Source: a virus. Taken from it: a DNA stretch of 22,403 bases. This document shows, piece by piece, positions 1-22,403 of the stretch (the stretch's first letter is position 1; each line of letters opens with the position of its first letter). The stretch is taken from the IMG/VR virus record IMGVR_UViG_3300008267_000433, positions 4,332 through 26,734 of that record. One strand, 5' to 3'. A program made the translations under genes and the position numbers. The notes under the pieces were generated by a model. It did no database searches. It was not told the DNA's origin and saw nothing but the letters and a program-made list of their open reading frames with translations.

Positions 1-2
1 CC

Positions 3-512
3 ACATGGCGTGACGACGATGCTAATGACCACTACAACTACTCGGATATGCATCGTCCGAACTCGGCTCACAACGCCAACGCTCGTGGGGAACATGTCCC
101 CTATCTAAACGAGATGGAAGATTCCGGTTCGGTGTCTTTCCGTGCCGCTCCTGAGAATCTGATGACGTGGAGTGAACACGTTATGTCAGATCCTAATGCT
201 CCAGCACACTGGCGTGAGAAGGCTCAGACGCACGAGTTAGTGGCTCATGTAGGTAAACCACTTTACAGCCGTAATGACCGTAATAAGACAAATAACGTGC
301 AGTTTCCTCTACCCGGTATGGAGCGCTTGGGTCCGACCAAAATGACCGTTGATCGCCCTTCTCTGCCACCTGACGCAGAAATCGCTCATGTGTTTGATGA
401 CACCTATACTGACCGAGTTAGTACTGTAGAGCACAGCACTGAAGTAAAGACTTCACCGCAGCATCGCTATCTTGTATTCGAACCCAAAAAGGGCCGACGT
501 AAGGGTAAGTAA
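3..512 (+). CDS. Unknown protein, 5' end cut off by the window edge
   Basis: The reading frame is open to the first base of the window, so the start lies upstream; the first in-frame ATG visible (position 48) need not be the real start. The visible 169 residues are hydrophilic, rich in His, Asp and Asn, and end in a basic tail (KKGRRKGK). There is no membrane segment, signal peptide or known catalytic motif. The stop overlaps the next start in TAATG, which suggests translational coupling. It belongs to a run of four or five small co-directional genes. Function not recognised. Confidence 0.6.
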   Translation, partial: TWRDDDANDHYNYSDMHRPNSAHNANARGEHVPYLNEMEDSGSVSFRAAPENLMTWSEHVMSDPNAPAHWREKAQTHELVAHVGKPLYSRNDRNKTNNVQFPLPGMERLGPTKMTVDRPSLPPDAEIAHVFDDTYTDRVSTVEHSTEVKTSPQHRYLVFEPKKGRRKGK

Positions 513-655
513 TGAGCGAGCCAAAGAAGGATCGAGATATGTATGTACTTGATGAGAACCTTCGTTGGCGATTAGAGAAGTCTGATATGGGTCAAGATCC
601 ACCAAGGAAGAAAAATGAAGAACGACGAGAAGAACGACGAGAAGAACAGTCCTGA
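512..655 (+). CDS. Small charged protein, 47 aa, unknown
   Basis: The ATG overlaps the upstream stop codon in TAATG, a classic coupling arrangement, and the frame stays open for 47 codons. The product begins MSEPKKDRDM and ends in a run of alternating Glu-Glu and Arg-Arg pairs. It overlaps the next gene by 41 nt, so one stretch of DNA is read in two frames (see the tandem repeat at 618-647). No domain is recognised. The coupled start is the main support; the overlap makes it possible that only one of the two frames is expressed. Confidence 0.4.
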   Translation: MSEPKKDRDMYVLDENLRWRLEKSDMGQDPPRKKNEERREERREEQS

Positions 656-824
656 AAATCTAGTAGCCCGTACTAACCGGATTGCAGCCTTTGCTCAGGC
701 CACCGGTTACACCGCTAACGCCCTTGCTGCCAAGGAACGCCGTCGTCTCCGACGTGAGGGTGGGCAGATGCAGTTGTTCTCAAATGACACGGAACTTGAC
801 CGCCGTCATCCCGAGGAATACTGA
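615..824 (+). CDS. Small unknown protein, 69 aa
   Basis: The ATG is preceded by an AAGGA Shine-Dalgarno-like site about 6 nt upstream. The protein starts with a tandem KNDE-KNDE repeat, continues with a helical Ala-rich stretch (around residues 22-38) and a basic cluster (KERRRLRR, about 40-47), and ends acidic. The basic helix could bind nucleic acid or a protein partner, but no family is recognised. It overlaps the preceding 47-codon gene by 41 nt and is followed by a 78-nt gap holding inverted repeats and a promoter. Confidence 0.6.
   Translation: MKNDEKNDEKNSPENLVARTNRIAAFAQATGYTANALAAKERRRLRREGGQMQLFSNDTELDRRHPEEY
618..647 (+). repeat. 12-bp tandem repeat read in two overlapping frames
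   Basis: AAGAACGACGAG occurs twice in tandem (618-629 and 630-641), followed by a half copy (AAGAAC). In the frame of the 69-aa gene it encodes KNDEKNDEKN; in the frame of the 47-aa gene it encodes EERR repeats. Replication slippage would add or remove four residues in both proteins without shifting either frame. Confidence 0.85.
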
Positions 825-840
825 GTAAATAGATCATTTT

Positions 841-873
841 TCAAACTATCCCATATGGTTTGATAGTGCTATC
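841..873. promoter_or_regulatory. Overlapping inverted repeats, possible operator
   Basis: TCAAAC (841-846) pairs with GTTTGA (858-863). ACTATC (845-850) pairs with GATAGT (862-867). GATAG (862-866) can also pair with CTATC (869-873). The block sits in the gap after the 69-aa gene and just upstream of the leaderless -10 box at 891, where a repressor could act. CCATAT occurs at 852-857 and again at 874-879. It could equally be a weak transcription terminator; it is not GC-rich and no T-run follows. Confidence 0.35.
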
Positions 874-890
874 CATATAGGCTCCTGTGG

Positions 891-902
891 TATCATCTAT
901 AC
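891..902 (+). promoter_or_regulatory. Leaderless-type -10 element (TATCAT) for the gene at 903
   Basis: TGG-TATCAT (extended -10 form) ends 6 nt before the ATG at 903, so transcription would start at or next to the A of the start codon. No Shine-Dalgarno sequence precedes that ATG, which fits a leaderless transcript. No good -35 hexamer is seen at the usual distance. Confidence 0.5.
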
Positions 903-1175
903 ATGGCTAGAGGACACCACTCAGAGCACGATGATCGCCGCAAGGTGACTCGTGACCATCACAACGCTCGTATTGAAGACCTTGATAACCTCGGTTTCGC
1001 CGCCAATATCTATGGTGAACCGATGCATCTTGACTCCCGCATGGATGAGGGTCGTGAAGACCGTAACGATGAGTACTCACCATACTCACCTTCACATGAT
1101 GAGTTTGAAACTATGGAAGAGCGTTACGGAGACCACGGATACAACGACGCTATGCACGGACGGGGCTTGATGTGA
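903..1175 (+). CDS. His/Asp/Arg-rich protein, 90 aa, unknown
   Basis: A very hydrophilic protein with many His, Asp, Glu, Arg, Tyr and Met residues (for example HHSEHDDRRK at the N-terminus and YSPYSPSHDE near residue 60). It has no membrane segment and is probably poorly ordered or metal-binding, but no family is recognised. The start is chosen because a -10 box lies exactly 6 nt upstream and there is no ribosome-binding site. Its stop overlaps the GTG of the next gene by 4 nt, so the two are probably one transcript. Confidence 0.6.
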   Translation: MARGHHSEHDDRRKVTRDHHNARIEDLDNLGFAANIYGEPMHLDSRMDEGREDRNDEYSPYSPSHDEFETMEERYGDHGYNDAMHGRGLM

Positions 1176-1447
1176 GCCGCAGCGCTAACTTCTATCAGGG
1201 ACTTGGTAACGCTTCTTGGACAGCCGCCAATCACCTTATGAACCGTGTACTTGACGCACTTGAGCCGCAGTCGTCGTTCATGGTCGGTCACCCTGAAAAT
1301 GAGGGGTCCATCCATATGGCAGATGACATGCCGATGGAAAACCAGTGGGGGACCGTTCATCGTCTAGAGAACGAAAACACCGCAGATATGTGGAACCACG
1401 AGCGTGCTGAGTATCTCAGCGGCAACGAAGAAGAATCAGAGAAGTAA
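1172..1447 (+). CDS. Unknown protein, 91 aa
   Basis: It starts at GTG inside GTGA, overlapping the upstream stop by 4 nt (translational coupling). The N-terminal third looks helical (residues 8-30, with ANHLMNRVLDAL), and the rest is acidic and polar, ending NEEESEK. There is no catalytic motif or membrane segment. It is the last gene of the left + strand block and converges with the minus-strand pair, separated by only 7 nt and no clear terminator. Confidence 0.55.
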   Translation: MSRSANFYQGLGNASWTAANHLMNRVLDALEPQSSFMVGHPENEGSIHMADDMPMENQWGTVHRLENENTADMWNHERAEYLSGNEEESEK

Positions 1448-1454
1448 CAACTAA

Positions 1455-1649
1455 TCAGTCGTTACGATTGATTTCTTCTAGCAGTTCTGCGTACTCCATA
1501 AGCGCCATTGAGGCTGTGTGGCGGTCATAGCCGTCATTACAGTTACATGGGTGGCGCACCTGAACAGCCCTTAGAGCCTCTGCCAACTGAGCGGCACAGG
1601 CTTCTAAACGACGGCTGTAACTTACGAATGATGAAAGAGCATTGCTCAT
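1455..1649 (-). CDS. Small helical protein, 64 aa, unknown
   Basis: The product is mostly predicted-helical (residues 1-30 and 46-62) with a Cys-x-Cys pair in the middle (HPCNCNDG). Its ATG overlaps the stop of the deaminase-like gene by 4 nt, so it is the second gene of a two-gene minus-strand unit and is presumably co-expressed. It could be a small partner or an unrelated passenger; no family is recognised. Confidence 0.5.
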   Translation of the reverse strand: MSNALSSFVSYSRRLEACAAQLAEALRAVQVRHPCNCNDGYDRHTASMALMEYAELLEEINRND

Positions 1650-2107
1650 CTATCTACTCCAATAACGGTCACGCCCGCTTGGCTTAGTAAATTATACACT
1701 AAAGGCCAAGATTCGTAAGACTTGTCCACATAATGCACAAGCCTGTGGACTCCCGAGGATGCGATGAGTTTGGCGCATCCCATGCAGGGAGGGCCGTTGA
1801 CAATTAGCGTCCCACCTAGACGTAGAGACGGATCACTCCATAGAAGCGCCCCCTGTTCGGCATGCTGCGAAATGCAGTTGTCGTAGGAGGAACCGCTAGC
1901 GCTGTTTTCATGCAGTCGTGGGCAGGCTCCGTCAGTGCAATGAGCCATACCGGGAGGGCTTCCGTTGTAGCCCACTCCAGCGACCCTCTTGTTAGGGGCT
2001 AGGACTACAGAGAAATACTGACGCTTGGAGCAAGTTGAGAACATTGGCGCTAGCATGTCACATGCTTCTAGCCATTTTCTCTCGTGGCTATGTACTGAGT
2101 TGGTCAT
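1646..2107 (-). CDS. dCMP deaminase-like (cytidine/deoxycytidylate deaminase fold)
   Basis: The 153-aa protein carries the zinc signature of the cytidine-deaminase superfamily: H82-A-E84, with E84 as the proton shuttle, and PPC108-M-G-C111. Upstream, GYNGSPPGMAHC (about residues 46-57) and a second Cys (C62) match the region that holds an extra zinc in phage deoxycytidylate deaminases. The expected reaction is dCMP to dUMP, feeding dTMP synthesis during phage replication. Length fits the family. No thymidylate synthase is visible nearby. The gene appears leaderless (TAGGGT 7 nt before ATG) and is coupled to the 64-aa gene behind it. Confidence 0.85.
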   Translation of the reverse strand: MTNSVHSHERKWLEACDMLAPMFSTCSKRQYFSVVLAPNKRVAGVGYNGSPPGMAHCTDGACPRLHENSASGSSYDNCISQHAEQGALLWSDPSLRLGGTLIVNGPPCMGCAKLIASSGVHRLVHYVDKSYESWPLVYNLLSQAGVTVIGVDR

Positions 2108-2114
2108 GTCGTGT

Positions 2115-2145
2115 ACCCTACAGCATCCGAGAACTCTATCGATAG
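2115..2145 (-). promoter_or_regulatory. Leaderless -10 element with adjacent 10-bp palindrome
   Basis: On the minus strand TAGGGT (2120-2115) lies 7 nt before the deaminase ATG, placing the transcription start at about the start codon. A perfect palindrome, CTATCGATAG (2136-2145), covers the expected -35 zone and lies 9 nt before the ATG of the divergent phosphoesterase gene, so one protein bound there could affect both. Confidence 0.35.
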
Positions 2146-2154
2146 GTGGGCCTG

Positions 2155-2967
2155 ATGAGCACTCCTCGTACGCACCTCGTTATTCCTGACACTCAAGTTA
2201 AGCCCGGTGTTCCTTTGGACCATCTTTACTGGGCCTCTGAGTACATTATCGACCGCAAGCCCGATGTCATAGTACATTTGGGCGATCATGCGGATATGAA
2301 CAGTCTTTCCAGTTACGACGCTGGAAAGATGTCCCATGAAGGCAAGCGTTACATTCAGGATATCGAAGCGGCTAATAACGGCTTTGATATTCTCAATAGC
2401 GCTATCCACCGATACAACGAGCCTAAGAAGAAGTGGCGAAAAGGCGTTTACGACCCTGAGCGGCACATACTTCTTGGAAACCATGAAGATCGCATAACTA
2501 GGGCAATTAACAGCGATGCGAAGATGGAAGGCGCTATCGGACTATCGGACCTCAACTATGAGGACCACGAATGGGCCGTACATCCGTTTCTAAAGCCCTT
2601 GGAACTAGATGGGGTACATTATGCCCACTATTGGGCTAATCCGATGTCAGGGAAGCCTATAGGCGGTGTAGCCTCCACCCGTCTCAAGACCATCGGTCAT
2701 TCCTTCACGATGGGTCATCAGCAGACGCTTGATTACAGCACTCGCTTCCTAGCGAATGGCGATCAGCATTGTGGACTCATCGCTGGGGCTTTTTATCTTC
2801 ACGATGAGGACTATAAGGGATACCAAGGAAACGCCCACTGGCGTGGACTCATTGTCTGCCATGAGGTAGAGAATGGCAGTTACGACCCGATGTTCGTGAG
2901 TATGTCATACCTTTGTCGTAAATATGAAGGCGTATCACTAGAGAAGTACACGGCTAGGAAATTCTAA
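2155..2967 (+). CDS. Calcineurin-like metallophosphoesterase
   Basis: A 270-aa protein with the ordered metal-binding motifs of the family: D12 in PDTQ, GDHAD (43-47), GNHED (108-112), then H155, H158, GH (180-181) and GH (187-188). These ligate a two-metal centre that hydrolyses phosphomonoesters or phosphodiesters. In phages such enzymes may act on nucleic acid ends, cyclic nucleotides or host RNA; the substrate cannot be read from sequence. The ATG at 2155 is preferred over an in-frame GTG at 2146 because AGGTGG sits 5-6 nt upstream. The stop overlaps the next ATG in TAATG. Confidence 0.85.
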   Translation: MSTPRTHLVIPDTQVKPGVPLDHLYWASEYIIDRKPDVIVHLGDHADMNSLSSYDAGKMSHEGKRYIQDIEAANNGFDILNSAIHRYNEPKKKWRKGVYDPERHILLGNHEDRITRAINSDAKMEGAIGLSDLNYEDHEWAVHPFLKPLELDGVHYAHYWANPMSGKPIGGVASTRLKTIGHSFTMGHQQTLDYSTRFLANGDQHCGLIAGAFYLHDEDYKGYQGNAHWRGLIVCHEVENGSYDPMFVSMSYLCRKYEGVSLEKYTARKF

Positions 2968-3143
2968 TGCATGACGTAGCAGTAGAAGTTCTTTGGGATA
3001 ACAACGGAGACCCAACCCACAGCATTGGTTGGCTTACGGAAGCAAAAAACCGCTGCCTTCAACTCGTTACCGAGTATTCCAGCAGCGGTTTTGTTGAACT
3101 TCAAATTCCGGTTGAATCAGTGATCAACCTGAAACTTATTTAG
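2967..3143 (+). CDS. Small unknown protein, 58 aa
   Basis: The ATG overlaps the phosphoesterase stop (TAATG), and the frame is open for 58 codons. The product (starting MHDVAVEVLWD, ending SVINLKLI) has a balanced composition with alternating hydrophobic residues, suggesting a small beta-rich fold. Its 3' end overlaps the convergent endolysin gene by 4 nt. A strong hairpin (3046-3092) lies inside its coding sequence, so this stretch both codes and probably terminates the opposing transcript. No family is recognised. Confidence 0.5.
   Translation: MHDVAVEVLWDNNGDPTHSIGWLTEAKNRCLQLVTEYSSSGFVELQIPVESVINLKLI
3046..3092 (-). terminator. Rho-independent terminator of the endolysin transcript
   Basis: AAAACCGCTGC (3046-3056) pairs with GCAGCGGTTTT (3082-3092), an 11-bp stem. 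Inside the loop, ACTCG (3062-3066) pairs with CGAGT (3071-3075) around TTAC, giving a two-tier hairpin. Read on the minus strand it is followed by a run of six T, as needed for intrinsic termination, 48 nt past the endolysin stop codon. On the plus strand a shorter T-run follows, so weak bidirectional action is possible. Confidence 0.7.
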
Positions 3144-4198
3144 GACAGCAGAGCGTTCCACGTTTGTGGTCCAACAATACCATCAGCCTGAAGGCCCCGG
3201 GATGATTGGAAGCGACGAACAGCACTATCAGTGGCTGGTCCGAAGATGCCATCACCGACGAGTCGATATCCCTTGCCGTTAAGTGCTAACTGTGCAATCT
3301 TCACAGCGCCACCGTTTGATCCCTGACGAAGAACCTGAGTACGGGCATCGTTCAAGGCATCGAAGAATGGGTTACTAGGAGCAACGGCAGGGAGGTTGTT
3401 CAGAAACACAAACAGGTCGTGTGTCGCCTGTTCGGTTGCCGGACCCCAAATGCCATCGGGGGTGATCTTCAGGTTCTTTTGCCATTGAATAACGGCTCGT
3501 TCGGTTTGAGGACCGAAGATGCCGTCTTGAGCAACGCCTACAATCCCTTGGATCGAACGGACCTTGTCACCGGTAGAACCAACACGCCAAACGGTGTCAG
3601 GGGCTACAGGAACCGGCTGAGTGGGCGTAGGAGGCGCTACAGGGGCAACACCGGCATGACGTTCAATCGCCTGAAGTAGAGCAGAGTCGAAGATCCAGCG
3701 GTCTTCACGACGGCTCCAAGCGTCGCTACGGTCTGCTGGTTGGACATCTCCGTGATGTGCCAGTCCGGGTCGATCCTTAACACCTTCACCGATGAACTGT
3801 GAGGCTTCTGCGATGTTGATACCGTTACGTTGCCAAAATGCAGCAATCTCAGCGCCCATACGGTCAATTTCGGTCTGAGTGTAAGGGCTGTTCGGGTCAA
3901 GATCGGAAGAACGTGCTGCGATAGCGATCATCCAGCATTTGCTGTTGAAGCCCGGTGCTGCGACTCCGAAGGCCACATAATCATCAGGCATCATCGCTAC
4001 AGATGAATCCGTATCAACGATCATGTGATAACTGCCCGGATCGGATCTACGGGAAATAAAGCCCGCTGTATTCTCGGCAGCGGTGTCCCCACCAGCACCT
4101 TCGGTTGTGTGGATGACAACGCCACCACTAAGACCGTTATTGCGAGACGGGTAGAACTGGGGTGAAGCAGGGGGGTTATCAAGAAGGTAATAGCCCAT
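3140..4198 (-). CDS. Endolysin: N-acetylmuramoyl-L-alanine amidase with two peptidoglycan-binding domains
   Basis: A 352-aa lysin. Residues 20-165 form an Amidase_2-type catalytic domain: H30 in VIHTTEG, H58, H149 and D159 in HGDVQPADRSD are the likely zinc and active-site residues. It cleaves the bond between N-acetylmuramic acid and L-alanine. A Pro-rich linker (185-200) leads to two PG_binding_1 repeats (about 204-265 and 288-351), each with the DGI(F/W)GP signature. There is no signal peptide, so release would need a holin, and none is evident in the window. AGGAG lies 6 nt before the ATG. The gene follows a small Cys-rich gene by 13 nt. Confidence 0.92.
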   Translation of the reverse strand: MGYYLLDNPPASPQFYPSRNNGLSGGVVIHTTEGAGGDTAAENTAGFISRRSDPGSYHMIVDTDSSVAMMPDDYVAFGVAAPGFNSKCWMIAIAARSSDLDPNSPYTQTEIDRMGAEIAAFWQRNGINIAEASQFIGEGVKDRPGLAHHGDVQPADRSDAWSRREDRWIFDSALLQAIERHAGVAPVAPPTPTQPVPVAPDTVWRVGSTGDKVRSIQGIVGVAQDGIFGPQTERAVIQWQKNLKITPDGIWGPATEQATHDLFVFLNNLPAVAPSNPFFDALNDARTQVLRQGSNGGAVKIAQLALNGKGYRLVGDGIFGPATDSAVRRFQSSRGLQADGIVGPQTWNALLS

Positions 4199-4211
4199 AT
4201 CTCTCCTATGG

Positions 4212-4430
4212 TTACAGCCAGTATCGATCGATACGGCTTTGTCGGGTGACTAACCTATCTAATTCCATGACAATATCGAAATCCCTGATGTCGCCAGCGC
4301 ATCTATGCTTTGGAAGAGGGTAAGCAGCCTCATGGGTTATCTCAAGCACTATAGGGCATTTTCCGCAGGCTAGTTCAAGGCCCGTAACGGTTGTGTCCTT
4401 CACTTGGAAGGCTATGGCCTTCTTTCCCAT
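4212..4430 (-). CDS. Small Cys/His protein upstream of the endolysin, 72 aa
   Basis: The protein has CGKC (22-25), then H33, H42 and C44, a spacing that could hold a zinc, but it matches no family I can name. There is no membrane segment, so it is not an obvious holin. It is the first gene of the minus-strand endolysin unit, ending 13 nt before the endolysin start, and appears to have its own leaderless promoter (TAATCT 6 nt before ATG). Confidence 0.55.
   Translation of the reverse strand: MGKKAIAFQVKDTTVTGLELACGKCPIVLEITHEAAYPLPKHRCAGDIRDFDIVMELDRLVTRQSRIDRYWL
4221..4234. repeat. Perfect 14-bp palindrome
   Basis: GTATCGATCGATAC is identical to its reverse complement. It lies at the 3' end of the 72-aa gene, about 25 nt upstream of the endolysin start on the minus strand. 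It could be a protein-binding site controlling endolysin, or may only reflect the codons for SRIDRY. Confidence 0.5.
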
Positions 4431-4436
4431 GCATAA

Positions 4437-4445
4437 AGATTATCA
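4437..4445 (-). promoter_or_regulatory. Extended -10 element (TGA-TAATCT), leaderless promoter for the endolysin unit
   Basis: On the minus strand TGA-TAATCT ends exactly 6 nt before the ATG at 4430. This repeats the -10 to start spacing seen at 891, 5066, 7695 and 9294. No Shine-Dalgarno site precedes this ATG. On the plus strand the same bases read GATTAT (4438-4443), so a divergent -10 could overlap it. Confidence 0.5.
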
Positions 4446-4462
4446 CAGGCAAAGGTAGGAAT

Positions 4463-4480
4463 ATGGAACAAAAGACTTGA
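4463..4480 (+). other. Possible five-codon leader ORF (MEQKT) before the gene at 4482
   Basis: AAAGGTAGGA precedes an ATG at 4463 that opens a five-codon frame ending TGA at 4480, one base before the ATG of the 92-aa gene. The downstream ATG itself lacks a well-spaced ribosome-binding site. Ribosomes may load on the leader and reinitiate. It could be chance. Confidence 0.2.
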
Positions 4481-4481
4481 C

Positions 4482-4760
4482 ATGCAAATTGTTAGCGCTT
4501 ACGCTAACTACATGAATAAATTCGGAAAGTTCATCAACGATCTGATCACTCCTACCATCTCTAGCCGCCAAGGTGTGACCCCCCGAAAAGTAAAACTTAC
4601 CCCGGTAAACGAAGCAATTCTTACTTACGTCTTAGTAAAAGAAATGTCGGGTGAGGACACCACGCTATTTGATCAGGCAGTCTTTGTTGCAACGCCTTAT
4701 GTGATCGACGCTGTAGCGGGACTAGGTGCTCAAAAAGGGTATGAAGAATCCAAGAAGTGA
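4482..4760 (+). CDS. Unknown protein, 92 aa
   Basis: A single-gene + strand unit. The protein has an N-terminal amphipathic region (NKFGKFINDL) and two moderately hydrophobic stretches (about residues 47-55 and 66-83, with FVATPYVIDAVAGLGA), with a charged C-terminus. The second stretch might touch a membrane but contains Pro and Asp and is too weak to call a transmembrane helix or holin. The start at 4482 is the first ATG in frame; it is preceded by the mini-ORF at 4463. Its 3' end overlaps the convergent 109-aa gene by 31 nt. Confidence 0.5.
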   Translation: MQIVSAYANYMNKFGKFINDLITPTISSRQGVTPRKVKLTPVNEAILTYVLVKEMSGEDTTLFDQAVFVATPYVIDAVAGLGAQKGYEESKK

Positions 4761-5059
4761 CTCTCTAACGAGATGATCTCTTTGCGCTCTTCAATGCTCT
4801 TATCAAGAAGTTCGTTGTAGAAAGACGACACAGTTGATGCGGCTTGAATGAGGTACGCCCCTACCTGATATGCCTCTTCAGGAGTAAGGCTAACTGGGAC
4901 CATTCCACCGATTGATTCTTCCTCGTCAACAGGAACACCAAGGACGAGATGAGGAAGCCATGTCTCAGTATCTGCCGCAATGGCGATGACCATAATGTCA
5001 TCTACTCCATCGTGGTCACATTCCGAATGATCGTGGTCCCAGTCATTTGATTCAATCAT
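4730..5059 (-). CDS. Acidic protein, 109 aa, unknown
   Basis: The N-terminus is extremely acidic and His-rich (DHDHSECDHDGVDD, residues 8-21) and could bind a divalent metal. The middle (about 24-60) alternates like beta strands, and the C-terminal half (62-102) looks helical (TPEEAYQVGAYLIQAA). No family is recognised. It stands alone on the minus strand, convergent with the 92-aa gene and divergent from the Rpf-like gene. TAGAGT lies exactly 6 nt before the ATG and there is no ribosome-binding site, so a leaderless transcript is likely. Confidence 0.6.
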   Translation of the reverse strand: MIESNDWDHDHSECDHDGVDDIMVIAIAADTETWLPHLVLGVPVDEEESIGGMVPVSLTPEEAYQVGAYLIQAASTVSSFYNELLDKSIEERKEIISLESHFLDSSYPF

Positions 5060-5065
5060 GTACCC

Positions 5066-5071
5066 ACTCTA
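5066..5071 (-). promoter_or_regulatory. Leaderless -10 element (TAGAGT) for the 109-aa gene
   Basis: On the minus strand TAGAGT, then 6 nt, then ATG. Inverted repeats sit just upstream in the divergent gap: CTAATC (5075-5080) with GATTAG (5103-5108), and TAATC (5093-5097) with GATTA (5103-5107). They may form an operator between this gene and the Rpf-like gene. Confidence 0.45.
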
Positions 5072-5128
5072 CACCTAATCTTCAAGCCTTGGTAATCTTA
5101 GTGATTAGTAAAGTACGATATGTTTTAT

Positions 5129-5157
5129 TTGCAGTCAGGTGAATAACAGGTTACAGT
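5129..5157 (+). promoter_or_regulatory. Sigma-A-like promoter for the Rpf-like gene
   Basis: TTGCAG (5129-5134), a 17-nt spacer, then TACAGT (5152-5157). Transcription would start near 5164, giving an untranslated leader of about 85 nt before the ATG at 5250. Confidence 0.45.
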
Positions 5158-5161
5158 AGTA

Positions 5162-5249
5162 AGACCGCTTTGTCTGCGGAAACCAATACGAAGGACCACC
5201 CGTTCAGAAACTACAAGGGTTTTTGATCGGGCTTTCGGGAAAGGAACAC
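5162..5249 (+). other. Structured 5' leader of the Rpf-like gene
   Basis: The leader can form two mutually exclusive small stems at its 5' end: AGAC (5162-5165) with GTCT (5172-5175), or CCGC (5165-5168) with GCGG (5176-5179). CTTT (5232-5235) can pair with AAAG (5240-5243), which overlaps the AAAGGA ribosome-binding site. This suggests possible control of translation. It does not match any riboswitch I can identify. Confidence 0.25.
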
Positions 5250-5807
5250 ATGACAAACGGAAAGAAATTGCTAGGACTGGGAGTACTCTCATTCCTAGCA
5301 ATCACAATCGGCTCCGTCGCACTTGCGGACGGTTCCGAGACAACGGTAATCACTGTTGCTGAAGAAGCACCAGTAGTGGAGCAGCCTCCACTAACCTCCG
5401 ATCAACACGTCATTGACGTTGCGATCGCAGAACTGGATGCCTTCTTGGCAGAAACAAACCGTATTGAGTCCGAAAAGGCTCAGCAAGCAAGGGAATCACA
5501 ACGAGTAGCCAGCGCTCCTGCTGCTGAGCCTAATTATGATACGGGTGACGGAAGTCGCTGGGATCAATTGGCTCAGTGTGAGGCTGGAGGAAACTGGGCG
5601 ACCAACACCGGTAATGGTTTTGGTGGCGGACTCCAGTTTATGCATCAACGCAGTTACTCAACGTGGCTGTCCTTTGGTGGTGGCGAATTCGCACCACACC
5701 CTTGGGAGGCAACCCGGGAACAACAGATAGTTGTTGCTGAGCGAGTGCTTGCTTCATCCGGGTGGTCGGCTTGGCCGGGTTGTAGCAGGAAATTTAATTG
5801 GTTGTAG
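5250..5807 (+). CDS. Secreted Rpf-type transglycosylase (resuscitation-promoting factor fold)
   Basis: A 185-aa protein. Residues 1-26 form a signal peptide (KK, a hydrophobic core, then SVALA before DGS). A Glu- and Ala-rich, mostly disordered or coiled linker spans 30-100. Residues 104-185 are an Rpf/transglycosylase-like domain: W104, CEAGGNW with catalytic E111, [23 protein letters not shown] and a final GWSAWPGC. C110 and C178 likely form the conserved disulfide. It cuts the beta-1,4 glycan bond of peptidoglycan. ATG 5250 is preferred over TTG 5223 because AAAGGA lies 4 nt upstream. It is separate from the endolysin and has its own promoter. The family is typical of Actinobacteria. Confidence 0.9.
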
Positions 5808-5825
5808 AATAGGTAGTAATTACTA
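5805..5825 (+). promoter_or_regulatory. TAGAAT box followed by a perfect 12-bp palindrome
   Basis: The Rpf-like stop codon is part of TAGAAT (5805-5810), and the 11-mer GTAGAATAGGT is identical to the one at the leaderless promoter at 9293. Directly after it, TAGTAATTACTA (5814-5825) is a perfect palindrome covering the expected transcription start, as an operator would. No convincing -35 is seen. Confidence 0.35.
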
Positions 5826-5841
5826 GGGAAGAGGAGGAGCC

Positions 5842-6261
5842 GTGCCAAGAGTCTATGATCGCCCCGATGATTGGGGTAATGAATGGGACTTGTCCCCTTG
5901 GACTTCGGCTCCTTCCTCTACCCGAGTAAGTCGCTATCGCTACGATTTCGCCAATAATGCAGTTCAGGTTCAATGGAAGAATCAGAAGAACTGGGGCTAC
6001 ATCTACGGGATATATGAAGACATCCCGTACTCACAGTACGTCCAGTTTGCCCGTGCGACTTCTAAGGGCAGGAGAATTAATAATCCTTTCAACGATTTTT
6101 CATATGACCTAATGACTGTGGACGAAGTTGTCGAACCGTCAAATACTGGCCGTCGTGGTCTATTGTCTAGAACTCAGACAGCCAAAGATAAGAAACTCGG
6201 TAAAAGTCCTACACTTGATTACCGATCAGGCATTGAGACTGAGGGCTGGGACGTTAGGTAA
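5842..6261 (+). CDS. KTSC-domain-like protein, 139 aa
   Basis: It starts at GTG after AGAGGAGGAG, a very strong ribosome-binding site. Residues about 24-85 resemble the KTSC domain: beta strands around VSRYRYDFANNAVQVQW, then YIYGIYEDIPYSQYVQFARATSKGR, matching the pattern of Y, a P-x-x-Y-x-x-F step and A-x-S-K-G-R. The domain is small, named for a conserved Lys-Thr-Ser-Cys, and is of unknown role, often found in phage and lysyl-tRNA-synthetase-linked proteins. The N-terminus is Trp-rich and the C-terminal 45 residues look disordered. It is followed by a gene 8 nt downstream. Confidence 0.6.
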   Translation: MPRVYDRPDDWGNEWDLSPWTSAPSSTRVSRYRYDFANNAVQVQWKNQKNWGYIYGIYEDIPYSQYVQFARATSKGRRINNPFNDFSYDLMTVDEVVEPSNTGRRGLLSRTQTAKDKKLGKSPTLDYRSGIETEGWDVR

Positions 6262-6269
6262 GGAAAAAC

Positions 6270-6512
6270 GTGGCACAGGTACATATCAAGGGTAAGGGTC
6301 CTCTGTATTGGGCCAAAGAGTATGGGGCCGAAGGTAAGGTCCTTGATACTGCATGGATGGCCGAGACGGCTCCTCCATTCCGAGTTGGACACGCTCTCCG
6401 GTTCCGTGTAGGTTCCCGAGCCGTCCACCTAGGCTTCTGCCGAAAGAGCAAGAAGCCAATCATCCATGAGGTGGAAAAGACACCTGAGGAGATTGGCAAG
6501 TGGGTTTACTAA
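6270..6512 (+). CDS. Small basic protein, 80 aa, unknown
   Basis: The GTG start has AAGGA 5 nt upstream, just behind the stop of the KTSC-like gene. The protein is basic, with FRVGHALRFRVGSRAVHLGFCRKSKK in the middle looking like a beta-hairpin with a positively charged face, and ends in the helix TPEEIGKW. It may bind nucleic acid, but no family is recognised. It overlaps the next gene by 13 nt. Confidence 0.55.
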   Translation: MAQVHIKGKGPLYWAKEYGAEGKVLDTAWMAETAPPFRVGHALRFRVGSRAVHLGFCRKSKKPIIHEVEKTPEEIGKWVY

Positions 6513-6739
6513 AGCGCAAAGTGACTGAGCCGACTGCGGTTGAGCCGACCAAGTTGAAGGGTATGCCTTCAGAGGATGTGTACCTTCTGATTGAGAGCAA
6601 TCTCATGGAAGCGCAGTACACCCTCACCCAGTATCGACAAGGCGATGAAGCCGTCAAGGGAGCCATCCTTAACTGGATGAAAGTCAGTCTTGAGACGGCA
6701 TCTCTTGGTTGTCAGGAACTTAGTAGTCGGAATACTTGA
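6500..6739 (+). CDS. Small helical protein, 79 aa, unknown
   Basis: It starts at GTG within the end of the preceding gene, with GAGGAGA about 8 nt upstream; a second in-frame GTG at 6521 is less well placed. Residues 1-24 are basic and likely disordered, while 25-75 form helices (SEDVYLLIESNLMEAQYTL and a later GAILNWMKVSLETA). Function unknown. The end of the gene carries the -35 box of the next promoter. Confidence 0.5.
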   Translation: MGLLKRKVTEPTAVEPTKLKGMPSEDVYLLIESNLMEAQYTLTQYRQGDEAVKGAILNWMKVSLETASLGCQELSSRNT

Positions 6740-6763
6740 CTAGTGCGAAATGATCCGTATACT
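6736..6763 (+). promoter_or_regulatory. Strong sigma-A-type promoter (TTGACT-N16-TATACT)
   Basis: TTGACT (6736-6741) and TATACT (6758-6763) are separated by 16 nt. This is the best consensus promoter in the window. The start of transcription would fall at about 6770, two bases before the ATG at 6772, so the transcript is leaderless or nearly so. The -35 hexamer overlaps the stop codon of the upstream gene. Confidence 0.7.
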
Positions 6764-6771
6764 CTGCGGGC

Positions 6772-7053
6772 ATGGACCAACTACAACTGAAACTACCGCC
6801 TGACAATAATCGCTACAGAGTAAGGCTCTACCGGGACTACAAACCTACAGAGGATTGTACGAAGCCGGATTTTAGGGCCTTCGCTGAAAACACTAGGAGA
6901 TCACTCATTGGTCTTCTACAGAGGTCCCCTTACAGTCTTGACTGGGAAGAAGACCCACGAAGCACAGGTTGGTATGGGGTTAAGAACGATCTCAACCAAT
7001 CAATCGTCTACCAACTAATTATTGAAACCCACGAGGAGTCATCAAATGAGTGA
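6772..7053 (+). CDS. Unknown protein, 93 aa
   Basis: It follows a near-consensus promoter, with the ATG 8 nt after the -10 box and no ribosome-binding site. The protein (starting MDQLQLKLPP) mixes aromatic and charged residues, with a central helix (about residues 34-52) and strands around GWYGVKNDLN and SIVYQLIIET. It is probably a small alpha/beta fold. The stop overlaps the next gene by 8 nt. Placed first in a three-gene unit with 7046 and 7327. No family is recognised. Confidence 0.6.
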   Translation: MDQLQLKLPPDNNRYRVRLYRDYKPTEDCTKPDFRAFAENTRRSLIGLLQRSPYSLDWEEDPRSTGWYGVKNDLNQSIVYQLIIETHEESSNE

Positions 7054-7330
7054 CAAAAGCGTCACAATCGAAGAGCGCATCGAAGCATTAGAGCAACGTA
7101 TCGCTTTCCTTGAAAAGGAGCGTCCGGGTCGTCGCATGCGCCCGAATGTCACTTCTCAGGCTGGCATTTGTGGAATCGACCCTGATTGCGATTCTAAGGT
7201 TTGCACCGATGCAAGCATCTACCGCTATCAGCAGGGCTGTCAGGGCGAACGATGTGTTCAGATCAATCGTGAGTACTACTCCGATTACCGGGCTAAGAAG
7301 AAGCGTGAAAAGGCTGAAACGCAGCAGTGA
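7046..7330 (+). CDS. Small coiled-coil and Cys-cluster protein, 94 aa
   Basis: ATG 7046 is chosen over an upstream in-frame TTG because GAGGAG lies 7 nt before it. Residues 5-28 form a short coiled coil (IEERIEALEQRIAFLEKE). The second half has five Cys (CGIDPDC, KVC, GCQGERC) followed by a Tyr-Arg-Lys tail (NREYYSDYRAKKKRE). This GC-x-x-x-x-C then Y-x-x-x-YR layout resembles small zinc-binding proteins common in actinobacterial phages, some linked to DNA-binding roles; the likeness is by eye only. It overlaps its neighbours by 8 and 4 nt. Confidence 0.6.
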   Translation: MSDKSVTIEERIEALEQRIAFLEKERPGRRMRPNVTSQAGICGIDPDCDSKVCTDASIYRYQQGCQGERCVQINREYYSDYRAKKKREKAETQQ

Positions 7331-7563
7331 CCACTAAGAAAGAGTTAGTAACGCCTCCCCTCACTGAAGTACAGCGAGGTCATCCTGTGACGGTGGCCGG
7401 AGAGCGTGGACCATACAAGTTTGTAAAGATCAACGATAGTGACGGTTCAGTGACTGTCTTCGGGGGAGATAAAGACCCCGGAGGCAAGAATTCGATGCGA
7501 ACATTCGTAGCGGAAAGAGTCACAGTTCTTCCTATCCCCAAGCCCGAAGACTCAGATTTGTAG
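7327..7563 (+). CDS. Small beta-barrel-like protein, 78 aa, unknown
   Basis: It starts at GTG within GTGA, coupled to the upstream stop. The sequence GHPVTVAGERGPYKFVKI, then GSVTVFGG and FVAERVTVLP, alternates in the manner of an SH3-like or similar small five-stranded barrel. N- and C-termini are disordered. It is the last gene before the UUCG hairpin, and thus the end of this transcription unit. No family is named. Confidence 0.55.
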   Translation: MTTKKELVTPPLTEVQRGHPVTVAGERGPYKFVKINDSDGSVTVFGGDKDPGGKNSMRTFVAERVTVLPIPKPEDSDL

Positions 7564-7644
7564 AGTTTTAATAGCGTGTTGTAAAGTGATTTCAACTCAG
7601 GGTGCTTGGATTGGTCCCCTTCCCCGAGTTGGTCAGATGTGCAG

Positions 7645-7672
7645 AGAGACCCCCGCTTCGGTGGGGGTCTCT
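7645..7672 (+). terminator. UUCG-capped hairpin, terminator of the small-gene unit
   Basis: AGAGACCCCCGC (7645-7656) pairs with GTGGGGGTCTCT (7661-7672) around a TTCG tetraloop closed by C-G: a 12-bp stem with one G-U pair. It is very stable, and there is no long T-run after it, as is often seen in high-GC Gram-positives. It ends at the first base of the next promoter's -35 box, insulating late genes from early ones. The 80 nt before it (7564-7644) show no gene. Confidence 0.75.
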
Positions 7673-7700
7673 TCGCATATGTGGATAAATGCTTTATAGT
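7672..7700 (+). promoter_or_regulatory. Late-region promoter (TTCGCA-N17-TATAGT), leaderless for terminase
   Basis: TTCGCA (7672-7677), a 17-nt spacer, TATAGT (7695-7700), then exactly 6 nt to GTG 7707. There is no ribosome-binding site. The -35 abuts the hairpin. If this is right, the promoter lies inside the longer frame from ATG 7689 and the true start is the GTG. Confidence 0.55.
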
Positions 7701-7706
7701 GTCGTC

Positions 7707-9296
7707 GTGCCAACTTACGAAGATCTAGGTAACCCTGACGACATCGAAGAAAATCACTACGTCGAAGATGACGATCGGGAAGACATCGAAGAGGAAGAAG
7801 AGGATTACGGATTAGACGCTGAGACAGCCGACTTTGTTGACCAGTTAATCAAACGGATCATCATCTTCTGTGAGGAGTTTGCTGGTCTTGAACTTCGTCC
7901 GTACCAGCGACAGTTGGCTTATCGGATCGTTGAATCCCTAGTAATGGTGGACGGCGAGGAGATCACGGCTCTTTGGTCCCGTCAGAGCGGTAAGTCCGAG
8001 ACCCTGTCAGTCATCGTGTCCGGCTGCATGGTGATCCTTCCTAAACTGGCTATGTCGTTTGAGATGCTGGAGCGTTTCAAGCGTGGTCTATGGGTAGGTA
8101 TTTTTGCCCCTGTGGATAGTCAGTCAGACTTCTTGCATGGCCGCATTGTGGATAAGTTGACATCTGAGCACGCTCAGGAATTTCTAAATGACCCCGAACT
8201 GGATGAGCGTGTAGACGGTAAGTCCAAGGTGATCAAACTCCGATCCGGCTCACTATGTCGTCGTTCTACCGCTAACCCTCGTGCAAAGATCGAAGGTGCT
8301 TCGTATCACCTCGTAGTTATTGACGAGGCTCAGGAAGCCGACGACACGATGGTTCGTAAGTCCATCCACCCCATGCTTGCCGCCTATGCAGGCACCATGG
8401 TGAAGATTGGAACTCCTTCGTTCCACAAGGGTGATTTCTACAAGGCCATCCAGTTGAACAAGCGGCGTGGTACTCAGCGACGAAGTCGTATGAATCACTT
8501 TGAATACGACTATCGAACTGTAGGTAAGTACAACCCGTACTATGCCAAGTTCATTGTTCAGGAGAAGTTGCGCCTAGGGGAGGATTCTGACGAGTTTCAG
8601 ATGTCCTACAACCTTAAGTGGATGCTTGACCGAGGCATGCTCGTCGCTGAGGATGATTTGGACTTCTTGGCCGATCCGTCCATGCCACTGGTGAAATCAT
8701 GGCACCGCACGCCGGTAGTGGTCGGTATCGACCCTGCCCGTGTGAAGGACTCCACGGTAGTTACCGTCTGCTGGGTGGATTGGGACTATCCCGATCCTGC
8801 TGGCTTCCGAGAGCACCGAGTGCTGAACTGGCTGGAGATTCAGAACACCGAATGGGAAGACCAGTACTTCCAAATCGTGGACTTCTTGGACAACTACAAC
8901 ATCGCCTATGTGGGCGTTGATGCTCAGGGTATGGGTTCAGCAGTCGCTGAGCGCCTTCAGAGGCTCTTGGAGCATCGCTGCGAGGTCATACCAGTATCGT
9001 CCGATATCAAGACACAGAGCGAGCGTTGGAAGCATCTCATCGCTCTCCTTCAGCGACGCATGATCGTTTACCCCGGTCACTCTAAGGCTCGTCGTACTCG
9101 CATTTGGAAGCGATTCCGTCAACAGATGGAAGATGCCGAGAAGGTCATCAAGGGTAACTACATGCTTATTCAGGCCCCGCCTGATGAGCGTGACTCCCAC
9201 GACGACTTTGTGGACTCGCTGGCTATCGCCTGCGCCATGAGTATCAACGACACAACCCCATATGTGGAGACGTTTGAAGCGCCTTGGTTCAGGTAG
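7707..9296 (+). CDS. terL: Terminase large subunit (packaging ATPase and nuclease)
   Basis: A 529-aa protein from GTG 7707 (an ATG at 7689 would add six residues but overlaps the -10 box). The N-terminal 35 residues are very acidic. The ATPase has a Walker A-like SRQSGKSE (91-98), Walker B VVIDEAQE (203-210) and coupling motif GTPS (235-238). The RNase H-like nuclease has acidic residues at D342 (GIDPA), D405 (DAQG) and in HDDFVDS (498-504). It cuts concatemeric DNA and drives it into the prohead through the portal. No small subunit is recognised nearby. The last seven codons are duplicated after the next gene. Confidence 0.95.
   Translation: MPTYEDLGNPDDIEENHYVEDDDREDIEEEEEDYGLDAETADFVDQLIKRIIIFCEEFAGLELRPYQRQLAYRIVESLVMVDGEEITALWSRQSGKSETLSVIVSGCMVILPKLAMSFEMLERFKRGLWVGIFAPVDSQSDFLHGRIVDKLTSEHAQEFLNDPELDERVDGKSKVIKLRSGSLCRRSTANPRAKIEGASYHLVVIDEAQEADDTMVRKSIHPMLAAYAGTMVKIGTPSFHKGDFYKAIQLNKRRGTQRRSRMNHFEYDYRTVGKYNPYYAKFIVQEKLRLGEDSDEFQMSYNLKWMLDRGMLVAEDDLDFLADPSMPLVKSWHRTPVVVGIDPARVKDSTVVTVCWVDWDYPDPAGFREHRVLNWLEIQNTEWEDQYFQIVDFLDNYNIAYVGVDAQGMGSAVAERLQRLLEHRCEVIPVSSDIKTQSERWKHLIALLQRRMIVYPGHSKARRTRIWKRFRQQMEDAEKVIKGNYMLIQAPPDERDSHDDFVDSLAIACAMSINDTTPYVETFEAPWFR
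9273..9296 (+). repeat. First copy of duplicated terminase tail (FEAPWFR stop)
   Basis: These 24 nt are the actual terminase end. A second copy at 9622-9645 encodes the same seven residues and a stop, with the DNA matching at 18 of 24 positions and all differences synonymous. The two copies flank the ADP-ribosyltransferase-like gene. Confidence 0.85.
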
Positions 9297-9299
9297 AAT
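9294..9299 (+). promoter_or_regulatory. Leaderless -10 element TAGAAT built on the terminase stop codon
   Basis: TAGAAT, then 6 nt, then ATG 9306. Its first three bases are the terminase stop TAG. No ribosome-binding site precedes the ATG. TTTGAA (9273-9278) is the only -35-like hexamer and its spacing (15 nt) is short. Confidence 0.5.
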
Positions 9300-9305
9300 A
9301 GGTGT

Positions 9306-9626
9306 ATGGATTCAGAACACCCTACAACCGTATATCATGGTACTAGTCGTGAGAGCGCCGAATCCATCATGCGGGAAGGCTTCCGTCTAAACGGACATCA
9401 ATTTGGAAAAGTCATTTGGACTTCTCCCGATAAATATGTAGCAGAGGCTTATGCCCATGGAGATAACCCTGCTGTAGTTGAGTCTGTGTTATCTCCAACC
9501 AACCCCTCCAAGGGAGATTGGTATGGAGACAAACCTGAGGCTGACGTAATTCATATTTCCGAGGGGGGTATGCCTGTATCACTAGTAAGAGATTCAGGGA
9601 TTATCACTCCTAAACGTATTCTTTGA
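9306..9626 (+). CDS. Putative ADP-ribosyltransferase-fold protein, 106 aa
   Basis: The start of the protein, YHGTSRESAESIMREGF (10-26), is the signature of small ADP-ribosyltransferase-like proteins: H11 with GTS would hold NAD. It continues with a strand IWTSPD (37-42) and AEAYAHG (46-52), whose Y49 fits the second motif of the H-Y-E/Q class. A clear third-motif Glu is not obvious (candidates lie in EADVIHI, 78-84). It might modify host proteins such as RNA polymerase, or be an inactive relative. It sits between terminase and head genes with its own leaderless promoter and is flanked by the duplicated terminase tail, so it looks like an inserted cassette. Its TGA stop lies inside the second tail copy. 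Confidence 0.6.
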   Translation: MDSEHPTTVYHGTSRESAESIMREGFRLNGHQFGKVIWTSPDKYVAEAYAHGDNPAVVESVLSPTNPSKGDWYGDKPEADVIHISEGGMPVSLVRDSGIITPKRIL

Positions 9627-9645
9627 AGCCCCTTGGTTTCGCTGA
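9622..9645 (+). pseudogene. Relic of the original terminase 3' end (FEAPWFR stop)
   Basis: In the frame TTT GAA GCC CCT TGG TTT CGC TGA this stretch encodes FEAPWFR and a stop, identical in protein to the terminase end at 9273-9296. It has no start of its own. The simplest reading is that the preceding gene was inserted just before this tail and brought a recoded copy that restores terminase. Confidence 0.75.
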
Positions 9646-9654
9646 TATCGATAC

Positions 9655-9682
9655 TTGTGCCATACTGATTGGGTCCCATTAT
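9655..9682 (+). promoter_or_regulatory. Possible promoter ahead of the gene at 9702
   Basis: TTGTGC (9655-9660), 16 nt, CATTAT (9677-9682), followed by AGGAG as ribosome-binding site. The palindrome TATCGATA (9646-9653), also present at 2137-2144, lies just upstream. It may restore expression of genes cut off from terminase by the inserted cassette. Confidence 0.3.
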
Positions 9683-9701
9683 CTCGCTAGGAGACACCCC
9701 A

Positions 9702-10064
9702 ATGGCTTATGCGCCTGAGACCGGCTACGAATATGCGTACGCTGAGAACCTTACCCGTCGTGGCCCGCTTCGTTTCGAAGAGGGTGTCGCTACCGATACC
9801 GATATTCCTTTCGAATTCGGTCGTGGCGCTTACGGCGACACCGAAGGTGACGGACGTGGTCGTCAGACCATGGCTGGCATGATCAAGACCCCGATGGAGA
9901 CCCTTCGTGAGAAGGCTCACGTCGGTTCTGCTACTTGGATTGAGGCTCCGATGGAATTGTCGGAGTTCGTTCAGGGTGCGATGGCTGATCATCCCACCTT
10001 TGAGCGTGTTGCAGGCAGCGAAACCCGCATCCTGCGATTCAACGCCACTGTCGTCAACGACTGA
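9702..10064 (+). CDS. Unknown late protein, 120 aa
   Basis: ATG 9702 has CTAGGAG 8 nt upstream and is preferred over the longer frame from 9669. The acidic protein contains TDTDIPFEFGRGAYGDTEGD (29-48), a Thr/Met-rich helix (MIKTPMETLREKAHVG) and a C-terminal strand region (ETRILRFNATVV). The position between terminase and portal and use of common codons suggest a conserved structural or packaging accessory protein. No family is recognised. Confidence 0.6.
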   Translation: MAYAPETGYEYAYAENLTRRGPLRFEEGVATDTDIPFEFGRGAYGDTEGDGRGRQTMAGMIKTPMETLREKAHVGSATWIEAPMELSEFVQGAMADHPTFERVAGSETRILRFNATVVND

Positions 10065-10075
10065 TCACAACTCCA

Positions 10076-10345
10076 ATGAATTTCGGTCAAGCGCCGGGGT
10101 CTAAGACCGTTCAGAAGAACGCCTATGGTCCCGGCGCTACTGGCCGTCCTAAGGGGAAAAAGACTTCGACCTCTAAGGTCTCTCTTGTACCCCATGCGAA
10201 TGAGGCTCGGATGCCCGAGTATCTCAAAAGCGCAAAAGATCTTATGAACACCTACGGCACTAACGAGTTGCCGACTGGTCTTCAGCCTCGCTGGCTTCTG
10301 AATAAGAAGAATCAGAACATTTCGAAGGGTATGACAGGTAACTGA
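10076..10345 (+). CDS. Small basic protein, 89 aa, unknown
   Basis: It begins 11 nt after the preceding stop, with no clear ribosome-binding site, so translation is probably coupled. The N-terminal 40 residues are Gly-, Ser- and Lys-rich and likely disordered (GRPKGKKTSTSK), followed by a helix (MPEYLKSAKDLMNTYG) and another basic tail. It may bind DNA or the head interior. The stop lies just before the next ATG, so it is in the same operon as its neighbours. Confidence 0.55.
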   Translation: MNFGQAPGSKTVQKNAYGPGATGRPKGKKTSTSKVSLVPHANEARMPEYLKSAKDLMNTYGTNELPTGLQPRWLLNKKNQNISKGMTGN

Positions 10346-10346
10346 T

Positions 10347-11693
10347 ATGGCTAACAGAGATACCCCAATGCAATGGGAAGATTACTCCACCTCTCAACGC
10401 AAGAGCATTGCTTCGGAAATTAACCGTATTGGTAAGTCTACAAAGACCAACGCAGCGGAATCTGTCTCTAAACTTCGTACCACTGAGTCTAAGGAATCTA
10501 ATAAGCAGACTAACAGGGAAAAAGCCGGTAAAAAGGCCAATGTCATTGAGTCTATTGCAGGTACTTTCAAGGATAAGCCTATTACTCTGCAAGGGGCGGC
10601 TAATCGTAGAGGCGCAGCGTTTAGTCGTGCTATCGATTATGCCCGTAACGAAAACACCACTCTTCCGGGCGCTGGGTGGTACATAGATCACTCTGACTCT
10701 ATCCAGCAGTCTCGTGGTGATATTCCTTTCCGCAACGCTGCCGCAGCCGCTGCGGCGTTTAGTCCCGGTAAAGATCCTAAGGTAGACGAGTTACCAGCGT
10801 TTGCTGAATTGGCGAAACTTCATAACGAAGACCATTCAGTAACTGTGGATAACACAAGTAACAAAGTTCGTGATCTTAGTTCCCAAACTCTCGCTAGGTT
10901 TGCTACTCAAGCGGCTGCTGAGAACTCGGCTAACGCTGAGCGTACAGTAGTTTCTTCATCTGAGACATTCCATGTGGCTGGTAGGCCCCATGAAAGAATG
11001 ACTGTTAAGGGTATCGACGCTATGCGTGGGGTTACGTCTCCCGAGACGACAAATGACCCAATGACTGCTCCTAAGACATCCTCATACTTCCATTCTATTG
11101 CTGATGCAGGCGAAGCATCATTGGAAGAGAAGATAGATTACGAGAGCATCGCTAGACATCTAGTGACTGGAGACCCCAAACAAGGGATGTTGATGTTCTC
11201 CGCTAAGGAGCCGGGAGCACCTGCTAAAAACAGTATTCTCAGCCCGGACCACGATACTGCTGAAGACACTTGGATGCAGGCTATTTCTTCGGGACAGGCA
11301 CTTTCTGCTAAGCAGAATGGTCGCAACTTTTCACCCGCTAAGCGTGCGGTTGATAAGGGTGGACCGGGAGATATGGCCTCTTTTCAGAAGAGGAACACAG
11401 ATCTTCCTAAGGTCGCTGAGATTACTAGTGTAGGCGCAGTCCATGCCTTTAATAATAAAGCCACCCGAATGGCTGCATCGGACGTAGGACCTGTTTCGTT
11501 TGACCAGTTTGGTCAGCATATTCAGGTACCTTCTGTGATGATGCAGGAGGTTGCTTGGACTCAGGCTCGCCGTGAAGCAGGTGGCGATGCTCCATTCAAT
11601 GCCTCCCAACGACAGAAGGCCAAAGCGGATAAGGCCGCAGCCTCTGAACGTCGTAGCAACGAAAGCGGCATCCAAGATTCTTTGTTCGACTGA
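10347..11693 (+). CDS. Unknown 448-aa late protein between terminase and portal
   Basis: The ATG follows the previous stop by one base, within a strongly coupled run. The first 70 residues are Ser-, Lys- and Thr-rich and disordered-looking. A helical core from about 75 to 165 contains AGWYIDHSDSIQQ and a run of Ala ending in AAAFSPGKDP (about 133-142). This W-Y ... Ala-rich ... SPG layout resembles a family of phage proteins I cannot name. A second ordered region (about 255-330) has YESIARHLVTGDPKQG and KNSILSPDHDTAEDTWM. The C-terminal 40 residues are highly charged. There is no membrane segment or signal peptide. It could be a capsid-internal or packaging protein. Confidence 0.6.
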   Translation: MANRDTPMQWEDYSTSQRKSIASEINRIGKSTKTNAAESVSKLRTTESKESNKQTNREKAGKKANVIESIAGTFKDKPITLQGAANRRGAAFSRAIDYARNENTTLPGAGWYIDHSDSIQQSRGDIPFRNAAAAAAAFSPGKDPKVDELPAFAELAKLHNEDHSVTVDNTSNKVRDLSSQTLARFATQAAAENSANAERTVVSSSETFHVAGRPHERMTVKGIDAMRGVTSPETTNDPMTAPKTSSYFHSIADAGEASLEEKIDYESIARHLVTGDPKQGMLMFSAKEPGAPAKNSILSPDHDTAEDTWMQAISSGQALSAKQNGRNFSPAKRAVDKGGPGDMASFQKRNTDLPKVAEITSVGAVHAFNNKATRMAASDVGPVSFDQFGQHIQVPSVMMQEVAWTQARREAGGDAPFNASQRQKAKADKAAASERRSNESGIQDSLFD

Positions 11694-11716
11694 TTGACTG
11701 CTAAAGTAGCCGACAT

Positions 11717-13366
11717 ATGTCCCTTAACTTTTATCCTCCCTCATACCGTGCGGCAGCAAGCGATCTTACTATTGCCATTAGCCCGCTCGGGTTGGTGGAA
11801 CTTGCGGATGAAGAGTTTGAGGTCCACGGTCCTCGCCTAAACCGATATGCGAGTAACTGGGCTTGGTATCTCGGCCACCACTGGGCATACCGCCGTGAAC
11901 TCGGTGAAGCCCAACTTTCTTTCAACTACGTCAAGGCGTTTGCCGATTACTTGGTGAACTTCACCTTTGGTAAAGGCGTAGAATTCGGTTCTCCTGAGGC
12001 CACACAGGGCGTGGTTCCATATCTACTCAAGCGTGCTTGGGAACATGATAACGACAAGCAGACAACTCTTTGGGAGATGGGTCAGCATGGGTCGGTCTCA
12101 GGAGATGTCTTTGTAAAGGTTGCATACGAGGAACCATTCGTTGACGCTTCCGGTCGTCCCCGACAGGGCAAGTTCCGAATTCTTCCTCTCAACCCTGCCT
12201 TCTGCTTCCCCGAATGGCATCCGCACGACCGTACCCGCTTGATCCGTTTCAAGTTGAAGTACAAGTTTTGGGGCACCGCTTCTGACGGTGCTCGTCAGGT
12301 CTTCACCTATACGGAGATCCTGACTGAAGACTTCATTGAGGAATACATCAATGATGAGCGTATTGACCAGCGTCCGAATCCTCTTGGAGAGATTCCGATT
12401 GCGTACACGCAGAACATTCCTGTTGCTTCATCACCTTGGGGCCTTGCTGATATTACCGATATCATCAGCCTCAATCGTGAGTTCAATGAAAAGGCGACGG
12501 AAGTCAGCGAAATCATCAACTACCACGGGTCGCCCGTTACGGTGATTATCGGTGCCAAGGCATCAAACCTTGAAAAGGGACCGAAGAAGGTATGGACCAT
12601 CGGTGCCAAGGATGCCAAGATTCAGAACCTCTCCATGGAGACCAACTTCGCTGGAATCATGGGGTACATGGAACTGGTCAAGCAGGCGATGCACGAAATG
12701 ACCGGTGTCCCTGCTCAGGCTCTCGGACAGATGCAGCCGATCAGCAACACAAGCGGAACTGCGCTCGCTGTCCAGTATCAGCCTCTAATGCAGAAGTATG
12801 GACTGAAGAAGACTCAGTACACCCGCCTATTCAAGCGGATTAATGAACTGATCATCCTCCATGCGGCCATCAAGGAGCCTGAGGCTCTTATGTACAACCC
12901 CTACGTCGCCACTGTGCCGCTTCGTATGGGACAGTATGAGCAATTGGACCCGTCAGATCCCGTGACGTATCAGACGACCGTACACTGGCCTGAGCCGCTT
13001 CCTGTTGATGTCCTTATCAAGATCAACGAGATTCAGGCCCGTATGTCTATGGGTCTTGAATCCAAGCGTGGCGCTCTACGAGATTTGGGCGACATGTTTG
13101 CTGAGCAGAAGATCGCTGAGATTAACGACGAGATGATGGAGGATATGAAGGAGCAGGCTGCTCTTAACCTCATTCAGGCTCAGGCTTCTCAGTTTATTAT
13201 TCAGGCCACGGGTATGACACCCGATGGTCAGCCATTGATGATGCCCGGTCAAGACATGGGCGACGGAACAATGGCACCCGGTGTAGACCCCAATCTCGCA
13301 ATGGAAATCATGCAGAGGGCATACGGCCAAGAGCCGCCTCAGCGTGAGTCATTTGAAGAGAGTTAA
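11717..13366 (+). CDS. Portal protein
   Basis: A 549-aa protein with the layout of SPP1/HK97-type portals: helical N-terminus (YASNWAWYLGHHWAYRR, about 45-61), NYVKAFADYLVNFTFGKG (about 70-87), a wing domain with SGDVFVKVAYEEP and ILPLNPAFCFPEW, a stem region (SLNREFNEKATEVSEIINYHG, about 255-275), and a crown-like helical domain with TGVPAQALGQMQPISNTSGTA (around 345-365). The C-terminal 80 residues are Met-, Gln- and Gly-rich. Twelve copies should form the head vertex ring for DNA entry. The ATG lacks a ribosome-binding site; TAAAGT lies 9 nt upstream. Confidence 0.88.
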   Translation: MSLNFYPPSYRAAASDLTIAISPLGLVELADEEFEVHGPRLNRYASNWAWYLGHHWAYRRELGEAQLSFNYVKAFADYLVNFTFGKGVEFGSPEATQGVVPYLLKRAWEHDNDKQTTLWEMGQHGSVSGDVFVKVAYEEPFVDASGRPRQGKFRILPLNPAFCFPEWHPHDRTRLIRFKLKYKFWGTASDGARQVFTYTEILTEDFIEEYINDERIDQRPNPLGEIPIAYTQNIPVASSPWGLADITDIISLNREFNEKATEVSEIINYHGSPVTVIIGAKASNLEKGPKKVWTIGAKDAKIQNLSMETNFAGIMGYMELVKQAMHEMTGVPAQALGQMQPISNTSGTALAVQYQPLMQKYGLKKTQYTRLFKRINELIILHAAIKEPEALMYNPYVATVPLRMGQYEQLDPSDPVTYQTTVHWPEPLPVDVLIKINEIQARMSMGLESKRGALRDLGDMFAEQKIAEINDEMMEDMKEQAALNLIQAQASQFIIQATGMTPDGQPLMMPGQDMGDGTMAPGVDPNLAMEIMQRAYGQEPPQRESFEES

Positions 13367-13377
13367 GGGTTTGCGAT

Positions 13378-13402
13378 GATATGCCATAAAGTATGGTATA
13401 TC
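13378..13402 (+). promoter_or_regulatory. 10-bp inverted repeat in an AT-rich gap before the scaffold gene
   Basis: GATATGCCAT (13378-13387) and ATGGTATATC (13393-13402) pair over 10 positions with one G-T, with a 5-nt centre (AAAGT). The surrounding 93-nt gap is the most AT-rich part of the late region, with several -10-like boxes (TAAAGT, TATATC, TATATA). TTGCGA at 13371 is a possible -35. It may be a promoter with operator that boosts scaffold and capsid expression, or an mRNA processing hairpin. Confidence 0.4.
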
Positions 13403-13459
13403 TATATATGTAACAAACAGCAGTAATTGGACAAACCACCGTAGAAGGAAACAAATCTC

Positions 13460-14284
13460 ATGTCGCAGGAAGTATCAGAAGCAAACGACGGTTTCTTTGT
13501 TGGAACCGATCCTAAAGAGCCAATTCGTACTTCCGCCACATGGGCTGAAGTTCAGAATGAAACTCTTGCAGGGAATCCGCTGGCCCATAGCCAGCAAAAT
13601 GTTGAACAGAACGTCGCACCCACCGCAGCCGATACTCGTTTCTATACGGACGAGGATCTTGAGCGAGTTCGCCGTGAAGAGAAAGACAAACTTTACGGGC
13701 GCATTCAGACCATGGACGAGCAGTTGAAGGCCATCCAAAAGGAACGTGAGGCAGCCGAAGCGGCTCGTCTCGCAGAACTTGAGGCTGAAACCGAAAAGGC
13801 TCGTCGCGAAGAAGAAGAGAAAATGGAGACTCGTGATCTCCTTCAGCGCAAGGAAGAGGAGTGGTCAAGCCGCTTTTCGGAACTTGAAGGACGTTACGAG
13901 CAGGACCGGGCAGTCTTTGAACGTGAGCGTCGATTTACTGAACTTGAACAGTATCGACAGGAGCGGATTGCTCAAGAATCCGAGTACATCATTCCTGAAC
14001 TTCGAGATCTCATTACTGGGAACTCGGAGCAAGAAATCGATGGTTTCATCGAAGAGATGAAGTCACGAACTGCCGCAATCATGGGTCAATTTGAAGCCTC
14101 GGCTTCGACTCAGCGGCAGGCTATGAGGGGAGCGGCTCCGACTGCTCCTCCTGTGGGGCCACTGGAGCAAATGCAGACGTACGAATCGATCACGCCGGAT
14201 GATATTCGGACAATGGATATGGAAACGTATAAAAAGTATCGGGCGAGCCTTCTGAACGCTGCTGGCCGTCAGTACCGAGGCTAA
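13460..14284 (+). CDS. Capsid scaffolding protein
   Basis: A 274-aa protein preceded by AGAAGGA. The N-terminal 55 residues are disordered. From about 60 (RFYTDEDLERVRREEKDKLY) to 190 there is a long Glu/Arg/Lys-rich coiled coil (QKEREAAEAARLAELEAETE and so on), typical of scaffolds. The C-terminus is Pro/Ala-rich, then ends in a basic helix (MDMETYKKYRASLLNAAGRQ) suited to docking on the capsid's inner face. It sits between portal and major capsid, the canonical place. It guides prohead assembly and leaves before or during packaging; no protease gene is seen here. Confidence 0.85.
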   Translation: MSQEVSEANDGFFVGTDPKEPIRTSATWAEVQNETLAGNPLAHSQQNVEQNVAPTAADTRFYTDEDLERVRREEKDKLYGRIQTMDEQLKAIQKEREAAEAARLAELEAETEKARREEEEKMETRDLLQRKEEEWSSRFSELEGRYEQDRAVFERERRFTELEQYRQERIAQESEYIIPELRDLITGNSEQEIDGFIEEMKSRTAAIMGQFEASASTQRQAMRGAAPTAPPVGPLEQMQTYESITPDDIRTMDMETYKKYRASLLNAAGRQYRG

Positions 14285-14336
14285 GCAGAAGAAGTACAAC
14301 CCTATTAACCAAGCCAGTCCATAGGAGGACTTTCCA

Positions 14337-15605
14337 ATGGCTTTTCAGATCCCCGATGGGTCTGCTATCACCGGCACTAACCGTGTCGCTGGTGGCGTTG
14401 CCGGTTCGGCATTCGGCGCTCCCGCTGGATACGACACAACCGGTGCAGGTGCAAATATCACAGGTGGCTATGGCGCAGGTATCACTTCCGGTACCTCCCT
14501 CATGGGTCCTGCGATTCAAACTGTTTGGTCGAAGGAAATCCTCTTTCAGGCCATGCCGGTTCTCCGGTTCGAACAGTTTGCCGTAAAGAAGACCGAACTT
14601 GGCGTTATGCCGGGTCTCACGGTTAACTTCATGCGTTACAACAACCTTCCGATCCCTTCGGGTCCGCTGGTTGAAGGTATCCGTATGAAGACCTATGGCA
14701 TTACCGCTCAGCAGTACCGTATTACGGTTGCTGAACACGGTTTCGCTATTGCCGTTTCGGAACTTCTCCTCAACGCCTCGTTCGATGACGTTATGGCTTC
14801 GGCTTCACGTCTCCTCGGACGCAACATGGCGCTCTACATGGACACGCAGGCACGTCAGACGCTTCAGTCGGCAACCAGCAAGGTCTACGGCTACAAGGCC
14901 CCGACCGACCTGACCTCCGGCTACGGCATCTACAACAAGGGCGTTCAAGGCGCTTCCGGTACCATTGGTTCCGGCGGCTTCTTCCTCACCCCGCATGCGG
15001 TCAAGGATGCAGTGCTTGAACTTTCAAGCAAGAACATTCCTCGCCTTGGCGAGACCTATGTCTGCTTCATCCACCCGTCGCAGAGCCGTCAACTTCGTGA
15101 CACCCCTGAATTCATCGAAGTTTCGAAGTACGCCGCTCCCGGCAACTTCATGCTTGGTGAAATCGGTCGTCTGTACGACGTTGTCTTCATCGAAACGACT
15201 CAGGTTGGCCGTCCTCTTTCGGACCCGGCTGACTACATCAACACCGCCTACGACGATGGTACTCCTGCCGCATGGCGTGGTACCGACTCGCAGACCGATG
15301 GTCCCGATGTTAGCGCCGCTACCATTGAAGATTCACCGGGTACGGGTGCCGAACCGGGCGCAGTTGCGACCCCGGGTTGGGATCAGTACTGGCCTGAAGA
15401 CTTCACGGTTACCCCGGACACGGAGCAGTTTGAAGCCCTTATGCTTGGTGACAATGCATTCGGTCATGCAATCTCGCTCCCGGTGGAACTCCGTGACGGT
15501 GGCGTTCTTGACTTCGGTCGTGAGCACGCCCTTGCGTGGTACAGCATTTGGGGCTTCGGCCTCATCACCGATTCGGCAGTCTGCAAGATCGTCACCAACG
15601 GCTGA
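14337..15605 (+). CDS. Major capsid protein (N4-gp56-like family)
   Basis: A 422-aa protein with ATAGGAGGA 7 nt before ATG, as expected for the most highly made phage protein. The Gly/Ala-rich N-terminus (1-58) is followed by a core resembling the N4-gp56 capsid family: WSKEILFQAMPVLRFEQ (64-80), GLTVNFMRYNNLP (93-105), LVEGIRMKTYGITAQQYRI (111-129) and SELLLNASFDDV (141-152). Residues about 292-362 are an extra acidic, Pro/Gly/Thr-rich stretch that looks like an inserted surface loop or small domain. Codon choice favours C- and T-ending codons, fitting high expression. A terminator follows directly. Confidence 0.88.
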   Translation: MAFQIPDGSAITGTNRVAGGVAGSAFGAPAGYDTTGAGANITGGYGAGITSGTSLMGPAIQTVWSKEILFQAMPVLRFEQFAVKKTELGVMPGLTVNFMRYNNLPIPSGPLVEGIRMKTYGITAQQYRITVAEHGFAIAVSELLLNASFDDVMASASRLLGRNMALYMDTQARQTLQSATSKVYGYKAPTDLTSGYGIYNKGVQGASGTIGSGGFFLTPHAVKDAVLELSSKNIPRLGETYVCFIHPSQSRQLRDTPEFIEVSKYAAPGNFMLGEIGRLYDVVFIETTQVGRPLSDPADYINTAYDDGTPAAWRGTDSQTDGPDVSAATIEDSPGTGAEPGAVATPGWDQYWPEDFTVTPDTEQFEALMLGDNAFGHAISLPVELRDGGVLDFGREHALAWYSIWGFGLITDSAVCKIVTNG

Positions 15606-15637
15606 TCTTCAGTACCCCGAATTACCTTTCGGATACG

Positions 15638-15662
15638 GGGGTGGGTCGTCAAGACCCACCCC
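15638..15662 (+). terminator. Hairpin terminator after the major capsid gene
   Basis: GGGGTGGGTC (15638-15647) pairs perfectly with GACCCACCCC (15653-15662) around GTCAA: a 10-bp GC-rich stem 32 nt past the capsid stop. The following bases are not T-rich. It probably gives partial termination, lowering expression of the tail genes relative to capsid, and may protect the capsid mRNA 3' end. Confidence 0.75.
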
Positions 15663-15725
15663 TGTGTGCGATACTACATAGAAGCAGTATCAATCAGTAT
15701 CGAACCTTTCATAGGAGAACACACC

Positions 15726-16037
15726 GTGCCTGCACCAAAGCCAGTAAAGCCTCAGAACGACGAACGTAATGAGGAAATTGAAGGGGGCATTGGAACTCTT
15801 TCCAATGTTATGACTACGTCTCCCCTACCCGAAGTCGAAGTTGATCCCGTCGCCAGCACTGCCCGCACTGAGGGTGGCGTTCAGACGGTAGTGATCCGTG
15901 TCAACGAGAGCATTGAAGATATGTCTTACGTTGCCGGGGGTCGCACAGAGCGATACACCTTTGAACAAGGTAATCGCTACCGAGTCCCGATTTACATTGC
16001 CGCAGAACTTGAAGGTCTCGGCAAGGTTTGGCACTAA
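15726..16037 (+). CDS. Unknown structural protein downstream of capsid, 103 aa
   Basis: GTG 15726 with ATAGGAG 8 nt upstream is preferred over the frame's earlier start at 15666. Residues 1-50 are Pro- and Glu-rich and disordered; 51-103 look like a compact beta domain (VQTVVIRVNESIEDMSYVAG, RYTFEQGNRYRVPIYIAAEL). The position after the major capsid, where head-completion or decoration proteins usually lie, suggests a virion protein. No family is named. GATACT near 15671 could serve as a -10 for it. Confidence 0.6.
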   Translation: MPAPKPVKPQNDERNEEIEGGIGTLSNVMTTSPLPEVEVDPVASTARTEGGVQTVVIRVNESIEDMSYVAGGRTERYTFEQGNRYRVPIYIAAELEGLGKVWH

Positions 16038-16049
16038 GGAGCCACCCCA

Positions 16050-17312
16050 ATGGGTATTGCAACCGTCCACTATCTTTCAATGAACGCCCGAGACGGCGTG
16101 GTAGACATTCCTGATGAAGAAGGTACCAACACAGTCCTTGAGGACTGGAGTGGTTCCTACACGTTTGACAATCTTCAGGTACCTAACGTCTACACGGTTA
16201 ACTGGGGCGATGGCTCCAGCACCGAGGACGTGGTAGTGGGCGGTGCAATCTCCCGCATCAAGACCAGCGATTTCGATACCGATGTTCCGTTCATGTTTAA
16301 TGATCCGAACCCGTACGACATGGTCATCCTTCCTGATAACAAGACCGCTTACGTTACGCAGCCTCAGGCTGGCGAATTTAACGGCAACCCAGTTGGTCGT
16401 ATTAGCGTCGTTGATCTTCAATCTAAGCAGGTTCTAGACGAGATCGCTATCCCCAACAACTTTATTGTATGGGGTATTACTGCCACTTCTGATGGCAGTA
16501 AGGTCTATGTCGCTTCTAGTGCAACCGCAACCGACGATGATGACAAGATTTTCGTTATCGACACCGCTAAGCGTGAGGTCGTAAAGGAAATTACTGTCGG
16601 CCTTTACCCGAGTGGAGTTACCCTTAACCCCGCTGGGACCGAACTTTGGGTCACTTGCACTGCCGATAGTTCCATCTACATCATCGACACGGCTACGGAT
16701 GAAGTTGACCGCTTCTTGGAATTCCCTGATAGCGGTACCGAGCCTATGCGTGGAGTGTTCTCCAACGCTGGTGACGTGTTCTACGTCACTCTTTGGGGCC
16801 TCGGTCAGGTTGGAGCCATTCAGTCTGATGCTGAAGATCTCGCTGCCTTCGACTTTGTCAATGTAAATGAGCCGTTTGGTATCGGCAAGAATGACGATGG
16901 AAGCCGCCTTATCGTGGCATCCAACGATTCCGGTGAAGTAGTCATCATCGATGTTGACCCGTTTGAAATTCTTGACACGGTTGAGACTGATGATTTCCCG
17001 TGGGCGATTGCTGTCGATGCAAACGACGTTGCCTACGTCACTCATGGAAGTGGCGACGTATACTTCGTCAACATCAACACGGCGACCCTTGGCGGCTCTG
17101 AGTACGTTGGCGCTAATGCCAATGGTGTCGCTATTTCCCCGAACGGTGTCTACGCCTATGTGACAGTGTTTGGTTGGTCCGACTGCGATGGTCAAGACAC
17201 TAACTTTGACCTGAGCCACACCTACGCCACCCCCGGCACTTACACCATTACCGCAACTGACAAGGATGGTCAGGTTGACGTTAAGGGTACCGTTACTGTC
17301 CTTGTTGACTGA
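16050..17312 (+). CDS. Beta-propeller virion protein, apparently nested in a PKD-like domain
   Basis: A 420-aa protein with AAGGAG before ATG. Residues about 75-375 show repeated YVTN-type beta-propeller blades: KTAYVTQPQ, SKVYVASSAT, TELWVTCTAD, DVFYVTLWG, SRLIVASNDS, DVAYVTHGSG and VYAYVTVFG, most followed by a VIDTATxEV-like strand. Before them lies VYTVNWGDGSST (48-59), the first half of a PKD fold, and after them LSHTYATPGTYTITATDKDG (388-407), its second half. The two halves probably fold together with the propeller as an insertion. There is no signal peptide. Its place between capsid and fibre genes suggests a surface-exposed head or tail appendage that binds glycans or proteins. Confidence 0.7.
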   Translation: MGIATVHYLSMNARDGVVDIPDEEGTNTVLEDWSGSYTFDNLQVPNVYTVNWGDGSSTEDVVVGGAISRIKTSDFDTDVPFMFNDPNPYDMVILPDNKTAYVTQPQAGEFNGNPVGRISVVDLQSKQVLDEIAIPNNFIVWGITATSDGSKVYVASSATATDDDDKIFVIDTAKREVVKEITVGLYPSGVTLNPAGTELWVTCTADSSIYIIDTATDEVDRFLEFPDSGTEPMRGVFSNAGDVFYVTLWGLGQVGAIQSDAEDLAAFDFVNVNEPFGIGKNDDGSRLIVASNDSGEVVIIDVDPFEILDTVETDDFPWAIAVDANDVAYVTHGSGDVYFVNINTATLGGSEYVGANANGVAISPNGVYAYVTVFGWSDCDGQDTNFDLSHTYATPGTYTITATDKDGQVDVKGTVTVLVD

Positions 17313-17334
17313 TCTAATCTAGGAGCAATTCCAA

Positions 17335-18942
17335 ATGGCCCTTCGTGATGGGTTCCGTATCCCGAATGCTGATACGTTCGCTCCTGACTTTCAGACAGCA
17401 CAGCCTGATCAGGGTGATTTCCTGATCCTTGGCAACAGCCAATATGGCGTTATTACTGGTTGCGGTATCTCCCCCAGCGGCTCTTATTCAGTAGCCGTTG
17501 GGGGTGGACCCAACTTGCTAATTGTGGCTGGTCAGTTGTACACATTGGCCCCCGGACTTGGGCTATCAGTATCCCCTCCAGCGGCTAGTGCTCGTTTCGA
17601 CCTAATTGTCTACGACACAAGCCTTGCTTCGCCGTTCGCAGTAGTAGCAGGCACTCCTGCTCCTAACCCGGTATTCCCCGATGTGACGAGCACTATGACG
17701 GTGCTTGCTGCCGTATTTATTCCGGCATCGGGCGGTAGCGGTGCGATACGCATTATTGATAAGCGTAACTTCCTTCAGACGGAAGTCATTGGCGTTAACT
17801 CACCAATGATCCTAAAGAACCTTGATAGCAGCGGTGCTTATATCAAGGTGAGTATCGATGGAAGCGGCAAGATCTCTTGGGGTGACGGATCTAGCACTGT
17901 CGATACTTCGGTAGAGCGCATTAGTGCAGGTAAGTTGCGTACACCCGGAGAGTTCTCAGCCGAGGTACTCACTGCGTCGTCGTCTGCAACGGTGGGTGGT
18001 AATGACGTAATTACTACTGAGACCATCGACTGGGGTAACTCTCGCCCTAGCGCTAGTACTAAAGATATTGGTGACGTGTACGTCAACAATACTACTGGTG
18101 ATATCAGCGTAGTTAAGTTAGACCCTCTCGGTGCTAAGGAGTGGACTTCCCTCCAGCCCAACCTTCCATCAGGTTCGGTTATTCAATCTCTTGTAGCCCC
18201 TGACCGCATGCCGGGATGGCTTCCACTCATTGGCGGTACCATCGCTACATCGGAAGCGGGTAATCTTCCTACCCTTTTCCCCGAATGGGTATCAGGTAGC
18301 AATATCACGTTGCCTGATATGCGTGGTCGTATCCCTGTTGGCGGTGGAGACATTTCTAATGGCTCTGTCGGTTCCACACATGGTAGTACCCCGCTGGATG
18401 GAACTGGTAAGACCTCGGTAACTCTTACCGAAGCGAACCTTCCTCCCCATAGGCACCGCAACAGTAATACCACTGCGGCAGCAGGTTCTCATTCCCATAC
18501 TGGTACTACCGCTGGCGGTGGGTCACATTCCCACACTACAGACGGCCATGTGGGCGGTACTGGAGACGGCGGCGCTCACGGTCATTCGGCTACCGATAGC
18601 GGTCACTGGCATTACTGGGAAGGCGGCTTCCCTATGGTTGCTACGTTCCCTGACGCTCCGCACGATAGTTGTATGGATATCCCGTTCGCTGATGCGTCCC
18701 ATACCTATCGGACCCGACCTGAGCCTCACTCAATGTTTGGAACTGCAAACATCACCGTAAACGGTGCTGCTAACCATTTCCATTCAATCGGTACCTCATC
18801 AACTCATACCCATTCAATTGATACTATGAGTACAGCGAGTGCCCATACCCACGCCATCCCCGATCATCTGACTATCGGTAGTGGTACCTCATTTACCGTT
18901 CAGCCCCCGACGCTGAATCTCTACTTCTATATTAAGATTTAG
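17335..18942 (+). CDS. Tail fibre/collar protein with His-x-His-rich tip
   Basis: A 535-aa protein with AGGAG 9 nt before ATG. Residues 1-150 resemble a virion-anchoring fibre N-terminus; 160-280 are a repetitive beta stalk (SGKISWGDGSST, SVERISAGKLRT). From about 290 it carries a collar-type domain: MPGWLPLIGG, NITLPDMRGRIPVGGG (323-338), TLTEANLPPHRH (363-374). Eight His-x-His pairs follow (372/374, 386/388, 398/400, 415/417, 424/426, 481/483, 491/493, 504/506), as in trimeric phage tips where such pairs hold iron ions along the axis. It ends PPTLNLYFYIKI. It is probably a receptor-binding fibre. Confidence 0.8.
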   Translation: MALRDGFRIPNADTFAPDFQTAQPDQGDFLILGNSQYGVITGCGISPSGSYSVAVGGGPNLLIVAGQLYTLAPGLGLSVSPPAASARFDLIVYDTSLASPFAVVAGTPAPNPVFPDVTSTMTVLAAVFIPASGGSGAIRIIDKRNFLQTEVIGVNSPMILKNLDSSGAYIKVSIDGSGKISWGDGSSTVDTSVERISAGKLRTPGEFSAEVLTASSSATVGGNDVITTETIDWGNSRPSASTKDIGDVYVNNTTGDISVVKLDPLGAKEWTSLQPNLPSGSVIQSLVAPDRMPGWLPLIGGTIATSEAGNLPTLFPEWVSGSNITLPDMRGRIPVGGGDISNGSVGSTHGSTPLDGTGKTSVTLTEANLPPHRHRNSNTTAAAGSHSHTGTTAGGGSHSHTTDGHVGGTGDGGAHGHSATDSGHWHYWEGGFPMVATFPDAPHDSCMDIPFADASHTYRTRPEPHSMFGTANITVNGAANHFHSIGTSSTHTHSIDTMSTASAHTHAIPDHLTIGSGTSFTVQPPTLNLYFYIKI

Positions 18943-18956
18943 GGGGTAGAACGACT

Positions 18957-19619
18957 ATGGCGACAGAACCTGTCGTTTACCGAGTCGGCTCTTTCGTACC
19001 AAACACCGTTACTGCATCCGCTGAGTTATACGCCGAACAACTTGAAGAAATGCCTTACCCGTTCGGTATGAGCGAATATGCAGACGGATCAAATTGGCCC
19101 CCAGCCGGATTCTCAGGAGTAGCGGTGACTACATCAACATCTACTAATACCGCCAGCCTCCTCCCCGAGGCATATAACCTTGAGTGGGTTCAGGGTGACA
19201 CGGCTGAATTCCAGTTCTTGTTTACCGATGTGAACTGGACACACGTTGACCCCGAAGAGGTCGATCAACCTGAATGGGTTGAGACGACGTGGTCTGCTCA
19301 GGTCCGTAACCCTTATATCTATTCCACCTATGCCTCTGACTATTGGGTTCCGGCATATGGGTATCAATACAACTGGTGGCGTGGTAACAGCATTGTTGCT
19401 GAGTTTGATACTACCTCTGAACTTATTCAGGGCTTTGATACTAACGATCTAGAGCGTTGGGCTACCCGAGTAACCCTCACTCTTCCGGCCACCGATAGCG
19501 CTCTTATCCTTCCCGGCAACTGGTACCGCTGGGATCTTCAGACTCGTACAATTGACGATGTCGTAAAGACCCATCTACGGGGCAAGGCAAGGGTAATTAC
19601 TGAGTGGACCGTGAGGTAA
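18957..19619 (+). CDS. Probable baseplate or fibre-adaptor protein, 220 aa
   Basis: The ATG follows AGGGGGT. After a polar N-terminus (1-70), the core YNLEWVQGDTAEFQFLF (73-89) and WSAQVRNPYIY (112-122) opens the pattern of BppU-like adaptor domains (a strand, then Q-G-D-T/S, then W-x-A-Q-V/I-R). It ends with VTLTLPATDSALILPGNWYR (172-191) and a final GKARVITEWTVR. It is unusually rich in Trp and Tyr, with a Tyr-rich insertion (120-142). Such domains join a fibre to the baseplate. Its place right before the collagen-like fibre supports a role as that fibre's anchor. Confidence 0.55.
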   Translation: MATEPVVYRVGSFVPNTVTASAELYAEQLEEMPYPFGMSEYADGSNWPPAGFSGVAVTTSTSTNTASLLPEAYNLEWVQGDTAEFQFLFTDVNWTHVDPEEVDQPEWVETTWSAQVRNPYIYSTYASDYWVPAYGYQYNWWRGNSIVAEFDTTSELIQGFDTNDLERWATRVTLTLPATDSALILPGNWYRWDLQTRTIDDVVKTHLRGKARVITEWTVR

Positions 19620-19625
19620 TAACTC

Positions 19626-22403
19626 ATGGAAATCATTCCTGTTACTAATAACAGTCCGGCCACTATCAACCCTCAGCCACCTGCTGAGATCATCATTACT
19701 CCCGGCGCTCAGACCGGGACTGTTGGCGTTGTAACTACGCCTCTTTCAGGACCCCGAGGACCTCAAGGTGCTCAGGGTAATCAGGGTGCTCAAGGCGAGG
19801 AAGGTCCCCAAGGTAATCAAGGTACCCAAGGATCTCGTGGATCACAGGGCTATGACGGCGCTAAAGGAAACCAAGGAAACCAAGGTAATCAGGGCGCTCA
19901 GGGATCTATTGGTGCTCAGGGGCCTCAAGGAACTACCGGATACCAAGGTAACCAAGGCGCTGTAGGCCCTCAGGGCGCTACAGGAGCACAGGGAACTGCC
20001 GGTTCGCAAGGTACGCAGGGACAACGTGGTTATCAGGGGTACCAAGGTAATCAAGGGTCTAACGGATACCAAGGTCCTCAGGGTGTAGGTGGCGCACAAG
20101 GCGTTCAAGGTTCTCAGGGACCTCAAGGAGACACAGGCTCACAGGGAGTACAAGGTCACCAAGGCGAAGAGGGCGTACAAGGTACGCAAGGTACGCAAGG
20201 TACGCAAGGCCATCAGGGGTATCAGGGTTCACAAGGTGAGACCGGTACACAGGGTTTTCAAGGACACGAGGGCACCCAAGGTTTTCAAGGCCCTCAGGGC
20301 GTTCAGGGTCACCAAGGTACACAGGGTGTGCAGGGTGAGACCGGTGACCAAGGAGTACAAGGTTTTCAGGGTCACCAAGGCTTTCAAGGCGTTCAGGGTA
20401 CCCAAGGAAATCAAGGTGACGTAGGAGCGCAGGGCGTTCAAGGTCATCAGGGAACTCAAGGTCCACAGGGCGTTCAGGGTCACCAAGGTTTCCAAGGTCA
20501 GGTCGGTTCTGAAGGTCCACAGGGCGTTCAGGGACATCAGGGCGTACAAGGCAATCAGGGGTACCAAGGCGTACAGGGCGAGGTTGGTGCTCAGGGTTTC
20601 CAAGGAAATCAGGGCAACCAAGGCTTCCAAGGTGGTCAGGGCGTTCAAGGTCACCAAGGGTTCCAAGGAACTCAAGGTGTACAAGGGCATCAAGGTCACC
20701 AAGGAGAGATTGGTGCTCAGGGATCTCAGGGTGTCCAAGGACATCAGGGCTTTCAGGGCGTTACCGGTTCCCAAGGAAACGAAGGACCTCAGGGTCTTTC
20801 CGGCCCGCAAGGCCATCAAGGTCATCAGGGATTCCAAGGTAATCAGGGATTTCAGGGCAACCAAGGAACCACTGGTTCTCAGGGAACTCAAGGCTTCCAA
20901 GGTAATCAGGGTTTCCAAGGTAATCAAGGCGATACCGGAGCACAGGGAAATCAGGGTAACCAAGGCTCACAGGGAAACCAAGGCGTTCAGGGATCTCAGG
21001 GAAATCAGGGTAACCAAGGCTCACAGGGTCCTCAGGGCTATCAAGGTTCTGATGGAACGTCTGTAACTATCCTCGGTTCGTATAACGACTATGCGACCTT
21101 CATTGCGGCGCATCCAACCGGTTCTCTCGGGGACGGTTACCTTGTCGATGGCGATCTCTATGTTTGGGACGGTAGCGGCTGGAATAATGTCGGCACCATC
21201 GAAGGTCCCCAAGGGTCTCAAGGAACGCAGGGCTTCCAAGGTGATACTGGCCCTCAGGGAAACCAAGGAGACACCGGTACACAAGGCTCTCAGGGCTTCC
21301 AAGGCGACACGGGTCCTCAGGGCGATACTGGATCGCAAGGTTTTCAGGGAGACCAAGGACCTCAGGGTTTGGACGGCCCTCAGGGCTATCAGGGTGATAT
21401 CGGACCACAAGGCGATCAAGGCCCACAGGGTTTCCAAGGCGATCAGGGACCTCAGGGTTTCCAAGGTCATCAAGGAGAACAGGGATCTCAAGGCGTACAA
21501 GGTTCTGACGGTGTTCAAGGTTTCCAAGGCGAAACCGGCGCTCAAGGCGTTCAGGGTCATCAAGGCGACGACGGTGCTCAAGGATTCCAAGGTGAGGTTG
21601 GCGAACAAGGGACTCAAGGATTCCAAGGTACGCAAGGTAATCAAGGTTCCGTAGGTTCCCAAGGAACTCAGGGATATCAGGGTTTCCAAGGAACAGTTGG
21701 TGCCAAGGGTGATACCGGGGACGAGGGTCCTCAGGGTGTCACTGGTTCTGTTGGCGCACAAGGCTCCGCTGGCATCGATGGCCCGCAAGGCTTCCAAGGA
21801 GCCGAAGGTCCTCAAGGTGATACAGGTTCTACTGGATCGCAAGGTACTCAGGGGTATCAAGGTGATACCGGCAATACCGGATCTCAAGGTACGCAGGGTA
21901 ATCAAGGATTCCAAGGCACTCAGGGAGTTCAAGGATCGACCGGGTCCCAAGGTAATCAAGGCGTTGCTGGTCCTCAAGGAAACGAAGGACCTCAGGGTCT
22001 TACAGGGTCACAGGGTCCACAAGGCAATGAGGGTCCTCAGGGAACTACAGGCTCCCAAGGCGCTCAGGGACACCAAGGTGACGACGGTGTTCAAGGAGTT
22101 CAAGGTCATCAGGGGTTCCAAGGAACACAAGGTGTCGATGGACCACAAGGCTTCCAAGGCAACCAAGGTCTAACCGGATCTCAAGGAACTCAAGGAGACA
22201 CCGGTAGTCAAGGCTCTACTGGGTCACAAGGCAACCAAGGTACGCAGGGACCACAGGGCTTAACGGGTTCTCAGGGTTCGCAAGGCGATGTCGGTTCTCA
22301 AGGAAACCAAGGTAATGAAGGAATACCCGGCGCTACGGGTTTCCAAGGACCTCAAGGAAACGACGGAAGCCAAGGATTCCAAGGTGATACCGGAGCACAG
22401 GGC
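19626..22403 (+). CDS. Giant collagen-like fibre protein (Gly-X-Gln repeats), 3' end beyond window
   Basis: The ATG follows GAGGT near the preceding stop, and the frame stays open for all 926 codons to the window edge. Residues 1-41 are a non-repeat head (possible virion anchor). Residues 42-476 are 145 unbroken Gly-X-Y triplets, 477-526 are a small globular insert, and triplets resume from 527 to the edge. Y is Gln in about four of five triplets by hand count; X is often Asn, Thr, Val, His, Phe, Tyr, Ser or Ala, and seldom Pro. It probably forms a long trimeric stalk with the receptor-binding end still to come. The final length is unknown. Confidence 0.85.
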   Translation, partial: MEIIPVTNNSPATINPQPPAEIIITPGAQTGTVGVVTTPLSGPRGPQGAQGNQGAQGEEGPQGNQGTQGSRGSQGYDGAKGNQGNQGNQGAQGSIGAQGPQGTTGYQGNQGAVGPQGATGAQGTAGSQGTQGQRGYQGYQGNQGSNGYQGPQGVGGAQGVQGSQGPQGDTGSQGVQGHQGEEGVQGTQGTQGTQGHQGYQGSQGETGTQGFQGHEGTQGFQGPQGVQGHQGTQGVQGETGDQGVQGFQGHQGFQGVQGTQGNQGDVGAQGVQGHQGTQGPQGVQGHQGFQGQVGSEGPQGVQGHQGVQGNQGYQGVQGEVGAQGFQGNQGNQGFQGGQGVQGHQGFQGTQGVQGHQGHQGEIGAQGSQGVQGHQGFQGVTGSQGNEGPQGLSGPQGHQGHQGFQGNQGFQGNQGTTGSQGTQGFQGNQGFQGNQGDTGAQGNQGNQGSQGNQGVQGSQGNQGNQGSQGPQGYQGSDGTSVTILGSYNDYATFIAAHPTGSLGDGYLVDGDLYVWDGSGWNNVGTIEGPQGSQGTQGFQGDTGPQGNQGDTGTQGSQGFQGDTGPQGDTGSQGFQGDQGPQGLDGPQGYQGDIGPQGDQGPQGFQGDQGPQGFQGHQGEQGSQGVQGSDGVQGFQGETGAQGVQGHQGDDGAQGFQGEVGEQGTQGFQGTQGNQGSVGSQGTQGYQGFQGTVGAKGDTGDEGPQGVTGSVGAQGSAGIDGPQGFQGAEGPQGDTGSTGSQGTQGYQGDTGNTGSQGTQGNQGFQGTQGVQGSTGSQGNQGVAGPQGNEGPQGLTGSQGPQGNEGPQGTTGSQGAQGHQGDDGVQGVQGHQGFQGTQGVDGPQGFQGNQGLTGSQGTQGDTGSQGSTGSQGNQGTQGPQGLTGSQGSQGDVGSQGNQGNEGIPGATGFQGPQGNDGSQGFQGDTGAQG
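19749..21053 (+). repeat. First Gly-X-Y repeat block, 145 triplets
   Basis: A 9-nt periodic pattern (GGN NNN CAR) runs without a phase break. Gln alternates between CAA and CAG, and Gly between GGT, GGC, GGA and GGG, so the DNA is much less repetitive than the protein. Long false open frames on the other strand come from this pattern. Confidence 0.9.
21054..21203 (+). other. Globular insert within the collagen-like fibre
   Basis: Fifty codons break the triplet repeat: TSVTILGSYNDYATF, then a turn with HPTGSLGDGYLVDGDLYVW and DGSGWNNVG. The hydrophobic and aromatic pattern suggests a small beta domain of the kind that interrupts collagen-like phage fibres, perhaps to set the register of the three chains or to bind a ligand. 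Confidence 0.65.
21204..22403 (+). repeat. Second Gly-X-Y repeat block, continues past the window
   Basis: The triplets resume directly after the globular insert (GPQ first) and continue for 400 codons to the last base. This block has more non-Gln Y positions (GDT, GDD, GST, GSV and similar) than the first, so its composition shifts along the fibre. Confidence 0.85.

Follow-up and report, generated by a model that had tools for sequence, protein, structure and literature searches.

Organization of the terminase locus

The window, the whole 22,403-nt stretch of viral DNA analysed here, belongs to a source record that is a 26.7-kb fragment and contains a terminase large subunit gene followed by a small gene and the next conserved gene (Table 1). 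The terminase has 535 residues and ends FEAPWFR-stop at 9273-9296 (TTTGAAGCGCCTTGGTTCAGGTAG); the same peptide and stop are encoded again at 9622-9645 (TTTGAAGCCCCTTGGTTTCGCTGA). These two tail copies agree at 18 of 24 bases and differ at 6 of 24, every codon difference being synonymous, and the best tail-like match in the window cassette scores 14.5, where 1000 shuffles gave at most 12.0 (p ~0.001). The doubled tail had been described in the initial annotation, and both copies lie where it placed them, with a similarity beyond chance. It had also put a -10 box on the terminase stop codon and the stop codon of the small gene within the second tail; TAGAAT indeed begins at the terminase TAG, and the TGA of the small gene (9624-9626) falls inside the second copy. 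The putative promoter of the next gene starts within the native terminase tail and is largely retained in cassette-bearing relatives.

Table 1. Features at the terminase 3' end (window coordinates).
Feature	Position	Strand	Evidence and remarks
Terminase large subunit gene	7689..9296	+	Pfam Terminase_6C 4.8e-11; phrog_2 4e-30; insertion site at its 3' end
First tail copy, functional terminase end FEAPWFR-stop	9273..9296	+	Sequence; imported recoded part is the final CAGGTAG
CCTTGGTT, shared core, end of homology to empty-site relatives	9282..9289	+	BLASTN break at 9289, three relatives
Inserted unit of 349 bp: leader with -10 box, small gene, second tail to CCTTGGTT	9290..9638	+	BLASTN
TAGAAT, putative -10 box starting on the terminase stop codon	9294..9299	+	6 nt before ATG; sequence
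ART-like protein, 106 aa	9306..9626	+	ART-PolyVal 3.6e-5, below cut-off; candidate triad H11-Y49-D80
Second tail copy, untranslated, recipient's native terminase tail	9622..9645	+	Collinear across the downstream region with L017 and L027
Putative next-gene promoter: TTTCGC, 18 nt, CATACT	9637..9666	+	Compared in L004, L010, L011, L013, L014, L017, L027
Conserved gene that follows and forms the right border (MAYAPETGYE..., GPLRFEEGVATDTD motif)	9702..10064	+	At 51 of 57 distinct terminase ends

Judged by its sequence, the small protein is ADP-ribosyltransferase (ART)-like and not a proven ART. Its match to the Pfam family ART-PolyVal (E 3.6e-5) is sub-threshold, with 25 bits against a curated cut-off of 31.2, and tblastn finds the MuF fusion protein of phage Schubert (1e-4). 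The protein contains an HGT motif, and H11, Y49 and D80 are plausible from an alignment of three sequences that is not structure-based. The family match and the motif speak for the ADP-ribosyltransferase-like label of the initial annotation, while the bit score falls short of the family. AlphaFold2 run without an alignment, on the single sequence, gave a pLDDT of 42, too poor for a structure-library search, and the ART homologues found in IMG/VR come only from the same virus. The ARTs of polyvalent proteins use H, Y and D (PMC5512222); the window protein resembles these HYD-type domains in its HGT motif, candidate H-Y-D residues and weak ART-PolyVal match, and differs from them in being a stand-alone protein of 106 residues below the family cut-off. 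The GC content of the ART ORF is 45.5%, against 51.6% for the window, which places it in the lowest 5% of windows. By analogy with T4 Alt and Mod, the protein may modify a host protein.

Boundaries of the insert and empty sites

Terminase relatives were taken from viral contigs, and the interval from the terminase to the next gene was read in each. In BLASTN comparisons with L017, L027 and L004, alignment of the window breaks off after base 9289, the end of CCTTGGTT, and resumes at window base 9625 (L017), 9622 (L027) and 9635 (L004). Both alignments use the same 14 subject bases in L017 and the same 17 in L027; we take such doubly used bases at a break as the signature of an insertion accompanied by tail duplication. 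Since the alignment stops at 9289 and resumes in the second tail, the insert comprises 9290-9638, a unit of 349 bp that accords with the compact cassette of about 350 bp at a coding site proposed earlier. L017 and L027 are empty sites in which the terminase runs directly into the leader of the next gene, as had been predicted for relatives of this kind; an empty junction would read GCGCCTTGGTTTCGCTGATATCG. When the flanks of the insert are joined computationally, an intact FEAPWFR-stop is obtained, followed by the promoter region of the next gene. The absence of the small gene from L017 and L027 suggests that it would be dispensable for lytic growth. A nucleotide search of cultured phages returned no full match; in the cultured Streptomyces relatives BRock, GiJojo and LuckySocke the slot is empty, because 46 nt separate the terminase and the next gene.

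Window 9625-10352 is 95.9% identical to L017, so the second copy and the DNA that follows it are native. CAGGTAGAATA, the end of the first copy, is present in the cassette carriers L009 and L013 and absent at the empty sites; thus the incoming end replaces the last terminase codons and makes the -10 box. On these comparisons of sequence, what was imported and recoded is the end of the first tail copy, and the second copy is the native one, in agreement with the proposal that a recoded copy arrived with the cassette and kept the terminase intact. Over the 410 nt on the left, the nearest relative is L027 (94.9%, with L017 at 91.2%); over the 420 nt on the right it is L004 (97.6%), and the identity to L027 drops to 82.7%. 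The slot may mark a boundary of exchange, as these flank identities, from three relatives, which are few, fit a crossover at or near it.

A second record, which shows no difference from the window over the compared stretches (L001, L003 and L040) and may represent the same virus, contains the junction too. L119, a contig from another sample that may likewise be the same virus, is identical to the window over 6846 bp, ending at the junction. An assembly artefact was rejected, as the junction recurs in the second record and this further contig. L119 ends 5 bases ahead of the second tail, at the border of cassette and tail, an end that might be expected if coexisting variants broke the assembly there. 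A search of genome contigs for FEAPWFR-stop gave two matches.

The cassette leader

In most cassettes of the relatives, a -10-like hexamer ends 6 nt ahead of the ATG. A consensus scan found no -35 for TAGAAT, and hence no full promoter; the full sigma-70 consensus is missing. There is no terminator-like site in 9200-9750. Given the 6 nt from the -10-like hexamer to the ATG, the cassette transcript would be a leaderless mRNA. The leader CCNTGGTTCAGG(TAATGC)TAGAATA is common to unrelated cargo and, among all loci compared, is confined to this site. A dispersed promoter or repeat family was rejected, the tail-leader motif occurring once in the window and, among all loci, at this site only; a search for Rfam elements found none.

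Two different cargo genes, in L081 and L091, have the same leader TAGTAGCGTCCGGTCATG just past the terminase stop. Further accessory genes with a -10-like hexamer 6 nt before the ATG are found at 903 and 5059 (minus strand) of the window and at 1078 and 2276 of L187, a stretch upstream of the window (G000:C1:1-4400), which suggests that leaderless accessory genes are widespread in this phage.

A recurrent slot with variable cargo

Among 57 distinct terminase ends, the slot is empty in 31, occupied in 20 and not judgeable in 6, where the contig ends or the border gene is unrecognised; 51 have both flanking genes. Other cassettes at the site, for which the initial annotation had advised a search, are thus found at 20 of 51 terminase ends. 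The cargo is varied, comprising ART-like, Arr, GNAT, HNH-endonuclease and unknown genes. L004 carries a 174-aa protein of unknown kind, L009 a 136-aa protein followed by a second cassette, L010 and L011 proteins of about 290 residues (the fold of the L010 cassette family was too poor for a structure-library search), and L013 an Arr-family gene, a possible zinc-ribbon protein and a third gene. The slots of L014 and L015 hold other cargo, and the wider family adds GNAT (L080) and HNH (L070 and L076). The cargo is shuffled, with MGLIG/MGLLG-type genes in L004 and L013 and MAAKDN-type genes in L009, L010 and L011. An ART at such a site had been considered unusual, a view that does not hold here, because Arr-family and other ART-like genes occupy the slots of relatives. 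The gene at L013:6597-6926 is an Arr-family (rifampin) ADP-ribosyltransferase by its match to PF12120 (Arr-ms, 4.9e-8, above the Pfam cut-off). It lies far below the NCBIfam equivalog cut-off, so a resistance function is not to be assumed.

Tail repeats beyond chance (each p ~0.001) are present in the window, L009 (19/19), L013 (23/24) and L004 (13/14, partial), and 3 of the 20 occupied sites have in-frame tail peptides, where 0.05 would be expected. The duplication is not universal, since L010, L011, L014 and L015 contain no significant tail copy; these could be old, eroded insertions or have followed a different route.

The kinds of genes in L187 and in window 48-512 match the slot cargo. 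L187 contains a GNAT-like gene (695) and MSRRDHFDSGHG (1078), which is like the L014 cassette, and its gene from 3997 resembles the L010/L011 cassette at 34-35% over short stretches and probably extends over an N gap (4302-4331) as far as window 512. From about 19600 to its end at 22403, the window holds a long repeat-rich region of collagen-like look with overlapping open frames on both strands.

Proposed mechanism and alternatives

We propose an accessory-gene slot that separates the terminase gene from the next head gene. A leader, a small ORF and a tail would have entered it when a cassette-bearing relative and an empty-site phage sharing a cell recombined within the terminase tail. On the left, the junction would lie at CCTTGGTT, after which the incoming CAGGTAGAATA would give the last terminase codons, the stop and the -10 box; the right junction would lie in the recipient's own tail, kept as the second copy and bearing the start of the next-gene promoter. 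With two copies of the tail in place, both the reading frame of the terminase and the promoter downstream would survive the insertion. Recombination between the tail copies would excise the cassette, leaving the tail intact again. The cargo would be transcribed on its own, into a leaderless mRNA, and its predicted product is a small ADP-ribosyltransferase acting on a host or rival target. An accessory slot that preserves its essential neighbour through a recoded tail is well supported. We consider the explanation as a whole, a moron-like slot in which tail recombination gains, swaps or loses cassettes with the terminase and the next-gene promoter unbroken, to be the probable one, if by no means a secure one. 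General recombination in mixed infection would be the preferred route, and homing, past or present, its main rival; no recombination event was observed, and one sequence does not tell whether a junction is homologous, microhomologous or enzyme-made.

Homing would mean that a terminase tail without an insert is cut by a free-standing HNH endonuclease, since lost or encoded at another place, and that repair of the break copies the neighbours of a recoded, cut-resistant tail; small cargo such as the ART would have replaced the nuclease or would ride along in collaborative homing. The slot of L070 contains an HNH endonuclease (phrog_3377, 2.4e-40), also present in a second contig, whose ORF ends RIPFYR-stop, a recoded copy of the L070 terminase tail SPFYR-stop, and for this reason the comparison with homing elements made in the initial annotation has support in the family. 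The recoded tail could block recutting, and endonuclease genes are reported near terminases and at boundaries of genetic exchange (PMC10448857). Against this, the tail match of L070 at the nucleotide level alone is not significant (p 0.10), its in-frame peptide being one of the three such matches, and L076 has an HNH gene in the slot without a tail copy. The window cassette itself encodes no nuclease, HNH genes occurring at the slot only in the relatives L070 and L076, and no phrog_3377 HNH was found in the window record or 13 related records, all of them fragments; a brief look at the other HNH relatives L130 and L131 saw no terminase beside them. Either escape from a homing nuclease or the need for a -10 box alone can explain the recoding, so that reading it as homing-like has the L070 parallel behind it, while the -10 box accounts for it at least as well. 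We regard a homing-driven slot as unlikely, though it deserves to be kept in mind.

Site-specific recombination, in which a phage or host recombinase would swap cassettes at a core site within CCTTGGTT, as with integron cassettes or islands that rebuild 3' ends, is improbable. It would account for the left break at the same base against three relatives, for the compact ORF-plus-repeat units and for the tandem cassettes of L009 and L013. The right-hand repeats, on the other hand, vary in extent (from TTTGAAGCC in the window, AAGCG in L009, CCCC in L013 and GG in L004), no recombinase was recognised among the cassette genes, and no inverted repeats of at least 14 nt, whether attC-like or transposon termini, were found in 8800-10200. 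A transposon was rejected, given the lack of inverted repeats and the 6 of 24 differing bases between the tail copies, which are not an identical target duplication.

There is very little likelihood that the second copy is merely a conserved next-gene promoter overlapping the terminase end, with an incidental peptide match. TTTCG...CATACT or a close variant is kept without a full tail in L004, L010, L011, L013 and L014, and the promoter overlap likely explains which part of the tail survives longest; the window, however, retains a further 15 bases (TTTGAAGCCCCTTGG) unexpected for such a promoter, the repeats of L009 and L013 sit between cassettes, and the full copy is left unexplained. A local tandem duplication of the terminase end, with the gene filled in later, would give two copies encoding the same peptide and is the hardest to credit, as the sources differ: the end of the first copy resembles L009 and L013, and the second copy and downstream DNA resemble the empty-site L017.

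Beyond the preferred recombination at an accessory slot, we offer as speculation, doubtful but worth stating, that the terminase tail is an active cassette-exchange site whose duplicated, recoded end serves as coding sequence, promoter and recombination anchor, allowing phages to take up, stack and shed cassettes of a single gene (ART, Arr, GNAT, zinc-ribbon and others) with no recombinase encoded, the site perhaps having been founded by an HNH homing endonuclease later replaced by cargo. How single accessory genes enter tightly packed phage genomes with essential genes unbroken is poorly documented; here the states before and after are both visible, with boundaries placed to the base. This anatomy is repeated around other cargo, an HNH endonuclease among it, and the takeover of homing-type sites by non-nuclease cargo thereby becomes testable.

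Comparison with known systems

The slot shares its position beside an essential gene with phage homing endonucleases, including T4 seg/mob (PMC2988022), the ICP1 T5orf172 and IPA-HNH genes (PMC10448857) and the Skunavirus HNHE, an HNH nuclease between the terminase and portal genes (PMC12724721). Free-standing endonucleases of T4 can overlap the gene ahead of them or be expressed from promoters in its 3' region (PMC2988022), and the HNH cargo of L070 ends on a recoded tail copy; the window cassette differs in carrying ART-like cargo and no nuclease. Recoded duplicate tails around non-nuclease cargo are not described in the passages covered by a limited search of the literature.

Like morons, the cassette adds one gene where relatives have two neighbouring ones, with a putative promoter of its own, lower GC and variable cargo. 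It differs from them in that no terminator-like site was found. A further difference of the slot is that the recoded end of the essential gene upstream forms the promoter, and the old end of that gene persists downstream. Integrative elements of the type that restores the 3' end of the target gene bring in a replacement end and displace the old one downstream. The slot is alike in this respect, and differs in its tiny size, right-hand repeats of varying extent and lack of a recognised integrase. Integron gene cassettes are similar in their compact ORF with a recombination-prone repeat, tandem arrays and variable cargo; in the slot, neither an attC-like inverted repeat nor an integron integrase was seen, and each cassette is provided with its own -10-like box.

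What the first reader, a model, noticed from the sequence alone, without database searches (positions are those of the whole stretch)
19749..22403. Proline-poor, glutamine-dominated Gly-X-Gln fibre of more than 850 residues of repeat
Seen: about 80% of triplets in the first block have Gln at Y, Pro is scarce, and X is often Phe, Tyr, His, Asn or Val. Known: collagen triple helices are normally stabilised by Pro, hydroxyproline or charged pairs. Inference: stability must come from something else, such as Gln side-chain ladders, or the chain may form a different glycine-rich helix bundle (polyglycine II-like) as in some phage adhesins.
Basis: partly seen in the sequence, partly recalled or inferred. 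Interest (0 to 1): 0.65.

Follow-up and report, generated by a model that had tools for sequence, protein, structure and literature searches.

The report
Glutamine-rich phage collagen fibre
A phage, probably of an actinobacterium, carries a very long collagen-like fibre built on glutamine instead of proline; the fibre is an extreme case of a common phage part, and it contains a small module shaped like the piece that ties animal collagens XV and XVIII into trimers.

Summary
The ORF at 19626-22403 is cut by the contig end. It has 279 Gly-X-Y triplets in two blocks; 207 of 279 have Gln at Y, and Pro fills 32 of 558 X/Y positions. It scores as collagen (PF01391, 440 bits) and as PHROG tail fibre. 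Relatives give the full plan: a 41-residue anchor, GXQ shaft, 47-residue interruption, GXQ shaft, and exchangeable tips such as a Tail Collar domain.

Gln content is extreme but graded: 2 of 115 composition-blind viral GXY loci reach it. A polyglycine-II bundle is unlikely: Gly fills 2 of 558 X/Y positions.

The interruption is confidently modelled and resembles the collagen XVIII/XV trimerization domain (Z 5.0 over 54 of 56 residues). It sits between collagen blocks in 78 of 80 loci. No sequence link was found. That fold is already reported in a Klebsiella phage lyase (PMC8822698).

Most likely: a homotrimeric collagen adhesin of an actinobacterial myophage. Attachment to tail, neck or capsid is unresolved.

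The parts
19626..22403 (+). Fibre gene, 926 codons seen, ATG start, no stop before the contig end
   Evidence: contig G000 ends at the window end; Pfam Collagen 440.2 bits against a cut-off of 27.2; PHROG tail fibre
19626..19748 (+). 41-residue N-terminal anchor, the conserved start shared by six lineage fibres
   Evidence: 40-81% identity to the window in 5 relatives
19749..21062 (+). Collagen-like block 1, 146 triplets, 116 with Gln at Y
   Evidence: same length in L006
21063..21203 (+). 47-residue interruption module, predicted beta-alpha-beta-beta-beta, resembling the collagen XVIII/XV trimerization domain
   Evidence: model of 21039-21239, mean pLDDT 83.4, core blocks 93-95; Foldseek and VIA matches; GXY on both sides in 78 of 80 loci
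21204..22400 (+). Collagen-like block 2, 133 triplets seen, 91 with Gln at Y, continues beyond the contig
18957..19619 (+). 220-residue protein that precedes the fibre; used as bait for the lineage
   Evidence: 13 loci in viral contigs; weak PHROG 1084, unknown function; no match among isolated phages
17335..18942 (+). 535-residue putative tail protein, neighbour in the same block
   Evidence: PHROG 8763 tail protein, E 1.5e-7
16050..17312 (+). 420-residue beta-propeller-like protein, neighbour in the same block
   Evidence: YVTN repeat TIGR02276 above its cut-off
14337..15605 (+). Major capsid protein, places the phage near Streptomyces phages pSt2308 and BRock
   Evidence: 57-58% identity

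Best explanation
The gene encodes a long homotrimeric collagen-like fibre of a contractile-tailed phage, probably of an actinobacterium, used as an adhesin shaft. A short N-terminal anchor fixes it to the virion. Two Gly-X-Gln triple-helical rods (at least 127 and 116 nm at 0.29 nm per residue, a recalled value) are joined by a small globular module that most likely knots the three chains, as the trimerization domain of collagens XV and XVIII does. The missing C-terminus most likely carries a receptor-binding tip or a docking end, as in full-length relatives. Gln at Y stands in for Pro/Hyp as a well tolerated, hydrogen-bonding Y residue. Shown: sequence, architecture in relatives, module fold by prediction. 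Inferred: trimer, triple helix, adhesin role, Gln as stabiliser.
For: Gly in register over 279 triplets with one interruption; Pfam and PHROG. Full-length relatives L006, L007, L011 and L015 share the anchor and a GXQ shaft; L006 ends in a Tail Collar domain, and L007 and L011 have separate collar-domain genes downstream. The interruption lies between GXY blocks in 78 of 80 loci, whatever their Y chemistry (median Gln at Y 0.21, 11 of 78 at 0.68 or more), so the Gln shaft uses the same joint as other collagens. Its model matches multiplexin trimerization domains. Against L006 block 1, X has 90 of 146 residue changes and Y 27 of 146; Gln is in both at 104 Y sites, 36 of them with a different codon. 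Aromatics and His sit at X, not Y: 57 to 0 in the window, 1255 to 102 in 114 GXQ loci. MCP of the window and sheath and tube of relatives match Streptomyces phages annotated with sheath and tube genes.
Against: No structure or CD exists; trimerization is not tested. Pro is 5.7% of X/Y, and the recalled host-guest index is in the lower third of viral loci. X-versus-Y placement follows host-guest preferences only weakly in the window alone (rho 0.41, p 0.17) and better in the pooled lineage (0.60, p 0.018). The fibre block lies between the MCP region and the BRock gp143/gp142 homologues, not at the place of the BRock tail fibre, so attachment to the tail is not shown. The window's own tip is not seen.
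Confidence: 0.78

Rival explanations
1. The same collagen fibre, but anchored on the capsid or neck instead of the tail, as a head fibre or whisker.
For: The block sits directly behind the MCP and its next gene, and before homologues of BRock gp143/gp142, away from the position of the BRock tail fibre. Short collagen-like stretches in phage capsid proteins are in print (PMC8968730, passages); SPP1 gp12 is recalled.
Against: Tail Collar tips in or beside the fibre in relatives and PHROG tail labels; gene order alone does not place a protein.
Confidence: 0.35
2. A polyglycine-II-like bundle, as in some phage adhesins.
Against: Gly is confined to every third residue (2 of 558 X/Y positions are Gly) and X is often bulky, so only one face of each strand is free of side chains; bundle cores as recalled from S16 gp38 need more Gly. 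The same joint module sits in proline-rich collagens.
Confidence: 0.04
3. A largely unfolded polar spacer; the GXQ pattern is a relic of repeat expansion, kept by homogenisation and not for stability.
For: Repeats with few tripeptide types (37 types in 146); Gln-rich spacers are often disordered (recalled).
Against: 94 different 9-base units in 146 triplets, so no recent DNA homogenisation; Y is far more conserved than X against L006 while codons change.
Confidence: 0.1
4. The interruption is only a flexible hinge, and its likeness to the collagen XVIII domain is a small-fold coincidence.
For: Z 5.0 is modest and Foldseek E is 0.14; the tool warns that Z below 8 may mean a common arrangement. 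No sequence signal: hhalign probability 0.1%, no better than shuffled columns (128 of 200 reach it); PDB profile search negative.
Against: Multiplexin domains fill ranks 2-8 with 52-60 aligned residues; the next row, also a phage tailspike, has Z 3.8. An experimental phage case of this fold with trimeric association exists (PMC8822698, passages).
Confidence: 0.3

Closest known systems
Phage and bacterial collagen-like proteins (PF01391), e.g. EPclA of E. coli O157 prophages
   Same: Long Gly-X-Y shaft in a phage structural gene; no Hyp needed; Gln and Thr preferred at Y (PMC3368898, passages)
   Different: Gln at Y 74% here against 13.0% (viruses), 14.5% (EPclPs) and 18.4% (Gram-positive) in their Table 4; Pro at X 11% against 22-48%; Phe, His and Tyr frequent here but absent in EPclPs
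Collagen XV/XVIII trimerization domain
   Same: About 50-residue module next to a collagen block; predicted fold alike
   Different: No sequence similarity detected; lies between two collagen blocks; trimer untested
N-terminal domain of Klebsiella phage K1 lyase, and Geobacillus virus E2 ORF18 (7chu)
   Same: Phage proteins with this small fold; K1 lyase forms a trimer there (PMC8822698); 7chu is the best fold match, Z 6.2
   Different: K1 lyase has a beta-helix, not a collagen shaft; the domain is N-terminal
PDB 8zxl/9ius 'spindlefibril | axialfibril' chain
   Same: Solved collagen-like chain with Gln at Y in GSQ and GLQ triplets
   Different: Regular unit with GAP triplets, so Pro at Y; source organism not shown by the tool

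Membership tests
Collagen-like proteins (PF01391) | Gly at every third residue over a long stretch | tested here: met
   146 and 133 unbroken triplets
Collagen-like proteins (PF01391) | Score above the curated cut-off | tested here: met
   440.2 bits against 27.2
Collagen-like proteins (PF01391) | Triple helix of three chains | not testable with these tools
   needs CD, protease resistance or structure
Vertebrate fibrillar collagen | Pro/Hyp-rich X and Y | tested here: not met
   32 of 558 X/Y are Pro; it is not filed here
Polyglycine-II adhesins | Gly at most positions so that strands pack in bundles (recalled) | tested here: not met
   2 of 558 X/Y positions are Gly
Phage tail fibre | Receptor-binding tip | tested here: inconclusive
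   C-terminus cut off; Tail Collar in L006, none in some relatives
Phage tail fibre | Attached to the tail | not testable with these tools
   gene position ambiguous
Multiplexin (collagen XV/XVIII) trimerization domain | Fold | tested here: met
   by a predicted model only: Z 5.0, rmsd 3.3 over 54 of 56 residues of 3hsh; TM 0.55/0.63
Multiplexin (collagen XV/XVIII) trimerization domain | Sequence homology | tested here: inconclusive
   no hit by profile or hhalign; small domains can lose it
Multiplexin (collagen XV/XVIII) trimerization domain | Trimer | not testable with these tools
   no multimer prediction available

The most novel reading that the evidence does not exclude
Gln-type shafts are a distinct, proline- and modification-independent class of collagen: a near-continuous lattice of Y-position Gln amides, bonding to backbone, water and aromatic X side chains of the next chain (NH-pi), supplies the stability, and internal multiplexin-like modules set register and nucleate folding of rods longer than 100 nm.
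Probability: 0.2. Interest if true: 0.62.

Novelty: new member of a known kind. Interest (0 to 1): 0.4.

Why it matters
Pro and Hyp are taken as the base of collagen stability. Gln-Y, proline-poor shafts are widespread in phages by this scan and, in the papers searched here, not characterised, so a simple CD test would decide whether Gln alone suffices. The shared module offers a possible tool for locking trimers in long bacterial collagens, and raises the question whether phage and animal collagens arrived at the same knot independently.

Tried and rejected
Gln-Phe NH-pi as a general code: rejected as general. In the window 27 of 28 Phe at X follow Gln; pooled axial Gln to Phe/Tyr is 35 against 28.9 shuffled (44 of 5000 reach it), but the lateral pairing is stronger (38 against 29.0, 0 of 5000), and in 114 GXQ loci the axial Phe ratio is 0.96.

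Thr-type shafts need a glycosyltransferase and Gln-type shafts do not: suggested by the lineage (GXT relatives L012 and L013 have PF00534 beside the fibre, 2 of 12 records; L016 has a cut gene whose start looks alike, by eye), but PF00534 is in 10 of 50 GXQ records and 5 of 50 GXT records (50 taken of 120 and of 119). Dropped.

A prolyl-hydroxylase-like 2OG oxygenase next to the fibre: only in the L006 record, 1 of 13. Dropped.

BRock tail fibre as a syntenic orthologue: the position differs. The GXT-relative tip model (pLDDT 66, 3 sequences) gave only common beta-sandwich matches, Z up to 7.7; no claim is made.

Gly conservation against L006 is not used as evidence, since both arrays were chosen for Gly in phase; block 2 was compared without gaps and may be out of register.

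Papers: searches were the ten searches. 'Gly-X-Gln' had 0 occurrences in the 20 rows listed. One search found nothing and nothing useful. No study of a Gln-dominated proline-poor phage collagen was seen in these listings; subscription papers are mostly not held. Read: passages of PMC8968730, PMC3368898, PMC7824840, PMC11869133, PMC10202952, PMC7029224 and PMC8822698; abstract, introduction and part 1 of the results of PMC9599227. Rasmussen 2003 was not seen, only cited by others.

Full report
What is there. The window is G000:C1:4332-26734, the right end of a 26,734-base linear virus record. The ORF 19626-22403 is open at the contig end. After 41 residues it has 146 Gly-X-Y triplets, a 47-residue interruption and 133 more triplets. 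Gln is at Y in 207 of 279, Pro in 31 X and 1 Y, Phe/Tyr/His in 57 X and 0 Y. It has 5 Lys/Arg and 50 Asp/Glu in 558 X/Y positions.

Full-length relatives. The preceding 220-residue protein found 13 loci. Those with a complete fibre: L006 1208 residues, L007 1450, L008 and L011 1005, L015 364 with GXQ shafts; L012 625, L013 569 and L016 863 with GXT shafts and 61-65% GC. L006 ends in a Tail Collar domain; L011 ends in a short tail with collar genes downstream; L007 has a long non-collagen end; L015 a 171-residue tip without a family. One conserved start, variable shaft and exchanged tip is the usual design of phage adhesins (established knowledge).

How unusual. In a composition-blind sample of viral GXY runs (116 of 120 stretches analysed, one glycine-rich locus dropped, 115 kept) the median Gln at Y is 0.13. 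Two of 115 reach the window's 0.742; none has the window's Gln, Pro and aromatic levels together. After removing near-duplicates (120 to 114), 48 viral loci have 100 or more triplets and 9 of 114 resemble the window (at least 100 triplets, Gln at Y 0.684 or more, Pro at X 0.135 or less, aromatics plus His at X 0.15 or more); in genomes 1 of 83 (119 loci, 114 with a run, 83 after deduplication). It is the tail of a distribution, not an isolated oddity.

Stability. Gln at Y was already noted as preferred in viral and bacterial collagens (PMC3368898, passages). With host-guest melting values that I recalled, the additive index of the shaft is 32.3, and 29.0 if X and Y are swapped; 115 viral loci have median 33.6 and quartiles 31.6-35.5. 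So the order Gly-X-Gln is better than the reverse and the shaft is of ordinary, somewhat low, predicted stability. PMC9599227 (introduction and results part 1) reports a crystal structure with axial Gln-Phe NH-pi contacts, and quotes +2.13 C per axial pair and -0.75 C per lateral pair. The window has both kinds in excess and the axial Phe excess is not general, so the pairing is a possible aid, not a shown mechanism.

The interruption. Related modules: 347 of 400 candidate stretches in viral contigs (capped) and 188 isolated-phage records; in the 60 of these that were listed the match falls on this module and its flanks. Of the best 80 loci, 78 have at least 4 triplets on both sides. AlphaFold2 with 41 sequences gives mean pLDDT 83.4 and core blocks 93-95. 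Foldseek: rank 1 Geobacillus virus E2 ORF18 (E 0.0026), ranks 2-7 the collagen XVIII trimerization domain (TM 0.55 and 0.63 to 3hsh, E 0.14). VIA: 7chu Z 6.2, 3hsh Z 5.0 (rmsd 3.3, 54 aligned of 56), collagen XV 3n3f Z 4.6; the next row is a phage tailspike, Z 3.8. No sequence kinship. PMC8822698 (passages) reports the same likeness, with a trimer, for the first domain of a Klebsiella phage lyase. I therefore read the module as a chain-knotting joint, with the fold likeness shown only by prediction.

Phage and place. MCP, portal, terminase and scaffold match Streptomyces phages pSt2308 and BRock; relatives encode sheath and tube. A Transglycosylas domain (PF06737; typical of actinobacterial Rpf proteins, recalled) is at 5223-5807. 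Host: probably an actinobacterium, inferred. The fibre block lies between the MCP region and the gp143/gp142 homologues, so head, neck or tail attachment stays open.

Verdict. A new, compositionally extreme member of phage collagen-like fibres; the part worth testing is Gln as the stabiliser together with the internal trimerization-like module.

Noticed in passing
window 16050-17312: A YVTN-type beta-propeller protein in the structural block of a phage; the other labels are metabolic propeller families, far below their cut-offs.
   Followed up: partly
window 5223-5807 and 3140-4198 (-): Two cell-wall enzymes: a Transglycosylas (PF06737) protein and an Amidase_2 protein with peptidoglycan-binding repeats.
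   Followed up: no
L006:15077-15838: 2OG-Fe(II) oxygenase two genes behind the fibre in one relative only.
   Followed up: partly
L013:13667-15384: Methyltransferase-like gene and GT4 glycosyltransferase behind the GXT fibre of a GC-rich relative.
   Followed up: partly
L384, L405, L411, L461: Other viral GXY runs with 43-65% aromatics or His at X and almost no Pro; a second odd composition class.
   Followed up: no
L187, L147, L181 (Paenibacillus genomes): Long GXQ collagens with 91-98% Gln at Y but Pro 31-41% and Asp 13-35% at X.
   Followed up: no
window 1646-2107 (-): Deoxycytidylate deaminase-like protein (PF00383).
   Followed up: no
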